Assembly: GCA_016841605.1 (NCBI GenBank)
Contig: JAENYV010000006.1
Span: 1-64,000 of the forward strand
From: Dethiobacter alkaliphilus
GTDB taxonomy: Bacteria; Bacillota; Dethiobacteria; DTU022; UBA8154
Reading direction: 5' to 3'
Length of the DNA stretch: 64,000 nucleotides
The position numbers were made by a program, and so were the translations under genes. How positions within the stretch are numbered: the first letter of the stretch is position 1; each line of letters opens with the position of its first letter. Positions 1-64,000 of the stretch are shown piece after piece. The notes under the pieces are model-generated. The model searched no databases. It had not been told where the DNA came from and saw only the letters and a list, made by a program, of their open reading frames with translations.

Positions 1-37
1 GCCCCCGGAAGAGTAGGTCCCTGCCGGATTTAATTTA

Positions 38-78
38 AAAGGAGAGTATTTTGCCGTAACGACAAAATACTCTCCTTT
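38..78 (+). terminator. Perfect long hairpin, likely terminator of an upstream gene
   Basis: A 16-bp perfect inverted repeat (38-53 with 63-78, 9-nt loop) is followed by T-rich DNA (TTTACTTTATTTACC) rather than a clean U-run. It probably ends a transcription unit lying before the window, or works in both directions. Confidence 0.5.
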
Positions 79-171
79 ACTTTATTTACCCTTTACTTTA
101 TTTACTTTATTCTGTTTTAACTGTTCAAAGATATTCGCAAAATAAAGCCTAAAATTCATCAACTTCTTATT

Positions 172-211
172 GAAGTCCTGTATCACTGAAGTAGCTACAG
201 GACTTCTTTTT
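172..211 (+). terminator. Rho-independent terminator
   Basis: An 11-bp perfect stem (172-182 with 196-206) is followed directly by five T residues (207-211). It lies after the first hairpin and upstream of the sigma-54 promoter, so it insulates the catabolic gene at 501. The rest of 212-500 is very AT-rich and holds only that promoter and a ribosome site. Confidence 0.65.
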
Positions 212-341
212 ATGTACACCTAGGGCAAAAATAGCTGTTGTTGTTCTATTTAAGAATATATTATCTGAAAAAAAAACATATTTAATAAATAAATATAACT
301 AAAAAAAAATATAAAGCTCGAAAATATGATAAAAAACTGAA

Positions 342-357
342 TGGCATAATAATTGCA
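342..357 (+). promoter_or_regulatory. Sigma-54 (-24/-12) promoter of the fusion beta-oxidation gene
   Basis: TGGCAT-N5-TTGCA with GG (343-344) and GC (355-356) separated by exactly 10 nt matches the RpoN consensus. It lies 144 bp before the start codon at 501. A sigma-54 activator gene is in the same window (11826-13211) and a second such promoter precedes the acyl-CoA dehydrogenase gene. Activator binding sites were not identified. Confidence 0.8.
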
Positions 358-500
358 AATAATGTTAGGATGATGACATTTTCCTTCTTTTTATAGATAG
401 TTTTATGCATAACTTTTAAACAAAAGGAGGGTTGTATTAAAAATATTTTAAACGAATAAAATGTTTGCATTGATCAATAAAAACGAATGGAGGTTTATTT

Positions 501-2531
501 ATGAATTCTCAACAACTTTATCCAAAACATAAAAATCCACTTTTAGTGAAAAGCGAGAAGAACTTGCCGCGGGAAGTTGCAATCATTGGAGCTGGAACAA
601 TAGGTCCCGACATTGGCTATTACCTAAAAACTTCTTTGCCGGATAGCCGCCTTATATTGGTAGATGTCGTAGAATCACAGTTGAAAAAGGCTGAGGAAAG
701 GATTAATGGTTACATTCAAAAATCACTTGACAAAAAGAAGATGAAACCTGAAGTAGCAAAATCCCTGACCGACAACATTCTTTATACTACAGATTATTCA
801 AATCTAAAAAATGCGGATCTGGTAATTGAGGCAGCAACGGAAGATCTAAATATAAAGAGAAAAATTGTCGCCATGATAGAAGACTCGGTACGGGAAGATA
901 CCATAATTACATCCAATACGAGTTCAATTCCGGCAGAAAGAATATTTACAGAGGCTAGGATACCTTCTAGAACTACCATTACGCACTTTTTCGGCCCTGC
1001 CTGGCGCAATCCGGCAGTAGAGGTCATCACTTGGGCCGGAGTAGAACAGAGTATTGTTGACTACCTGAGATGGATGTTTTGCATGACCGGCAAGGTTCCC
1101 ATCGTTTCTGCAGACAAGCTTTGCTTTATCTTGAATCGGATCTTTGAAAACTGGGTCAATGATGCCGTTCTTCTCCTTAATGAGGAAGTTACTTCTCGCA
1201 AGGTTGACCAGGTTGCCCGTGAGTTTGTTGCTGCCGGACCTTACTTTGTCTTAAATATGACCAGGGGCAACCTAATTGTCGTAAAGACAAACACTCAAAA
1301 AATGAATGAAGAGGGCGAGCACTACAAGCCGGCAAATCTTCTTCGTTCAGTTGACACCTGGTTTACACTGAAACCGGGAGAAAAAGAGGAAGTTGAGCCG
1401 GAAACAGCCGAGTTGATACGTAACCATCTCCTGGGTGTTCTTTTCTCCCAGTCCTTTGATATTATTAATAAAGGCATTGGAACTCTGGATGATCTTAACC
1501 TGGGCTGTATAATCGGCCTTGGTTTTCGCAAAGGTCCCTTTGATATAATGAGAGACTCAGGAGAAGAAAAAGTAAAAACCATTATTACCGGATTCCAGAA
1601 AAAGCGTCCCGGAATGCCTGGTATTGAAGGAGAATACAGCAGTTACCAGAACTTTAAACGGAATATTCTTGTCGATGAAATGGACGGTGTAAAGATCATT
1701 ACCATCAGGCGCCCTCAAGTCATGAATGCTATAAGCGATGAAGTTAATATGGAAATCCTTGATGTCTTAAAGGAAAATGAGTCTGATCCTTCCGTCAAGG
1801 GTTTTGTTATTACCGGCTATGGAGATAAGGCCTTCTGCGCCGGTGCGGAAATCGGAAAATTTCCACAACTGTTGGGAAATTTCGAGGGCTCAGTGCAGTA
1901 CTCCCGTGATTGCTCATTACTTCTCCGCTACCTCGACTCTTGCTCCAAGCCTGTAGTTGCTGCTGTTAATGGAATGGCTCTTGGAGGCGGTTTCGAATTG
2001 GCCATACGCTGCCATAAGCTTGTGGCGATGAAAACAGCATGGTTCCAACTTCCGGAAGTTACTCTTGGTATTGTTCCCGGTATCGGCGGGCTTGTTGTCC
2101 CCTATCGGAGATGGCCCAACGGCTCTAAGAATTTCCACGATATGTTACGCCAGGCTGCCAGGTTGACTGCAAACGATGCTTTCGATCTAGGGATTGTTTC
2201 TGCCCTGGAAGGTGATTACTACAGCCTTATTCAGAAGGCTGTTCAGGAAGTCAAAGAGATGGAAGAGAAACCAATCCCAAGGATTGCTGATAACCCGGTG
2301 GAGATAGCTTCCCTTGAACCATTGGAAAGTCCTATAGCAGGAAAACTTCCGCTCAGCAACGAAGTTGTCGACATAATAAACAGGGCTATCCAAGAAGCTG
2401 CAGCCAAATCCTCCTTTGAGGATGCGCTGGAAGTTGGTTATCTAGCTTCCGGAGAAGTTGCCTGTACAGAAAGTGCCAGGGAGGGAATCTCCGCCTTTCT
2501 ACAAAAAAGAACTCCTGATTTTAAAAAATAA
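501..2531 (+). CDS. 3-hydroxyacyl-CoA dehydrogenase / enoyl-CoA hydratase fusion
   Basis: This 676-residue protein would catalyse two successive beta-oxidation steps: hydration of an enoyl-CoA and NAD-dependent oxidation of the 3-hydroxyacyl-CoA. The N-terminal half has a Rossmann motif GAGTIG (residues 30-35), the NTSS segment and a helical C-terminal dehydrogenase domain to about residue 385. From about residue 390 a crotonase domain follows, with the oxyanion-hole segment CAGAEIG and both expected catalytic glutamates (in GGGFELA and LPEVTLGIVPG). The domain order is the reverse of E. coli FadB, where hydratase comes first; the same order is known in archaeal crotonyl-CoA hydratase/dehydrogenases. 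The usual HHxNP-type motif near the dehydrogenase catalytic His reads THFFGPAWRNP. ATG start with GGAGG 9 nt upstream. Monocistronic and probably sigma-54 controlled. The acyl chain used is unknown. Confidence 0.88.
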   Translation: MNSQQLYPKHKNPLLVKSEKNLPREVAIIGAGTIGPDIGYYLKTSLPDSRLILVDVVESQLKKAEERINGYIQKSLDKKKMKPEVAKSLTDNILYTTDYSNLKNADLVIEAATEDLNIKRKIVAMIEDSVREDTIITSNTSSIPAERIFTEARIPSRTTITHFFGPAWRNPAVEVITWAGVEQSIVDYLRWMFCMTGKVPIVSADKLCFILNRIFENWVNDAVLLLNEEVTSRKVDQVAREFVAAGPYFVLNMTRGNLIVVKTNTQKMNEEGEHYKPANLLRSVDTWFTLKPGEKEEVEPETAELIRNHLLGVLFSQSFDIINKGIGTLDDLNLGCIIGLGFRKGPFDIMRDSGEEKVKTIITGFQKKRPGMPGIEGEYSSYQNFKRNILVDEMDGVKIITIRRPQVMNAISDEVNMEILDVLKENESDPSVKGFVITGYGDKAFCAGAEIGKFPQLLGNFEGSVQYSRDCSLLLRYLDSCSKPVVAAVNGMALGGGFELAIRCHKLVAMKTAWFQLPEVTLGIVPGIGGLVVPYRRWPNGSKNFHDMLRQAARLTANDAFDLGIVSALEGDYYSLIQKAVQEVKEMEEKPIPRIADNPVEIASLEPLESPIAGKLPLSNEVVDIINRAIQEAAAKSSFEDALEVGYLASGEVACTESAREGISAFLQKRTPDFKK

Positions 2532-2615
2532 ATGCACTATAAAAGACGTAGGTTACAGTTAAAAGCAGGTTGTTAAAACTTATTGACATCCTGCTCTAGT
2601 AAAGTTAGAAGCATA

Positions 2616-2660
2616 AATGAAAATAAAAATGTCTAACAAATAGACATTTTTATTTTCATT
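2616..2660 (+). terminator. AT-rich 19-bp perfect hairpin
   Basis: Perfect inverted repeat 2616-2634 / 2642-2660 with a 7-nt loop, 85 bp after the stop of the fusion gene. The stem is almost all A/T and no clean U-run follows, so it may be a terminator or mRNA-stabilising hairpin. Confidence 0.5.
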
Positions 2661-2845
2661 AAAGATAAAACAAAAAGGATAATGACATTTCGGGATTATT
2701 GCTGTATCTAAGATTTTAGTTATAATAATCAGATAGTATCGGTATATTTTTAAATAGAATCTTGCGCAAATCGTCAAATGTCTTTGTCTGTTTTACTAAT
2801 TTTGACTTCTTGCCTCTGATTTCGAGTTGTTATTATTGTTTGTAT

Positions 2846-2861
2846 TGGCACAGTACTTGCA
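2846..2861 (+). promoter_or_regulatory. Sigma-54 (-24/-12) promoter of the acyl-CoA dehydrogenase gene
   Basis: TGGCAC-N5-TTGCA is an ideal RpoN site: GG at 2847-2848 and GC at 2859-2860 with 10 nt between. It lies 84 bp before the start codon at 2930. With the site at 342-357 it implies coordinated sigma-54 control of the two beta-oxidation genes. Confidence 0.85.
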
Positions 2862-2929
2862 TACATTTTGAGAATAACTGAACAATTTTAAAAACTAAGA
2901 AAAACTAAAAGGAGGAGGTTTTTAATCTG

Positions 2930-4084
2930 GTGCATTTTAATATTAACAGTGAGCAGGAAACGATGCAAAAAATGGCTAGAGAATTTGCGGATAAGGAGAT
3001 CGCCCCCTATGCCGGAGATTTAGACGAAAATGAAGAATTCCCTACGGAGATATTAAAGAAGCTTCACTCCGTGGGACTTCATGACCTGGCAGTGCCGGAA
3101 GAATACGGAGGACCAGGAGTTGATAGTCTTTCCTATTCACTTATTATTGAACAGATAGCCCGGGGGTGCGCCGGAGTTGCGGTAACATCCAGCGCCAATG
3201 GAAACTCTCTGGCTCTTTATTCACTGATCATCGGTGGAACGGAAGAACAGAAACAAAGATTTCTTGTACCGATTTGTGAAGAAGGAAAACTGGCTTCTTT
3301 CAGTTTGACTGAGCCAAACGCCGGTTCCGATGCCGCAGCTATCGCCACAACAGCTCGAAAGGATGGTAACCACTATATTATTAATGGTTCAAAGTGCTTT
3401 ATCACCAATGCCTCATATGCCGGGTATCATACCGTATTTGCCAATGTTGTCAACGGCAGCGGCGTAAAGAAACCTTCTGTCTTCATGTTGGAGTCAAATA
3501 TGCCGGGGATAACTGTGGGGAAAAAAGAGAAAAAAATGGGTTTGCGCTGTTCCAACACCGCCGAACTGTTTTTTGAAGATGTGAGGGTTCCGGAAGAAAA
3601 CTTAATCGGGAAGGAAGGGGACGGTCTCAGGTTGGCTATGAAGACACTGGATATGGCCAGACCAAGTGTGGGCGCTATTTCTATAGGCCTTGCCCAGGCT
3701 GCTTTTGATGCCGCTGTTGCCTATTCCAAAACACGTGAGCAATTTGGCCGTCCTATCTGTAAGAATCAGGCTATCCAGTTTATGCTGGCTGATATGGCTA
3801 CCGAAATAGAAGCTGCACGGCTTTTAGTTTATCAAGCCTCCTGGCTAAAAGACAGGTTTTATAAAGATGGTATCTCATTTACTAAACAAGCTGCCTTTGC
3901 AAAAGTATTCGCCAGCGATGTGGCTATGAAAGTAACAACTGATGCAGTGCAAATATTTGGCGGTTATGGTTATTCCAGAGAATATCCCGTGGAAAAATAT
4001 ATGAGAGACGCCAAAATAATGCAAATATTTGAAGGCAGCAACCAGATTCAAAGAATTGTCATTGCCGGTAAGATTTTAGAGTAA
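2930..4084 (+). CDS. Acyl-CoA dehydrogenase
   Basis: This 384-residue FAD flavoprotein is of normal length for the family and would oxidise an acyl-CoA to the 2-enoyl-CoA, passing electrons to an electron-transfer flavoprotein. Family signatures are visible in order: the N-terminal helical domain, SLTEPNAGSDA in the flavin/substrate region, the segment SKTREQFGRPI in the C-terminal helical domain, and a C-terminal FEGSNQIQR. The Glu of that last motif is the position of the catalytic base in short-chain members. GTG start preceded by GGAGGAGG at 2911-2918; spacing (11 nt) is slightly long. It has its own sigma-54 promoter. No etfAB genes are in the window, so the electron acceptor is not shown. 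Substrate chain or ring type cannot be read from sequence. Confidence 0.92.
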   Translation: MHFNINSEQETMQKMAREFADKEIAPYAGDLDENEEFPTEILKKLHSVGLHDLAVPEEYGGPGVDSLSYSLIIEQIARGCAGVAVTSSANGNSLALYSLIIGGTEEQKQRFLVPICEEGKLASFSLTEPNAGSDAAAIATTARKDGNHYIINGSKCFITNASYAGYHTVFANVVNGSGVKKPSVFMLESNMPGITVGKKEKKMGLRCSNTAELFFEDVRVPEENLIGKEGDGLRLAMKTLDMARPSVGAISIGLAQAAFDAAVAYSKTREQFGRPICKNQAIQFMLADMATEIEAARLLVYQASWLKDRFYKDGISFTKQAAFAKVFASDVAMKVTTDAVQIFGGYGYSREYPVEKYMRDAKIMQIFEGSNQIQRIVIAGKILE

Positions 4085-4141
4085 ATTTAAATTTGCCGCC
4101 CTAGCATACCGTTGAATACAGGGTGGATATATTTTGAAAAT

Positions 4142-4161
4142 ACTACTATAGACTATAATAG
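4142..4161 (+). repeat. 20-bp direct repeat shared with the padR promoter (copy 1)
   Basis: ACTACTATAGACTATAATAG is identical at 13618-13637, just before the padR gene. It contains the palindrome CTATAG and an outer CTAT/ATAG pair, so it could be a regulator site as well as core promoter. Confidence 0.7.
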
Positions 4162-4167
4162 ATTATA

Positions 4168-4353
4168 ATGCAAAGTGTTAGACATTATCAAACATGAAGT
4201 TGAAGAAATAAAAGTTGTAAGAGGTAGCGAAAATAGCTGACAATGTAAAAAAAGTTAAGAAAAAAAATGTTATTAAAAATGTTGTTATATTTTGCGAGGT
4301 CAAGAAAATTTTTACATCAAATTCCTTAATGAATGGTCTTTGAGTAAGAACCG
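4168..4353 (+). pseudogene. Decayed, internally deleted copy of a PadR-type regulator gene
   Basis: This stretch aligns collinearly with the intact padR-like gene at 13650-14204. The shared 20-bp promoter sequence is followed 24-25 nt later by TTATCAAACAT in both (4185-4195; 13662-13672). The 3' ends also match: GTTATTAAAAAT (4269-4280; 14115-14126) and, 84-85 nt on, a shared AAGAACCG just before the stop of the intact gene. About 370 bp of the middle is missing, and the reading frame from ATG 4168 stops after nine codons. It is therefore a relic of a second padR paralogue that once stood before the FAD/Fe-S operon. Intermediate bases are too diverged to align by eye. Confidence 0.7.
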
Positions 4354-4381
4354 TATTGAAGGAAATGAAGGAGGTGGTTTA

Positions 4382-4441
4382 ATGATGCATTGGAATTACT
4401 TAAAGAATATGAATACTTATCTCCCAAAACACCTTATTTGA
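4382..4441 (+). CDS. Possible 19-residue leader peptide
   Basis: A 19-codon ORF (MMHWNYLKNMNTYLPKHLI) starts at ATG 4382, seven bases after a near-perfect ribosome site AAGGAGGTGG, and ends with a TGA whose last base begins the AAAGGAGG of the next gene. It is too short for ordinary gene finders. Its strong ribosome site and position suggest a translated leader coupled to the FAD/Fe-S operon. It could also be a chance ORF left by decay of the padR copy. No function is assigned. Confidence 0.4.
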   Translation: MMHWNYLKNMNTYLPKHLI

Positions 4442-4454
4442 AAGGAGGAACACA

Positions 4455-5909
4455 ATGAGTATGAAGGATGCATTAGAAAAGATTGTCGGGAAGGAGAACG
4501 TAAGTGATGCAGCAGCTGATCTTCAACTGTATGCACGGGATTTGAGTCTCCTTCCGTCTGGAATGCCGGATGTCGTGGTATGGCCGGGTAGCTCCGAAGA
4601 GGTAGGGCAGGTAGTTGCGTACTGTAACGAAAATAACATTCCTGTTGTGCCCATAAGTTCCAGAACACACGTGCAAGGTTCCACCATTCCGAAACAGGGT
4701 GGCGTTGTTGTTGACCTCAAGAGGTTGAACAAAATTTTGGAGATTGACAAAGTTAACCGCCTGGCCAGATTTGAGGCGGGTGTAACGTGGGCTCAGTATA
4801 CAGCTGCGCTGAAGGAAAAGGGTATGAGGACCATTATGCCGCTTCTGCCCCGACCGGATCGTTCCGTTCTGACCGATACCCTGGAAAGGGAAGTCCCAAC
4901 GAATATAGTTTATGATTATGGTGAGCCGACCCAGTCTATGCAAGTCGTATGGTCCGACGGTTCGATATTCAGGACCGGTTCAGCCAGTGTGAACGGTTTC
5001 CCGGACTCGAAATCAAGAGGCGCAAACCCTTCCGGTCCAGGCATTGACTTCTATCGTTTTCTACAGGGTGCTCAAGGCACAATGGGTATTGTTACCTGGA
5101 TGAGCGCAAAGATTGAACATGAGACCAAAATAGACAAGATCTACTTTGCTCCAATTGAAGATCTTGCCTATGCACAGGATTTCCTTCATAGGATTCTGCC
5201 CCGGCGGATTGGCCAGGAATGTCTCCTGCTTAACAATGTAGACCTGGCCGCCATTATAGCTGATAAGGAAGATGAATTTGATTCTTTGTGCGCCAAGCTT
5301 CCGCCGTGGACACTGATCCTGACTATTAGCGGTGTTCTGAGAAGACCTGAAGAGAAGATTGCCTACGAAGAAAATTTCCTCGCAGAAGTCTTGAGAAATG
5401 AGTTCACCAGCGTGGCTCTTTCCGACAAGTTGCCCGGCTTCCCTGGTTTGGCAAGAAAGCTTATGCCCATGCTGAGGGCCCCGTGGCCGGAAGATGTAAA
5501 GTATTGGAAAAATCGCCTGAGAGGTGCATGCCAGGACATCTTCTTTATTACACGACCTGCTAAGACTCCGGAACTCGTTGCGATTATGGATTCTGTTGCA
5601 GCTAAAAATGGTTACCCCATTTCTGATATCGGAAAGTATATCCAACCTATAGAGCACAACCGTGCCTGTCAGGTTGAATTCAGCTTATTCTATAATCAGG
5701 AAGATGAACAAGAAAAGGAAATGGTTGCCAGGCTGAACCGAGAAGCCTCCGTGGCATTGATGAACGCCGGAGCCTTTTTCTCCAGGCCCTACGGCGATAT
5801 TGCACCTATTGTGTATGATCGTGCTGCTAACTATACCATGGCTTTAAAACGTGTGAAAAATGTATTCGATCCCAAGAATATTCTGAATCCCGGAAACTTA
5901 TGTTTCTAA
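4455..5909 (+). CDS. FAD-binding oxidase (GlcD/VAO-like), subunit 1 of the FAD/Fe-S/FAD operon
   Basis: A 484-residue flavoprotein of the glycolate oxidase/D-lactate dehydrogenase (FAD_binding_4) superfamily. The N-terminal PCMH-type FAD domain runs from about residue 30 (VVWPGSSEEVGQVV; VVDLKRLNKI) to about 220, and the chain ends with the family's closing motif FDPKNILNPGNL. The middle region is diverged and carries no obvious metal or covalent-flavin motif. ATG start with GGAGG six bases upstream. It is followed after 19 bp by the Fe-S protein and then a second, longer FAD oxidase, suggesting a heteromeric 2-hydroxyacid- or alcohol-oxidising complex that sends electrons through the Fe-S subunit. 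The substrate is unknown; the beta-oxidation neighbours suggest it belongs to the same catabolic pathway. Confidence 0.8.
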   Translation: MSMKDALEKIVGKENVSDAAADLQLYARDLSLLPSGMPDVVVWPGSSEEVGQVVAYCNENNIPVVPISSRTHVQGSTIPKQGGVVVDLKRLNKILEIDKVNRLARFEAGVTWAQYTAALKEKGMRTIMPLLPRPDRSVLTDTLEREVPTNIVYDYGEPTQSMQVVWSDGSIFRTGSASVNGFPDSKSRGANPSGPGIDFYRFLQGAQGTMGIVTWMSAKIEHETKIDKIYFAPIEDLAYAQDFLHRILPRRIGQECLLLNNVDLAAIIADKEDEFDSLCAKLPPWTLILTISGVLRRPEEKIAYEENFLAEVLRNEFTSVALSDKLPGFPGLARKLMPMLRAPWPEDVKYWKNRLRGACQDIFFITRPAKTPELVAIMDSVAAKNGYPISDIGKYIQPIEHNRACQVEFSLFYNQEDEQEKEMVARLNREASVALMNAGAFFSRPYGDIAPIVYDRAANYTMALKRVKNVFDPKNILNPGNLCF

Positions 5910-5928
5910 GGAGAAAGGAGGAGAAAAT

Positions 5929-7260
5929 ATGTCAGTAATTGATCAAAAATTTGGTGACCGCTTTGATACACCCAAAACACCCGTAGCTTTTGATATTACA
6001 AACCTTGATAATTTTACCTATGATATGCAGCACTGCTGTAAATGTAAAGGGTGTTACTGGGTTGAACATACTTACAACCCTGGTATGAATTTCCCCGTCA
6101 GATGCGCCAGCAACTTATGGAATGACTTTGACGCATACGGCGCCATGGGCAAGGTAAGAATAGGCCTGGCTCTTCAGGAAGGCAAATTGAAGTGGACAGA
6201 TAAACTTTTGGAAATTCTCTATACCTGCACGCTTTGCGGTGCTTGTGACGTCGGCTGCAAAAGGAACCTTGACCTTGAAATAGAGCTGACCCTTGAAGCA
6301 CTGAGGGTAAAAGCTGTCAAAGACGGTGCAGCTCCGCTGCCGGCGCATAAGAAGATTGTTGATAATATTACAGAAAAGAGCAACTATTTCGGAGCGACTG
6401 AAAGCAGAACCAAATGGGTAACAAGTGATATTAAAGTTGCTGAGAAGGCTGATGTCCTGTACTTTGCCGGATGTTCAGCATCTTATGTCAATCCGGGTAT
6501 TGCACAGGCTGCCGCTAAAATATTCAACGCAACAGGCACCCCCTTCATGCTTTTGAAAGACGAAAAATGTTGTGGCAACACTGTCTTTTCCATCGGTATG
6601 TTTGATGAGGCTAAGAAAATAGCTGAAGAAAATATTGCCGCAATAAAAGCTACAGGTGCGAAAACATTGGTAACAAGCTGTGCTGAATGTTACCGGATGT
6701 TTAAGGTAGACTATCCGAAGCTGCTCGATATTGCTACTGCAGACCTTGGATTTGAGGTTATTCACCTGATTGAGTTTGCAGATAAGGCTTTAGCAGACGG
6801 GAAACTAAAAATGACCAAACCGGTAGATGTACGTTTTACCTACCATGACGCATGTAGTGTAAGCAGGCTTTGTGATGAATGGACACCATTTAAAGGGGAG
6901 CGCGGTTGGATGGGTATGATCTTCCCCGGACTTCGGCGAAGACGTGGAAGACAGGGCTTATACGCACAATCACGCAATCTGTTGAACGCTATCCCAGGCG
7001 CTGAATTTGTTGAAATGGTTAGGTTTCGTGAGAACGCCTTCTGCTGCGGCGGCGGCAGGGGAACAAAAGCAGCATTCCCGGAATTTTCTAAGTTTGCTGC
7101 TAACCACAGGATGGAAGAAATTAAATACGTGGGCGCTGAGGTTGTTGTATCTGCTTGCCCATGGTGCAATAGTAATTTTTCTCAGGTTTCCAAAGAGGAC
7201 GGCGCTAATATAAAAGCCATGGATATTGCTGAGATTATCGCTGCCTCAGTTGAAATATAA
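5929..7260 (+). CDS. Fe-S oxidoreductase with two CCG domains (HdrB/GlcF-like)
   Basis: This 443-residue soluble protein links flavin enzymes to a further electron carrier. A ferredoxin-like N-terminus holds cysteines C36, C37, C39, C42 and C59, followed by a classical [4Fe-4S] set at C100, C103, C106 and C110. Two cysteine-rich CCG domains follow: FAGCSASY...EKCCGNTVF...SCAECY in the first, and YHDACSVS...FCCGGGRG...ACPWC in the second. Such domains bind a non-cubane cluster in heterodisulfide reductase HdrB and occur in GlcF and LldE. The gene sits between two FAD oxidases with gaps of 19 and 12 bp, so it is very likely the electron-transfer subunit of their complex. No membrane segment is seen. 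The first cysteine set is not a standard CxxCxxCxxxC and may bind a degenerate or different cluster. Confidence 0.82.
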   Translation: MSVIDQKFGDRFDTPKTPVAFDITNLDNFTYDMQHCCKCKGCYWVEHTYNPGMNFPVRCASNLWNDFDAYGAMGKVRIGLALQEGKLKWTDKLLEILYTCTLCGACDVGCKRNLDLEIELTLEALRVKAVKDGAAPLPAHKKIVDNITEKSNYFGATESRTKWVTSDIKVAEKADVLYFAGCSASYVNPGIAQAAAKIFNATGTPFMLLKDEKCCGNTVFSIGMFDEAKKIAEENIAAIKATGAKTLVTSCAECYRMFKVDYPKLLDIATADLGFEVIHLIEFADKALADGKLKMTKPVDVRFTYHDACSVSRLCDEWTPFKGERGWMGMIFPGLRRRRGRQGLYAQSRNLLNAIPGAEFVEMVRFRENAFCCGGGRGTKAAFPEFSKFAANHRMEEIKYVGAEVVVSACPWCNSNFSQVSKEDGANIKAMDIAEIIAASVEI

Positions 7261-7272
7261 GGAGGTGTAACA

Positions 7273-8883
7273 ATGAGCATAAATCGATTAGCATACAACG
7301 CTATGATGGTGGTTGTTGGAGAGAGGTATATATCAGATGATCCGGCTGTCTGCGAAGCATACCGGTCAGGGCCGGGCGGATATGAGGGCGGTACCGGCTA
7401 CGAGCGGGTTATGACCACTATTCCACATGCCGTTGTTCTGCCTAAGAATACAGAAGAAGTCCGGAAGATAGTCAAGATTTGTAACCGCTACGATGTACCG
7501 TACGTGCCGTATTCCACAGGTTTTTACGGGCCCCGGACACACTGTCACGTGGAAAATGAGATAATTATTGACCTGAAGAGGCATAATGAGTTTGATCTTG
7601 ATGGAAAACACTTTTATTTTAATGTTGGCAGCGGCGTTACCCTTGGTGCTCTGCAGCAGGAAGCCATGAATAATGGCGCATACAGCGTTATCGGTGGCGG
7701 AGGCGCCCAGTGCTCGGCTATCTGTAACCTCATTGGTGACGGTTGGTCTCCGTTAAGCCACAGAATTGGTATCCCCCACAGGCGTATTCTCGGTACGGAA
7801 CTTGTTCTCCCTGATGGCGAACTGGTGAAAATGGGATCGCTGGCAGTAAGCGATGACCCGTTCTGGGGGGAAGGCCCCGGTCCGGACCTGAGAGGTCTTT
7901 TAAGGGGTTTCACAGGGTTACGCGGCTGTCTCGGTGTAGTGACAAAAATGGCTATCAAAACGCTGCCATTCCAGCCTGAACCGCTGGTGCCAACCGGTAT
8001 TTCTCCTAATACAGCCCTGGAGCTGCCGGTTAAGCGGGTAAAATGGATTAATTACTTGATGCCCGACAAGAAAGCGCAAGTTCAGGCCATGTTTGATATA
8101 GGCCACGCTGAAATTGCCGCTGCTGTAACGAAGGTTCCCAAGTTCTGGAGAGCAATCGCCAAAGCCGAGGACAAGGAAGATTTCTGGAGACTCTGGCTTG
8201 TAGAGAATGAGGAAAGCCTCAGAAACTTCTTTATCGTCAGGGTGCTTCTGGTAGGTTATACTTCTGAAGAGGATATGGAATATCAGGAGAGAGTGCTTAA
8301 TGATATTATGACCGAACTGGGCGGTATTGGTACACCCACCAAGCCTTCCGATGAATCCTGGATCAAAAATGCGGACTCGGCAGGTATGTGGCTCATGTGC
8401 GGTTCTTACGTATCAGTTGACTATATTATTGAGTCGCTCTCCCAGGCCACCCAGCATGGTGAAACCTATGCTGAGCTCAAGAGGAAATACACTCCGCCCC
8501 TTATGCCGGATTTCGGCGATCCGGGATGGTTCCAGAACTTCGAAATGGGTCACCAGGGCTACTCAGAATTTCTTATTTACTGGGATCAGCGTGAAGACGT
8601 TGACGGTGTAGATAAATTCTACGTAGATACATCGAAGATGAATATCAAACATCGTTACTATACATCACTGCTAGGCCCTCACCAGCCACTGTACTTAACA
8701 GGACCTATGTACGGCCCGAACTATCATACCTGGCTGCTGAAAATTAAGGAAGAGTTTGATCCGAAATGGGTCAGCCATCCGCCGGTACCCCTTGCTCATG
8801 ACGAATTTATGACCAGGGCCCCATGGATGAAGGAAATGATAGATTGGGAACCACCGGAAGAACTACCCATGCGTAAGTGGTAA
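7273..8883 (+). CDS. FAD-binding oxidase (VAO/GlcD-like), subunit 2 of the FAD/Fe-S/FAD operon
   Basis: A 536-residue flavoprotein, longer than the first FAD subunit. The FAD domain covers about residues 48-240 with VVLPKNTEEVRKIV, YVPYSTG, VGSGVTLGAL and a glycine-rich GGGGAQCSAICNLIGDG segment. Length and C-terminal layout recall the vanillyl-alcohol oxidase/4-cresol dehydrogenase branch. The FYGPRTHCH segment lies where some family members have residues for covalent flavin attachment, but this is only suggestive. ATG start preceded by AAGGAGGTG. It is the last gene of the operon (12 bp after the Fe-S gene) and is followed by a 13-bp-stem hairpin. The substrate could be an alcohol, hydroxyacid or activated aromatic side chain; sequence alone does not decide. 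Confidence 0.78.
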   Translation: MSINRLAYNAMMVVVGERYISDDPAVCEAYRSGPGGYEGGTGYERVMTTIPHAVVLPKNTEEVRKIVKICNRYDVPYVPYSTGFYGPRTHCHVENEIIIDLKRHNEFDLDGKHFYFNVGSGVTLGALQQEAMNNGAYSVIGGGGAQCSAICNLIGDGWSPLSHRIGIPHRRILGTELVLPDGELVKMGSLAVSDDPFWGEGPGPDLRGLLRGFTGLRGCLGVVTKMAIKTLPFQPEPLVPTGISPNTALELPVKRVKWINYLMPDKKAQVQAMFDIGHAEIAAAVTKVPKFWRAIAKAEDKEDFWRLWLVENEESLRNFFIVRVLLVGYTSEEDMEYQERVLNDIMTELGGIGTPTKPSDESWIKNADSAGMWLMCGSYVSVDYIIESLSQATQHGETYAELKRKYTPPLMPDFGDPGWFQNFEMGHQGYSEFLIYWDQREDVDGVDKFYVDTSKMNIKHRYYTSLLGPHQPLYLTGPMYGPNYHTWLLKIKEEFDPKWVSHPPVPLAHDEFMTRAPWMKEMIDWEPPEELPMRKW

Positions 8884-8896
8884 AAATAATGAAACG

Positions 8897-8937
8897 GAAT
8901 TACTTGGGCAAGTATGCTTACTTAGCCCAAGTAATTC
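8897..8937 (+). terminator. Terminator-like hairpin after the FAD/Fe-S operon
   Basis: Perfect 13-bp stem 8897-8909 / 8925-8937 (GAATTACTTGGGC and its complement) 13 bp after the stop codon. Only a short T-rich sequence (TTAT) follows, so termination may be partial. Confidence 0.6.
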
Positions 8938-8994
8938 TTATCAATAGTATATTACTAATTTATTGAATTTTATATTATTCATAAGGTGAATAGG

Positions 8995-9165
8995 ATGTTG
9001 AAAGCCATTGTTCTCGCGGCGATCTTAGGAATGTTATTTCCAGCTGCCGGGCATATTGCGAGCAGAAGCATTAGCAATAACTGGATGCGATTTTGTATCT
9101 CTATCATTTTTCTTGCTATCTCTATTCTGTTTACATATGCTATGGCTCTGATATTTAACTGGTGA
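8995..9165 (+). CDS. Small two-helix membrane protein (56 aa)
   Basis: A short ORF (ATG 8995, TGA 9163-9165) with an AAGGTG ribosome site six bases upstream. The product begins MLKAIVLAAILGMLFPAAGH and shows two hydrophobic stretches (about residues 3-18 and 34-54) around a short polar loop with basic residues, predicting a small hairpin membrane protein. It lies between the FAD/Fe-S operon hairpin and the MoxR gene and is co-directional with both. No family is recognised. Codon use looks ordinary, which favours a real gene. Confidence 0.55.
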   Translation: MLKAIVLAAILGMLFPAAGHIASRSISNNWMRFCISIIFLAISILFTYAMALIFNW

Positions 9166-9235
9166 AGGAAATTAATTTATGAATTAATTATGATGGTTTC
9201 TGCCATAACCTCCTGGAATATTGGAGTTGAAGCTA

Positions 9236-10168
9236 ATGAAAATAAGATTAACTAAACCAATTGTTCAGGCTAGGGGAAAAATTAGTAACGAGAAGGGACT
9301 ACAGCAAATAGTTCGTGAGATGACACCCCAATCCCTAAAGGAAAGCATGCTGAAGAAATGTTCCTATATCTGTTCTGATGATGAGGCGTTTACTATCTAT
9401 ATGGCACTTGAATTAGGCAAGCCTTTATTGGTTGAGGGACCGCCCGGCAGCGGGAAGACAGAGGTGGCAAAGGTAATGGCTGATCTGTTGCAGGCAGAGT
9501 TGATTCGTCTGCAGTGCTATGAGGGGTTGGACGAGGGGAAAGCTCTGTATGAATGGAACTACCAGAAACAAATTCTTGATATTCAAAAAGGCGGAAAAGA
9601 AGATCTCTTTGGGGCAGATTATTTACTTCCCAGACCGCTGCTATATGCTATTCAGGCGAAAAAAACTCCTGTTCTTCTCATTGATGAAATTGATAAAGTA
9701 GATCCGGAGTTTGAAGCCTTTCTCATGGAAATTCTTTCAGACTTCCAGGTATCCATACCTGAATTTGGTACTGTTAAGGCTGAAACTCACCCACCTGTCA
9801 TATTAACTTCAAATGCTGTTAGGGACCTGGGTGACGCACTGCGCAGAAGATGTGTCTACCTTTATATTGACTATCCGTCAATGAATAGGGAAGCTACTAT
9901 TCTCATGAAAAAAGTTACAGGTCTGCGTCCGATTTTGGCTCTGGAAATTGCCCGTATAATGTACTTGTTACGAGAAGAGCTGCAGCTGTTAAAGCCCCCC
10001 TCAGTATCAGAGAGTTTGGACCTGGCACAGGCTGCTGTAAGTATGGAGAAGCGTAACTTAAACCCTTTATTCCTAAATCAACTGAACTCACTCTTTCTGA
10101 AGACCAGGGAAGATCAAGAGCTGTTTAGGAAGAATGGTGGCGGAAAATGGGTTTGCAAAAATATCTAA
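9236..10168 (+). CDS. MoxR-family AAA+ ATPase
   Basis: A 310-residue ATPase of the MoxR/CoxD type, chaperone-like enzymes that work with a VWA partner to insert metals or mature enzyme complexes. Walker A is GPPGSGKT (residues 68-75), Walker B is VLLIDEID near residue 150, followed by a sensor-1 segment ILTSNAVRDLGDALRRR. ATG 9236 is preferred over an in-frame TTG at 9221 because GGAG (9223-9226) lies nine bases before it. The 3' end overlaps the VWA gene by 22 bp, so the two are translationally coupled. CoxD and CoxE play this role for molybdenum CO dehydrogenase; here the client is not in the window and may be the FAD/Fe-S complex or a molybdenum hydroxylase. Confidence 0.85.
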   Translation: MKIRLTKPIVQARGKISNEKGLQQIVREMTPQSLKESMLKKCSYICSDDEAFTIYMALELGKPLLVEGPPGSGKTEVAKVMADLLQAELIRLQCYEGLDEGKALYEWNYQKQILDIQKGGKEDLFGADYLLPRPLLYAIQAKKTPVLLIDEIDKVDPEFEAFLMEILSDFQVSIPEFGTVKAETHPPVILTSNAVRDLGDALRRRCVYLYIDYPSMNREATILMKKVTGLRPILALEIARIMYLLREELQLLKPPSVSESLDLAQAAVSMEKRNLNPLFLNQLNSLFLKTREDQELFRKNGGGKWVCKNI

Positions 10169-11127
10169 GCCCGGCATTTATCCGGGATCAATGCCAAATT
10201 TTTTGGGAATGGCTTTATTCTTTTTTTCGAGCATCCAAAGGGGATTCCGTTCCCAAACAACTAGAACCGGCATCCGATACTGCTATCTTATCTCTTCCTT
10301 CCGATCAGGCTTCCGTGTTTTCAGGTTCAAAGGGTGCTAAGCCTCTTTCCGGGGAAGGGCTTGTCGTTAATACTGAACGATTGAGCAGCGGTCACTTAAC
10401 TGTCCGGGATAACGAAATTACCGAGGATGATCTTGAACATGCCAGGATTCAGATGCGTAAGATAGCTCAGCGACTGGTCTCAACTCTCTCTCGTAAGCGT
10501 AGGCGCAGTAAGACTCAGCTGCAGATTGACTTCAGAAGATCACTGCGGCGTTCAGTCCAAACAGGTGGTGTAATGATTGACCTTAAGTATAAAACCAGGG
10601 TTATCAAAAAACCACGTCTTGTAATCATTTTAGATACATCAGGATCCATGCAAGTTTGGATTAAAATGCTGATTCAACTAATTCAGGCCGTTGGCCTTGA
10701 GTTGTCGAAAAGGGAAATTTTTATTTTTGCCCAAGAACTTGAATATGTTACAAAGGATCTTGGGAAGACATGGCAGGATACTGTCAGCCTCCTGCAGCTA
10801 AGGGAAAACTGGGGCGGCACAACGAGTATTCACTTTGCGCTTAGAACTCTGCAGGAGGATTACCACGACAAGTTTTCTCCTCAAACAGTTGTGCTCATGC
10901 TCTCAGACTTGTTTACTTCCGAACCTGAAAAATCATCTCAAGAAGTTAAGAAACTTTATCGTAAGACAAAGAGTTTCTATATCTTTCGCGTTGTTGCTGA
11001 AGAGGAGGAAGATTATACTTATTATGAAACTTATGTCCGCCCATTTATCGGATCAGCAACAGCATTATATGATGTAAAAGATTTAGCCGGTATGGCAGAG
11101 GCGGTTCGGAGGGTGTGTATCAGATAG
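10147..11127 (+). CDS. VWA-domain protein (CoxE-like), partner of the MoxR ATPase
   Basis: A 326-residue protein with a basic, low-complexity N-terminal half (arginine/lysine-rich near residues 115-135) and a C-terminal von Willebrand factor A domain. The MIDAS metal motif DTSGSM lies at about residues 163-168, with further conserved positions GGTTS and LSDL. The start lies inside the end of the MoxR gene (22-bp overlap). MoxR/VWA pairs act together in enzyme maturation; CoxE in CO dehydrogenase assembly is the best-known case. No signal peptide or membrane segment is evident, so it should act in the cytoplasm. Confidence 0.82.
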   Translation: MGLQKYLSPAFIRDQCQIFWEWLYSFFRASKGDSVPKQLEPASDTAILSLPSDQASVFSGSKGAKPLSGEGLVVNTERLSSGHLTVRDNEITEDDLEHARIQMRKIAQRLVSTLSRKRRRSKTQLQIDFRRSLRRSVQTGGVMIDLKYKTRVIKKPRLVIILDTSGSMQVWIKMLIQLIQAVGLELSKREIFIFAQELEYVTKDLGKTWQDTVSLLQLRENWGGTTSIHFALRTLQEDYHDKFSPQTVVLMLSDLFTSEPEKSSQEVKKLYRKTKSFYIFRVVAEEEEDYTYYETYVRPFIGSATALYDVKDLAGMAEAVRRVCIR

Positions 11128-11174
11128 TGGTAAGATGACTTTACTACAGCGTATTTTGAGAGAAGGTGCATATT

Positions 11175-11738
11175 TTGTTCTATGACCGTGAAGTAGAAAT
11201 TCCTTTTGACGTATTGAGGCTTGATGATTATACCTATGTCGTGCCGCACGGAATTCGTGTCGACACTGAGACTTTAGTGAAGACCGGGGTTAAGAAGATT
11301 TCACTTGTCAACAGGAATGTCACGGTTGGCCTGCCGGACCCTGATGAAACTACGACACCTTTGGATTCTCATCCTCTATTTCCTACTGATGAATTCCTAG
11401 CCGTGAAAAGCGTTGACCCCATACTTACCCGGTTTTCTAATAAGTTGCTGAAATTATTAGGAATGACAATTGAAGTGATCTATGATTATTTTTTCGAGGC
11501 GAATCAAAAAATACTTGATATTGATCCATCCCAGCTTTCTATCTCCAAGGGGAGACTTATAATTGGGGAGAAGCCTGCAGAGCAGATGAATATTGTCTGG
11601 ACTGGAGATGGATTTGTAATTATCCCTGCTTCATCTAAGCTTGTTCCTCCTGAGGAAGTAGTTATAGAAGTAGAGGGTTCAATTACAGGCAGTCAGTTTC
11701 GGTGTAAATATGGAATACTTAATATAATACGTAGATAG
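11175..11738 (+). CDS. Unknown protein, third gene of the MoxR/VWA cluster
   Basis: A roughly 187-residue protein with no recognised domain. It is acidic, probably soluble, and has no signal peptide, membrane helix or cysteine cluster; there is one Cys near the C-terminus. The N-terminal ~50 residues are rich in short beta-type stretches (FDVLRLDDYTYVVPHGIRVD), and the C-terminal half repeats valine/isoleucine-rich strands. Start choice: TTG 11175 has AGAAGG eight bases upstream; an in-frame GTG at 11166 is possible but its ribosome site would be poorly spaced. It lies 47 bp after the VWA gene on the same strand and probably shares its transcript, so a role as adaptor or client is inferred only from position. 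Confidence 0.6.
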   Translation: MFYDREVEIPFDVLRLDDYTYVVPHGIRVDTETLVKTGVKKISLVNRNVTVGLPDPDETTTPLDSHPLFPTDEFLAVKSVDPILTRFSNKLLKLLGMTIEVIYDYFFEANQKILDIDPSQLSISKGRLIIGEKPAEQMNIVWTGDGFVIIPASSKLVPPEEVVIEVEGSITGSQFRCKYGILNIIRR

Positions 11739-11825
11739 GTGATGCCTGGAGGACTTTTGGTAAGCAAGCTGTGGGACGGATTCAACGAACATGATTATGA
11801 TGTCTGATCAGTTACAAAAAGTTGT

Positions 11826-13211
11826 TTAATCTAAAGTCAGCTTATATTTTTTAATTTTGGAATAGAATGCACCCCGGCTAATACCGAGATATTTTATTGC
11901 TTTGCTTTTATTGTTATAAGATTTTTCCAATGCTTTTTGGATAATTGTTTTTTCAGTATACTCGATAGCATGATTTAAATCTAAGATTGAAGAATCTTGT
12001 ATATTTAATTGATTAGTCAGGTTTAGATTTAAATGGTTAGAGCTGACGGTATCCCCCGAACAAATAATAACCGCATGTTCAATTATATTTTTTAACTCCC
12101 TGATATTTCCGGGCCAATAATAATCCTGTAAATATTCAATTGCTTCCAGTGAAAAACACATTTTTTTGTTATATTTCTTTTCATAATAATCTAAAAAGTA
12201 ATGAGCAAGTATACCGATATCTTCAGGCCTTTCTTTCAAGGGAGGGATATGAATCGGTATTACGTTTAACCTATAATACAAATCATTACGGAATTCTCCC
12301 TGCTGTACCATCTGTTCGAGATTTTTATTTGTTGCAGTGACAATTCTGACATCAATGGGAATCTGTTCGTTTCCACCAATCTTCTCTATATACCTTTCCT
12401 GGGTAAAACGCAAAAGTTTAACCTGTGTGTTTTGAGATAAATCACCTATTTCATCTAAGAATAAAGTTCCCTTGTGCGCCATTTCAATCTTCCCGGTTTT
12501 TCCCGAAGAGCGGGCACCTGTAAATGCCCCGGCAGTATATCCGAACAATTCCGATTCGATAAGATTTTCGGGTATCGCTGCACAGTTTACTGCAATAAAA
12601 GGATATTTACAGCGCTCGCTGGTATTATGAATTGCTCTGGCAAACAGTTCTTTTCCTACACCTGTTTCTCCCCTGAGCATAACAGTTGCCTCCGATTTGG
12701 CAACCTGTGCGGCTAAGCCTAAGCAATTTATGAGCTTGGGAGACTCACCTATTATGCTATTAAAACTTGCCGGCAGATTTTTTTTCGTTATTTTTTGGGA
12801 GGCTCTTTCTTGTTTACCGGAATGTATGGGGCTGAGCCGTACATTAAGTTTATAAACAGGGGGTGTAGTGCCGATACCTGCAACAGCAATTATTTGTCCA
12901 TTTTGGTCTTTTATGGGAAGAAAGCTGGCTACAATATTATATCCTAGCGTATCGTTGTAATGTTCTTCTTTTTGTATGGCTTCTCCAGTACGAAGCGTTT
13001 CCAAAAGTTTGTCGTTGGGATAACTCTTTTTTATGTTACGTCCTAACACATGTTCTCTCTTTACTCCTACCTGCAGTTCGTATCCTTCGTTTACATAGAT
13101 GATTGTGCCATCTTTGTCAATTATGATAACAGGATCGTTTAGCATATCCAGAATAGTGCCCAAATATTGTGTTATAATATGCCAATACTTATTTTCTTGG
13201 CGATAAGGCAC
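11826..13211 (-). CDS. Sigma-54-dependent transcriptional activator with PAS sensor
   Basis: A 461-residue bacterial enhancer-binding protein. An N-terminal PAS domain (about residues 15-125) would sense a ligand or redox state. The AAA+ domain (about 145-385) has Walker A GETGVGKE, the sigma-54 contact loop [15 protein letters not shown] and Walker [11 protein letters not shown] Fis-type helix-turn-helix closes the protein ([21 protein letters not shown]). There is no receiver domain, so it is not a standard response regulator. The second of two nearby GTG codons is chosen as start because AGGGAG is correctly spaced for it. It is the obvious candidate to activate the two -24/-12 promoters at 342-357 and 2846-2861. 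Confidence 0.9.
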
Positions 13212-13649
13212 GGGTTTCACTCCCTATTTATTAAATTTTATGTGTTATTTTGTAACCATTGTTGTATTAATTTCAATGTCTGAAAGGTTATAATTTTTTT
13301 CTATATTAGACACGGTATATTCTGTAGATACTATTTTACTAAATTTTATCTTTTTTGTGAATAAACATGTATAAATATAATACATTATTTTTAATAATTA
13401 TTTAGTTAATTTTTTTTATTAAAAAATTATATTTTAGTATTTGAATAATTAATAAAGCAAAAATGTTTATATAAGTACATAACTATAAGATGTTTAGTAT
13501 ATTTCTAAAAAAATGTTTTATTTAAATTTTACAGGCAGGATATTATTGTTATGTTATTGAAGTATAAATTGAGGTTTGTTCTCTTTTAGTGGTTAGGAGT
13601 AACATTTTTTTGCAAAAACTACTATAGACTATAATAGGGGTTAAGACAA
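13212..13649. other. AT-rich divergent regulatory region
   Basis: About 430 bp of very AT-rich DNA between the divergently transcribed sigma-54 activator and padR genes. Apart from the 20-bp repeat at 13618-13637 there is no clear coding sequence, terminator or consensus promoter. It presumably holds both promoters. Confidence 0.6.
13618..13637 (+). repeat. 20-bp direct repeat before padR (copy 2)
   Basis: Identical to 4142-4161. It ends 12 bp before the padR start codon. TATAAT-like sequence inside it (ACTATAATAG) could be the -10 element, and the position would suit autoregulation. Confidence 0.7.
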
Positions 13650-14204
13650 ATGACGCAAATTTTATCAAACATAGAGGTTATCTTGCTCAGTATCGTCAAT
13701 GAAAAACCTTCGTATGCATATGAAATCGATAAAATAATTAATCTTCGGGAAATGAGAAGATGGGTTAGGATTGGAGTGGCTTCAATATATCAGGTGTTAA
13801 AAAGGTTGGAAAAAAGAAATTTAGTTTATTCAAAAATAGAAAAGGAGGGTAGAATGCCGGATAGAAAAAGATATTATGTTACAGATTTTGGGAAGGATTC
13901 TCTCGTTGAGGCTGCGAAAAGACTTCTTTCCAGTTTCGAATGGTACTATCTAGATTTGAATGTTGGTTTGGAAACCTCTGATATATTGACTGCTGAGGAA
14001 CTATTTGCTTGTGTAAAAAAGAGACTATTAAAAGTTCAGGCAAACAAAAAAATACTAAAAAAAATTTATGTTTCCGGAAACGCTTCTGAAAGCAAATTTT
14101 TAAAGAAAAAAACCGTTATTAAAAATTTACTTTTATTCCGTGAAGCTGAAGAAGCTTTTTTACAACAATTTCTTGAAGAAATAGCTTTAAGCAAGAACCG
14201 GTAA
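13650..14204 (+). CDS. PadR-family transcriptional regulator
   Basis: A 184-residue protein with a PadR-type winged helix-turn-helix in the first ~90 residues (ILLSIVNEKPSYAYEIDK, then GVASIYQVLKRLEKR and the wing RKRYYVTDFGK) and an alpha-helical, lysine-rich C-terminal dimerisation region. PadR proteins repress genes for phenolic or drug stress and often their own gene. ATG start with a weak AGGGG site. It is flanked upstream by a 20-bp sequence shared with the region before the FAD/Fe-S operon, where a decayed second copy of this gene lies. The effector is unknown. Confidence 0.85.
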   Translation: MTQILSNIEVILLSIVNEKPSYAYEIDKIINLREMRRWVRIGVASIYQVLKRLEKRNLVYSKIEKEGRMPDRKRYYVTDFGKDSLVEAAKRLLSSFEWYYLDLNVGLETSDILTAEELFACVKKRLLKVQANKKILKKIYVSGNASESKFLKKKTVIKNLLLFREAEEAFLQQFLEEIALSKNR

Positions 14205-14991
14205 TGAGTTAAAAAAGGAGAGGAAACCGAAGTTTTTTTGCCTAGCTTCGATTTCCGGTGTAAAGTTCAACTACACTCACCCGCATACTTCCGGCCTATG
14301 TTCTTGCTCATTAAGCGATAAAGGGTCTCCGCGATAAGAGTCATTTGCAGATCAATCTATCTTCAAACCCAACATAGATGAAGGGGCCGGATGGAAAAAA
14401 ATGACCACCTCCGCGATACCGTTTTCATGAAAATCCAGATCAAAGGATGTTCCTTGCTTAAGCCCAACATCGTGCAGTGCATCCAGCCACAAGCTCATTA
14501 ATTTTACATTTTTACGCAGGTCTACACGGTTGCTATTATTCCGCAAGAAAAAATCTTTTGGGAACAACATTCAAAACGGTAAAAAAAGTTATGCCGGGGT
14601 TAAAAAATCATTTTCATAACATGACTGGTTCGCTCTTTGCTCAACAATTTCAGTCCGAGCAAGGTGCGCACGGCTACGGTGGCAGGGATCATATTGCTTC
14701 CCTGTCCTCTGTAGCCTCACTTTTTCAATAATCTCCATCAGTTCTGTCTTGAGCAGTAAGGGGACGTATAAAAAGAGTCCGGCAGCATTTGTGCCAAAAA
14801 TTTGGGGCGCCAGATTAAGCAATATAATACCAAATGCGACATGTTTCGTCAATACATATCGACAAATACAGTACCTGGCGTATGCTTTCAGAAGGCTTTG
14901 AAAAAATTTATAATTTTCAGCTTAATATTTTGTTAAAGATCCTGAGGATATTTTTTTATCTTAATATTTTGAAGTTTAGGAGGAGATAATA
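14205..14991. other. Long intergenic stretch holding a dead transposase gene
   Basis: The 787-bp gap between padR and the thiolase gene has an imperfect hairpin (14222-14232 with 14246-14256, one mismatch) soon after padR, then the broken transposase on the minus strand, then AT-rich DNA ending in the AGGAGG of the thiolase gene. No sigma-54 promoter was found here. Terminal inverted repeats of the original element were not recognised. Confidence 0.6.
14267..14852 (-). pseudogene. Degenerate IS transposase (IS4/IS1634-like)
   Basis: Pieces of one transposase can be read in order in different minus-strand frames. They are: an N-terminus from TTG 14852 (VAFGIILLNLAPQIFGTNAA); a block reading MIPATVAVRTLLGLKLLSKE; a block RVDLRKNVKLMSLWLDALHD followed by VGLKQGTSFDLDFH; NGIAEVVIFFHP; and a C-terminal block IDLQMTLIAETLYRLMSKNI ending at TGA 14267-14269. 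These fit the layout of a large DDE transposase family of Firmicutes, but only about 195 codons remain of what is usually 450 or more. At least three frame shifts and internal deletions are needed, so the element is dead. Family assignment is from memory of the motifs and tentative. Confidence 0.65.
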
Positions 14992-16182
14992 ATGTTCGAA
15001 AAATCTTTTATTCCGTATAGAGGATACTATAGTACTCCTTTTTGTAAATGGCAGGGTGGCCTAGGAAATGAAAATGCCATAGTGATGGGAGCTGAGACTA
15101 GCAAACGCTGGTTTGCGATGAGGGGATTAGACCCTAGAGAACTTGACTTTCTTTATTTGGGTATAACCATCGGTCAGCACCGTGTATTTTTCGCTCCTAC
15201 ATGGGCCGCCTTTATGATGGGGGCTCCAGATATTCCGGGTATAACTCTCATGCAGGCTTGTGCCACCTCTACTACCGCGGTTTTCAATGCCGGGACGGCA
15301 GTGGAAATGGGAAACGTCAAGACCGCATACTGCCTTATGGTTGACCGTACGTCAAATGGTCCTCATACCATCTGGCCCAACCCGTTCGGTCCCGGTGCGG
15401 AAGTTATTCACGAGAACTGGAACATGGACAATATGAGGGTCGATCCCTCCACAGGTTTTGGGACGCTTAACTCCGCCGAAAATGTTGCCAAAGAAGCAGG
15501 ATTTACCCGTGAAGAAGCCGATGAACTGGTTTTGATCCGTTATGAGCAGTATAAACAAGCATTGGCTGATGACCGTGCCTTTCAAAAGCGGTACATGTTT
15601 CCGGTGGAAGTTAAGCTTTCTCGAAAGGAAACAAATCTGGTTGAAGCAGATGAGGGTGTATCGAGTACATCAAAAGAGGCTCTGGAGCGTTTATCTCCGG
15701 TTATGGAAGGCGGTATTCATACCTATGGGTCGCAGACCCACCCGGCTGACGGTAATGTGGGAATTATTGTCACCACCGAAGAGAATGCAAAGGAAATGAG
15801 CGCTGACCCCGGAATCTCCATCCGGCTTATTTCCTATGGCTTTGCCCGGGCAAAAAAATCATTCATGCCGGCGGCTCCGGTTCCCGCCGCCCAAATGGCC
15901 CTGCAGCGGGCTGAGGTGTCGGTTAAAGAGTTGGTTGCTATTAAGACTCACAATCCGTTCAGCGTCAATGACCTGTTTCTGGCCAAGGAGCTGGGTATCG
16001 ATAAGGCTTCTTTTAACAATTACGGTAGTTCAATGGTTTTTGGGCATCCGCAGGCTCCCACCGCAGGGAGACTGCTAATTGAAGCTATCGAAGAGACGGT
16101 AATAAAGGGTGGAGGATATGCCATGGTGACCGGTTGCGCTGCCGGCGATATGGCTGCCGCCTTGGTGGTGAAAGTTGGTTAA
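14992..16182 (+). CDS. Thiolase-family protein (acetyl-CoA acyltransferase-like)
   Basis: A 396-residue thiolase-fold enzyme of usual length. The nucleophilic cysteine is C90 in LMQACATSTTA; the catalytic His lies in the segment MVFGHPQAP, and the second cysteine in MVTGCAAGDMAAAL near the C-terminus. The protein lacks the common N-terminal RTPxG motif and the VCGSG form of the active-site loop, so it is a divergent member. It would cleave a 3-ketoacyl-CoA and so complete the beta-oxidation steps encoded at 501 and 2930. ATG start with AGGAGGAG upstream. It stands alone, with no sigma-54 promoter visible before it. Confidence 0.85.
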   Translation: MFEKSFIPYRGYYSTPFCKWQGGLGNENAIVMGAETSKRWFAMRGLDPRELDFLYLGITIGQHRVFFAPTWAAFMMGAPDIPGITLMQACATSTTAVFNAGTAVEMGNVKTAYCLMVDRTSNGPHTIWPNPFGPGAEVIHENWNMDNMRVDPSTGFGTLNSAENVAKEAGFTREEADELVLIRYEQYKQALADDRAFQKRYMFPVEVKLSRKETNLVEADEGVSSTSKEALERLSPVMEGGIHTYGSQTHPADGNVGIIVTTEENAKEMSADPGISIRLISYGFARAKKSFMPAAPVPAAQMALQRAEVSVKELVAIKTHNPFSVNDLFLAKELGIDKASFNNYGSSMVFGHPQAPTAGRLLIEAIEETVIKGGGYAMVTGCAAGDMAAALVVKVG

Positions 16183-16357
16183 GTAGAAAATGATTCGGTA
16201 AGAATAGAACCTGTTATAGTGAGCAACTACGAAGAAATTAAAATATTACATTCATATTGATCCCTCATTACTAATTTTGTGTTAAAATAACGGTAATGTT
16301 TCAGGTGTCGAAGTAAGAATAAGAGAACGGTTATCGTCTTAATAAATTCAGTAAGAT

Positions 16358-16468
16358 TTGCCGAAAGTACCCATTACTCCGGAAGAAGTACTCAAGGCTA
16401 TCAAGGAGAAACAAGCAGGTAAGGGAAGATATTTAGCGGCAACGGAAGAAAAATGCCATTGCCGCTAA
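16358..16468 (+). pseudogene. Tail fragment resembling a molybdenum hydroxylase large subunit
   Basis: A 36-codon open stretch encodes LPKVPITPEEVLKAIKEK followed by a charged tail with two cysteines and a stop. ITPEEVLKAI-type sequences are typical of the extreme C-terminus of xanthine dehydrogenase/CO dehydrogenase-type catalytic subunits. An in-frame stop lies two codons upstream (TAA 16352-16354) and there is no ribosome site, so only the tail survives. The position, immediately before hydroxylase maturation genes, supports the reading, but the fragment is short. Confidence 0.35.
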
Positions 16469-16470
16469 AT
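16431..16470 (+). terminator. 12-bp perfect hairpin before xdhC
   Basis: ATTTAGCGGCAA (16431-16442) and its complement (16459-16470) can pair around a 16-nt loop. It overlaps the end of the hydroxylase-tail fragment, as a terminator of that lost gene would. No long U-run follows. Confidence 0.45.
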
Positions 16471-16578
16471 TAGAATTTAAAACTCTGACGTTGATGGCGG
16501 TCGGACGAAACGGCCCTAACATTTACAGGATACCGAAAAAAAAATTTGCAGTTATCCTGCGTGAAGGAGTGACATTGA

Positions 16579-17625
16579 ATGAAGGAATTATACGAATCAT
16601 GTGCCCGCCTTCTCTCAGGAGGAGAAGACGTGGTAACAGCTACTATTATTCAACAGGACGGATCGTCGCCCCGCACTGCCGGCACGAAAATGCTTATTCG
16701 CCGGGACGGTTCTTTTCAGGGAACTATCGGAGGCGGCTTCCTGGAGGGCCGGGTCCTGCAACTTGCCCGGGAAGTATATGCAAGCGGTCGTTCTTTATGC
16801 GAAAAATTTATTTTTACCCCAGATAATGTGTCCACGATGGATATGATTTGCGGAGGAGAGGTGGATGTTTTTATTGACCTGGTTCCCTCCACCTCTCCTG
16901 AATACCTGGAGATTTATCGTTTTCTAACCGAGTTGGAAAATTACCGCCAAAGAGTACTTCTGGTCAGTAAAATCATAACAGGTGATGAAAGTAAAAATGG
17001 TCTGAAACAATGTCTTTTACTGGAAGACAAAATGATCGGGATGGAAATGTCAGGAGAACAAAGGGAACAGTTATTACAGCTTAAATATGGCCGTTCTCCC
17101 CTCTTACTGACTATGGACGGGACAAAATATCTGGTAGAACTTCTTAGTTCTCCTACTACTGTCTATATTTTTGGGGCCGGCCATGTTTCTCAGAAAATAG
17201 CCCGGCTAACCTGCCTGATTGGTTTTCGAACAATTGTGCTGGATGACCGGGAAGAATTTGCTTCCAGGCAGCGTTTCCCCTGGGCCGATGAGATTATTGT
17301 CTTAAATAATTTTAATCAATGTTTTCGGGACTTACCGGTTGACCGGAGCAGCTATCTGATCATTGTTACAAGAGGGCATAAATCTGATATGGTCGTGCTG
17401 GCACAAGCTCTGGAAACTGAAGCCTGCTATATCGGGATGATTGGCAGCCGTAAGAAAAGGGATGCCATTTATAAAGCGCTGTGCGAGGCCGGGTTCCGTG
17501 AGGATCAATTGGCCAGGGTTTATTCCCCCATCGGCCTGCCCATTAACGCTGAAACACCGGAGGAGATTGCCGTAAGTATTGTTGCCGAGTTGATTCAGGT
17601 GCGGGCCGGGCAGAACAATATCTAA
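16579..17625 (+). CDS. xdhC: XdhC/CoxI-family molybdenum cofactor insertion protein
   Basis: A 348-residue protein of the XdhC/CoxI family, which binds molybdenum cofactor, supports its sulfuration and delivers it to xanthine dehydrogenase-type hydroxylases. The N-terminal XdhC domain shows QQDGSSPRTAG and GTIGGGFLEGR and the MICGGEVDVF segment; the C-terminal Rossmann domain starts VYIFGAGHVSQKIARL at about residue 195 and ends with the GSRKKRDAI and SPIGLPI segments. ATG start after GTGAAGGAGTG. It begins a run of four cofactor genes (xdhC, molybdopterin-binding protein, MBL hydrolase, yqeB-like). No target hydroxylase is in the window. Confidence 0.88.
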   Translation: MKELYESCARLLSGGEDVVTATIIQQDGSSPRTAGTKMLIRRDGSFQGTIGGGFLEGRVLQLAREVYASGRSLCEKFIFTPDNVSTMDMICGGEVDVFIDLVPSTSPEYLEIYRFLTELENYRQRVLLVSKIITGDESKNGLKQCLLLEDKMIGMEMSGEQREQLLQLKYGRSPLLLTMDGTKYLVELLSSPTTVYIFGAGHVSQKIARLTCLIGFRTIVLDDREEFASRQRFPWADEIIVLNNFNQCFRDLPVDRSSYLIIVTRGHKSDMVVLAQALETEACYIGMIGSRKKRDAIYKALCEAGFREDQLARVYSPIGLPINAETPEEIAVSIVAELIQVRAGQNNI

Positions 17626-17679
17626 CAAACAGTTAAAATTTTATTAATCCAAAAACTAAAAAGAATGGATGGAGATACA

Positions 17680-18702
17680 ATGATAAAAGTTCCAGTAAAA
17701 GATGCTGTTGGAATGATCCTTTGTCATGATCTAACTCAAATTATACGTGGGGAATTTAAAGGTTGTGCTTTTAAAAAAGGTCATGTTGTTACTGAAGAAG
17801 ATATCCCCCAGTTGCTGCAGATGGGTAAGGAAAATCTTTTTGTGTGGGAGAAAAAAGAAGGATATCTCCATGAAGATGAAGCGGCACAAAGGATGGCAAG
17901 CGCTATTGCCGGAAGCGGTATTAATATGTCAGAACCCACGGAAGGGAAAGTTAACCTTACTTCCGCATGGCGTGGTCTTTTAAAAATAAATGTCCAGGGT
18001 CTTACGGAAATTAACAGTCTTGAGCAAGTAATGCTCGCTACTCTTCACACTGACCAGATTGTGGAAAAGAATTTGCTTATTGCAGGTACTAGGGCCATCC
18101 CACTGCAAATTGATGAACAAATTATTAAGCAGTGGGAGGTATTGGCCCAAAAATATAGACCGATTATCGAAGTTAAATCCTTGTTAACGATGCGGGTGGG
18201 CATGGTCGTTACCGGTAGTGAAATTTACAAGGGGCGGATTGAAGATAAATTCAGCCCTGTAGTTGAAGAAAAAATTAAAAAGCTTGGCAGTTATCTGGTG
18301 AAGAAAACGAATGTTAATGACGATACACAAATGATCGCAATTGCAATAAGAGATATGCTCAATGAAAAGGTCGATCTGATTGTCGTTACCGGCGGTATGT
18401 CGGTTGACCCGGACGATCTGACACCGGCAGGTGTCGTTGCGGCAGGTGGAAAAATTGTTTCCTACGGAAGTCCGACAATGCCGGGGGCTATGTTTATGGT
18501 GGCCTATATTGGTGAGACGCCTGTTCTGGGATTGCCCGGTTGCGTAATGTTTGCCAAAACTACAGTTTTTGACTTAATCTTGCCTCGCATCGTGGCCGGG
18601 GAGATTATTACGCGACGGGATATTGTTAAACTGGGGCATGGCGGCATGTGTTCAGGGTGCTCGACATGCCGGTTCCCGGCATGTGCTTTTGGAAAGGCGT
18701 AA
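17680..18702 (+). CDS. MoeA-like molybdopterin-binding protein
   Basis: A 340-residue protein with the MoCF-binding (MoeA/MogA) fold in its C-terminal half: MVVTGSEIYKGRIED, DLIVVTGGMSVDPDD and PVLGLPGCVMF are the pterin-binding segments. The N-terminal ~170 residues differ from classic MoeA, and the protein ends with a cysteine-rich tail (GMCSGCSTCRFPACAFGK). This form is common beside anaerobic hydroxylase genes. ATG 17680 is chosen over an in-frame ATG at 17665 because GGAG is correctly placed before it. Probable role: molybdate insertion into, or handling of, the pterin cofactor. It lies 54 bp after xdhC. Confidence 0.82.
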   Translation: MIKVPVKDAVGMILCHDLTQIIRGEFKGCAFKKGHVVTEEDIPQLLQMGKENLFVWEKKEGYLHEDEAAQRMASAIAGSGINMSEPTEGKVNLTSAWRGLLKINVQGLTEINSLEQVMLATLHTDQIVEKNLLIAGTRAIPLQIDEQIIKQWEVLAQKYRPIIEVKSLLTMRVGMVVTGSEIYKGRIEDKFSPVVEEKIKKLGSYLVKKTNVNDDTQMIAIAIRDMLNEKVDLIVVTGGMSVDPDDLTPAGVVAAGGKIVSYGSPTMPGAMFMVAYIGETPVLGLPGCVMFAKTTVFDLILPRIVAGEIITRRDIVKLGHGGMCSGCSTCRFPACAFGKA

Positions 18703-18763
18703 TCATATAGCTGCTCATTCTCAAGTCAGATATTTTATTTTATTAGGAGGAACAAATTATCTT

Positions 18764-19621
18764 ATGTCGACAAAGGTAAAGATAACAACGCTTTGTGAAA
18801 ACAGCGTTCCGTATCCTGCCAACGGGGTAATAGGGGAACATGGGTTGGCTATGTTACTGGAAACGGGTTCCCAAAAGATTCTTTTTGATACCGGGGGAGG
18901 GTTGACCTTCCTGCATAATGTTCGCACTCTGAATATTGATCTCCATTCCCTGGATGTCCTGGTCCTGAGTCATGGCCATTATGATCATACCGGAGGCCTT
19001 AAAGCCCTGCTGCAAGAGTACGGCGGAAATCTGGACGTATACGCGCATTCGGATATTTTTAAAGCTAAATATCATCTGCTGGAAGGGAAAGAACCAAAGA
19101 AAATCGGTATTCCCTGGACAAAAGAAGAACTGGAAAGTTGGGGAGCCCGTTTTCATCTGACACGGGAATCCAGGGAACTGGGTGATGGTGTCATACTTAC
19201 AGGGGAAATTCCCCGCAGGGAAAAGGCGGAGGAGGGCACAGCTAAGGGCTTGTGTTGCCGGGAACCTGACGGCAGCCTGGTACCTGACCCCCTCTATGAC
19301 GACCAGGCCATAATTGTGGAAAGTCCTGAAGGGACAATTGTTCTTCTTGGCTGTTCTCACTCGGGTTTAATTAATACTTTGAGATATGTGACCGAACTTA
19401 CCGGAAAAGATCGAATATATGCCTGTATCGGGGGGACCCATCTTGTTGCCGCTTCTGATGAACGGCTTGATTATACCATAAAAGAACTGGAAAAATTTCA
19501 TGTGCAAAAAATTGCACCCTGCCATTGTACAGGATTTCGGGCTGCATTTGTTCTCTATCAGGCCTTTCAAGACCGCTTTGAGTTCAATGCTGCCGGCAAC
19601 GTCTTTAGTTTCGGCGGTTAG
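18764..19621 (+). CDS. MBL-fold metallo-hydrolase (dihydropterin-related family)
   Basis: A 285-residue metallo-beta-lactamase-fold protein. The metal motif HGHYDHTGGL is near residue 70, and CSHSGLINTL lies later where this subfamily has its second histidine ligand. Overall form matches the branch that includes the archaeal dihydropterin/ribofuranosyl-aminobenzene phosphate enzyme, which fits the pterin-cofactor neighbours. ATG 18764 is used: AGGAGG lies 13 bases upstream, and an earlier in-frame start at 18623 would add unrelated residues overlapping the previous gene. It probably shares a transcript with the molybdopterin-binding gene. The exact substrate is unknown. Confidence 0.78.
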   Translation: MSTKVKITTLCENSVPYPANGVIGEHGLAMLLETGSQKILFDTGGGLTFLHNVRTLNIDLHSLDVLVLSHGHYDHTGGLKALLQEYGGNLDVYAHSDIFKAKYHLLEGKEPKKIGIPWTKEELESWGARFHLTRESRELGDGVILTGEIPRREKAEEGTAKGLCCREPDGSLVPDPLYDDQAIIVESPEGTIVLLGCSHSGLINTLRYVTELTGKDRIYACIGGTHLVAASDERLDYTIKELEKFHVQKIAPCHCTGFRAAFVLYQAFQDRFEFNAAGNVFSFGG

Positions 19622-19666
19622 CCGGATAAGTTGGTTGATTGGAAAGTTGGAAAGCACTGCAGCGAT

Positions 19667-19682
19667 AAATAGTAATTAGCGG
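19667..19682 (+). repeat. 16-bp intergenic repeat (copy 1)
   Basis: AAATAGTAATTAGCGG occurs here, before the yqeB-like gene, and again at 26468-26483 before pfkA. Both copies lie in short intergenic gaps upstream of genes on the same strand. Meaning unknown. Confidence 0.5.
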
Positions 19683-19781
19683 TCGGGGATATTCCTCTGG
19701 AAGAGGTGTGTTCCCATACTAAAAAGAAATTTCTCTGCAAGGAGTAAATTTCCGGAAAAATATAAAAGCGAGGTTAACGAT

Positions 19782-20618
19782 ATGGCAACTGCCCAAGATC
19801 AATCCGTTTTGAAAAAGCTGAAATTAACCGACTACAAAGTTATTATCAAGGGAGCAGGCGACCTTGCCAGCGGTGTGGCCCACCGCCTTCTGCTTGCCGG
19901 ATTTCCCATTGTTATGCTGGAACTTCCCCGTCCCCTGGTCGTGAGAAGAAGCGTTTCTTTTGCTTCGGCCGTTTTTGCAGGAAACGTTGAAGTAGAAGGA
20001 GTCAAGGCTTCCCTAATAAATGATATTCCCCAAATTGAAAGCTGTTGGTCCCGGGGGATTATTCCTGTTGTTGTCGACCCGAAAGGGAATTTAATTCGGG
20101 AGATGAAGCCTTATGTTTTGGTAGACGCTGTTATGGCCAAGAGGAACTCCGGCACCTTAATTACCGACGCTCCTCTTGTTATCGGCCTGGGTCCCGGATT
20201 TACGGCAGGAGAAGACGTCACAGCCGTAGTAGAGACGAAAAGAGGGCATGACCTGGGCAGGGTATTTTATTCCGGGACAGCGGCGGCCGACACCGGTATC
20301 CCGGGGAGTATCGGCGGTTATTCCGCAGAAAGGTTGCTCAGATCTCCCGCATCCGGGCAATTTCATCCCTGCAAAGATATCGGAGAGTCTGTGCAAAAAG
20401 GGGAAAAAGTAGCTGAGGTAGGAAATAATTCCCTTCTTGCTCCGATCAGCGGTTTAATTCGCGGCATGCTCTATCCCGGCCTTGAAGTGGACAAGGGAAT
20501 GAAGGTAGGAGACATAGACCCCCGGGGCAAAGAAGTGGACTGGAGAACACTTTCCGACAAGGCCAGATCTGTCGGGGGTGGAGTACTGGAAGCTATTCTG
20601 CATTTTTTAACAGTCTAA
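19782..20618 (+). CDS. yqeB: YqeB-like selenium-dependent molybdenum hydroxylase maturation protein
   Basis: A 278-residue protein of the EF2563/YqeB family, genomically linked to selenium-dependent molybdenum hydroxylases. It starts with a nucleotide-binding-like segment VIIKGAGDLASGVAHRLLLA (about residues 20-39) and contains the family sequences VVDAVMAKRNSGT (here LVDAVMAKRNSGT) and LGPGFTAGEDVTAVVETKRGHDLGR. A barrel-sandwich-like C-terminal region resembles a biotinyl/lipoyl fold (VQKGEKVAEVGNNSLLAPISG). ATG start. It completes the maturation gene set begun by xdhC and implies that a selenium-using hydroxylase is, or was, encoded in the genome. Confidence 0.85.
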   Translation: MATAQDQSVLKKLKLTDYKVIIKGAGDLASGVAHRLLLAGFPIVMLELPRPLVVRRSVSFASAVFAGNVEVEGVKASLINDIPQIESCWSRGIIPVVVDPKGNLIREMKPYVLVDAVMAKRNSGTLITDAPLVIGLGPGFTAGEDVTAVVETKRGHDLGRVFYSGTAAADTGIPGSIGGYSAERLLRSPASGQFHPCKDIGESVQKGEKVAEVGNNSLLAPISGLIRGMLYPGLEVDKGMKVGDIDPRGKEVDWRTLSDKARSVGGGVLEAILHFLTV

Positions 20619-20634
20619 AACCCTTCTGCAATAA

Positions 20635-21675
20635 TCACTGTATCCTTGGAAGATAATAGTGGTTGATGAGCACTTTAACGATGGCCGCTATGGGAATGGC
20701 GATAATGATCCCAAGTATACCGAGCAACCTTGCTCCACAGAGGATAGCCAGCAGGATGGTTATAGGCCGCAGATCCACGGCTTTGCCCATTAGGAAGGGA
20801 GTAAGGACAAAGGTGTCTATCGTCTGGATGACCAGGTATAGACCGATAACGAACAGGGGGTGTGGTGTGCCCGGGGTAAGGCTGAGCAGTATGGCCGGGA
20901 TCGCTGCAAGAAAAGGGCCGATATTGTAAATGATGTTCAGGATTCCTGCGGTTAAACCCAGGATAAAGGCAAATGGCATCCCGAGAAGCGCCAGCCCGCT
21001 GCCGGTAGCCAGCCCCACAAGGCTGCACCGGACGAAATTGCCCCGCAGGTAGACACCTACTTTGGCATCGGTAATAGAGATAATATGCAGGACTTCATGC
21101 CGGTATCCGGAGGGGAAAAGGTTGACAAGGGATGTTTTAATTTTATCCAGGTCGAGAAGCAGAAAAAAGATCAGAAAAAAAAGGCCGAGAAAAGACCAGA
21201 TTTCTCCGAGAAGGGGAACTTTATTGGTATAAATATTGTTTGACCATTTTAACAAAAATGCGGGAATATTTTCAATAAGGAAAATTATTCCTTTTGTAAT
21301 TTGTTCCACCAGGTTTAATTCCAAGAGCTGATCCAGGTATTCCAGCTGGAGAAACAGAAAAGCCACATATTGTTTAAAATCTGTGGCAATATAGCCGGCT
21401 AGCTGCCTGATTTGCCCAAAGAGGAGTAGAGGAATAAAATAAAAAAATAAAAAGATAACAGAGAGAAAAAAGAGAAAAACCAGGCCGGCAGCAACAGGTT
21501 GGGGGATGCGGAGCCTTACAAGAATTTCCACCAGGGGGGCGATGAGGTAAACTGCCAGCATGGCGATAATGATAAGAGTTATAACAGGAAAGAGCATTTT
21601 TAAAAACCAGAGGCATACAATAAATAAGAAGATAAAGAATACCAGCTTCAAATTTTCTTTCAGACAATGATCCAT
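20635..21675 (-). CDS. AI-2E family transporter (YtvI/PerM-like permease)
   Basis: A 346-residue polytopic membrane protein with about seven to eight hydrophobic segments in the layout of the AI-2E/PerM family: two near the N-terminus, a long amphipathic middle, and a closely packed C-terminal set with LGLTAGILNIIYNIGPFLAAIPA and LGIIIAIPIAAIVKVL. Homologues export small molecules or ions; B. subtilis YtvI is a sporulation-associated member located near pfkA-pyk, which fits this neighbourhood. It is transcribed towards the end of the yqeB-like gene, only 16 bp away. Confidence 0.85.
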   Translation of the reverse strand: MDHCLKENLKLVFFIFLFIVCLWFLKMLFPVITLIIIAMLAVYLIAPLVEILVRLRIPQPVAAGLVFLFFLSVIFLFFYFIPLLLFGQIRQLAGYIATDFKQYVAFLFLQLEYLDQLLELNLVEQITKGIIFLIENIPAFLLKWSNNIYTNKVPLLGEIWSFLGLFFLIFFLLLDLDKIKTSLVNLFPSGYRHEVLHIISITDAKVGVYLRGNFVRCSLVGLATGSGLALLGMPFAFILGLTAGILNIIYNIGPFLAAIPAILLSLTPGTPHPLFVIGLYLVIQTIDTFVLTPFLMGKAVDLRPITILLAILCGARLLGILGIIIAIPIAAIVKVLINHYYLPRIQ

Positions 21676-21765
21676 TCAACTTCTCCTTCATATTTGCTTT
21701 TTATATTATTAAATCAATTATACCTCTTTTTTGGAAAAAAAGGAGGAAAATAAGGTTTTGATGGG

Positions 21766-21939
21766 ATGAAAAACAGTATTTTAGGTTCTATTCTTTCCTG
21801 TTTTCTCATATCCGCGGGCATGCTTTCCATTCCAACCATCGGCTTTTCTTCAATGGGGGAAATTTTTACCTTTTTTTGGGGTACCCTGGCTTTCCTGGTG
21901 GCCGCGGGTTTTCTTAAGGATTATTTTCGTCAGGGTTAG
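21766..21939 (+). CDS. Possible small membrane protein (57 aa)
   Basis: A short ORF (ATG 21766, TAG 21937-21939) encoding MKNSILGSILSCFLISAGML followed by a second hydrophobic stretch and a basic end. It predicts two membrane helices. AAGGAGG lies about 20 bases upstream, too far for a standard ribosome site, which weakens the call. It fills the gap between the AI-2E gene and ytrI and overlaps the end of ytrI by 4 bp, converging with it. No family recognised. Confidence 0.4.
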   Translation: MKNSILGSILSCFLISAGMLSIPTIGFSSMGEIFTFFWGTLAFLVAAGFLKDYFRQG

Positions 21940-22388
21940 CCGGCGGCTTCATCATCTATTTTTTTTACTTGCAGGAAATAGGCCAGAATTTCTCCCAGAA
22001 TGACTGCTTCGACTTCCAGGCGGTATTTTTTGTTTCCTTCTTCAATAAGCCGTCCCTCCAGAAGATTAAAGAGCAGCGGATAGGGTAACGCGTGCACTTC
22101 CTGGCCGAGAAGGTCCTTAACCAGATCATAGATAGTACGGCGTAATGCAGGTTCAACAAAGGAATGATCATTCATCTGTATCTCCAGTTTAATTTCTTCC
22201 ACAACCATAGGCCGTATTGATTCGTGTTGTTCCTTAATTTTTTCCATCTGCTGAACAGTTTCATATAGTTGGACTTTTAATTCCTCTGTCTTCCAGTAAA
22301 CCTCTTCAAATTTTTTTCCCTGTACAACGTTCATTAATGTTAATCCCGTCAGAAGCCCCAGGATAAAAAAAGCTATTTTTACTCGCAA
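21936..22388 (-). CDS. ytrI: YtrI-like sporulation membrane protein
   Basis: A 150-residue protein with one N-terminal membrane helix (about residues 4-20), a coiled-coil-like charged stretch (30-65) and a C-terminal globular part. This is the layout of YtrI, a sporulation membrane protein of B. subtilis whose gene lies next to ytrH and dnaE, exactly as here. TTG start with GGAGG eight bases upstream. It directly follows ytrH (1-bp gap) in one operon. It marks the organism as an endospore former. Sequence similarity to YtrI is weak by eye; context carries much of the call. Confidence 0.72.
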   Translation of the reverse strand: MRVKIAFFILGLLTGLTLMNVVQGKKFEEVYWKTEELKVQLYETVQQMEKIKEQHESIRPMVVEEIKLEIQMNDHSFVEPALRRTIYDLVKDLLGQEVHALPYPLLFNLLEGRLIEEGNKKYRLEVEAVILGEILAYFLQVKKIDDEAAG

Positions 22389-22389
22389 C

Positions 22390-22716
22390 TCAATTTCCTC
22401 CCAGGGAGTATTTTAAAAGAAGATATCCCAGGTGAGCCCCGGCAAAAGCGCTGGTAATCAGAGCTAATTGTTTGAAAATTTCCGCAGGCTGCCCGCTGAG
22501 AAAGCCCACTTCAATGGCTTTAAAAGCGCTGAAAGAGCCTCCCAGCGCGGTAACCAGAGCCCAAATTTTTAGCTTTTCCGCCAGTTCCAAAATGGTATAA
22601 AGGGGAGGTTGTTGCGTGGAGAGAAATGCTGCCAGAGCCCCCAGGGTGCTTCCACCCAGTATTACTCCCAGGGCAATAAAAAAAGTAGTGATCAGTGTCG
22701 GGTAGATAGACGGCAT
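22390..22716 (-). CDS. ytrH: YtrH-like sporulation protein
   Basis: A 108-residue membrane protein with about three hydrophobic segments (TLITTFFIALGVILGGSTLG; a middle helix; a C-terminal helix ending in a basic/Gly tail). Length, topology and position beside dnaE match YtrH, needed for efficient sporulation in B. subtilis and made in the mother cell there. The second Met is taken as start because AAGGGG lies seven bases before it; the longer form beginning at 22734 would put the start inside the ribosome site. Divergent from dnaE. Confidence 0.78.
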   Translation of the reverse strand: MPSIYPTLITTFFIALGVILGGSTLGALAAFLSTQQPPLYTILELAEKLKIWALVTALGGSFSAFKAIEVGFLSGQPAEIFKQLALITSAFAGAHLGYLLLKYSLGGN

Positions 22717-22903
22717 AAAGCATCCCCTTAACATAAAGTATTTTTATTATGTATATTGAATTTGCCCGGGGTCTAAAACCTCGATTTTGGGGTATGAAGC
22801 ATTCAGCGTTTTGGTAAATTATTTTTATTTTCAAAGGGTTTTTTCCAGGAAAAGTCGAAATTAATTCTTCAGCAAATGAAGATATTTTTTGGAGGAATTG
22901 GCT

Positions 22904-25900
22904 TTGTTTATTCACCTGCATGTGCATACGGAATACAGTCTGCTGGATGGAGCAACCCGCATCCGAAGTGTGGTGGAAAAAGCAGCTGAACTGGGGATGC
23001 CGGCTGTGGCTATAACCGACCATGGAACAATGTACGGGGTTATCGATTTTTACAAGGCGGCCCGGTCAAAAGGAATAAAACCGCTCATCGGATGCGAAGT
23101 TTATGTGGCTCCCAAGAGCCGTTTCCGCAAAGAAAAAAATAACGAAAACCTTTATTACCATCTGGTTCTCCTGGCAAAAAATCAGGAAGGTTACCGCAAT
23201 CTGGTAAAAGTAGTCAGCGCCGGTTATCTGGAGGGGTTTTACTATAAGCCGAGGGTGGACAAAGAACTCCTTTCCCAACATAGTGAAGGGCTTATTGCCT
23301 TGAGCGCCTGTTTGGCCGGTGAGATCCCGGCGCTGCTCTTGCAAGGGGATGAGAAACAAGCCCGTGAGGCCGCTCTCTGGTACCGGGAAACCTTCGGAGA
23401 AGGTAATTTTTACCTGGAATTGCAGGATCAAGGCATCGCGGAGCAAAAAGAACTTAACCGGAAGCTTTTCCAATTGGGCAGGGAGACAGGTATTCCCCTG
23501 GTCGCCACAAATGATGTTCATTATCTTGAGCGTGAAGACGCGGAAGCCCATGATGTCTTGCTCTGTATCCAAACGGGGAAAAATGTGGATGACCCTAAAC
23601 GCTTAAAGTTTGACGGGGAAGGTTTTTATTTTAAATCGGAGGAAGAGATGAGGTCTGCATTCGCTGAGTTTCCTCCCGAGGTATTAGAAAATACGGGAAT
23701 AATTGCTGACAAAATAAATCTTGAATTCGAATTTGATAAAAGGTATCTACCTCTTTATGATATTCCCCCCTCTTATGCAACTCCTGAAGAGTATTTGCGG
23801 GCTCTCTGCCGCGAAGGGCTGGCTAAAAGGTATGATCAGATAACCCCTGAAATACAGGAGCGCCTCGACTATGAACTGGGCGTGATTGAACAGATGGGTT
23901 TTGCCGGTTACTTTCTGATTGTTTGGGACTTTGTCAATTTTTCCGTGGCAAACGGGATTCCCGTAGGACCCGGAAGAGGTTCCGCAGCCGGCAGCCTGGT
24001 TGCTTATTCCCTTTCCATCACGAATATTGACCCGCTGCGCTACGGGTTGCTTTTTGAAAGGTTTTTAAATCCTGAAAGGGTCACAATGCCTGATGTGGAT
24101 ATTGATTTTTGTTACGAGCGGCGTGACGAGGTCATCCGCTACGTTATCGACAAATACGGCGAAGAGCGGGTGGCCCAGATTATCACCTTCGGCACGATGG
24201 CGGCCCGCATGGCGGTGCGGGATGTGGGACGGGCCCTTAACTTTACTTACGGTGAGGCGGACCGCGTGGCCAAGGCAATCCCAGAAGAGCCGGGAATGAC
24301 GATTCAAAAGGCATTGGAGATGAATTCGGAGCTCGCTGAGCTTTACAATAATGATGAGCGATACCGCAAGTTTCTGGATATTTCCCGCAAAGTGGAGGGA
24401 CTGCCGCGGCATGCTTCCACTCATGCCGCGGGCGTGGTTATCTCGGGGAACCCCCTGGTCGAGCATGTTCCTCTCCAGAAGACAAACGGGACGCTAGTAA
24501 CCCAGTTTTCCATGAATCTGCTGGAAGAGCTGGGACTCTTGAAAATGGATTTTCTGGGGTTGCGCACCCTGACAATTATGGAGGAAGCAGTCAGGCAGGT
24601 TAACCAGCAGCGGGGAGAAGAGGGGAAAGAAAAAGGCAAGCTTGACCTTTCTGCCATCCCCCTGGATGATTCCCGGACTTATTCCTTGCTTTCTCAGGGA
24701 GACACAGCAGGGGTTTTTCAGTTGGAAAGCAGCGGGATGCGCTCAGTTCTGCGGGAATTGAAGCCGTCAGTCTTTGAAGATATTATTGCTGTGGTTGCCC
24801 TTTACCGACCAGGTCCCATGGAACAGATTCCTGTTTTTACCGAAAGCAAACACGGGTCGAGGGAGATAAGTTACCCCCATCCCGAGCTGGAACCCGTGCT
24901 TAAAGAAACTTACGGGGTTATCGTTTACCAGGAACAGATCATGGAGATCGCGGCGAGGATGGCGGGTTTCTCCCTGGGACAGGCGGACCTTCTGCGCAGG
25001 GCCATCGGAAAGAAGAAAAAGGAAATTCTGGACCAGCAACGGCAGATTTTTACCGAAGGAGTCGACAAGAAGGGGTACGGCAAGAAGCTGGGAACGGAAC
25101 TGTATGATTTGATCGTTAAATTTGCTTCTTACGGTTTCAACAAGTCACATGCTGCGGCTTATGCCCTGATAGCTTACCAGACAGCTTATCTCAAGGCAAA
25201 TTATCCTGTAGAATTCATGGCAGCACTGCTGACCGGGGTGATGTCCAATGCAGCCAAAATTGCTCTGTATATCGCGGATTGCCGGCGGCAGGGGATTGAG
25301 ATCCTTCCCCCTGATGTCAATGAAAGTGAAACAAATTTTACTGTTGTGAGCTCAAAGCGAATTCGTTTCGGCCTGGCCGCGGTCAAAAATGTGGGGAAAG
25401 GAGCCATTGAAACAATTATCAAAACCCGGATAAAAGAGGGTAAATTTACCGGGCTGGGTGATTTTTGCCGGAAAGTCGATCTGCGGACATGCAACCGCAA
25501 GGTAATTGAGAGTCTGGTCAAATGCGGTGCCTTTGATTCTCTGGGTGGATTACGTTCCCAGTATTTGAATTATCTCGATCAGGCGCTCCAATCAGGGCAG
25601 CACGCGCAAAAGGAAAAAATGGACGGTCAGATTTCCATGTTTTCTTACCTGGGAGGGGATACGTTCTCCGGGGAACAGGGCGATGATCTTCCTCCTTTGC
25701 CGGAATACTCGCCCAGGGAAAAACTGACATTTGAAAAGGAGTTAGTCGGACTTTATATTTCCGGTCATCCGCTGGACCAGTACCGCCGTATTCTGGAAAA
25801 CCTGAAGGGAGCGACTCCGATCGGCGAACTGGCCGAGTTTAAAGACAAAAGCCAGGTAACCGCAGTGGGGATGATCAGTTCTGTAAGGACGATTTATACA

Positions 25901-26353
25901 AAAAAGGGCCGTCCCATGTCCTTTCTTACAGTTGAAGATCTGACAGGAGAGCTGGAAGTTGTGGTTTTCAGCGACCTCCACGAGCGGCATCAGAAAAGCC
26001 TGGAGGAGGAGAGAGTGATTCTGGTCAAAGGCCGTCTGGATTTGAAAGAGGAGGAAACGGTTAAAATGCTCGGCGAGGAGATTACCTTCCTGCCGCGGGA
26101 ACCCAGACAGCTCTTAATTACCATTAGCGGAGACGAGTCTTTTTCGGAAATGCTTCCGGAACTGCTGCGCCTGAAAAACGTTCTTACCTCCGGCCAGGGC
26201 GGGACACCCGTTTATCTTTACTTTGAACAGAAGGAAAAGCTTATCCTGGCGGGGCAGGAGTGCTGGGTGGAAGATCCCGAGCGTGTGCAAGGGGAAATTG
26301 AGCACATTCTGGGAACCGGGTCCGTTAAAATAGAGCAGATGGAAAGCGTTTGA
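22904..26353 (+). CDS. dnaE: DNA polymerase III alpha subunit DnaE
   Basis: A 1149-residue replicative/lagging-strand polymerase. The N-terminal PHP domain starts HLHVHTEYSLLDGA with its metal-binding histidines; the polymerase core contains GPGRGSAAGSLVAY and PDVDIDFCYERR with catalytic aspartates; the HhH and OB-fold regions follow (VTAVGMISSVRTIYTKKGRP). Length and layout fit DnaE rather than the Gram-positive PolC. Start: TTG 22904, eight bases after GGAGG (22891-22895); the upstream TTG at 22889 would overlap that site. Gram-positives of this type use PolC as main replicase and DnaE for primer extension. Confidence 0.96.
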   Translation: MFIHLHVHTEYSLLDGATRIRSVVEKAAELGMPAVAITDHGTMYGVIDFYKAARSKGIKPLIGCEVYVAPKSRFRKEKNNENLYYHLVLLAKNQEGYRNLVKVVSAGYLEGFYYKPRVDKELLSQHSEGLIALSACLAGEIPALLLQGDEKQAREAALWYRETFGEGNFYLELQDQGIAEQKELNRKLFQLGRETGIPLVATNDVHYLEREDAEAHDVLLCIQTGKNVDDPKRLKFDGEGFYFKSEEEMRSAFAEFPPEVLENTGIIADKINLEFEFDKRYLPLYDIPPSYATPEEYLRALCREGLAKRYDQITPEIQERLDYELGVIEQMGFAGYFLIVWDFVNFSVANGIPVGPGRGSAAGSLVAYSLSITNIDPLRYGLLFERFLNPERVTMPDVDIDFCYERRDEVIRYVIDKYGEERVAQIITFGTMAARMAVRDVGRALNFTYGEADRVAKAIPEEPGMTIQKALEMNSELAELYNNDERYRKFLDISRKVEGLPRHASTHAAGVVISGNPLVEHVPLQKTNGTLVTQFSMNLLEELGLLKMDFLGLRTLTIMEEAVRQVNQQRGEEGKEKGKLDLSAIPLDDSRTYSLLSQGDTAGVFQLESSGMRSVLRELKPSVFEDIIAVVALYRPGPMEQIPVFTESKHGSREISYPHPELEPVLKETYGVIVYQEQIMEIAARMAGFSLGQADLLRRAIGKKKKEILDQQRQIFTEGVDKKGYGKKLGTELYDLIVKFASYGFNKSHAAAYALIAYQTAYLKANYPVEFMAALLTGVMSNAAKIALYIADCRRQGIEILPPDVNESETNFTVVSSKRIRFGLAAVKNVGKGAIETIIKTRIKEGKFTGLGDFCRKVDLRTCNRKVIESLVKCGAFDSLGGLRSQYLNYLDQALQSGQHAQKEKMDGQISMFSYLGGDTFSGEQGDDLPPLPEYSPREKLTFEKELVGLYISGHPLDQYRRILENLKGATPIGELAEFKDKSQVTAVGMISSVRTIYTKKGRPMSFLTVEDLTGELEVVVFSDLHERHQKSLEEERVILVKGRLDLKEEETVKMLGEEITFLPREPRQLLITISGDESFSEMLPELLRLKNVLTSGQGGTPVYLYFEQKEKLILAGQECWVEDPERVQGEIEHILGTGSVKIEQMESV

Positions 26354-26467
26354 TTCCCGGGAGCGAGGAGTAAGATGCGGGAATTAGAAAATGTAATATA
26401 AGGTGAGAAAAGGAGCCGATTCGAGTATATTATCGTTTTCCGGATAATAATATAACGGGTCGGGTTC

Positions 26468-27466
<999 letters not shown>

Positions 27467-27480
27467 GGAGGTTTTTTATC

Positions 27481-29229
27481 TTGCGGAGGACTAAAATCGT
27501 CTGTACGATTGGACCGGCTTCGGAAGACCGGGGCACAATTGCCTCTCTTTTAGAGCATGGTATGGATGTAGCCAGACTAAACTTTTCCCATGGAAAAATT
27601 GAGGATCATCTGCAGCGAATTAAACTACTTCGTTCCGTTGGTCGCGAAACGGGAAAAAGAGTCGGGATTCTCGTTGATACCCGCGGACCTGAAGTAAGGA
27701 TAAAAACTTTTGCCCGCAATGAGGAGCAGCTCAAAGAGGGAGATCTGTTTACGCTGACGACGGAGGATGTCCAGGGAGACCGCAGCAGGGTAAGCGTCAA
27801 TTATAAGGGGCTTCCCGGAGATTTGCTTCCGGGAGCCCATATCCTTGTGGATGACGGACTGATCGAGCTCCGGGTAGAAAAGACGACACCCGTTGAAGTG
27901 CAGACTGTCGTCCTCCACGGTGGAGTAATTTCTTCCCGCAAGAGTATTAATCTTCCCGGTATTTCCGTTCGCCTGCCCTCCCTTTCCCCCGGGGATATCC
28001 GGGATATTGAGTTCGCCCTGGAGCATGACGTGGATTTTATCGCGGCATCCTTTGTTCGACGGGCCGGCGATATAATTGCCATCAAGCGTCTGGTGGAAAA
28101 GCATAACAAAGATGTCAAAGTTATCGCCAAGATAGAGAACTATGAAGGTATTGAGAATTTTAAGGAGATCCTTGAGGTCGCCGATGGTATTATGGTTGCC
28201 CGGGGCGACTTGGGGGTGGAGATCCCTATTGAAGATGTTCCCCAGGTTCAGAAGAAATTTATCAGAGCGTGCAACCGTGCCGGCAAACCTGTTATTACAG
28301 CCACGCAGATGCTGGATTCCATGATCCGGCACCCCAGGCCCACTAGGGCCGAGGCAAGCGATGTGGCTAATGCTATTTTTGACGGGACGGATGCCGTAAT
28401 GCTCTCCGGCGAAACGGCTGTGGGTGCTTTCCCCGCGGAAACGCTGAAAATCATGTCGCGTATTGCCTGCAGGACGGAGGAAGAACTGGAATACCGTAAA
28501 ATGCTCGATTATTATCAACAGGATACCCGGAAAACCACAACCGATGCGATCAGCTATGCAACCTGCCGAGCGGCTTTTGACCTGAATGCGGCAGTCATTA
28601 TTTCCGCCACCCAATCGGGGCATACGGCCCGCATGGTTTCCAAATTTAAACCAAAGGCTCCCATTATAGCCGTGACACCGAGTGAAAAAGTTGCTTCCGC
28701 CCTGACTCTGACCTGGGGGGTTTACCCGCTGCTGGCTCCGCCTTCCGACCACAGTGAAGAGATTTTTAATACAGCTGTTCAGGTAGCTCTAGATGCCGGG
28801 ATAATTAAAGGCGGCGAACTTGTTATCCTTACTGCCGGAGTACCGGTCGGGGTTCCGGGGACAACCAACTTCATGCGTATCGATACGGTCGGAGAAGTAC
28901 TCGTCCGCGGGCAGGGCGTAGGAAAATATTCCGTAACTGCTCCCGTTCATGTTGCCCCGACTCTGCCACAAGCTCTGGAAATCAGGAAGGGGGAGATCCT
29001 GGTTACTCCCTTGACAGGGAAAGAGCACCTCACGGCGATGGAGAAAGCCGCTGCCATTATTACGGAAACGGGAGGTCTGACTTCCCATGCGGCCATTGTC
29101 GGCCTGGAACTGGGCATTCCTGTGATTGTCGGCGCTGAAGGTGCAACCGGAATATTGACTGCCGGTCAACTGGTTACCGTGGATGCAGTTCGCGGGCTTG
29201 TTTATCGGGGCCGGGCAACGGTCTTTTAG
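27481..29229 (+). CDS. pyk: Pyruvate kinase with C-terminal phosphohistidine-like domain
   Basis: A 582-residue pyruvate kinase, making ATP and pyruvate from phosphoenolpyruvate. The barrel shows RRTKIVCTIGPAS, the lysine/Mg site VIAKIENYEGI, VARGDLGVEIP and the substrate segment TATQMLDSMI. After the usual ~475 residues comes an extra C-terminal domain like the PEP-utiliser mobile domain, with GGLTSHAAIVGLELGIPVIV, as in Bacillus/Geobacillus enzymes. TTG start 14 bp after pfkA with a GGGAGG site. Forms an operon with pfkA. Confidence 0.96.
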   Translation: MRRTKIVCTIGPASEDRGTIASLLEHGMDVARLNFSHGKIEDHLQRIKLLRSVGRETGKRVGILVDTRGPEVRIKTFARNEEQLKEGDLFTLTTEDVQGDRSRVSVNYKGLPGDLLPGAHILVDDGLIELRVEKTTPVEVQTVVLHGGVISSRKSINLPGISVRLPSLSPGDIRDIEFALEHDVDFIAASFVRRAGDIIAIKRLVEKHNKDVKVIAKIENYEGIENFKEILEVADGIMVARGDLGVEIPIEDVPQVQKKFIRACNRAGKPVITATQMLDSMIRHPRPTRAEASDVANAIFDGTDAVMLSGETAVGAFPAETLKIMSRIACRTEEELEYRKMLDYYQQDTRKTTTDAISYATCRAAFDLNAAVIISATQSGHTARMVSKFKPKAPIIAVTPSEKVASALTLTWGVYPLLAPPSDHSEEIFNTAVQVALDAGIIKGGELVILTAGVPVGVPGTTNFMRIDTVGEVLVRGQGVGKYSVTAPVHVAPTLPQALEIRKGEILVTPLTGKEHLTAMEKAAAIITETGGLTSHAAIVGLELGIPVIVGAEGATGILTAGQLVTVDAVRGLVYRGRATVF

Positions 29230-29265
29230 AGCAGTGAGTTTTTAACCGGAGGTGGTAACGATTAT

Positions 29266-29688
29266 ATGAAACAGAACGAGACGGTGTTGAGGGTACGCTA
29301 CAAGGACACTGATCAGATGGGGGTAGCTTATTATGCCAATTATTTTATCTGGTTTGAGGTTGGCCGGGCGGAATTGATGCGATCCCTCGGGCTGACTTAT
29401 AAACAATTGGAACAGAATGAGATTTTTCTTCCAGTGATAGAAGCTTATTGCAAATACAAGAATCCCGCTCGTTACGACGATCAGATCCGTGTGGTCACCA
29501 CATTAAGATTTTTACAGGATGTGAAGCTGGGCTTTCAATATGAAATATTCCATCTGGAAAAAGATACCTTACTTGTTCATGGTGAGACGACGCATGCTTT
29601 TGTAAACAAAGCGGGGAAACCGGTTGTTTTACGTAAGCAGAACCCCTTCTTATGGAGAATTTTACGGGATAAGCTTCCGGAAATGTAA
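29266..29688 (+). CDS. YbgC-like acyl-CoA thioesterase
   Basis: A 140-residue hot-dog-fold protein of the YbgC/4-hydroxybenzoyl-CoA thioesterase family. The catalytic segment RYKDTDQMGVAYYANYFIWFE, with its Asp, is at residues 11-31, and the C-terminus has GETTHAFVNKAGKPV. ATG start after GGAGGTGG. It lies 36 bp after pyk on the same strand, probably co-transcribed. It would hydrolyse short or aromatic acyl-CoA; the exact substrate is open. Confidence 0.85.
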   Translation: MKQNETVLRVRYKDTDQMGVAYYANYFIWFEVGRAELMRSLGLTYKQLEQNEIFLPVIEAYCKYKNPARYDDQIRVVTTLRFLQDVKLGFQYEIFHLEKDTLLVHGETTHAFVNKAGKPVVLRKQNPFLWRILRDKLPEM

Positions 29689-29703
29689 GCCTTCTGAAAA
29701 AGC

Positions 29704-29724
29704 AGAAGTCAGAAGTCAGGAGTG
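29704..29724 (+). repeat. Short heptad repeat
   Basis: AGAAGTC-AGAAGTC-AGGAGTG, three 7-bp units after the thioesterase gene. Same period as the longer heptad array at 52530-52585. Confidence 0.4.
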
Positions 29725-29783
29725 CCGGCAGGTTGGAAAACTATCCTGAAAATACCGATGGTGAAGCATCATGGTGGTCTTAG

Positions 29784-29808
29784 AAAAAAACCCCCGGCAA
29801 AGGGGGTT
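29784..29808 (-). terminator. Rho-independent terminator of the DUF1015 gene
   Basis: Read on the minus strand: AACCCCC, a 6-nt loop and GGGGGTT, followed by a run of T residues (A-run at 29784-29790 on the plus strand). It lies 44 bp after the stop of the minus-strand gene at 29852. Confidence 0.8.
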
Positions 29809-29851
29809 GCGGGGTGGAAGTTATTTTGGCGGTTCTTTGCCGGTTTCCGGT

Positions 29852-31135
29852 TTAATGTTTAAGCATAATCAGCCCTGTGGTCATCTTTGGGTAAAAATAC
29901 GTTGATTTCTGGGGCATACGAATTCCTTCCTCGGCAAGATCAATAATTTTTTCCATGGGTGGTCTGTTCAGATAAAAAACATAGCGTGCTTTTTCTCTGT
30001 CCACAAATTCTTTGGCCTCCCACTCGTCTTTCAAATAGATGAGTGCGGACTGATCTTTCCTTTCCGCCTCTCCCAGGCCAAAGATCGGTTCCAAAATCAG
30101 TTTATGTATAATAAAGGTATCCAGCAAGGGGAAAGAAAGATTCTGCGCATTTTTTAGTTTCAGGCTATACAGCTTTCCCTCTGGAGTATAAAGACCGAAG
30201 GAAATATCTCCATCTTTTCCGGATGTTGCCAAACTTTCCAGCGCGGCCTGGAATTGGGCCCTGTCATGCGGCTTCGCCGCTTCAGCGAGGATAAATTTTT
30301 CTTGCAGTTTGGAAAGCAGATCCTGTGTTCCGACGGCAGTTCGTGCCACCAAACGATGGGTGGGAAAAGACAACAGCCCTTCATCATAAATGTTTACCAG
30401 GGCCATGAGAACATGCTTAAACTTGTTGTTATCTTTTAATTCTTCCTTTTTCTGCAGATAAAATTGTAAAGCTGTTTCATAGCGGTGATGGCCGTCGGCA
30501 ATAAAGATTTTCTTATCATGAAAGAATTCCTGTGCGGCAGAGATTATAGCCGGATCAACCACAGCCCAGATCCGATGAGTTTGACCGTCGTCGTCAGTAA
30601 AGTCGATAACCGGTTGAACTTTTTCTTTTAGAGCCTGCGCAAGCTCTTCTAAGAACATCTCCCTGTCACGATAAAGACCGAAAATCGGGCTAAAATTTGC
30701 CTCGCAATGCTGCATCAGCTCCAGCCTGTCTGCTTTAGGTTTATCCATGGTTACTTCATGCGGAATAATATTCCCCTCCTGAAAGGGTGAAAGTTCAACT
30801 CCGCAGTATAATCCCCGGCGCAGATAATTTTTTCCTTCATGGGTGAAATGCTGATCGTAAAAATAAAGGGCAGGTTTTTCTTCCCGGTAGAGAATACCCT
30901 TTTCCAGCCATTCCTTGAAAGTATGTGCCGCCCTGGTGTATTTATTGTTTAAATTGTTATCCTCAGGCAGGGATTTGCCATATTCCAGGCGTATTACATT
31001 AAAGGGACTTTTTTCGTAGTATTTTTCCTGCAGTTCAGAACTAATAACATCATAAGGCGGGGTAACCAGTCGGGAATAATCCGACCCTGCCCTGGGGGAT
31101 AATCGCAGTCCATGAATGGGTGTAATATTTGTCAT
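29852..31135 (-). CDS. DUF1015 family protein
   Basis: A 427-residue soluble protein of the DUF1015 family. Family segments are visible: the N-terminal RLVTPPYDVIS, RRGLYCGVEL, and FIADGHHRYETALQF, whose His-Arg pair is strongly conserved. Some relatives (SerK, SbnI) phosphorylate free serine with ADP or ATP, but most members, like this one, have no proven role. ATG 31135 is chosen, seven bases after GGAGG; a TTG two codons earlier is in frame. Stands alone, convergent with the pyk operon. Confidence 0.85.
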   Translation of the reverse strand: MTNITPIHGLRLSPRAGSDYSRLVTPPYDVISSELQEKYYEKSPFNVIRLEYGKSLPEDNNLNNKYTRAAHTFKEWLEKGILYREEKPALYFYDQHFTHEGKNYLRRGLYCGVELSPFQEGNIIPHEVTMDKPKADRLELMQHCEANFSPIFGLYRDREMFLEELAQALKEKVQPVIDFTDDDGQTHRIWAVVDPAIISAAQEFFHDKKIFIADGHHRYETALQFYLQKKEELKDNNKFKHVLMALVNIYDEGLLSFPTHRLVARTAVGTQDLLSKLQEKFILAEAAKPHDRAQFQAALESLATSGKDGDISFGLYTPEGKLYSLKLKNAQNLSFPLLDTFIIHKLILEPIFGLGEAERKDQSALIYLKDEWEAKEFVDREKARYVFYLNRPPMEKIIDLAEEGIRMPQKSTYFYPKMTTGLIMLKH

Positions 31136-31270
31136 CTCCAAACCTCCGCATTAGTCGCTCACTTTTTCCGATCATTCACATTCTATGGAGATTTTATTAT
31201 AATTCCCGGGAAAAGACAAGTAGACTTATTTTTTCTTTGCGGATAATCTTTAAAGGAAGGAGGAAATCAG

Positions 31271-33193
31271 GTGCTTACTGATGCGGAAAAGATCAAGGAA
31301 AGGGTTCGGAACCTCTCACAAATTATGCCGTTCTGCCTCCTCAATGCCGATCAGTTAAAAAGGATTGCGGTTTCCCTGAAAGAGGAAACCTATCCGGCCG
31401 GGACTTTTCTCGTTAAACAGGGAGAACCTTCAAAGCACGTCCTCTTTTTGATTATCCGGGGAAAGGCGGAGATCTTTGTTGCCGATAAAAACGGTGATGA
31501 GACGGTCACAGGTTTAAGGGAAGCTGCAGAGTTTCTGGGTGAAACTGTTTTTCTCTCCAACAAGGAATATCCCGCATCAGCCAGGGCCCTGGAGAAGACC
31601 CACTGTTACCTGCTTTACCCTCGAATTACCGCGAAAATTTATGAAGAAAGCGCCGATTTTGCTGCTTTTATTGCCCGTTTGCTGGCAGACCGGATGCGCA
31701 TTCTTTATCAAAAGTTTTATGATGAAGAGGAAGGACAGGCCGGCGGAGGATTCAGCAAACGTATTGAGGATATTATGGTTACCAGGGTTATTACATGCAG
31801 TCCCGAGGACAATGTGGGACAAATCGCCTCTATCATGGATTCTCATAATGTCAGTTCAGTGGTTGTTGTGGATAACGACGGCAAACCGCTGGGTATTATT
31901 ACGGAAAGCGATCTTGTCTCCAGGGTTCTTTGCAGGGGAAATCCGGCAAGCATCTTCTTCTTAACGGCCAAAAAGTTGATGACAACAGGATTGCTCTCCC
32001 TTAAGCGTTATGATTTCTCTTATCAAGCTTTTTTGCTCATGGTTAAACACCGTATTAAGCATGTAATAATTCTTGATGAAAAAGATAAACTTCTGGGGAT
32101 CGTGGCAATGCGGGATATTATCAAATCCAGGAAAACCGGTTCTTTCGCCATTGTCAATAACATTGAAGCGGTCAAATCTATTAAGGCCCTGGCCAAACTG
32201 CGCCCGGAAGTGGATCAAGTTTTACAGGCCTTGCTGGTGGAAAGAGCTCCCGTCAAGGAAATAACCTCTCTTATTACGGAATTTTATGACCGCATTACCC
32301 GTAAAGTAATTGAAATTGCGGAAAAAGCCATGATGGCGGAGGGATACGGCTCCCCTCCGGTAAATTATTGCTGGATTACCATGGGCAGCAGCGGGCGAAA
32401 AGAACAATTTGCCCGAACAGACCAGGATAACGGCATTATTTTTGCAGACGTAGATGCGGAAAGGGAAGAAAAAGTAAAGAAATATTTTTTGACCCTGGGA
32501 GGAAAAGTGGTCGCGGGAATGGAACAGTATGGTTTCAGCCCCTGCAAAGGCAAAGTTATGGCCAATAATGCGGCATGGTGTCATTCTTTTCGCGGCTGGT
32601 GCGAAACTATCGAGAGATGGAGCGCTCACTTGACGGAAAATGTGCGCTTAATGACGATCTTCCTGGACTTTCGTTATATCTATGGCAATATAAATCTTTA
32701 TGATCTTCTGCGCAAATTTGTCGTTCGTAAAACCCAAAATTCTTCTCTGCTTCTTTTTTACCTTGTTAAAGATAACCTCAGCAAACGGCTGCCCCTGGGC
32801 TTTTTTCGCCGGATTCAGACAGAGCGCACGGGAGAACACCGCAATCAACTGAATTTAAAAACATCAGCCTGTGTACACATTGTTGATTGTATAAGGGTTT
32901 TTGCCCTCAAGGAGGGTATTTCCGTTACGAATACCTTTGAAAGATTGGATGAACTGGGAAAAAGAAAGGTATTAAACGAGAAGGATATTGAGCAGATCAA
33001 GGCAGCCTATGAAACTCTAATGATGCTGCGGGTCCGTAATGCCATGATCAAAATGCAAAAAGGGGAGATACCCGATAATTATATTACGCCCGGGGATTTG
33101 ACTGATCGTGAATATTCTCTGCTCAGGGAATCGCTGATTGTTGTTAACCGCCTTCAGGGGATTACCGAAAACATTTTTGGCCTTATAACCTGA
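31271..33193 (+). CDS. cNMP-binding / CBS / DUF294 nucleotidyltransferase-like protein
   Basis: A 640-residue regulatory protein. Domains in order: cyclic-nucleotide-binding fold (about 18-135), two CBS motifs (about 168-218 and 233-287, with VVVVDNDGKPLGIITESDLV and VIILDEKDKLLGIVAMRDII), a GlnD-like nucleotidyltransferase domain (MGSSGRKEQFARTDQDNGI near residue 370) and the DUF294 C-terminal helical domain. It resembles the N-terminal part of the PII uridylyltransferase but its target is unknown. GTG start with AAGGAGG upstream. It converges with a DnaQ-like exonuclease gene 11 bp away, a pairing seen in other bacteria. Confidence 0.88.
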   Translation: MLTDAEKIKERVRNLSQIMPFCLLNADQLKRIAVSLKEETYPAGTFLVKQGEPSKHVLFLIIRGKAEIFVADKNGDETVTGLREAAEFLGETVFLSNKEYPASARALEKTHCYLLYPRITAKIYEESADFAAFIARLLADRMRILYQKFYDEEEGQAGGGFSKRIEDIMVTRVITCSPEDNVGQIASIMDSHNVSSVVVVDNDGKPLGIITESDLVSRVLCRGNPASIFFLTAKKLMTTGLLSLKRYDFSYQAFLLMVKHRIKHVIILDEKDKLLGIVAMRDIIKSRKTGSFAIVNNIEAVKSIKALAKLRPEVDQVLQALLVERAPVKEITSLITEFYDRITRKVIEIAEKAMMAEGYGSPPVNYCWITMGSSGRKEQFARTDQDNGIIFADVDAEREEKVKKYFLTLGGKVVAGMEQYGFSPCKGKVMANNAAWCHSFRGWCETIERWSAHLTENVRLMTIFLDFRYIYGNINLYDLLRKFVVRKTQNSSLLLFYLVKDNLSKRLPLGFFRRIQTERTGEHRNQLNLKTSACVHIVDCIRVFALKEGISVTNTFERLDELGKRKVLNEKDIEQIKAAYETLMMLRVRNAMIKMQKGEIPDNYITPGDLTDREYSLLRESLIVVNRLQGITENIFGLIT

Positions 33194-33204
33194 AAGGGAA
33201 CATT

Positions 33205-33975
33205 TCAGAAAGTTTTTCCAACATGCTCTAATGAATCGCTATTTATTTTCTGAAAATAGGTGAACATAAGCAACTCTTCCAGGCTGTTTATTCCTTTTCT
33301 TTTCAATACTTCCAGTAAACGGAGGAAGATTTGAGCAGTGGCCAGAGAGTCTCCCAGAGAAGTATGTCTGTCTTTAATCTCCAGATTATATTTGCAGGCG
33401 AGACTTTCCAGAGAATATTTCGGCAGCTGAGGTAAGAGACTTTTGGCCAGAAAATGCGTATCAATAACCGGGTTTACAATACGCAGGGGTGTGAACCGGC
33501 AAAGTTCCATGTTGATGAAGGCCAGATCAAAGGCTGCGCAATGGGCAACGAGAGTTCGCTCGCCGATAAAATCCAAAAAGCGTTCCAGTACCTGGAGAAA
33601 GGTCGGTTTCCCTGCAACCAGGGTGTCGTTAATTCCTGTTATCTCAGTAGCTGCCTGGGGAATATACCTTTGCGGATCGACCAGCTCTTCAAAATACAAT
33701 TCTTCCCGGACTTCACCGCCTTCAATAACCACCGCACCCAGGGAGATGACCCGGTCCCCCTGCAGGGGTTGCAGGCCTGTAGTTTCCGTATCAAAGACAA
33801 CATAGGATGCGTTGTGGATATCCTGTCTCCAGTCGATTTGCTGCTGCAGTTGACCAATCTTTTTGCTGATTTTTTGGACAACTTCTTTGTGTTCTTCGGC
33901 AAAGGGTTCATATTTTGGTAATTTTGCCGGAAACGATCTGTTAACAGGCAGGACAAAGTTCAGGATTTTTTCCAT
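33205..33975 (-). CDS. DnaQ-like 3'-5' exonuclease
   Basis: A 256-residue DEDD exonuclease of the DNA polymerase III epsilon/PolC-exonuclease type. Exo I is VVFDTETTGL, Exo II lies around LVAHCAAFDLAFI, and Exo III is RHTSLGDSLAT with the catalytic His and Asp. About 55 residues of predicted coiled coil precede the nuclease domain. Start ATG 33975 (MEKILNFVLP) is preferred because AAGGA lies just upstream; the open frame runs on to 34158 but the extra residues are not family-like. Convergent with the DUF294 gene. Confidence 0.85.
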   Translation of the reverse strand: MEKILNFVLPVNRSFPAKLPKYEPFAEEHKEVVQKISKKIGQLQQQIDWRQDIHNASYVVFDTETTGLQPLQGDRVISLGAVVIEGGEVREELYFEELVDPQRYIPQAATEITGINDTLVAGKPTFLQVLERFLDFIGERTLVAHCAAFDLAFINMELCRFTPLRIVNPVIDTHFLAKSLLPQLPKYSLESLACKYNLEIKDRHTSLGDSLATAQIFLRLLEVLKRKGINSLEELLMFTYFQKINSDSLEHVGKTF

Positions 33976-34203
33976 AATATTCCTTATTCGATGAGAGAGG
34001 GGACAAAAGAGGCGGGCATTTCTGTTAAGGTTGTAACAATCCGATTGATAATAATAACGAACCTGCATGGTTTTGTCTCGCTTTGAGTAACAAAATTTTA
34101 AATAAAAGATAAAATTTAATCTATTCATAATTTTAACAAAAAAACTAGAAAAAAACAAGAGTTATTTGGGAGACATATACAATTTTTATAGAGGAGTTAA
34201 TTA

Positions 34204-35025
34204 ATGGAAAAAACTGCAAAAGGGAAAAAAAGAGCCAATGACCTCGACGGAAAAACATGGGTCAGGTACAGTATAAGTGTCTGGAATGATTTGCAGAAAA
34301 ACTCCCGGGAGAGGGCCTTGCATCATCCGGCTCTTTTTCCTGTAACTTTGGCGGAGAGAATTATGCAGATGTTTTCCCATAAGGATGAACTTGTTCTTGA
34401 TCCTTTTATGGGGAGCGGAAGCACTCTGATCGGTGCGGCACGGCTCGGGAGAAAAGCGATCGGTCTGGAAATCTCCGGTGAGTATACTACCCTTTTTGGA
34501 AAACGGCTGCAGGAAGAAAAATTATCGCCCTCTGGGATAAAGATATTTCAGGATGATGCCCGCAGGCTGCAAAAATATGTTGCGCCGGGGTCCGTGGCTC
34601 TCTGCCTGACGTCTCCGCCCTACTGGAATATTTTACGGGAAAAGCGGACAGCGGATCATAAGTCGTTACGAAATTATGGGGACAGCGGTGACGACCTGGG
34701 TAATATTGAAGATTATCCGCTTTTTTTGCAAGCTATAAAGGAAATCTTTGCACAGGTTTTTTATGCCTTAAAGGATGGGGGATATTGCGTCCTGGTCGTC
34801 ATGGATTTGCGTAAAAAGGAGAAATTCTATCCGCTGCATATGGACCTGTCGGCTGGTTTAATCTCTCTGGGTTTTCTTCTCGACGATATTATTATCTGGG
34901 ATCGGAGGGCAGAATATAACCGTCTAAGGCCCCTGGGTTTCCCCTATGTTTTCCGCATTAATAAAGTTCACGAGTATATTCTTATTTTTCGTAAACCGGT
35001 TCTGAGAAAAGGAGGAGCAGTGTGA
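34204..35025 (+). CDS. Orphan DNA methyltransferase (N4-cytosine/N6-adenine type)
   Basis: A 273-residue AdoMet-dependent amino-methyltransferase. Motif I, DPFMGSGSTLIGAARLGRKA (about residues 66-85), precedes motif IV, TSPPYWN (about 135-141). SPPY is more typical of N4-cytosine enzymes. No restriction endonuclease gene is nearby, so it is probably an orphan. The small size leaves little room for a target-recognition domain. ATG start with GAGGAG upstream. It overlaps the next gene by 4 bp (GTGA) and so is translationally coupled to a cysteine-cluster protein. Confidence 0.82.
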   Translation: MEKTAKGKKRANDLDGKTWVRYSISVWNDLQKNSRERALHHPALFPVTLAERIMQMFSHKDELVLDPFMGSGSTLIGAARLGRKAIGLEISGEYTTLFGKRLQEEKLSPSGIKIFQDDARRLQKYVAPGSVALCLTSPPYWNILREKRTADHKSLRNYGDSGDDLGNIEDYPLFLQAIKEIFAQVFYALKDGGYCVLVVMDLRKKEKFYPLHMDLSAGLISLGFLLDDIIIWDRRAEYNRLRPLGFPYVFRINKVHEYILIFRKPVLRKGGAV

Positions 35026-35711
35026 AAAGGGAGAAATTAAACTACGATTTTACGAAAATGAAAGAGCTTTTTCAGAGGCCGGAGCAATTAAACAATTTTG
35101 CTCTGGAGAGGATGGAAAAGGTTGCATACCTGCTCCGCGATAAGGAAAAATATCATTGTCCGGCCGACTGCAACACCTGTTGTTATGGTTCCATTCTCAT
35201 GTCCTATACCGAGTTTACTTTTATAATGCTCTATCTGCAGGATAACTGGACAACAGAACAAATAGGGGAGCTGTTCCGGGAAAGGGTCGGACTTTTGCAA
35301 AATGAGGAGTCACTCCTTTGTCCCTTTCTTCAAGAGGAGACCGGGGCCAGGCATTGCCGGATCTATCCTGCCAGACCATTAATCTGCCGGGTTTTCGGAA
35401 CAACAGCTTCACCCTGCCAACAGCCGGTTGCGCCTTCTCTCCTCGCTGAGGAGCTTTTTTATCAGACTTATGATCTTTTCTATTACAGCGGCAATCAGTT
35501 TATTGCCCTGAACCTTGACAGGGAATGGGCGGTTTATGAAGCTCCTTTTGCCTTCTGGTGTCTGGCTGACGATAGCACGGAGAGCCGCAGTTTTCTCCGC
35601 TCTTTTATCGAAGAAAGGGGAGACTCATTCCGTGCTGTTCTCTATGATCAGGAAGAAAAAGCCTTTTTTTACTACTCCCGGGGAAGAAAGGAGATTATAC
35701 CGACAGAATAG
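35022..35711 (+). CDS. YkgJ-family cysteine cluster protein
   Basis: A 229-residue protein of the YkgJ/CxxCxxCC family, thought to bind zinc or iron. Visible cysteines: CPADCNTCCYG near residue 43, CPFLQEETGARHCRIYPARP near residue 100, where the family has its C-x-IY-x-x-RP-x-x-C pattern, and C in LICRVFG. The C-terminal half is not family-defining. GTG start overlapping the methyltransferase stop, with GGAGGAG upstream. Its role with a DNA methyltransferase is unknown. Confidence 0.8.
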   Translation: MKREKLNYDFTKMKELFQRPEQLNNFALERMEKVAYLLRDKEKYHCPADCNTCCYGSILMSYTEFTFIMLYLQDNWTTEQIGELFRERVGLLQNEESLLCPFLQEETGARHCRIYPARPLICRVFGTTASPCQQPVAPSLLAEELFYQTYDLFYYSGNQFIALNLDREWAVYEAPFAFWCLADDSTESRSFLRSFIEERGDSFRAVLYDQEEKAFFYYSRGRKEIIPTE

Positions 35712-35734
35712 CTTACTAATGGAGGAGGTGCGAT

Positions 35735-36070
35735 GTGCTTCGTTTTATTCTTTATGCATTGCCGATTTTTGCCCTGTTAACAAACGTAAATTATTACCAG
35801 GTAAAAAACATTCCTCCACAGATGAAATCGATCTTTTTTTATTGCCTGGCTATGATCCCCGCCTTTTTTCTCGCCAATTTGGGGATAAACTATCTTTTTA
35901 ATATGGGCTACCGTCAGCTCAATAATATCTGGCATCTGAACATTTATCTCTGGATTGCCAATTTTATCAATATCGCCGTTTTTTCTTATATCTGGTTCCA
36001 TGAAATTCCCGACCTTAAAACCCTTCTTGCGGCCATTTTAGTTATTATCGCCATCCTGCTGGTTGTTTGA
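35735..36070 (+). CDS. Small membrane protein, four hydrophobic segments
   Basis: A 111-residue protein that is almost wholly hydrophobic with about four predicted helices (residues 3-18, 32-52, 65-86, 92-111). It has the size of a small multidrug/EamA-half transporter but no decisive motif. GTG start at 35735; GGAGGAGG lies just upstream. It follows the YkgJ gene by 23 bp and is probably in its operon. Confidence 0.65.
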   Translation: MLRFILYALPIFALLTNVNYYQVKNIPPQMKSIFFYCLAMIPAFFLANLGINYLFNMGYRQLNNIWHLNIYLWIANFINIAVFSYIWFHEIPDLKTLLAAILVIIAILLVV

Positions 36071-36119
36071 GAGCACGGGAAAAAAAGCAGGTTACCCCGG
36101 CGGAATTGGGTAGTGTGAA

Positions 36120-37673
36120 TTAAGGAGTAATTGTTACTGTCTGTAAAGTCGAATTCCATTCCACGTTTGCTCCCAGATATTCGCCCGTGTAACGGGCCGG
36201 AATCATTGTTCTCCCGTTTTTAATAACCGGTGAGGTATCCATCTGCCTTTCTTTGCCGTTTAAGGCGGCCAGGGGACTGTCTACCTTAAACAAGATGGTT
36301 GTCCCTACTTTGCGGATCATGACTGTTCTTTGCTTAGGGTTCCATTCCACGTTTGCTCCCAGGGCTTCGGCAATTCCCCGTAGAGGGACCATCAGACGCC
36401 CGTTGGCATCGATAAAGGGGGGTACATCGAAAATGAGGAGATGATTGCCGACCAGGACGGTAATCTGTGCATTGTAGTTCGGGAGAAGATATTTTTTCCT
36501 TTCTTCTTTGAACTGCTGCAGGGCAGGGGCATATTTTGCTTCAATTTCTTCGGGGGAGAGCCGTTGTTCCAGATACTGGCCGATCTTGTTCGTTCCCATG
36601 ACTTTATCAAACATGACAATGGTGTTTCCACTTTTGGGGACCTGGAAATTTCCCAGCCTGAAGGCTAGCGAGAGGGCATAGATACCTGTTTTGGCAGGGT
36701 TAAAGGTGTGATAATCGTCGATACTCAGACGCACCCCTCCTGCCTCCCCCCTTTGTTCGGGTACAAAGGTTACACCGGGAAGGCCGGCCCGGTTAAGAGC
36801 AGCGGCATATTTTACGCCATCGAGCCCTTTTCCCCCGATCCATTTAAACTGGTCGGCCTGGAAAACACCTGTTCCTTCTCCCAATCCGGTAGCCATATAG
36901 CCGAAAACAGACTGCAGATCGGGGATATTGGGAGATGTGGCGATCCAGGGGAGGCCCGTATCCGCATAGATCATGTTTCTTTTATAGCCGTCCATGGGGA
37001 TAACCGTCAGATCAGCGCCAATCTTGCGGTTAAAGAAAAGGGCAAGTTCTCCCACTGTCATGCCGTGGGCTTTCGGGATGTTGTCAATGCCCACAAAGGA
37101 TTTATAGGGATCTTCCAGAACAGGCCCTTCGACGATCATCCCTCCCAGAGGGTTGGGACGGTCCGGCACAATAATCGGTTTATTATATTTTTGCGCGGCG
37201 ATCATGCAATAGTTTAAGGTGGAGATATATGTATAGGTCCGCGCTCCGATATCCTGGATATCGTAAAGAAGAAGGTCCACATTTTTAAACATTTCTTCGG
37301 TGGGCATTCTGGTCGCTCCGTACAGGCTGTACACAGGGATACCCAGTTGCGGATGGAGATATGATTCCACATATTCTCCTGCTTTGGCTTTACCGTCAAT
37401 GCCGTGTTCCGGACCGTAAAGGGCTGCCAGGGTAACTGATTTATTCTCCCAAAGAAGATCGATCGTGCTGATGCCCTGACTGTTTACACCGCTTTGATTG
37501 GTGATCAGTCCTACTCTCTTATCGTTAATAAGGTGGGAATACCGGCTGAACAATACTTCGTTTCCCAGTTTGATGACGGGAACTTCCGAAGCTTGAATCG
37601 GTTCTTGAGCAGGTCCGGAAAAGATTGCGAGCATGAATAGACATAAAACAAGTGCTGCCCTAATTATTTTCAT
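36120..37673 (-). CDS. Secreted NamZ-like (DUF1343) muramidase with stalk domain
   Basis: A 517-residue exported protein. A signal peptide (about residues 1-29, basic start, hydrophobic core, ending IQAS) precedes a DUF1343 domain (about 40-390) with GLITNQSGV, LYGPEHGIDG, YDIQDIGARTYTYI and VPDRPNPLGG. NamZ of B. subtilis, in this family, is an exo-beta-N-acetylmuramidase of cell-wall recycling. The C-terminal ~120 residues hold two copies of the copper-amine-oxidase-N-like stalk motif (MVPLRGIAEALGANVEWN and MIPARYTGEYLGANVEWN), probably for wall attachment. ATG start. Divergent from the ADP-ribosylglycohydrolase gene. Confidence 0.88.
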   Translation of the reverse strand: MKIIRAALVLCLFMLAIFSGPAQEPIQASEVPVIKLGNEVLFSRYSHLINDKRVGLITNQSGVNSQGISTIDLLWENKSVTLAALYGPEHGIDGKAKAGEYVESYLHPQLGIPVYSLYGATRMPTEEMFKNVDLLLYDIQDIGARTYTYISTLNYCMIAAQKYNKPIIVPDRPNPLGGMIVEGPVLEDPYKSFVGIDNIPKAHGMTVGELALFFNRKIGADLTVIPMDGYKRNMIYADTGLPWIATSPNIPDLQSVFGYMATGLGEGTGVFQADQFKWIGGKGLDGVKYAAALNRAGLPGVTFVPEQRGEAGGVRLSIDDYHTFNPAKTGIYALSLAFRLGNFQVPKSGNTIVMFDKVMGTNKIGQYLEQRLSPEEIEAKYAPALQQFKEERKKYLLPNYNAQITVLVGNHLLIFDVPPFIDANGRLMVPLRGIAEALGANVEWNPKQRTVMIRKVGTTILFKVDSPLAALNGKERQMDTSPVIKNGRTMIPARYTGEYLGANVEWNSTLQTVTITP

Positions 37674-37911
37674 TTAGATCTTCCTTTCCGCAATATTGTT
37701 TTTTTATCTTTTTATATCCTTACTTAACTATAACGATTGAGCTTGTCTTTTTGTTCCCTTTTTTTTGAGAAAAAAGTCGAAAAGGGAAAGTCCGGGTTTG
37801 AAACTATAGAAAAAATTGGAAATTCCAGCTTAAGACTGCAAAGTTTACCTTGAATTTTCCATAAAATATTTGTATTATTTAGTAAAACATCGATACAAGG
37901 GGAGGAAAGCG

Positions 37912-38691
37912 ATGCTTGGAGCAATTGCCGGGGATATCATCGGCTCCGTCTATGAAAGAAACAGTGTGAAAAGAACAGATTTTGCCCTCTATACCTCCGG
38001 ATCAAGGTTTACCGATGACACGGTGCTGACCATCGCTGTTGCGGAGGCTATTATGGAGGGAAAAGATTATGCCCGGACAATGCAGGAATACGGAAGGATA
38101 TACCCGCATGCCGGTTATGGAGGGAGCTTTTTCCGCTGGCTTTTTTCCCGCAACCCGGTCCCCTACAACAGTTTCGGCAACGGTTCGGCGATGCGCGTAA
38201 GCCCCGTGGGATTTGCCTTTCAGACGTTGCCCGATGTTCTGCAGGAGGCGCAAAAGAGCGCTTGTATTACGCATAACCATCCGGAAGGGATTAAAGGTGC
38301 ACAGGCTGTTGCTGCTGCCGTATTTCTCGCCGGAAAGGGTGCTTCCAAAGAAGAACTGAAAGAGTATATTTCCCGTACCTTTGCTTACAACCTGGAGCAA
38401 ACCCTGGAAGAAATACGTCCTAATTACAGGTTTGAGGTCAGCTGCCAGGGGTCGGTACCCCAGTCTATTATTGCCTTCCTGGAGGCCGAAGATTTTGAGG
38501 ATGCTGTCCGCAAGGCGGTCTCTCTGGGCGGAGACAGCGATACCATGGCCTGTATTGCGGGAGCCATCGCCCAGGCTTATTACAAAAAAATACCCGCTTT
38601 TATAGTTGCCGAGACCCGAAAACGTTTGGACGCAAAATTGCTGCAGATTGTTGACCGCTTTAACGACCTGTACGGACAAGCTCTTCTTTAA
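37912..38691 (+). CDS. ADP-ribosylglycohydrolase family protein
   Basis: A 259-residue cytosolic hydrolase that removes ADP-ribose from proteins or other targets. Metal-binding motifs are present: GAIAGDIIGSVYE at the start, FTDDTVLTIAVAEA (the T-D-D segment), and GGDSDTMACIAGAIAQAYY near the C-terminus. ATG 37912 follows GGGGAGG; an earlier in-frame ATG at 37870 is not needed. No ADP-ribosyltransferase was seen in the window. Confidence 0.9.
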   Translation: MLGAIAGDIIGSVYERNSVKRTDFALYTSGSRFTDDTVLTIAVAEAIMEGKDYARTMQEYGRIYPHAGYGGSFFRWLFSRNPVPYNSFGNGSAMRVSPVGFAFQTLPDVLQEAQKSACITHNHPEGIKGAQAVAAAVFLAGKGASKEELKEYISRTFAYNLEQTLEEIRPNYRFEVSCQGSVPQSIIAFLEAEDFEDAVRKAVSLGGDSDTMACIAGAIAQAYYKKIPAFIVAETRKRLDAKLLQIVDRFNDLYGQALL

Positions 38692-38777
38692 AATAACTTT
38701 AAGAAGTATTTTTATTAAAATATTATATGAAGGTATTAATTGAGGTATAGATTAAGGAGGAGTTGGAGGTATAACCC

Positions 38778-39311
38778 TTGCAGAATTTGCCGCTTAAAAA
38801 GAGTGGAGATACACAAAAAGGTGAAGAACAGCTGGTTCATGCTTTCAATACATATTATGAAAAGGTATACAATTACTTTTCCTGCCGCATTCATAACCAT
38901 GAACAGGCCCAGGACCTGACTGGAGAAGTATTTTACAAGGTTGCTGCCGCGTGGCCCAGGTATGATCCAGTCAAGGGAGCCGTTTCAACCTGGATTTTTA
39001 ACATAGCCGGGAATCTTCTTAGTGATTACTGGAGAAAAAAAAGACATATTCAGGTTGAGCTAGAGGAAATATCCGACGGTTCCGGAGACTTAGCGGAGCA
39101 TTTGGAGATGGAAGAAAGCAAAAGAATGCTGAGGGAGGCTTTATTAACCCTTTCCGACAGGGAACAGGAGATCCTTTCCCTTAAATACTCGGCAGATCTT
39201 AAAAATACTGAAATTGCTACCCTTACCGGACTTTCCCAGACTAATGTGGGGATAATCCTCTACCGTACCGTGAGAAAACTGCGGGAAAAATTAAAAAAAG
39301 ATCAGGCGTGA
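38778..39311 (+). CDS. Sigma-70 family (ECF-like) RNA polymerase sigma factor
   Basis: A 177-residue sigma factor with region 2 (YYEKVYNYFSCRIHNHEQAQDLTGEVFYKV, then GAVSTWIFNIAGNLLSDYWRKK) and region 4 (LSDREQEILSLKYSADLKNTEIATLTGLS). Regions 1.1 and 3 are missing, as expected for an ECF-type factor. TTG start with GGAGG upstream. The next gene on the strand, 206 bp away, encodes a DUF3298 lipoprotein rather than a recognisable membrane anti-sigma factor. A control role over the downstream accessory genes is inferred only. Confidence 0.87.
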   Translation: MQNLPLKKSGDTQKGEEQLVHAFNTYYEKVYNYFSCRIHNHEQAQDLTGEVFYKVAAAWPRYDPVKGAVSTWIFNIAGNLLSDYWRKKRHIQVELEEISDGSGDLAEHLEMEESKRMLREALLTLSDREQEILSLKYSADLKNTEIATLTGLSQTNVGIILYRTVRKLREKLKKDQA

Positions 39312-39517
39312 GTCAGGTGAAAATCCTTAAAAATTTATTATGTAATGGTTCTGCTTAATGCCCGTATATATCTTTAGAACGCAGTTTATTCTTCACAATG
39401 TGGAAGTATAAAAATGTAGAAATATAAAATTAATTGTCTTTCCATGGTTTGGTAATTTGATGGTTGGAATTTGACTTTGAACCTGACTAAACTTTAGGGC
39501 TGGGGGAAAGGAAAAAG

Positions 39518-40846
39518 ATGGGAAGGAAAAAATTTTTTCAAGTCCAAATGCTGTTGGCAATTATTTTGCTTTTTAATCTTATAGTCCCGGGCTGCAGCAC
39601 AAAAGATGCCACAAAAGATGCTGCCGATGCATTGCCGGGACCTTCGAATACGGAACAACTGCCGGAGCCCGGGACAGATACCGCTGCCCCTGTGCAAATA
39701 TCTTACAGGGTTTATACGGAAACCTTTCGGGACGATGACGGCAGTGTTCTCTTTGATTTAAAAATAACCTATCCGGAAATAAAAAATCAGGACAATGACC
39801 GCGGTATTGCTGCCATTAATGAGTATTATGGCATTCAATTTGATCATTACATCAGTACTATTATCTCCGAAGGGTGGGAACGGGCCGAGGCTGATAAAGA
39901 ATTTGCCGAAAGCAGCGGCTCAGAGTTTCATCCACATGCCTATGAATGTTTTCCGCAAATTACTTACAACGGCAGCGGCCTGCTGTCGGTCCTGAACACC
40001 CAATATGAATACACCGGCGGAGCGCATCCTAATTCATTTCGCCGTTCCGAAACATTCGACGTAAAGACCGGCCAAAAACTTGCCCTTAACGATATTTTGG
40101 GGGGCAGCAAAGAGGAAGCTCTTGAAAAGGTTTATCAGACTGTTCTCATGCATATTCAGGAAAAGGAAGGAAAAGACGATTTTTTCTTTTTTGAAAACTA
40201 CCGGGATGATCTGCGGGAGTATTATGCGGAGGACGATTTTGTGCTGACGGAAAACAGCATTATGTTTTATTACCAGCTTTATGCCATTGCACCTTATGCC
40301 GCAGGTTTTCCGGAGTTTGAACTTTCCTTTGACAAAGCGGGCCCCCTGGCCCTGAACATACCGGCGTTGCCTGCAAATCAGCCGGAAAGGGAACTGTATG
40401 ACCTCGCAGGAAAGCTCATTGATCGCAACAAGCAGGCTTTTTATGAAATCTTTGGCCTCTCCATGCTCCATATGGAGATTCCCGATAACCGTGCCGACGA
40501 AGAGGTCTTGTTCCCGGTAAAAGATGAGCGCTTCACAACCTTTTCCGAACTTGACGCCTTTGTACGCAGCACATATATAAAGAGTGAAGCCGACGCTTTG
40601 CTGAGCAATGGCCGTTATCACAATATTGAAGGAAAGTTGTATGGTGATTTGAGCAAAGACGGGGGCATGGGGTATTATGTTGACTGGAACGACTATTGTT
40701 ATGATATGGTAGATATCAGCGAAACATCAGCGACACTGAATCTTTACACAGTTGAAGATTCCCCGGCAGGGACAAAAGATTTTAGCGTTACCGTAAAAAT
40801 GCTCAAAGAAAACGGTACCTGGCTGCTTGAAAAAATGTTCTATTAA
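39518..40846 (+). CDS. Lipoprotein with DUF4163/DUF3298 (RsiV-like) domains
   Basis: A 442-residue lipoprotein: signal peptide with lipobox LIVPGC (lipidated Cys near residue 26), then a DUF4163-like region (about 55-140) and a DUF3298 region (about 150-260) with YTGGAHPN and KTGQKLALNDIL. The last ~150 residues form a further domain of unknown kind. DUF3298 is the lysozyme-binding part of the anti-sigma factor RsiV, but here no cytoplasmic sigma-binding tail or membrane helix exists beyond the lipid anchor. ATG start with GGGGGAAAGG upstream. Downstream of a sigma factor gene, so it may report on wall stress. Confidence 0.78.
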   Translation: MGRKKFFQVQMLLAIILLFNLIVPGCSTKDATKDAADALPGPSNTEQLPEPGTDTAAPVQISYRVYTETFRDDDGSVLFDLKITYPEIKNQDNDRGIAAINEYYGIQFDHYISTIISEGWERAEADKEFAESSGSEFHPHAYECFPQITYNGSGLLSVLNTQYEYTGGAHPNSFRRSETFDVKTGQKLALNDILGGSKEEALEKVYQTVLMHIQEKEGKDDFFFFENYRDDLREYYAEDDFVLTENSIMFYYQLYAIAPYAAGFPEFELSFDKAGPLALNIPALPANQPERELYDLAGKLIDRNKQAFYEIFGLSMLHMEIPDNRADEEVLFPVKDERFTTFSELDAFVRSTYIKSEADALLSNGRYHNIEGKLYGDLSKDGGMGYYVDWNDYCYDMVDISETSATLNLYTVEDSPAGTKDFSVTVKMLKENGTWLLEKMFY

Positions 40847-40856
40847 GGATGAAAGT

Positions 40857-41189
40857 ATGTATAAAGATAATGAAATGAATTCCCAAAGTAAAGAAAAGAA
40901 AAGGACGGACGATAAAAAGCCCGCGGAACCAACAGGAATTCTGGATGCCTTACATGCCCTGCCCGACAATGATAAGCGGAAGCATCATTGTAAGAAGATG
41001 CTGGAGATATACAGGGAGGCATCTAACCGGCAGGAAATGGACGCGGTCGAGCTGGAAGACGGTGAACTGGAGCTAACGGCAGCAGCCGGGGGGAACAGGA
41101 CGGAATTGATCTTGAGGTGCCCCTATTGCGGCAGAGAATTTCCGTCCGATAGACTTGAAGAACACATGCGTTCTGTCCACGGTAACTAA
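40857..41189 (+). CDS. Small protein with C-terminal C2H2 zinc finger
   Basis: A 110-residue, highly charged protein whose C-terminus has a zinc-finger pattern CPYCGREFPSDRLEEHMRSVH: cysteines C88 and C91, histidines H103 and H108 (C-x2-C-x11-H-x4-H). The first ~80 residues are lysine/glutamate-rich with no known domain. ATG 40857 follows AAGGATG. It lies 10 bp after the lipoprotein gene and 23 bp before the RiPP-like precursor, suggesting one transcript. It may be a regulator or adaptor; nothing proves this. Confidence 0.6.
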   Translation: MYKDNEMNSQSKEKKRTDDKKPAEPTGILDALHALPDNDKRKHHCKKMLEIYREASNRQEMDAVELEDGELELTAAAGGNRTELILRCPYCGREFPSDRLEEHMRSVHGN

Positions 41190-41212
41190 ATTAAGAGATA
41201 AGAGGAGGAAAA

Positions 41213-41584
41213 ATGACACTTAAAGAATTTATGGAAAAAAATGACATTGACTTGCTGGAAAAAATGAGACGTTGCAGAACCTTGCAGGATTTTGAGGCAT
41301 TTGCCGAAGAAAACGGTATCAAGCCGGATGCGGAGGAAATGGAGAAGATCTCCGCGTTGCTGCAAACGGAATTGCTGCATGATGATGATCTTGCCAATGT
41401 CGCCGGCGGATTTTGGCAAGATTGGACATGTCCGAAAATGTATGTTCCTTTATTTTGTGAATCGGCAAATTTATTTAAGGGTTGTGCTAATTTTAGAATA
41501 ATGGATTTTGGAGGAGCTACGGTAATAAAATACTGTACACTGCATGGATGGGAATTCGAAGCCAATAAATCACCAAAAATTTAA
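41213..41584 (+). CDS. Nif11-like RiPP precursor peptide
   Basis: A 123-residue peptide. Residues 1-66 form a Nif11-type leader: helical start (MTLKEFMEKN), acidic mid part, and a double-glycine cleavage motif LANVAGG ending at residue 66. The predicted core, residues 67-123, has four cysteines (73, 82, 91, 108) and several aromatic residues, as in precursors of modified peptides of the Nif11/NHLP class. A leader Cys (21) is extra. ATG start with AGGAGG upstream. No radical-SAM, lanthionine or cyclodehydratase enzyme and no C39-peptidase ABC transporter is near, so maturation enzymes must lie elsewhere, or the peptide is an orphan. It could also be an unmodified, secreted Nif11 protein. Confidence 0.7.
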   Translation: MTLKEFMEKNDIDLLEKMRRCRTLQDFEAFAEENGIKPDAEEMEKISALLQTELLHDDDLANVAGGFWQDWTCPKMYVPLFCESANLFKGCANFRIMDFGGATVIKYCTLHGWEFEANKSPKI

Positions 41585-41617
41585 GTTATATGGTAATAAG
41601 AACTAGCGGAGGCCGTT

Positions 41618-43009
41618 ATGATCGATCTTGTCATTATGGGTATTTATATTGTTACTGTTCTTGCCGTTGGCCTGTACTCCTCCAAAGGATTAAAAAGTGT
41701 TAAAGACTTTTCCATTTCCAATCGGAAATACGGAGTTTTTGTCATTATGGCCACCCTTTCCGCCTCCTTTATCGGAGGCGGTTTTTCCACCGGCAATGCC
41801 TCTAATGTGTATTCCGTCGGTATCGGCTATATTGCCGCTCTCTTCGGATTTTCGCTGGCGCAAATACTTATCGGCACTTTTATCGCTCCGAAAATCGGCC
41901 GTTTTCATGATGTTTACTCGGTGGGAGGCATAATGGGCGAGGCATACGGTAAGAAGGCCCAGATTATTACGGGGCTGCTATCGGTGCTTGTCTGTGCCGG
42001 AATCCTCGGTGCGCAAGTGGCGGCAATCGGTTATGTTGTCCAGGTTTTTTTAGGCTTTCCTTATTATACCGGCATCCTTTTCGGCTGCCTGGTAGTGGTG
42101 TTTTATTCCACTTTTGGCGGAATGAGGGCGGTTATTCTGACGGATGTGCTCCAGTTCATTATTTTAAGTATTGGTATGCCCGTATTGGTAGTATTTGGTG
42201 TTTTGCAAAACGGTGGTTTGCAAAGTTTTATCGTCAATATTCCGGCGCAAAATTTGAATATTTTGAACAGTATGACGCCGGCAGCTTTTTCTTCCCTGTT
42301 TCTGACCTTTCTGATTGGAGAAACACTTGTCCCCCCCTATGTGCAGAGACTGCTGATCGGCAAAAACCCTGCCGTTACGGCAAAAGCCACAGTTATCAGC
42401 GGCCTGTACTCCATCCCTTATTTTATTATCAGCGGTCTGGTCGGCCTTATTGCCCTGGCGTCGGGTTACCGCGGAGAGGCCGGGTTGGTTATGCCCACGC
42501 TGGTTAAATCCGTTTTGCCTGTCGGCATTACCGGTCTCGTTATCTCGGGCATGCTTTCTATTTATATGTCTTCGGCCGACTCATTTCTTAACAGTTCTTC
42601 CATTGGGCTGGTGGCGGATACAATCTTGCCACTTTCAAAAAAAGAAATATCCGAGCCGAAAAAACTTTTCCTAGCCCGTCTGGTTAACCTGCTCACCGGT
42701 ATCCTTGCCCTTGTTTTTGCCATGATCGGCTCCAATGCCCTGGAAATTCTTACTTATGCGTATAATTTCTGGTGCCCCATGATCCTGGTCCCGCTGGCCG
42801 CGGCTCTTTTGGGGGTCAAAGCGGGACCAAAAGCCTTCTTTCTTTCATTCTGTGCCGGTTTTAGCGGCACTATTTTGTGGAAGATCATCCTGGGCAATCC
42901 CTTCAACCTTGACGGGATGATTATCGGCTTTGTCGTGAGCCTTATCGCATTTATTGTTGCAAAATTTCTTCAGATGAAAGTGCCTGCCGGGCATGTTGCA
43001 CTAAAATAA
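41618..43009 (+). CDS. Sodium:solute symporter family protein
   Basis: A 463-residue membrane protein with about twelve to thirteen hydrophobic segments in the SSS family layout. Typical features are the N-terminal SISNRKYGVFVIMATLSASF, glycine-rich FIGGGFSTGNASNVYSVG, and a SSADSFLNSSS segment where the second sodium site usually lies. It would import a small solute with sodium; the solute is not readable. ATG start with CGGAGG upstream, 33 bp after the RiPP precursor gene. Confidence 0.87.
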   Translation: MIDLVIMGIYIVTVLAVGLYSSKGLKSVKDFSISNRKYGVFVIMATLSASFIGGGFSTGNASNVYSVGIGYIAALFGFSLAQILIGTFIAPKIGRFHDVYSVGGIMGEAYGKKAQIITGLLSVLVCAGILGAQVAAIGYVVQVFLGFPYYTGILFGCLVVVFYSTFGGMRAVILTDVLQFIILSIGMPVLVVFGVLQNGGLQSFIVNIPAQNLNILNSMTPAAFSSLFLTFLIGETLVPPYVQRLLIGKNPAVTAKATVISGLYSIPYFIISGLVGLIALASGYRGEAGLVMPTLVKSVLPVGITGLVISGMLSIYMSSADSFLNSSSIGLVADTILPLSKKEISEPKKLFLARLVNLLTGILALVFAMIGSNALEILTYAYNFWCPMILVPLAAALLGVKAGPKAFFLSFCAGFSGTILWKIILGNPFNLDGMIIGFVVSLIAFIVAKFLQMKVPAGHVALK

Positions 43010-43093
43010 CTGTTCGTTGCCCGAGGAAGGCGGGGATGTTCAACCGGTGAAGTAAACTTGCGGAAATGAGCGAAGGGAAGGAGGGGTAGTGCG

Positions 43094-44713
43094 CTGTTTG
43101 AAACCCTTGGCTATATCCTGGCCGGATTAGGATTATTTTTTTGCGGTTTAAAGATGTTAAGTAGCGCTTTGCAGCAGGTAACCGGCCGGAAAATGCGTCT
43201 GCTTTTGGCGAAATGGACAAAAAAGTTTTACCAGGGCGGAGCGATTGGACTTCTTTCCGGTGTCTTGACCCAGTCCATGTCTGCCCTCTCCTTTGTGGTT
43301 GCCGGTATGGTTGCGGCCGGCATGGTGACGGTCAGACAAGCGCTGCCCGTCATTTTCTGGGGAAACGCGGGCTGCGGGTTGTTGGTATTCATCGCCTTTT
43401 TGGATATTAGGGTGCTTACCCTCTTTATCCTCGGTATCTCTGGTATCTGCCTCTCTTTTGAAAGACCGCAACATTATAAAAGGACCGTCCAGGTGCTGTT
43501 TGGACTGGCCTTGCTTTTCTATGGTTTGAACATTGTACAGACAAGTGCGGCTTCCTTTGCGCAGGAAGCGTGGTTCAAAACCTTACTCAATTACGCGGCT
43601 TATTCCCATCTTCTGGCCTTTTTTTTGGGGATTATTTTGTCGGTCATTTCTCAATCCTCAGCCGCGATCTCCATCCTGGCTATCTCCATGACCTCGGCCG
43701 GTATTTTTACCATTGAGCAAACTATGATGATCATTTATGGAGCAAATATGGGGTCAAGTGTTCTAACCTATTTGCTCTCCGCAAAGCTCAGGGGGACACC
43801 CAGACAGCTGGTAATGTCCCAGGTCTTGTTTAATATTGTGGCGGTATCGGTTTTAGTCGCATTATTCTACTTGGAGATTGCCGGGGGGATTCCCCTGGTC
43901 AAAGCGTTTGTCACAGGCTTGTCTGATAATCCGGAACGTCAATTATCCTGTATTTATCTCTTCTTAAATTTTACCGGAGCCATAACTTTATCTTTCTTTA
44001 TCGATCGGTTTGCCGGACTTTTAGAACGCTTCTGGCCGGCAACACAGGTTGAAGAATGGGCCAGGTTGGCGTATTTGCAAAGTAACATGCTTCATGACGG
44101 TGAATCGGCTCTGTCGTTGATGGCATTGGAACATGCCCGTCTGATCAAACGGTTCCCCCTCTATATGGAATGCGTCCGCGGGGCGGGGGAGACAGCGCAA
44201 CCCGAACTCCGCCAATCTCTGCACCAGTCTTTCCTGGCGGTCTCCCGTGAACTGGAATCGTTTGAGGAAGAACTCCTGAAAACCGATTTGCCGTATGAGG
44301 CCTCCGAAACATTAATGAAACTCAGCTCTCGCTTAAAAATGACTGCGGGCCTGGACTATCTTTTGCATACCCTTTCTGAATTGATGGTGCAGGGGTCTAC
44401 TTCCGCCGATGGAAAAAAATATTTTCACCCTATTTTGGAAAGCATGGATTTTTTATTATTGACTTTAAGTGATGCCGTAAATGAAGATGGCAAAGATGAT
44501 GCACAGATACTTTTGCAGCTCACCCATGACCGGAGCCGGATCATGCAAAAAATGCGCAAAAATTTTTTAGCAACCGAGGAAAGAATGTCTCCTGACGATC
44601 GGATGATTTTCTTGCAGGTAACCTCTCTTTTTGAACGGGCTGTTTGGATTATTCATCAATTGGCACAAGAATTGGCCGGAGATTACCTGAGCGAAGTAAG
44701 AGATGAAAAGTGA
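43094..44713 (+). CDS. Na/Pi cotransporter family protein with PhoU-like domain
   Basis: About 540 residues. Two NptA/PF02690 repeats (QGGAIGLLSGVLTQSMSALS near residue 40 and VISQSSAAISILAISMTSAG further on, with the conserved QS pairs) form the membrane part; the last ~190 residues are a PhoU-like helical domain. The first ATG in frame (43154) would cut off half of membrane helix 1. A CTG at 43094 with AAGGAGGGG seven bases upstream restores LFETLGYILAGLGLFFCGLK, so it is preferred. Imports phosphate or a related anion. The stop region overlaps the convergent gene at 44683 by 31 bp. Confidence 0.82.
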   Translation: MFETLGYILAGLGLFFCGLKMLSSALQQVTGRKMRLLLAKWTKKFYQGGAIGLLSGVLTQSMSALSFVVAGMVAAGMVTVRQALPVIFWGNAGCGLLVFIAFLDIRVLTLFILGISGICLSFERPQHYKRTVQVLFGLALLFYGLNIVQTSAASFAQEAWFKTLLNYAAYSHLLAFFLGIILSVISQSSAAISILAISMTSAGIFTIEQTMMIIYGANMGSSVLTYLLSAKLRGTPRQLVMSQVLFNIVAVSVLVALFYLEIAGGIPLVKAFVTGLSDNPERQLSCIYLFLNFTGAITLSFFIDRFAGLLERFWPATQVEEWARLAYLQSNMLHDGESALSLMALEHARLIKRFPLYMECVRGAGETAQPELRQSLHQSFLAVSRELESFEEELLKTDLPYEASETLMKLSSRLKMTAGLDYLLHTLSELMVQGSTSADGKKYFHPILESMDFLLLTLSDAVNEDGKDDAQILLQLTHDRSRIMQKMRKNFLATEERMSPDDRMIFLQVTSLFERAVWIIHQLAQELAGDYLSEVRDEK

Positions 44714-45231
44714 CCGTTGCCGTTATCGTCCGGCTGCGGCCCGGTTGAACCTTGCAGAGCATCGATATCTTCTTTTTTAAAGAAATCCTTATCGCCGAAA
44801 GTGGTGGCGGCAAGAGCCGCTCCCAGACCATAGAGTGCATGTTCTGCGTACGATGATAAAATTGTTGAGGGTGCCAGGGGAAAGATGCCGGACACGCCCA
44901 TTTTGTTAGCCCCGCCCAACAGGAGCGTCCAGGCGCCATGGCCGTAACCTATCCCTTTCAGGACAGCATGGTCTTTCCCCGTAAATTTTAAAACATAGGC
45001 ATATCCCACTCCCAGCCCCGCCCCCAGAGCCGCGTCGGCCAACAACCCCACAAGTTTCCCCTCCGGTGTATTCGTCTTTTTTTTCTTTAAAAAAATTCCT
45101 GCCGCCAGCTGAGGATAAGAAGTTTTATTCAAGCCTGTTTTTCTAAAAATTAGATTGCCCATTGATTTAAAGAAAATGCCTGAAAGGCCTGACACAATGC
45201 CTAATAAAATGGGGTCTTTAATTTTTGACAT
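44683..45231 (-). CDS. Membrane protein, paralogue family A (LTGKD motif), member 1
   Basis: A 182-residue protein with about four hydrophobic segments and a hydrophilic C-terminal tail. It contains KFTGKDHAVLKGIGYGHGAW, the motif shared with the proteins at 59648 and 60197 in this window (xxTGxD-x3-LKG-x7-W). No function is known to me; all three look like small integral membrane proteins of spore formers. ATG start with a weak GAAGAG site. Overlaps the Na/Pi transporter gene end in a convergent arrangement. Confidence 0.65.
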   Translation of the reverse strand: MSKIKDPILLGIVSGLSGIFFKSMGNLIFRKTGLNKTSYPQLAAGIFLKKKKTNTPEGKLVGLLADAALGAGLGVGYAYVLKFTGKDHAVLKGIGYGHGAWTLLLGGANKMGVSGIFPLAPSTILSSYAEHALYGLGAALAATTFGDKDFFKKEDIDALQGSTGPQPDDNGNGHFSSLTSLR

Positions 45232-45264
45232 TTAGACGTCTCTTCTTTCTTTGACCTTATATAA

Positions 45265-45301
45265 TTTTTTTTTTTTTCTCTCTCTTTCTCTCCTCTCTCT
45301 C
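45265..45301 (+). repeat. 37-nt uninterrupted pyrimidine tract
   Basis: A run of thirteen T residues followed by alternating T and C, with no purine for 37 bases, upstream of the minus-strand gene at 44683. Such tracts can adopt unusual structures and are prone to slippage. Confidence 0.7.
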
Positions 45302-45408
45302 AGATTAATAGATTGTTCAAAGTTATTATTCTCTTCCGATGGTTAAATATTTGGAGAAATTATTGGAAAGACTGAAGGTGAGACAGTTTTAAAAAGGCAA
45401 AGGAAAGC

Positions 45409-45470
45409 CTGTAATACTACTTAGAGGAGTGCTGTAATGCTACTTAGAGGAGCGCTGTAATGCTACTTAA
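45409..45470 (+). repeat. Tandem 23-bp repeat of a translation start region
   Basis: Units at 45409-45431, 45432-45454 and a partial third at 45455-45470 (CTGTAATGCTACTTAGAGGAGCG type). Each carries a GAGGAG ribosome site and a start codon position: ATA in the first, ATG in the second and third. The third ATG is the start of the gene at 45460. Confidence 0.85.
45437..45460 (+). CDS. Seven-residue mini-ORF overlapping the next start
   Basis: ATG 45437 opens MLLRGAL, ending in TAA at 45458-45460. The stop overlaps the ATG of the following gene (TAATG). Its own GAGGAG site and the overlap predict translational coupling. It arose from duplication of the start region; whether it is translated is untested. 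Confidence 0.4.
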   Translation: MLLRGAL

Positions 45471-46080
45471 TGTATCCATACAAGAATATGTGGAGATTAT
45501 CAAGGAGAGCCTTGCTAAACCTTTATTTCCTGTTTATGAACAGGTCGCCAAAGTTAAAACGGAGCTGTGGATCACTTCCCTCAATCACTGGTACTATGAT
45601 GATCTGCACAAATGGACCTGGTGGCTCAGCCTGGCCTTAACAATTATCCCCCTGCTCGTCTGGTGGAAAATTGTTGACAGGAAAAAATTATTGACCATCG
45701 TGGTCGTGGGGTTACTGGCCAATATCTTTTCAGCATTTCTTGACGTAATGGGCTCGGAAGCAGTGCTTTGGGGCTATCCGGACCGTTTGCTCCCCAATTT
45801 GCCCAGGCTCTTGCCCATCGATTTCACGGTAATTCCCGTCACCTTTATGCTTCTTTATCAATTTTTACCTGACTGGAAGAGATACTTTCCGGCCCTGATT
45901 ATGATGTCGTTTCTGTTTTCATTCGCAGCTGAACCGTTAATGGTCTGCTTGAAACTTTATGAGCTGTATTCCTGGAAATATATATATTCTTTTCCAATTT
46001 ATATTGCCATGGGAATAATAATTAAATGGTTGGCAGAAAAGTTTTGGAGTATACAGCAAAAAGCCGACAAACAAGAGTGA
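45460..46080 (+). CDS. CBO0543-like multi-pass membrane protein
   Basis: A 206-residue protein with an N-terminal polar segment (residues 1-50), then about five membrane helices. The layout, and the conserved WGYPDRLLPNLPRLLPIDF loop between helices, match the CBO0543 family of spore-forming Firmicutes, whose role is unknown. Start at ATG 45460, the third copy of a duplicated start region, with GAGGAG eight bases upstream. First gene of a four-gene co-directional group that also holds the proteins at 46091 and 46888. Confidence 0.72.
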   Translation: MLLNVSIQEYVEIIKESLAKPLFPVYEQVAKVKTELWITSLNHWYYDDLHKWTWWLSLALTIIPLLVWWKIVDRKKLLTIVVVGLLANIFSAFLDVMGSEAVLWGYPDRLLPNLPRLLPIDFTVIPVTFMLLYQFLPDWKRYFPALIMMSFLFSFAAEPLMVCLKLYELYSWKYIYSFPIYIAMGIIIKWLAEKFWSIQQKADKQE

Positions 46081-46090
46081 GGCAAAAAGC

Positions 46091-46891
46091 ATGTACAGCA
46101 AATTACCGTCCCCAAAGCCCCGTCATCCGAAGATGTTTATGGGTTCCATATCCACAAACTTAATACACCTGCGCAATCCCTGGGCGATATTGTGGTGGTC
46201 TGCAACTTTTCCCGGGTTTGGTCACATACTTATTGGAAGTTATGTGAAGGGTTTTCTGTTGATGGTTTGGGAAATAATTGTAAACACTCAGGCCGGTGTC
46301 AATTTAGGCATATTTTATTCCTTTACGGGACGCTTTGCCCTGGCCAAAGAGGTTTTGGATACACGCTGGGTGTTATTATACATAGCCCTCTATACTTATG
46401 CCATGTGGGACAGCTACCGTTCCACAGTTGATCTGAATAAATACTCCCTTTTGGCTGATCGGGAGGAGTCCCCCATAGCTTCGTTCAATATGGACGCCCT
46501 GGAAATCAATTACCTGGATAAGCGCAGCCCCTGGATAGCCCTGGTCTGGTCCATCCTTATGCCTGGGGCGGGGCATTTGTACATGCACTGCCTGCCGACC
46601 GGGTTTATCGTGTTAATATGGTGGATCGCCATTACTTATTTTTCCCGTTTACTGCAAGCGCTGCAATTCACGGCTATGGGAAAATTCGCTGCAGCCGTAA
46701 ACATTGCGGACCCCCAGTGGCTCCTTTTTCTGCCTTCCCTTTACGGCTTTATTATCTATGATGCCTACGTCAATGCGGTGGAATATAACAGGCTGTTTAT
46801 CATGGAGCAGGCCCGTTTTTTAAAACAAAATTATCAGGACCCGGCTTTTTTTATGCCGGAAAACGAAACAGCAGGAAAAGAGGAGCAATGA
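46091..46891 (+). CDS. Membrane protein with an internal duplication
   Basis: A 266-residue protein with two similar halves. Each half opens with a proline/tryptophan segment (NPWAILWWSATFPGFGHILI and SPWIALVWSILMPGAGHLYM), continues with a hydrophobic stretch, and closes with RWVLLYIALYTYAMWDSYRS or QWLLFLPSLYGFIIYDAYVN. About six helices in all; each half resembles a TM2-like module. ATG start 10 bp after the previous gene. The stop overlaps the next start (ATGA). Function unknown. Confidence 0.65.
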   Translation: MYSKLPSPKPRHPKMFMGSISTNLIHLRNPWAILWWSATFPGFGHILIGSYVKGFLLMVWEIIVNTQAGVNLGIFYSFTGRFALAKEVLDTRWVLLYIALYTYAMWDSYRSTVDLNKYSLLADREESPIASFNMDALEINYLDKRSPWIALVWSILMPGAGHLYMHCLPTGFIVLIWWIAITYFSRLLQALQFTAMGKFAAAVNIADPQWLLFLPSLYGFIIYDAYVNAVEYNRLFIMEQARFLKQNYQDPAFFMPENETAGKEEQ

Positions 46892-47445
46892 AAATGATTC
46901 ATGTTATTGCCTCCTTCGAACATTCCGCTTATCTGGAGCTGGCTATCACGGCCCTGATCAAAAATGGGGTTCCCAAGGAGAAAATACTGGCTGTTCCCCT
47001 GAACCTGGAAAAAAGCAAGGTTAAGAAAACCATTTTTGATACGATTCACCGGGCCGATGGGGTCAGCGTGGTGGATGGTGCTATGGCCCTGGGAACCGTA
47101 GGTATGGTGCTGGGGACCATCTATGGTTTTGTGCTGTCCTGGGGGCCTGTCTTGTGGGCACTGCTCGGACTGTTAGGGGGAGCTGTTCTGGGCTTTATTC
47201 TTGATCTTCTGATTAATAAGCGCCGGCAGGAGAGGCGGTGGGTGCAGGGTAAATCCACGGAAGTAGTCCTTTTAATTAACTGTTCCGAAAACCAGCTGCT
47301 GCAGGTAGAGGATATTCTCTGGCAGCATTATCCCCAGGGGGTGGGCATCCTGAACCAGAGCAGGGAGGGGGAGCACGGGGACGGTTCAGGTAATCCCGTT
47401 AAAGGGTCAATGGAACCGACCCCGCGATCCCGATCCCACCAGTGA
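46888..47445 (+). CDS. Membrane protein of unknown function (185 aa)
   Basis: A 185-residue protein. The first ~45 residues (VIASFEHSAYLELAITALIK) look like a soluble alpha/beta domain; a glycine-rich double membrane hairpin lies at about 68-112, followed by a soluble part. This recalls the general-stress YflT-like arrangement but is not decisive. The start ATG overlaps the previous stop by 4 bp. The last ~25 residues, rich in Gly, Ser and Arg, look like read-through into non-conserved sequence. Confidence 0.6.
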   Translation: MKMIHVIASFEHSAYLELAITALIKNGVPKEKILAVPLNLEKSKVKKTIFDTIHRADGVSVVDGAMALGTVGMVLGTIYGFVLSWGPVLWALLGLLGGAVLGFILDLLINKRRQERRWVQGKSTEVVLLINCSENQLLQVEDILWQHYPQGVGILNQSREGEHGDGSGNPVKGSMEPTPRSRSHQ

Positions 47446-47455
47446 TCCCACGTTT

Positions 47456-49339
47456 TTACTTTTTCCGAAAACCGCTTCTCAGCGGTTTCTTTTTTGCCGC
47501 GGCAACAATCTCCACCCGGAATCCTTTGCGGGTTTGCCGCACGGTGGCTGCCATGAAGCTGAAAAAAACCGACGCCCAGATGCCGATTGTAACGGCAAGG
47601 CCTGTTAAAATTCTGGGCAGAGGCGGCCAGAGCAGCGGCCGGCTCAGTGTGTAGAGGATAAAGAGCAGAAAATCGGGAAACTTCCAGCGAAAGGAAAGGG
47701 GAGGCAGTTCCTGCAGGATCGCCGTCAGTTCCGCCGGGGGGAAGATATATAACAGGCTGAAGGCCATCAGAGCAATAAACAGCATGTTGATCAGATACAT
47801 CAGCAACGATGCCCCCGGTGATATCCGCTGCTGGGGGCTGTCCGGATTGTAGCGGCAGTTGTTGACGGAATAATACAACCCGATGGCACTGGCGCCAAGG
47901 GTGATGAATACAGCTCCCAGCGCTGAACCAAGAATGATATTCTGCGGAAGACCGACGGCCAGTGCCGTCCCCGCCAATAACGCCTCCATCAGAATGATGG
48001 AGGGGAGAACCGCGGCAATAAGTTTGCCCCAGACCACCGGCCAGCCGGCCAGCGGGACGCTGTTAAGAATCCACTCCGATTCTCCTTCTCGGCCGAAGGA
48101 CTGCAAAGCCATATTACCGCTGAACATTATACTGTAGATAATAATTACCGTCACCATTGTTGTCCGGGTTGCATCTCCGGATAAAAAGAGGAATTGTCCC
48201 ACAAAGAAGGCCATAATAATAAGGGGTGTTAGATAACCGAACCACTCCCGTGTGTCCCTCCGCAGATAAAGGAGATCTTTTTTGGCTACAGACCACATCC
48301 CAGGCCATGAAGAGGTGGCAGTGGCAGCATTTTTTTCCTCCACTGCCGGCAGGAGAACTCTCTCCGGCTGCGTCGTATGTGGCGCAGGGCTGAGCTTTGC
48401 TCGCGGTTTTTTACGGCCGCGGCCTCCCTCTCCCTGGGTAAGGGAGATCCAACCCCGCTGAAAACTTCGTTTTACCAGGAAAAAAGCAAGAGCAAAAAGG
48501 GCTGCTCCCAGCAGCAGCAACAGGATGCTCCACCCCAGGGCAGCTAAAAAATTGCCGGAAGCGCCGCCCGCCAGGGCCAGTGATCCCCAGCCCCAGGGGA
48601 AGAAGTCCATTACTTGCAGTAATTGCTGCCGGCCGGCCAGCCAGGACCCGATATCAGGGTGTCCTCCGCCGGAACTGATCAGGTTCGGAATCTGGAAGAG
48701 AAGGGCAATGACAATCCCGGCCACACCGCCGAGGACGCCGACGGCTTCCCGGCTGCGATGGGGAGGGACAATGCGCATTACCAGCAGGTTCAGCAGTTCC
48801 GCCAGGGCTGTGCCTACGGTCCACAGGCCGAGGCCTACCGGAATTGTCCACAAGTAAAAAAGCGGGCTTGCGCTGAAAAGCAGACCATAAAACACGCCGG
48901 GCAGAAAGATGAAGACAACGGCAGTGAAAAAATTGCCGCCGGCCACTACCAGGGATTTAACGGCAAAAACCGCTGTGACGGAAACCGGTGCCATGAACAA
49001 TAACTCCAGGTCATCGGACATATAGAGCGCGGCAAAAGCAGCCGTAATGCCGAAAAAGAGCAGCCCGGCCGTCCCCACCATAAAAAGCATGGATAAAAAA
49101 CCCCGGGCCATCTGGGGCGGCATTGTTTTCAGCGCGCCGAAAGCCAAAAACCCCAGGCCTATCAGCACTGACAGAAGACCGATTCCGAAGAGAATGAGCA
49201 TGATCCAGGCAACAGGCGGCCAGTGACGGATTTTGTTCCACGTTACCCGCAGCTGATTAGCCGACAATAATTTAAAATCCTCCCAGGATGACCGGGGCGG
49301 CGGTTCCTGGGCAAGAGGAGGGGGCAGTTCAAAACTCAT
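47456..49339 (-). CDS. ABC exporter permease
   Basis: A 627-residue membrane protein with roughly twelve to fourteen hydrophobic segments in two halves separated by a hydrophilic stretch of about residues 295-350. The layout matches the putative ABC exporter permeases of Firmicutes. It overlaps the end of the ATPase gene by 4 bp, so the two form one transporter. No peptidase C39 domain is present. Substrate unknown. ATG start inside the ATPase gene end. Confidence 0.8.
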   Translation of the reverse strand: MSFELPPPLAQEPPPRSSWEDFKLLSANQLRVTWNKIRHWPPVAWIMLILFGIGLLSVLIGLGFLAFGALKTMPPQMARGFLSMLFMVGTAGLLFFGITAAFAALYMSDDLELLFMAPVSVTAVFAVKSLVVAGGNFFTAVVFIFLPGVFYGLLFSASPLFYLWTIPVGLGLWTVGTALAELLNLLVMRIVPPHRSREAVGVLGGVAGIVIALLFQIPNLISSGGGHPDIGSWLAGRQQLLQVMDFFPWGWGSLALAGGASGNFLAALGWSILLLLLGAALFALAFFLVKRSFQRGWISLTQGEGGRGRKKPRAKLSPAPHTTQPERVLLPAVEEKNAATATSSWPGMWSVAKKDLLYLRRDTREWFGYLTPLIIMAFFVGQFLFLSGDATRTTMVTVIIIYSIMFSGNMALQSFGREGESEWILNSVPLAGWPVVWGKLIAAVLPSIILMEALLAGTALAVGLPQNIILGSALGAVFITLGASAIGLYYSVNNCRYNPDSPQQRISPGASLLMYLINMLFIALMAFSLLYIFPPAELTAILQELPPLSFRWKFPDFLLFILYTLSRPLLWPPLPRILTGLAVTIGIWASVFFSFMAATVRQTRKGFRVEIVAAAKKKPLRSGFRKK

Positions 49340-50118
49340 TGGCTTTCCCCCTCTTCCAGACTACGGATCAGCTCGGTATTTTCAGGGCTGCCGGTAAGTT
49401 CCAGGAAAATATCTTCCAGACTTTCTTCTTTATGCCCAATTTTGCGCCGCAATTCTTCCGGACTTCCCTGGGCAATCAGCTGCCCCTCCTTGAGGATTCC
49501 AACCCGGTGGCACATCCGCTCAGCAATTTCCAGGATGTGAGTGGAGAGGAATACTGCCGCTCCCTGCCGCGCCATTTCCTGCAGCACGTCTTTCAACAGG
49601 CGGGCACTGTGGGGGTCAAGGCCGACGGTGGGTTCATCCAGCAGGATCACTCTGGGCTGATGGATAAGTGCCGCGGCCAAAACCACTTTCTGGCGCATGC
49701 CGTGCGAGTAGGTTTCCAGCAAATCATCAGCCCGTTCTTCCAGGCCGAACATGTGCAACAGGTACCCGGCTCGTTCCCCGGATGTTTCTTGCGGCATCCG
49801 GTAGAGGTTCGAGATGAAGGAGAGGAATTCCCGCGCCGTCAGCTTGCCGTATAATTTGGGCTGATCGGGTACATAGGCCATCAATGCCTTGGCCCGGGAA
49901 GCTTCTTTGCCCACATCGTAACCGCAAATGAAGGCTTGGCCGGAACTTGGTTCCAGCAGGCCGGTCAGCATCCTGATAGTGGTTGTTTTGCCGGAACCGT
50001 TGGGTCCCAGGAAGCCGTAAATTTCTCCGCCGTTTACCTCCAGGTTCAGACCTTTGACTACCGGTGTAGTGCCGAAGCGCTTTGTCAATTGCTCGGTCTT
50101 AATCAAAGTATTTTTCAT
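49336..50118 (-). CDS. ABC transporter ATP-binding protein
   Basis: A 260-residue ATPase with Walker A GPNGSGKTT (about 37-45), Q-loop, signature YSHGMRQKV, Walker B VILLDEPTVGLD and a switch His in LSTHIL. This is the common one-domain exporter ATPase that pairs with the permease encoded directly downstream. ATG 50118 is preferred: GGAG lies nine bases upstream, and an earlier in-frame TTG (50136) would place it inside the gene. Confidence 0.93.
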   Translation of the reverse strand: MKNTLIKTEQLTKRFGTTPVVKGLNLEVNGGEIYGFLGPNGSGKTTTIRMLTGLLEPSSGQAFICGYDVGKEASRAKALMAYVPDQPKLYGKLTAREFLSFISNLYRMPQETSGERAGYLLHMFGLEERADDLLETYSHGMRQKVVLAAALIHQPRVILLDEPTVGLDPHSARLLKDVLQEMARQGAAVFLSTHILEIAERMCHRVGILKEGQLIAQGSPEELRRKIGHKEESLEDIFLELTGSPENTELIRSLEEGESQ

Positions 50119-50144
50119 TTTATCTGCTCCTTCCAAGCTCCCAT

Positions 50145-50534
50145 CTAATAGCGGCGGAAAAGATGAATGGTTCCTTTGGCCATTTTTCTTTTAATTAGCC
50201 GGTAAGCAACATTTTTAAACAGGGAACGGGTATAGGGAAAAAGAAGAGAAAAGCCCAAAAAATCAGTGATCAATCCCGGCGTGAGAAGCATAACTCCACC
50301 CACCAGGATACAGACACCGTCCAGGAGCTCATCCCCAGGAAGGGAACCTGACTCCAGCTCCTGTTTCATGCGGTAAAGGACCTGCATACCCTGTGATCGG
50401 GCCAGGAGCACGCCAAAGAACCCTGTCGCGGCCACCAGGATAATGGTAGCCCCGGTTCCAATCACTTTCCCTACTTCAATGAGCAAAAATAGTTCCAATA
50501 GGGGAACAACCGTAAATAAAAGCAGCAATTGCAT
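50145..50534 (-). CDS. fxsA: FxsA family membrane protein
   Basis: A 129-residue membrane protein: PLLELFLLIEVGKVIGTGAT at the start, TGFFGVLLARSQG, and GVCILVGGVMLLTPGLITDFLGF. These are the FxsA signatures; E. coli FxsA interferes with F-plasmid exclusion of phage T7. In Bacillus, fxsA lies beside pyk, while here it lies just upstream of the ABC exporter genes. The second of two close ATG codons is used, six bases after AGGCGG. Confidence 0.88.
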   Translation of the reverse strand: MQLLLLFTVVPLLELFLLIEVGKVIGTGATIILVAATGFFGVLLARSQGMQVLYRMKQELESGSLPGDELLDGVCILVGGVMLLTPGLITDFLGFSLLFPYTRSLFKNVAYRLIKRKMAKGTIHLFRRY

Positions 50535-50726
50535 TAGCATCCGCCTAAAATCCTCTCTTCATTTGATAATTTACAAAAAATTTTCCCAATAATATTATAG
50601 CAAAAATGACCGGGAAAAAGAAGGAATTATGGGGATGGTCCAAAAGATACCAAAAACAAAAACCCAGCCCAAAAAGGGATGTTTGCCGATATATACAAGC
50701 GAAGGTGTCATATGGCGCGAGCATCA

Positions 50727-52589
50727 TCATGCTGTTACGATTTTTTTCAACCTCAAGATATTTTTATCATTGCTTCTTTCATATTCCAGATCTTGAACCA
50801 TATTTTTCACTAAATGAATGCCGAGACCTCCTGTCTTTCTTTCCTGAAGGGGCACATCTAGATCCGGTTCGGGAATTTCCAGGGGATTGAAAGGAATACC
50901 GTCATCTTCTATCTTAATCTGAAGTTCCTTTATCTGAAGTTCGGTCCGATCTGCCCGAATCTGTATGTTTATGCAGTGTTCATTATTATCCTGATAACCG
51001 TAGGAGACAATATTGGTAAAGATTTCGTCCAGGGCCAGGTTTACGTCCATAATGGTTTTTACGGGTACATGGTGGGCCTCTCCCAATGCTTCAAGAAAAC
51101 CGGCCAGCCTTTCAAGTTCGGAAATGTTGTTTTTTAGCCTGATCGACATATTTCCGTGATATTTCAGCGCCATTACGGTAATATCATCGGATTGTTCCGC
51201 GCTGCCGGCAAAATTCCGGACCGCATTTTTTAATTCCCCGGTTAACCGGCAAGCAGCAACATTATGATTATTTTTCATAATTTCTTCCATTCTTCCTTCC
51301 CCGAACAGCTCACCTTCCGGATTCATGGCCTCATTGATCCCATCTGTATATAAAAGGAAGGTATCTTCCCTTTGCAGGGTGAACTCGTATGACTTAAATG
51401 AAAAACCCTCCATCACCCCCAGGGCAATTCCCGGTATTTTCGGCAATTTTTGCAGGCTGCGGTCCTTTCTTAAGATATAGGGCAGGTTATGTCCCGCATT
51501 ACTGCATATTACACGGCCTGAGGGAATATGTAAAACTCCCAGAAATACCGTGACAAACATGCCCGCTTCATTATCTTCACATAACTCATTATTAACCCCT
51601 TCCAAAATCTGCGCGGGCGTTTGTTCCTCATGGGCCCTTGCCTTTAACAGGGTTTTGGTCACCGCCATAAACAAAGATGCCGGAACCCCCTTGCCGGACA
51701 CATCTCCCACCAGAAAACAGAGATTATCACTGTTTAACAGGAAGAAATCATATAAATCTCCTCCGACTTCTTTAGCAGGTTCCAGTATGGCATGAATATC
51801 AAACTCGCTTCTGTTGGGAAAAGGGGGAAAGATTTTCGGCACAATGCCCAGCTGAATCTCCCGGGCAACATGCAGTTCTCCTTCGATGCGTCTTTTGTCT
51901 TTTTCCGTTTGCCGTTCTTTAATAAGGTTTAAGACAATAAAAATAAAAATGCCCATACCCAGCGAGTTGGCAAGAACCATGGGCAGAGAAATCTGTTTAA
52001 CCAGGTCCAGGGCGTCAGTGTAAGGACGAACCAGGAGCAGCACCAGAGCCATGTGCAGGACTTCCATGAGCGCGGCAAAAAGCGCGGCAAAAGTCACCCC
52101 CGGCAATTGCCCCCGGCGCAGGACAAAGATTATGCCGCCGGCCAAACCGGCAATAACGGTGGAAACGGCACAGGGGAGGGCGGTCGGCCCGCCCAGGAAA
52201 TAGCGGTGGAGAGCTCCTATCAGCCCCGCAGCCGGGCCGATCAGAGGACCTCCCAACAGGCCGGCGATCATCGGACCCAGGTCTCTGATATTGGCAATGC
52301 CTCCCAGGATTTGTATGCCGCTCAGGGTGCCGTAAAGGGAAAACAGGGCGAAGATAAAGGTCAGGTACAGTTTGTTCTTGAAGTGGAGTTTTCCTGACGT
52401 TATGGAGGCAAAAAGGCGGCTTCTGGTCAGAACATAGGCTAAAACAATAATAACCGACATATTTTTGATCAGGGTAACAAGAAGTTGTAAAATGTTTTCT
52501 ATTTTAGGTCCCTGCCTTTCCGTTAGCAGTCGAAAGCTGAAAGCCGAAAGTTTAAAGCTGAAAGTCCAAAGTTGAAAGTTAAAAGTCAA
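50727..52589 (-). CDS. LytS-type 5TM sensor with PP2C phosphatase and anti-sigma kinase domains
   Basis: About 590-620 residues. Domains in order: a 5TM LytS-type sensor (about 30-195 of the long form), a short coiled linker, a SpoIIE/RsbU-like PP2C phosphatase (about 235-440; VGGDLYDFFLL, VGDVSGKGVPASLFMA, LLYTDGINEAMN) and a C-terminal RsbW-like HATPase (about 470-615; NLALDEIFTNIVSYGY and GGLGIHLVKNM). Fused phosphatase and kinase-like domains mark a partner-switching regulator; its STAS partner is encoded directly upstream. The start is uncertain: TTG 52589 has no ribosome site and reads through a heptad repeat, and the first internal ATG (52455) lies inside membrane helix 1. Confidence 0.8.
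   Translation of the reverse strand: MTFNFQLWTFSFKLSAFSFRLLTERQGPKIENILQLLVTLIKNMSVIIVLAYVLTRSRLFASITSGKLHFKNKLYLTFIFALFSLYGTLSGIQILGGIANIRDLGPMIAGLLGGPLIGPAAGLIGALHRYFLGGPTALPCAVSTVIAGLAGGIIFVLRRGQLPGVTFAALFAALMEVLHMALVLLLVRPYTDALDLVKQISLPMVLANSLGMGIFIFIVLNLIKERQTEKDKRRIEGELHVAREIQLGIVPKIFPPFPNRSEFDIHAILEPAKEVGGDLYDFFLLNSDNLCFLVGDVSGKGVPASLFMAVTKTLLKARAHEEQTPAQILEGVNNELCEDNEAGMFVTVFLGVLHIPSGRVICSNAGHNLPYILRKDRSLQKLPKIPGIALGVMEGFSFKSYEFTLQREDTFLLYTDGINEAMNPEGELFGEGRMEEIMKNNHNVAACRLTGELKNAVRNFAGSAEQSDDITVMALKYHGNMSIRLKNNISELERLAGFLEALGEAHHVPVKTIMDVNLALDEIFTNIVSYGYQDNNEHCINIQIRADRTELQIKELQIKIEDDGIPFNPLEIPEPDLDVPLQERKTGGLGIHLVKNMVQDLEYERSNDKNILRLKKIVTA
52530..52585 (+). repeat. Eight tandem 7-bp repeats (NNNAAAG)
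   Basis: TCGAAAG, CTGAAAG, CCGAAAG, TTTAAAG, CTGAAAG, TCCAAAG, TTGAAAG, TTAAAAG in unbroken register. They lie between the STAS fusion gene and the secure part of the phosphatase gene. As 7 is not a multiple of 3, a change in copy number would shift any reading frame through them. Confidence 0.85.
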
Positions 52590-52627
52590 ATAAAGAGAGT
52601 CGCGGCTTCCGGCAGTTGTTATTTTTA

Positions 52628-53932
52628 TTATTCCTGTTTCAATGTCTGAAGATAGCTGATGCCGATTAGACCTTTCTCAATGGTTGAGGCATCCAGAAGA
52701 TGGCGCATATCCAGAAAATCTCCTTCATCTACCACCCGGTTAATTTGCTTTTCCAGGTTGACGGCCTTGTGGGGAAAGGGCTGCGGGCTGAATAAGACTC
52801 CGTGATTGTGCAGCATCTGGTCTTTACCTCCCGTGTTGGCCGGGTGCAGGTAAAAAATGCGATTGAGAATATCCCGGTCAAAAACCGACAGATCAGCTTC
52901 AAGAGATATGCCTATCCCGCAGATAAGGGCGGTTACTCCCGTATGCCTGGGATTTAGATCGGATTCCATCCAGTGCTCCACGTTCTCGCTGTCCGTGATC
53001 ATTTTCCCATTAGCCGGCGCAAGTTCGCAGACCGGGGATTTTAATATCCCTGAGCCGAAAACCGCAGGCATTCGGGCACAGATAGCCAGGCCGAGCGCAC
53101 CCTTGTAGTCCGGGCGTCCGCCGGATGCCCACCGGAACAGTTCTCTGTAGAGCTCCCCCAGCGAAACACCCCGGGGGCTGTTGCTTTCAAAATACAGTAA
53201 TTCATTAAATATACCGTTCAGGGATACATTAAAACCTGTTTGCACCTTTACTTTACCCGTATCGGCCTTGGGAATAAGAAAATCGGGAGTGTCGTTGCCG
53301 TCGGTAGGGAGCCAAACCATTGTCCCTCCGATCGTCATCATCTCGCCCATCACGGTATAAAAATCATCAACCGCATCCCCTAAAGCTCCTAAACCAATCG
53401 AATATTCGGTTTCGGAAAAAGTTTTGGAAAAGAGCTTCTCTCTGGCAACCCTGGAATAGAGAACATCTTTAATATCTCCTGTTACCAAAGCCCCGCCTTT
53501 TTCCGAAGAAACAGGAATTATCGTCGCCCTGCCACAGGGAAGGTTTATTTTTTGCAGTTCCCCCCAATTTTCCAGCTGTTCTTTTTCCCGAATGCATTGC
53601 CGGCTGTAGGCTACAGCCTGCTCCAGAGTAGCAAAGAGGGGTAAAAAAAGCAAGAAACCCGCCGTATCCATCACATCCCGACAAAAGCGGCCCACATGGC
53701 ACAGCGCGACCGAACCTTCCGTTTGTCTCATCTTTTTGGCTGCCAGAATGATGATTCGCAAACCGGCACTGCTGATATAGCCGACCTCTTTAAAATTGAA
53801 TACCACTGCAGCGACCGGGGGCTTTATTTCTTCGTTCAATGTATCCTGCAAATTTTTGGCGGCAAAGGCGTCCACTCTCCCTGCAAGTGTCAGAAGAAGC
53901 AGCTTCCCGTCTCTCCTTGCATCAATCTTCAT
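52628..53932 (-). CDS. STAS (anti-anti-sigma) domain fused to an unknown C-terminal domain
   Basis: A 434-residue protein. Residues 1-110 form a STAS domain; the phosphorylatable Ser lies in YISSAGLRIII, as in SpoIIAA and RsbV. The remaining ~320 residues hold a further conserved-looking domain with a GEMMTIGGTMVWLPTDG segment and no motif I recognise. It lies 38 bp upstream of the PP2C/HATPase gene, so both parts of a partner-switching circuit are in one operon. ATG 53932 has GGAG ten bases upstream; a TTG two codons earlier is also possible. No sigma factor gene is adjacent. Confidence 0.75.
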   Translation of the reverse strand: MKIDARRDGKLLLLTLAGRVDAFAAKNLQDTLNEEIKPPVAAVVFNFKEVGYISSAGLRIIILAAKKMRQTEGSVALCHVGRFCRDVMDTAGFLLFLPLFATLEQAVAYSRQCIREKEQLENWGELQKINLPCGRATIIPVSSEKGGALVTGDIKDVLYSRVAREKLFSKTFSETEYSIGLGALGDAVDDFYTVMGEMMTIGGTMVWLPTDGNDTPDFLIPKADTGKVKVQTGFNVSLNGIFNELLYFESNSPRGVSLGELYRELFRWASGGRPDYKGALGLAICARMPAVFGSGILKSPVCELAPANGKMITDSENVEHWMESDLNPRHTGVTALICGIGISLEADLSVFDRDILNRIFYLHPANTGGKDQMLHNHGVLFSPQPFPHKAVNLEKQINRVVDEGDFLDMRHLLDASTIEKGLIGISYLQTLKQE

Positions 53933-54083
53933 AACCAATCAGCTCCATTTTCTGAAAGTCAATTCCCGAATTCCCGTAAAGTCAATTTTTTACCGGAAAC
54001 GATTATTTTTACTTCCGTTTCTCCTGTTCTTTCTCCTGCTCTATTATAGAGTATTTTTACAATTATAAGATTATAAGATAAAA

Positions 54084-54120
54084 GTAAAAAGCACATCCTT
54101 TAACAAGGAGTGCTTTTTAC
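54084..54120 (-). terminator. Terminator after the acetate-transporter-like gene
   Basis: GTAAAAAGCA (54084-54093) pairs with TGCTTTTTAC (54111-54120), extended by TCCTT/AAGGA around a small loop. A/T-rich flanks on both sides let it act for the minus-strand gene at 54189 and perhaps in both directions. Confidence 0.7.
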
Positions 54121-54188
54121 TTTTTATTATCTCATAAATGCTTTAATTCGTTTAAATTTTTAATACCATGCTTCCATTTTAATGTCAC

Positions 54189-54758
54189 TTACTTACCGTT
54201 CAACTCTTCCAGTACCTGGGCTAAACCGGTATAAATGGCTGAAAAGCCGCAAATAATTCCTTCGTATCCGGCAAGATGTGTAATGGCGCTATTTCCCGTC
54301 CAGTCCCCGATGGCAAGCAGGAAGAATAGTATGGCCAGAGAACCAAACACAAACTGCAGGCGGCGATTGATTTTCAGCGTTCCAATAAACATAACAGTGG
54401 TAAACAAACCCCACATAAAAAGATATGACCCCATGGCAACGCTATTGCTAGCATCTATCCATTCAATTTTAGGCATAACCAGCAAACCGACTAAAGTAAG
54501 CCAGAATAGTCCGTAAGAAGTGAAGGCTGTGGTGCCGAATGTGTTTCCCTTTTTCCATTCCATTATTCCGGCAATGACCTGGGCTATCCCGCCATAAAAT
54601 ATACCCATAGCCAAGATCATGCTACCCAGGGCAAAAAAGCCGGCATTGTGCAGATTGAGCAGTACTGTCGTCATACCGAAACCCAAGAGCCCGAGAGGTG
54701 CCGGATTAGCTGTGGAATCCACTGCAGCAAAAAGTGTATGATTAGATTTTCCTTGCAT
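54189..54758 (-). CDS. GPR1/FUN34/YaaH family (acetate/succinate) transporter
   Basis: A 189-residue protein with six predicted helices. The N-terminal signature [20 protein letters not shown] (about residues 16-35) and [20 protein letters not shown] are family hallmarks, as in E. coli SatP. It would take up acetate or other short monocarboxylates. ATG start with GGGGGAT upstream. Stands alone with a terminator after it; the long non-coding gap to pstS lies upstream. Confidence 0.9.
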
Positions 54759-54873
54759 ATTTTATCCCCCTATTATGAAATATTAAAATTTTACATGCAA
54801 AAAAAGACGTTAAACCTGTTAAACTCATTAACGTTAAATCCTTAGAAAACTTTTAGACAACAACTTTTCCACT

Positions 54874-54916
54874 GAATTATACCCCTGATTTCCACTCCAG
54901 AATTATACCCCTGATT
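54874..54916 (+). repeat. 17-bp direct repeat, two copies
   Basis: GAATTATACCCCTGATT at 54874-54890 and 54900-54916, 26 bp apart in phase. Closely spaced direct repeats like this occur at the ends of some IS21-type elements, but no transposase is near. Confidence 0.6.
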
Positions 54917-55258
54917 AATGTTGACCGGCAAGGGTGCCGGATCTTTATAAAAGTAAAATAATTCCAGCGGCATTTCTGAAAAAAATCTACTTCTCTACCT
55001 GTGTACGTTTCTCTTTCCTTCTTGATTTGCGGGTTTGCCACCACCACCTTTTTCTGAAACCTGGAAAAATTGGAAAAAAACTTAACATTAAAATATGTTA
55101 AGCAAAAAAATAACCATTGTATTTCATAATATATACAGTATATCCTTTAGTGTCAATACTTTAACGCGAAAAATCTCAGATTATGGTCTAAAAACTCCTG
55201 ATTTTCTTAAAACTGTCCGGCAACTATTTTTACCGGATTTCCCCCACAGTCCCGATTT

Positions 55259-55346
55259 TTTAACAAATATATAACCACAATTTAACACGATTCTAACCGG
55301 GAGCTAACCGGTTTCTAACTTTTTTTCAGCTTTTTTATACTATAAT
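55259..55346 (+). promoter_or_regulatory. Pho-box array and promoter of the pst operon
   Basis: Six tandem 11-bp units, each with a TAAC core at 55261, 55272, 55283, 55294, 55305 and 55316 (for example TTTAACAAATA and TTTAACACGAT). The 11-bp spacing and TTAACA-like cores match PhoP-binding boxes of Firmicutes. Twelve to seventeen bases after the array come overlapping -10 candidates TATACT (55336-55341) and TATAAT (55341-55346), without a clear -35. The pst genes should thus be induced on phosphate limitation. The phoPR genes are not in the window. Confidence 0.8.
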
Positions 55347-55413
55347 TCTTTGTATTCAGGGTAATCCCTTTCCCTGAATAAATTTTATAATCGTGAAGGA
55401 GGATTAATTATTT

Positions 55414-56592
55414 ATGTTTTCCAAAAGATTCTTTGTTGTTTTGGGACTGGCTTTCGTGATGGCTCTCTGTATGGTTTCCGTTTCCCTGGCTGCCAATATG
55501 GGCATTGTGATTGACGGCAAAAGGGTTAGTGCAGATGTAGCCCCCACAATGGAAAACGGCCGCACCCTGGTTCCGGTCAGGGTCATCTCCGAAGGGTTTG
55601 GTGCCAAAGTCGGCTGGGATGCCGGCGCGCAAAAAGTAACGGTCAACTCTGCCGCAAAGGATGTGGCCCTTACTATCGGTTCAAAAAATGTAACCGTCAA
55701 CAATACCGGCAAAACTTTGGATGTTCCGGCTAAAATTGTTAACGGCAGAACAATGGTCCCGTTAAGATTTATCGGTGAAGTTTTAGGTGCAATAGTCAAC
55801 TATGACGACAAGACCAATACAGTGAACATTAAATACTTCACCACCATGTCCGGAACTTTAACCATCGGCGGTTCCACTACAGTGCAACCGATTGCTGAAA
55901 CTGTTGCTGCCGAGCTGATGAAAATGAACAGCAGCTTATACGTAACTGTAGTTGGGACCGGATCAGGTGACGGGATAAAAGGTGCCGGTTCCGGCCAATA
56001 CCATATCGGTAATGCTTCAAGAGCAGTTAAAGATAGTGAAAAAGAAGAATACGGTTTGCGTGAGCATCAAATCGGCAGCGATGCCATTGCTGTCGTAGTC
56101 CATCCATCCAATCCGGTCAATGGTCTAACCAAACAGCAAGTGTTCGACATCTTTACAGGTAAGATTAAAAACTGGAACGAAGTGGGCGGCAAGAACGCTC
56201 CTATCTTTGTGCAGACCCGCGAAGAGGGCTCGGGAACGCTTAGTGCCTTTATTGAATTGGCCATTGAAACAATCGATGACAGCAGCGCAATAACCGGAAC
56301 GGCCGCACCCCATACCTCCAACGGATTGGTGAAGCAAGCCGTTGCCAATGGAGAAAATAACATAGGTTTCATCTCCCTGGGTTATTTGGATAGCAGCGTG
56401 AAGGCAGTTAAAGTGGATAGCGTGGAAGCAAATGCAGAAACAGCTCTTGCCGGTGTTTATCCTTATGTAAGGCCTTTAAATGTTGTCACGAAGGGAGTAC
56501 CCGGTGCACTCGCCGCTAAATTTATTGACTATTATACATCACCGCAGGGTTTTAAAATTTTGGAAGATGAAAGTTACCTGCCCATGAAATAA
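55414..56592 (+). CDS. pstS: Phosphate-binding protein PstS with N-terminal stalk domain
   Basis: A 392-residue exported protein. Signal peptide about residues 1-27 (ends SLAA, no lipobox), then a copper-amine-oxidase-N-like stalk region (about 28-145) with paired motifs LVPVRVISEGFGAKVGWD and MVPLRFIGEVLGAIVNYD, then the PstS domain from about 148 (GTLTIGGSTTVQPIAE; GTGSGDGIKGAGSG; REEGSGTLSAF). PstS is normally a lipoprotein without such a stalk, so this is an unusual fusion; the stalk may anchor it in the cell wall. ATG start with AAGGAGG upstream, behind a six-unit Pho box. Confidence 0.9.
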   Translation: MFSKRFFVVLGLAFVMALCMVSVSLAANMGIVIDGKRVSADVAPTMENGRTLVPVRVISEGFGAKVGWDAGAQKVTVNSAAKDVALTIGSKNVTVNNTGKTLDVPAKIVNGRTMVPLRFIGEVLGAIVNYDDKTNTVNIKYFTTMSGTLTIGGSTTVQPIAETVAAELMKMNSSLYVTVVGTGSGDGIKGAGSGQYHIGNASRAVKDSEKEEYGLREHQIGSDAIAVVVHPSNPVNGLTKQQVFDIFTGKIKNWNEVGGKNAPIFVQTREEGSGTLSAFIELAIETIDDSSAITGTAAPHTSNGLVKQAVANGENNIGFISLGYLDSSVKAVKVDSVEANAETALAGVYPYVRPLNVVTKGVPGALAAKFIDYYTSPQGFKILEDESYLPMK

Positions 56593-56622
56593 GAAACGGA
56601 TTGGGATCAAAATGAACGAAAG

Positions 56623-56670
56623 AAACCGTCACGGGCTTATAAGAAGATTTAGTAAAGCACGTGACGGTTT
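56623..56670 (+). terminator. Hairpin between pstS and pstC
   Basis: AAACCGTCACG (56623-56633) pairs perfectly with 56660-56670 around a 26-nt loop. No U-run follows. It may partly terminate or protect the pstS message, giving more PstS than transporter, a common pattern in such operons. Confidence 0.6.
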
Positions 56671-56688
56671 ACTGTTGGAGGCGCGTAA

Positions 56689-57717
56689 ATGGAAAAGTTA
56701 TTAATCGACAGTGCGGCAAAGCATGTCAATGTAAATAAAAACAAAAAGGGGTTTAAAATTTCTCCATTATTTGATTCGCTTTGGGAGTTTATGATTTTTT
56801 TGTTGGCCGCGATGGGCGCCTTGCTTATTATTATGATTTTTTTGTTTATTTTGCTGAAGTCATGGAAAATTTTTTCTGCCAGCGGTCTGCAAATAATTAC
56901 AACAACGGGTTTTGAGGAACAGATACGCCAGGCCTATAATGCTCCTGCCGATCTTCCGGTCTGGAAATTCGGCATGTTAAGCTTGATTGTGGGGACAATA
57001 ACAACTACCCTGGGCGCCTTAATTGTCGCCGTGCCGGCCGGAGTCGGCACGGCTGTGATCATCTGTGAAATGTCTTCAGGTTGGTTGAAACGCTTTCTGG
57101 AATCATCAACCAGATTACTGGCAGCCATACCTTCGGTCATCTATGGTCTGGTAGGGTTGATGCTGGTAGTTCCTTTTATCAGCGGCAACCTCTTGACAGT
57201 AGAGATGCAGATGAAATATCTGGAATATTTCCAGTTAACCGGCAACAGTATGCTGGCAGGAATTATTATTCTAAGCTTTATGATCGTTCCGATGGTCATT
57301 GCTCTCTCCGTAGATGCCATTAACGCTGTCCCGAAAGAATACAGGGAGGCTTCCCTGGCCCTGGGCATAACAAAATGGAGAACCATAACTTTGGTCGTTA
57401 TCCCGGCTGCAAAATCAGGCATCCTGGCCGGCGTTATTCTGGCGGCCGGAAGAGGGATCGGAGAAGCTATCGCCCTCTCCATGGTAAGTGGAGCAAGCGC
57501 TGTTTTACCGTCCCTTTCCCATGGGTTTGTTTTTCTTTTTACTCCCGTATTACCCCTGGCCTCTGCCATTGTCAATAAATCACAGGCAATTTCCATCCCC
57601 AGTATAGAGGCTGCATTATTTGCCTGTGGTGTCATACTGCTGGTCATGTGCTCATTTTTAAGTATCTGCACGAAAATTATAGAATCTGTGGTGCGAAGGA
57701 GGCAGGGCCTTGAATAA
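56689..57717 (+). CDS. pstC: Phosphate ABC transporter permease PstC
   Basis: A 342-residue permease with six main helices. The EAA loop that contacts PstB is visible (VPKEYREASLALGITKWRTI), and ESSTRLLAAIPSVIYGLVGL is a PstC hallmark. ATG start with GGAGG upstream. It overlaps pstA by 8 bp. Confidence 0.94.
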   Translation: MEKLLIDSAAKHVNVNKNKKGFKISPLFDSLWEFMIFLLAAMGALLIIMIFLFILLKSWKIFSASGLQIITTTGFEEQIRQAYNAPADLPVWKFGMLSLIVGTITTTLGALIVAVPAGVGTAVIICEMSSGWLKRFLESSTRLLAAIPSVIYGLVGLMLVVPFISGNLLTVEMQMKYLEYFQLTGNSMLAGIIILSFMIVPMVIALSVDAINAVPKEYREASLALGITKWRTITLVVIPAAKSGILAGVILAAGRGIGEAIALSMVSGASAVLPSLSHGFVFLFTPVLPLASAIVNKSQAISIPSIEAALFACGVILLVMCSFLSICTKIIESVVRRRQGLE

Positions 57718-58636
57718 AATCAGGGATTCATTACAGCAGTCATTTGCCTGGCTTTCCGCGCTTATTACAATTGTAGCCTGTTTTAGCATTATTGTCTTTC
57801 TATTTCTCAAAGGTTACAAAGCTATCAGCTTTGAATTTTTAACGACCAATCCCAATCCGACTTTCCAAGCCCAGGAAGCCGGCGGAATACTGTCGCCTAT
57901 GGCCGGCACATTTTTAATAACAATTATCGGTATACTTATTGCTCTCCCATGGGCCATTGCCACCGCAATTTATTTATCTGAATACGCCAAAAAGAATTTA
58001 ATAACCAGTTACTTGAAAATCGCCATTGATGTCCTTTCAGGCGTACCGACAATTGTGATTGCTATCTTTGGTGTAGCCCTTTTCACAATGCCTGCTTTCG
58101 GCTTTTTAAGCTCAATGATCGAAGGAATTGAAGGGGCGAACAAAGCCTTCGGCAAATCTTTCTTTGTCTGCAGTATGGGAATGGCTGTCATGGTCTTGCC
58201 CTATGTCATAAAAACATGCGAAGAAGCTGTCAAGGCTGTTCCCGTTTCTTATAGAGAAGCGTCTCTGGCCCTGGGTGCATCGAAAAGAAGCACAATTACA
58301 AAAGTCGTGCTTCCCTCGGCAAAAAGGGGGATCATAACCGCGGTTATCCTGGGAATGGGCCGGATTATCGGAGATACTGCCATCGTATGGCTGCTGTTGG
58401 GCGGAAGCATCAGGATGACAGGGCCGCAACCATGGTGGCATTTTGCCAATTGGCTGGACACTTTAAAAAATACGGGATCAACACTTACCACCTACATCTT
58501 TTTTAATTCTCCCGCGGGAGAAGGAAACAAAGCGGAACTGGCCTTTGGAGCATCCATTGTTTTAATAATAATTATTATTTTACTTAATACAGTGGCAGAT
58601 TTCATCGGTTCCAGGGGTGCGGTTAAGGAGGAATGA
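57710..58636 (+). CDS. pstA: Phosphate ABC transporter permease PstA
   Basis: A 308-residue permease, with six predicted helices. Its cytoplasmic EAA loop is VPVSYREASLALGASKRSTI and the family segment DVLSGVPTIVIAIFGVALF precedes it. TTG start with AAGGAGG eight bases upstream, inside the end of pstC. The next gene, pstB, follows at once. Confidence 0.94.
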   Translation: MNKIRDSLQQSFAWLSALITIVACFSIIVFLFLKGYKAISFEFLTTNPNPTFQAQEAGGILSPMAGTFLITIIGILIALPWAIATAIYLSEYAKKNLITSYLKIAIDVLSGVPTIVIAIFGVALFTMPAFGFLSSMIEGIEGANKAFGKSFFVCSMGMAVMVLPYVIKTCEEAVKAVPVSYREASLALGASKRSTITKVVLPSAKRGIITAVILGMGRIIGDTAIVWLLLGGSIRMTGPQPWWHFANWLDTLKNTGSTLTTYIFFNSPAGEGNKAELAFGASIVLIIIIILLNTVADFIGSRGAVKEE

Positions 58637-58641
58637 GCAAG

Positions 58642-59457
58642 ATGATAAGCAAGGTACAAACTGAACAGGCTGTCTTTGATAGAGAGCCGGTTATTCCTGA
58701 AGAAAAAACGGCAATATCTATTAGAAAAGTAAATGCCTGGTACGGCAATAAACAAGTTCTCTTTGATGTGAATATGCAGATTAAAAAGCACAGGATCATG
58801 GCTTTTATCGGTCCGTCAGGTTGCGGAAAAACAACACTTCTCAGATGTTTCAACAGAATGAATGATACTATCAGGAGTTTCCGGCTGGAGGGCACGATTA
58901 AGATTAATGATACGGATATTACAACTAAACAGGCTGATCCGATTTCTATCAGAAGAAAAGTTGGGATGGTCTTTCAACAACCAAATTCTTTTCCCATGTC
59001 CATCCACCGGAATTTAAAGCTGCCCATTACGGAAAATTTTCCCAATATCGACAAAGCAAAAATCGAACAAATTATTAAGCAAAAATTACAGGATGCTAAT
59101 TTATATGATGAAGTCAAAGACAGAATCAACCGTTCAGCTTTAAAGATCTCCGGGGGACAGCAGCAGAGGCTCTGTATCGCGCGCATGCTGACCATAGAAC
59201 CGGAAATACTTCTTTTTGATGAACCGTGCTCTGCCCTTGACCCCCTTTCCACCAATAAAATCGAGGATCTCCTCGTCAGGATAAAGGAAAAATACACTGT
59301 TGTCATCGTTACCCATAATATTGAGCAGGCGCGGAGAATCGCGGATGATGTGGCCTTTTTTTATGAAGGCAGAATTGTGGAAAGCGGAACGGCAGAGAAT
59401 ATTTTTCTTGTTCCCCAAACAGAGCTTTTAGAAAGATACCTTTCCGGAAAAATTTAG
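58642..59457 (+). CDS. pstB: Phosphate ABC transporter ATPase PstB
   Basis: A 271-residue ATPase driving phosphate import. Walker A GPSGCGKTT, the PstB-typical FQQPNSFPMSI loop, signature ISGGQQQRLCIARM and Walker B EILLFDEPCSALDP are in place. ATG 58642 is chosen: AAGGAGG at 58625-58631 is ten bases before it, while an ATG at 58633 is only one base away. No phoU follows, unlike many pst operons; a PhoU-like domain is found instead on the Na/Pi transporter at 43094. Confidence 0.95.
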   Translation: MISKVQTEQAVFDREPVIPEEKTAISIRKVNAWYGNKQVLFDVNMQIKKHRIMAFIGPSGCGKTTLLRCFNRMNDTIRSFRLEGTIKINDTDITTKQADPISIRRKVGMVFQQPNSFPMSIHRNLKLPITENFPNIDKAKIEQIIKQKLQDANLYDEVKDRINRSALKISGGQQQRLCIARMLTIEPEILLFDEPCSALDPLSTNKIEDLLVRIKEKYTVVIVTHNIEQARRIADDVAFFYEGRIVESGTAENIFLVPQTELLERYLSGKI

Positions 59458-59528
59458 AGCAAGTGCTTTACTCCATCTTCCAAGAAGTATTAAATGAAAT
59501 TGAATTTAAATAATGTTATGAAGGGTTG

Positions 59529-59552
59529 CCCCGGCAGATGTCCGGGGTTTTT
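59529..59552 (+). terminator. Rho-independent terminator of the pst operon
   Basis: CCCCGG (59529-59534), 7-nt loop, CCGGGG (59542-59547), then five T residues. Lies 72 bp after pstB. Confidence 0.85.
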
Positions 59553-59647
59553 CACGATTTTTGTTTCGCTTTTTTACTGCCGGCAAAAACTGTCTTGTTT
59601 AATAAAAAAACAGAAAAAAGTAAAACATAATTGCATGAGGTGATACA

Positions 59648-60115
59648 ATGTTTTCTAATAATGATATAATAAAAGAAGGATTTCTTGCCGGGATAATTGG
59701 TGTCTTCGGCGATTTTCTAATTCATGGCGGCGGTTTTCTTTTTTTTAGAACAACGATGACTTCTTACTATATATCTCAGCTAATCTTTCCCTTGCAGGAA
59801 GTTACAACATTGAAATTTTTGCTCGCTTCTTTGATGCATTTGCTTGCCGGAGCTTTTGTAGGCGTTTTTTTGGCAATTATTATAAAATTGACCGGTAAAG
59901 ATTTCCCGTATCTGAAAGGAGCCGGATTGGGGGCAGTAATGTGGATAGTACATGTGGCAGTAATCCCCAATATCATCACAACACCCAGGCCTGTTGTTTT
60001 TCGAACGGAATTAGAAGCTCTTGTTGATTTGCTGGGTCACATTGTTTATGGACTTCTGGCAGCTGTTTATTTATCGAAAAAGATGGTGGCGGGTGATAAC
60101 ACTAAAATACATTAA
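59648..60115 (+). CDS. Membrane protein, paralogue family A (LTGKD motif), member 2
   Basis: A 155-residue protein with four predicted helices. After the third helix-like stretch comes IIKLTGKDFPYLKGAGLGAV, then a tryptophan; the same pattern occurs in the proteins at 44683 and 60197. A final helix ends in LLAAVYLSKKM. ATG start with GAGGTG upstream. It lies after the pst terminator, so it has its own promoter, and converges with the paralogue at 60197. Function unknown. Confidence 0.65.
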   Translation: MFSNNDIIKEGFLAGIIGVFGDFLIHGGGFLFFRTTMTSYYISQLIFPLQEVTTLKFLLASLMHLLAGAFVGVFLAIIIKLTGKDFPYLKGAGLGAVMWIVHVAVIPNIITTPRPVVFRTELEALVDLLGHIVYGLLAAVYLSKKMVAGDNTKIH

Positions 60116-60196
60116 TTTCCAAAAAGAAAGCAGGTTGAGGGAAATTATAGGAAGAAGAAAAACAATATTGGAAAACATATTGTTTCCTTTGGAAAG

Positions 60197-60661
60197 TTAT
60201 GGGGAAGGTGTCAAGGCTGATTTTGCATATCTGCAAAGCAGCCAGGCAGTCAGTAGCCCAAATAACATGTGGCCGGCGAGTAGAATTAAAAGCTCCCCCG
60301 GATCCGCGGCAGAGCGGGGAATATAACCGGCCGGAGGAGAAATAATAACTATATCGATAAACCAGGCGGCAGCTCCAAAGATTATTCCTTTGAGAAGAGC
60401 AAAATCCCGGCCGGTCAGATACAGGAGGTAGGTAAGAAAAATTCCAAGCAGGACACTTATAATAAGGTGAGTTGTCCAGCCGAATAATAACCATGTCGGA
60501 GTAGCAGCGTCGGCAGTCAGCATTTCCTGCCGTACTATACCCCCGCCGATAGTGATCAGGCACATCCGGCAAATACCCGACAGATAAAGGATTAATGAAA
60601 TTAAACCAATCACAATTCCCGCCCCAAGTCCGGCCAAAGATCCGGCAGTTATCTTATCCAC
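60197..60661 (-). CDS. Membrane protein, paralogue family A (LTGRD motif), member 3
   Basis: A 154-residue protein with four predicted helices. The family motif reads YLTGRDFALLKGIIFGAAAW, closely like the copies at 44683 and 59648, and the chain ends in LLTAWLLCRYAK. GTG start with GGAGG nine bases upstream; the overlapping ATG one base earlier is in the wrong frame. Convergent with member 2 over a short gap. Confidence 0.65.
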   Translation of the reverse strand: MDKITAGSLAGLGAGIVIGLISLILYLSGICRMCLITIGGGIVRQEMLTADAATPTWLLFGWTTHLIISVLLGIFLTYLLYLTGRDFALLKGIIFGAAAWFIDIVIISPPAGYIPRSAADPGELLILLAGHMLFGLLTAWLLCRYAKSALTPSP

Positions 60662-60713
60662 ATCCTATGCCTCCTTTAAATTCCGTTTTTTATATTTGGC
60701 TTCCTATATTCAA

Positions 60714-60746
60714 AGTAAAAACACGGAGACTTGCAGTCCCGTGTTT
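60714..60746 (-). terminator. Terminator after the first DUF3231 gene
   Basis: AAACACGG (60719-60726) pairs with CCGTGTTT (60739-60746), and GACT/AGTC extends the stem inwards past one bulged base. On the minus strand the stem is followed by TTTTTACTTTG. It lies about 75 bp after the stop of the DUF3231 gene at 60820. Confidence 0.65.
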
Positions 60747-60819
60747 ACGTTGCACCTGTCAGAATCCGGTACTGCGGAACTTCCGGACACAATATGGCGC
60801 CGCTTTGTTGTTTTACTTT

Positions 60820-61320
60820 TTAAGCTCCTCCTTTGTATGCGGGAGGAACATGGAGCCAGCCCTTCAGCTTGCCGTACGAAACTATTTTCGCATATAAGTC
60901 TACCTGTGAACTTTGCATCCTTCTATACATATCCCTTAAACGCGGATCCAACATAATTAACAAGGTCCTTTGCAGTTGGTTAAGAGAGAGCTGAACAATC
61001 ATATAAATGGAACGAAACATAGTTTCATCCCTGAGGATCTCCGTATTGGTCGGTGTATTGATGAACTTGGGAGGCCGTTTCGGCAGAGGAATGCCAAGCC
61101 TTTTCATTTCATTTTCCATGATGGCGACTTCTTTTTGCAGAACGCCGTCACCCAGGTCCAGCAGGGCTTTAAAGTCAACATCATTGGCAAAATTACGAAA
61201 AACGTTGATCAGTTCCTGAAGATCATAGCGTAAGACAAGATGCTGCCATATTTCATAAGCTTCTCCGGCATGGATGGTCTGCTGCTGCTCTGCAACGCTT
61301 TTCCCGATTCCCAGTACCAT
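60820..61320 (-). CDS. DUF3231-like four-helix protein, copy 1
   Basis: A 166-residue, largely helical protein of the DUF3231 (coat-associated, ferritin-like) kind. Segments: AYEIWQHLVLRYDLQELINV, KRLGIPLPKRPPKFINTPTN, and GWLHVPPAYKGGA at the end. The family is found in spore formers, often in tandem; its role in spores is inferred. Three single-domain copies and one double-domain copy occur here. Copy 3 (63656) shares at least 205 identical bases with this gene. ATG start with AAGGAA upstream. Confidence 0.75.
   Translation of the reverse strand: MVLGIGKSVAEQQQTIHAGEAYEIWQHLVLRYDLQELINVFRNFANDVDFKALLDLGDGVLQKEVAIMENEMKRLGIPLPKRPPKFINTPTNTEILRDETMFRSIYMIVQLSLNQLQRTLLIMLDPRLRDMYRRMQSSQVDLYAKIVSYGKLKGWLHVPPAYKGGA
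60966..61170 (+). repeat. 205-bp identical repeat (copy 1)
   Basis: Identical base for base to 63796-64000, within two DUF3231 genes. The second copy runs into the window end, so the identity may be longer. Beyond 60966 the two genes still match at roughly nine bases in ten. Confidence 0.9.
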
Positions 61321-61352
61321 TGTTATTCCTTCCTTTTGCTCAATACTTTTAA

Positions 61353-61850
61353 CTAAGCTCCCTTATATTCGGGAGGAACATGGAGCCAGCCCTTCAGATT
61401 GCCGTAAGCAATCACTTTCGTATATAGTTCGATTTCATTCCTTTGCATTTCCATAAATATGTCTCTTAACTTGGGATTTTTCATCATTAAGACAGTTCTC
61501 TGGTGCTCATTAAGAAAGTTTTGAATCCCCATATAAATAGTGCGGAACATCAGTTCATCCCTGAGGATCTCCGTATTGGCCGGTGTATTGATGGACTTGG
61601 GAGGACGCGGCGGCAAGGGTATACCCAGCCTGTTCATCTCTTTTTCTATTACGTCAATTTTATTCTGCAGCACATTCAGGCCATAAGCCAACAAAACTTT
61701 GAATTCCGGGTCATTGGCAAAGTTTTGAAAAATATCCGTTAACTCATAAATATCGTAGCGCATGACAAGGTGCTGCCAGATTTCAAAAGCTTCCCCGGTA
61801 TGAATACTTTGCTGCTGCTGAGCAGTAGTTTTTCCAAGACCTAAGACCAT
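61353..61850 (-). CDS. DUF3231-like four-helix protein, copy 2
   Basis: A 165-residue paralogue of the protein at 60820 (AFEIWQHLVMRYDIYELTDI, NRLGIPLPPRPPKSINTPAN, GWLHVPPEYKGA) but more diverged in sequence than copies 1 and 3 are from each other. ATG start with a GAGGGAG site. It lies 32 bp upstream of copy 1 in the same direction, so both probably share a transcript; a sigma-G-like promoter lies upstream. Confidence 0.75.
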   Translation of the reverse strand: MVLGLGKTTAQQQQSIHTGEAFEIWQHLVMRYDIYELTDIFQNFANDPEFKVLLAYGLNVLQNKIDVIEKEMNRLGIPLPPRPPKSINTPANTEILRDELMFRTIYMGIQNFLNEHQRTVLMMKNPKLRDIFMEMQRNEIELYTKVIAYGNLKGWLHVPPEYKGA

Positions 61851-61921
61851 TATTTGTCACTCCCTCAGTTCACTATTATGCAAAATTTTTCTGTCAATCA
61901 AATGCTTTTTATGACTCATTT

Positions 61922-61950
61922 TAGTATGTGGAAAAGACGTTTCTTTATAC
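61922..61950 (-). promoter_or_regulatory. Possible sigma-G type sporulation promoter
   Basis: On the minus strand GTATA (61946-61950) and CATACTA (61922-61928) are 17 bp apart, fitting the forespore sigma-G pattern. The start codon of the DUF3231 gene is about 70 bp downstream (61850). Short motifs like this can arise by chance. Confidence 0.4.
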
Positions 61951-62090
61951 CATCTTTTGTGGATACAGGCCTCCGTAAATGGAGTGTTACTTCAGCTCAT
62001 TCCTCGCCTTGCTTTACTTAATGCGGCATCACTTGCCATTTATTTACAGCTCAAAAAACAGGGTTTTTTGCTGCCGTTGTATCTGCCGTC

Positions 62091-62576
62091 TCAGACATTT
62101 CCATTTTTGCCGAGGCGGTGATAATGAAATGCTGCTCCAAGAAGCCAGACAACAGCAGCTAGAAACCTTTCTAGCGGACCCCAGGAGATATACTGCAAAG
62201 TTCCCAATTGGTAAAAGAGAGAATCCAGCCCCGCACTGACCAATGAAAAGGTTAATAAATACAGCCAGAACAGATGTTTGATCTTTTCAGGCAAAAAATA
62301 CAGATAAATAAGAATTGCCGGAGCCCAGGCCAGGTTTAAGAGAAAAGGGGAGCTGAAAAAAGAAAAGGCGGTTTCTTCCCAGCGAAAAAGGTTTAACAAA
62401 CTCGAAAAAACCAGCACAAAGATAAGACTGCCGAGAAAGCCCCAAATAAAACTTAAAACAAACAGTTTTTTAATGCCTTCCCTGGGTACAAGAATAACCA
62501 TAAATAAAAATAACATCAGTGCAAAGACAAGATAATAGATATCATGGGGAAGCTGAACGTCAAACATTTTTTTCAC
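62091..62576 (-). CDS. Five-helix membrane protein (CBO0543-like layout)
   Basis: A 161-residue membrane protein with five predicted helices (about 12-30, 38-62, 74-93, 100-121, 130-150) and a basic end. Its size and topology recall CBO0543-family proteins such as the one at 45460, but no clear shared motif was found. ATG start with GGTGAAA upstream. It lies 15 bp after the double DUF3231 gene, so it is probably in the same operon. Confidence 0.6.
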   Translation of the reverse strand: MKKMFDVQLPHDIYYLVFALMLFLFMVILVPREGIKKLFVLSFIWGFLGSLIFVLVFSSLLNLFRWEETAFSFFSSPFLLNLAWAPAILIYLYFLPEKIKHLFWLYLLTFSLVSAGLDSLFYQLGTLQYISWGPLERFLAAVVWLLGAAFHYHRLGKNGNV

Positions 62577-62591
62577 CTAATCCCTCTTGCT

Positions 62592-63572
62592 TTATGATAA
62601 CGGCTCTCCATAAATCGGTGTCACTTTCGTCCATCCCTTGGTTTTGCCGTACTTGAGGTACTTGTCAAAGATATTCACTTCTTCCTTCAGGAGCCCCAGA
62701 AAAAGATCGCGCAGGGCATCATTTTTGATGGTTTCTATTACAGCCCGCATATGCAGGTCCATAGCTTCCACAATACCGGTAAAGATAACAGAATACATGA
62801 AAGAGTCCGTTAGTGTCTCCGGATCAATTGTCATTATCTGATGGGCAGGAGGCCTTTCCGGGAAAATCACACCGTATTTTAACACCTGCTGCTCCAACTC
62901 TTTTATCTGTTTGTTCAGAGTATCCTTACCTTTGCTGAGGATCATTTCAAAATCCGGATCATGTACTGCGCCGAGGAACAAGGTGGTCATCTGTAACTGG
63001 TCGTACCTCTGACTGAGATGATCCCAGAGATGAAAGGCTTCGGTGAGTGTTAGATTTTCTTTTACCGCAGGGCCGGCCATCTTATAGGCCGGGGGTACGT
63101 CCTCCCAGGCTTTGACTTTGCTGTATTTGTAGAGAAGCTCAAAATTGTCGATATGGGTTAGCATATCTTCCGTAAATATCTTCCGCAAACGGTCGTTTGT
63201 GGTGGAAGAGCGCACCGCCCGGCTAATGGTAAAAAGTTCGGCCATCATATCGGCAAAAATTTTTTTATAGATGAATCTATCCGTAACCTGATTGATGCTT
63301 CCCGGGAATTTAATCTCCAGAGGAGGCCGGTCGGGAACGGGGATTTTAAACTTTTCCGCCTCCTGCTCCATGGTTTTCATATGTTTCTTTGTATCTGCGA
63401 GTAAACTGTCCATTAGCAGGCTGAAATCACGGTCATGCAACAGGTTTTGATAGAACTGGAAGGTTTCCATACTGTTATACCTGATCCGAAGCCAGTTCCA
63501 GATATTATAGGCTTCCTGGATATCAATTTGTTCTACAATGCCTCGGTTTTTTTTGAAAAGGGAAACGGACAT
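62592..63572 (-). CDS. Two-domain DUF3231 protein
   Basis: A 326-residue protein built of two similar DUF3231 halves (about 1-165 and 170-326). Each half carries the AYNIWNWLRIRY- or AFHLWDHLSQRY-type start, an IPVPDRPP- or VIFPERPP-type loop, and a closing AWEDVPPAYK or GWTKVTPIYG. This is the usual double form of DUF3231; the neighbours are single-domain versions. ATG start with AAGGAGCGG upstream. Confidence 0.78.
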   Translation of the reverse strand: MSVSLFKKNRGIVEQIDIQEAYNIWNWLRIRYNSMETFQFYQNLLHDRDFSLLMDSLLADTKKHMKTMEQEAEKFKIPVPDRPPLEIKFPGSINQVTDRFIYKKIFADMMAELFTISRAVRSSTTNDRLRKIFTEDMLTHIDNFELLYKYSKVKAWEDVPPAYKMAGPAVKENLTLTEAFHLWDHLSQRYDQLQMTTLFLGAVHDPDFEMILSKGKDTLNKQIKELEQQVLKYGVIFPERPPAHQIMTIDPETLTDSFMYSVIFTGIVEAMDLHMRAVIETIKNDALRDLFLGLLKEEVNIFDKYLKYGKTKGWTKVTPIYGEPLS

Positions 63573-63655
63573 TTAAACCGCTCCTTACTTTTAAAAATTT
63601 TTCGGACATTAATGCATTTGTTTTTTTAATTATGGTTATCTTTTGCGCTTTCAGG

Positions 63656-64000
63656 TCACCCTTTGTATGCGGGAGGAATATGCAGCCAGCCTTTCAGCTC
63701 GCCGTAAGAAACTATTTTTGCATATAGATCTACCTGTGAACTTTGCATATGTTTATACATGTCCCTTAAACGTGTGTCTATCATTATCAGCAAGCTCCTT
63801 TGCAGTTGGTTAAGAGAGAGCTGAACAATCATATAAATGGAACGAAACATAGTTTCATCCCTGAGGATCTCCGTATTGGTCGGTGTATTGATGAACTTGG
63901 GAGGCCGTTTCGGCAGAGGAATGCCAAGCCTTTTCATTTCATTTTCCATGATGGCGACTTCTTTTTGCAGAACGCCGTCACCCAGGTCCAGCAGGGCTTT
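63656..64000 (-). CDS. DUF3231-like protein, copy 3 (partial, runs off the window)
   Basis: The last ~114 codons of a DUF3231 gene; the frame is open to the window end and its start lies beyond. The product matches copy 1 (60820) almost residue for residue, ending GWLHIPPAYKG, and the DNA is identical over 63796-64000. Stop TGA at 63656-63658, three residues shorter than copy 1 at the C-terminus. Confidence 0.8.
   Translation of the reverse strand, partial: KALLDLGDGVLQKEVAIMENEMKRLGIPLPKRPPKFINTPTNTEILRDETMFRSIYMIVQLSLNQLQRSLLIMIDTRLRDMYKHMQSSQVDLYAKIVSYGELKGWLHIPPAYKG
63796..64000 (+). repeat. 205-bp identical repeat (copy 2)
   Basis: Identical to 60966-61170 (offset 2830 bp), continuing to the last base of the window. 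Indicates recent duplication or gene conversion between two DUF3231 genes. Confidence 0.9.

Follow-up and report, generated by a model that had tools for sequence, protein, structure and literature searches.

Genomic context of the precursor gene

The window analysed here, a 64,000-nucleotide stretch of the Dethiobacter alkaliphilus genome (4.07 Mb in 36 contigs) on contig C19, carries an intact forward-strand open reading frame at 41213-41584, which encodes 123 amino acids followed by a stop codon and is preceded by a strong ribosome-binding site, with GAGGAGG ahead of the ATG. Upstream on the same strand lie genes for an ECF sigma factor (38778..39311; TIGR02937, 107.5 bits, over the cut-off), which is a possible regulator, for a PdaC/DUF3298 lipoprotein (39518..40846; Pfam matches) and for a small C2H2-type zinc-finger protein (40857..41189; zf-C2HC_2, 28.8 bits against a cut-off of 27). 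Directly downstream, a profile match identifies a sodium:solute symporter (41618-43009). The TIGR and Pfam matches bear out the neighbours named in the earlier note on this DNA, a sigma factor/lipoprotein pair, a C2H2 zinc finger and a sodium symporter. The lipoprotein is found in none of the 22 other genomes of the family.

The sigma factor gene is separated from the lipoprotein gene by 206 bp. Because the gaps that follow are only 10 bp (lipoprotein to zinc finger), 23 bp (zinc finger to precursor) and 33 bp (precursor to symporter), and no terminator-like site is listed in any of them, these four genes may form a single transcript; for the lipoprotein gene, co-transcription is probable. The window encodes no C39 protein, and inspection of its open reading frames reveals no modifying enzyme, which agrees with the earlier description of the locus as an orphan. 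Elsewhere in the window, 36120-37673 encodes a fusion of a NamZ exo-beta-N-acetylmuramidase with an N-terminal-type domain of copper amine oxidase.

A Nif11-type leader is joined to a divergent core

Translation of the frame gives a 66-residue leader (41213..41410) that ends in LANVAGG, a GG-type cleavage motif, and a 57-residue core (residues 67-123; 41411..41581) with cysteines at 73, 82, 91 and 108; a fifth cysteine, at position 21, lies in the leader. Coordinates, strand and translation all agree with what had been read from the sequence earlier. The assignment of the leader as Nif11-like has also held up, given that residues 3-66 match TIGR03798 with 38.5 bits against a curated cut-off of 32.3 (E 1e-9), with the Pfam Nif11 profile staying below its threshold (E 0.09). 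A match to Pfam GP17 (E 0.007) was under its cut-off and was treated as chance. In addition, the leader has G-1, G-2, A-3, V-4, L-7 and L-12, which fits the C39 recognition motif mapped for LahT150 (PMC6363468).

The core differs in composition and in codon usage from the leader to which it is attached. It contains five Ser/Thr, four Cys and eleven aromatic residues, and a Thr precedes Cys73 as well as Cys108. Within the leader, G or C occupies the third codon position in 34 of 66 codons, which is ordinary (32 expected), whereas the core reaches only 13 of 57 (28 expected), a deviation not equalled in any of 265 stretches of the same length taken from window genes. This seam coincides with the GG. 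It fits a core that evolved or was acquired apart from the leader, and relaxed constraint would also produce a low value of this kind. The low-GC stretch runs from 41411 to 41600, covering the core and the gap before the symporter gene, in a window of 44.9% GC.

No CxxC pair, zinc-finger pattern or Pfam match was found in the core. AlphaFold2, run on two sequences, places one helix and four strands in it at low confidence (pLDDT about 47-68), and this fold has no match to PDB or viral structures at E 0.001. For the core of the related precursor on contig C3, described below, structure prediction gave no usable model (pLDDT in the 20s-30s).

The genome encodes a single C39 exporter

A genome-wide search for the C39 peptidase (PF03412) returned one copy, on contig C3. 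There it belongs to a cassette of an HlyD-like protein, a C39-ABC transporter and a second ABC transporter, which together form a complete NHLM/NHLP system (TIGR03794, 206.2 bits against a cut-off of 156.2; TIGR03796, 972.8 against 853.3; TIGR03797, 746.2 against 709.4). By reading of the sequence, the Gln, Cys, His and Asp motifs of the C39 domain are present and the exporter looks intact. Two GG-leader peptides adjoin the cassette, and contig C11 encodes two more. On contig C30, a LanM of 1089 aa (TIGR03897, 780.6 bits) has its own Nif11 precursor alongside (L012 9373-13098); the stretch around it contains no C39 transporter, and this LanM presumably relies on the C3 exporter. A profile built from the six GG precursors of the genome, that of the window included, matches exactly those six places genome-wide, as may be expected of a profile made from them. 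The genome search that the earlier note had proposed recovers a C39 exporter on C3, a LanM on C30 and further precursors on C3, C30 and C11; the sole SPASM radical SAM protein is the SCIFF maturase (498.6 bits against 425). No YcaO protein is encoded in the genome, and no maturase is obvious at the C3 or C11 loci.

One of the C3 precursors (L011 8824-9240), whose gene precedes that of the peptidase by 1.5 kb, begins with the same MTLKEFMEK as the window precursor. The two leaders are closely related (z 16.5-17.3 against shuffles), whereas the window leader bears only weak likeness to that of the LanM-linked precursor on C30 (z 3.2). Of the eight conserved codons that follow the start, four show silent differences between the window and C3 genes, indicating that MTLKEFMEK is kept at the protein level. 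Between their cores there is no significant similarity (p 0.07-0.12), so that the two genes form a paralogue pair with a conserved leader and a divergent core. A C-terminal pattern seemingly common to both cores (C..GA...YC...G..WE) was not significant and was dropped. The earlier note had held that a missing profile match, together with a core conserved as a folded domain, would speak against a precursor; what is found instead is a TIGR03798 match and this divergence of the cores.

Among the open reading frames listed for exporter loci of two different genera, similar amino-acid-binding-type lipoproteins, alike by eye, immediately follow the NHLM exporter (L011 15126-16277 and L043 187-1317). 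This lipoprotein is possibly a conserved companion of NHLM loci.

Distribution of related precursors

Homologues of the whole precursor were found neither in the 22 other genomes of the family nor, by pattern scan, in 84,980 named genomes, nor in plasmids or viral contigs. The 97 other genomes of the class likewise held none, with one weak match that covers the leader only and lacks the GG. Within a phylum sample of 398 genomes, seven other genomes gave matches mainly over the leader, and the cores were unrelated wherever they were read. A C39 domain and a precursor of this kind each occur in one of the 23 family genomes, the same one, which is consistent with a link between the two but amounts to a single co-occurrence.

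Two observations were made in other genomes. In G404 (L046 10900-11487; L017 1147-1734), a Nif11-type leader with LTGEELDAVAGG at its end is followed by a core that is about 120 residues long and resembles a folded domain more than a short peptide. In G038 (L043) and G039 (L045), pattern scans detected no GG-leader peptide alongside the NHLM exporter genes, as if the precursors of these exporters lay elsewhere in those genomes.

Zinc-finger-like peptides with double-glycine leaders

The zinc-finger protein encoded next to the window precursor contains ELTAAAGG, and its finger (CPYCGREF...H....H) starts nine residues further on. Among the ordinary proteins of the window, 16,313 aa in all, the pattern [DE]L..[VILMA].GG occurs once, and the neighbour may thus be a second GG-leader peptide, as judged from its sequence. 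However, its residues at -12 (Asp) and -4 (Ala) are not those favoured by C39, and its leader shows no clear likeness to any other leader compared. When the long stretches examined were scanned for a GG followed by CxxC, this neighbour was the only protein recovered beyond the known GG peptides, a result that is suggestive only, as the pattern was picked after these peptides had been viewed.

Zinc-finger-like cores of the CxxC or C2H2 kind occur in several GG peptides, both in the D. alkaliphilus genome and in a Syntrophomonadaceae relative. The NHLM locus of G055, apparently a Syntrophomonadaceae MAG and of the same order, encodes a Nif11 precursor whose core contains CNCC plus two GG peptides. 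In one of these two (L044 10278-10502), the GG leader LSDNNLEEVTGG is followed shortly by a C2H2-like pattern (zf-C2H2_4, 19.4 bits, under the cut-off of 27). The core of the second is related to the core of a D. alkaliphilus peptide from C11 (E 5e-6 when only this pair is compared). These cases raise the tentative idea that some Syntrophomonadales export unmodified, zinc-finger-like GG-leader mini-proteins via NHLM and that the window encodes a co-transcribed pair of such cargo. We regard this as doubtful, though worth stating. If true, it would define a class of exported metal-binding peptides that use a RiPP-type exporter without RiPP modification.

Discussion

Our analysis indicates that the window gene encodes a double-glycine Nif11-type precursor, which is probably exported in trans by the NHLM/NHLP exporter of C3 and whose core is probably not lanthionine-modified. 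This proposal builds on the leader family, the cleavage motif, the presence of a single intact-looking exporter and the close leader relative beside that exporter. The C39 exporter of C3 would recognise the window leader in trans and cut the precursor between Gly66 and Phe67, after which the 57-residue, four-Cys core would be secreted via the C3 cassette. Once outside, the core would probably function as a small peptide that is stabilised by its cysteines or binds metal, without lanthionine. The link between precursor and exporter spans separate contigs and is one that we infer from the leader sequences. There is precedent for such promiscuity, as the C39 domain of LahT150 cuts varied, unrelated Nif11 leaders, for which the last 13 leader residues are enough and positions -4, -7 and -12 matter (PMC6363468).

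Modification by the C30 LanM was considered as an alternative to direct export. Here the window gene would encode a lanthipeptide precursor that is modified in trans by this enzyme before it leaves the cell via the C3 cassette, in the manner of the prochlorosins. Serving remote precursors with one LanM has precedent (PMC10783134), the C30 enzyme has a Nif11 precursor of its own but no C39 transporter close by, and the Thr before Cys73 and before Cys108 would suit it. However, the window leader is far nearer to the exporter-linked precursor than to the LanM-linked one, and the core has five Ser/Thr for four Cys along with many aromatic residues. In view of this distant leader and of the low Ser/Thr content of the core, we favour the absence of lanthionine modification and consider this route unlikely.

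The MTLKEFMEK start poses a separate question. Since the last 13 leader residues suffice for a C39 peptidase, the conservation of this N-terminus suggests that another partner also binds the leader, possibly a modifying enzyme. A dedicated enzyme that belongs to another class and is either unlinked or not recognised as such might accordingly act on both the window and C3 precursors, and the identity of their N-termini under protein-level constraint, which exceeds what the peptidase requires, is what such an enzyme would predict. Against this stand the absence of YcaO from the genome, the SCIFF maturase as its only SPASM radical SAM protein and the lack of an obvious maturase at the C3 and C11 loci, in a search that covered these two enzyme classes and these loci. 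We therefore judge a dedicated enzyme to be a rather remote prospect. Least probable of all is an intracellular Nif11-domain protein or a decaying, non-exported gene with an incidental or relict GG, which would account for a core that diverges sharply in composition from its leader and has no homologue in the genomes searched, but sits poorly with an intact frame, a good ribosome site, a fully matched C39 motif and an exporter encoded in the same genome.

Systems already described offer several close parallels. The N11P (TIGR03798)/NHLM (TIGR03794/03796/03797) systems (Haft et al. 2010, PMC2887384) share the leader family, the VAGG end and the exporter family with D. alkaliphilus; they likewise have several variable-core precursors per genome alongside NHLM transporters, and some members have no known modifying enzyme. 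The window precursor differs from them in lying away from its exporter and in having a long, aromatic, Ser/Thr-poor core. Prochlorosins and synechococsins (ProcM, SyncM; PMC10783134) also use Nif11 leaders whose genes are scattered, distant from one shared machinery, although their precursors number dozens compared with six GG precursors here, the window leader is not close to the LanM-linked one, and a modified window core is hypothetical. In the LahT/LahA system of Lachnospiraceae C6A11 (PMC6363468), a C39 transporter cuts diverse Nif11 leaders at GG and the recognition residues agree with ours, but LahT, which comes from another organism, is not the same protein and the LahA precursors cluster with their transporter. 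Lastly, the Eggerthella lenta-type Nif11/NHLP clusters (71:50 to 71:59; PMC4289311) have similar leader and core lengths, and the 57-residue core falls within the 14-59 residues published for Nif11 cores of anaerobes (PMC4289311). Unlike the locus in the window, those clusters hold the transporter and putative modifying genes together.

The precursor, its exporter type and its scattered arrangement are therefore of already known sorts. The earlier note had raised a new, minimal or split RiPP system, and of these the split holds, with the exporter on C3 and a LanM on C30. A new or minimal system is not supported, because the cassette is a standard NHLM/NHLP one and scattered Nif11 precursors are known (PMC10783134, PMC2887384). 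The window precursor is instead a member of the scattered cargo set of a known secretion system, and no self-contained system in its own right. More broadly, leader similarity can assign an apparently orphan precursor to a remote exporter, and missing neighbours therefore need not mean a new system. The zinc-finger-like cargo, read from sequence patterns, is tentatively the sole part that could be new. If such cores prove to be genuine cargo, the substrates of NHLM exporters would include, besides modified peptides, folded mini-proteins that bind metal, which would inform the role of those Nif11 precursors that occur without modifying enzymes.
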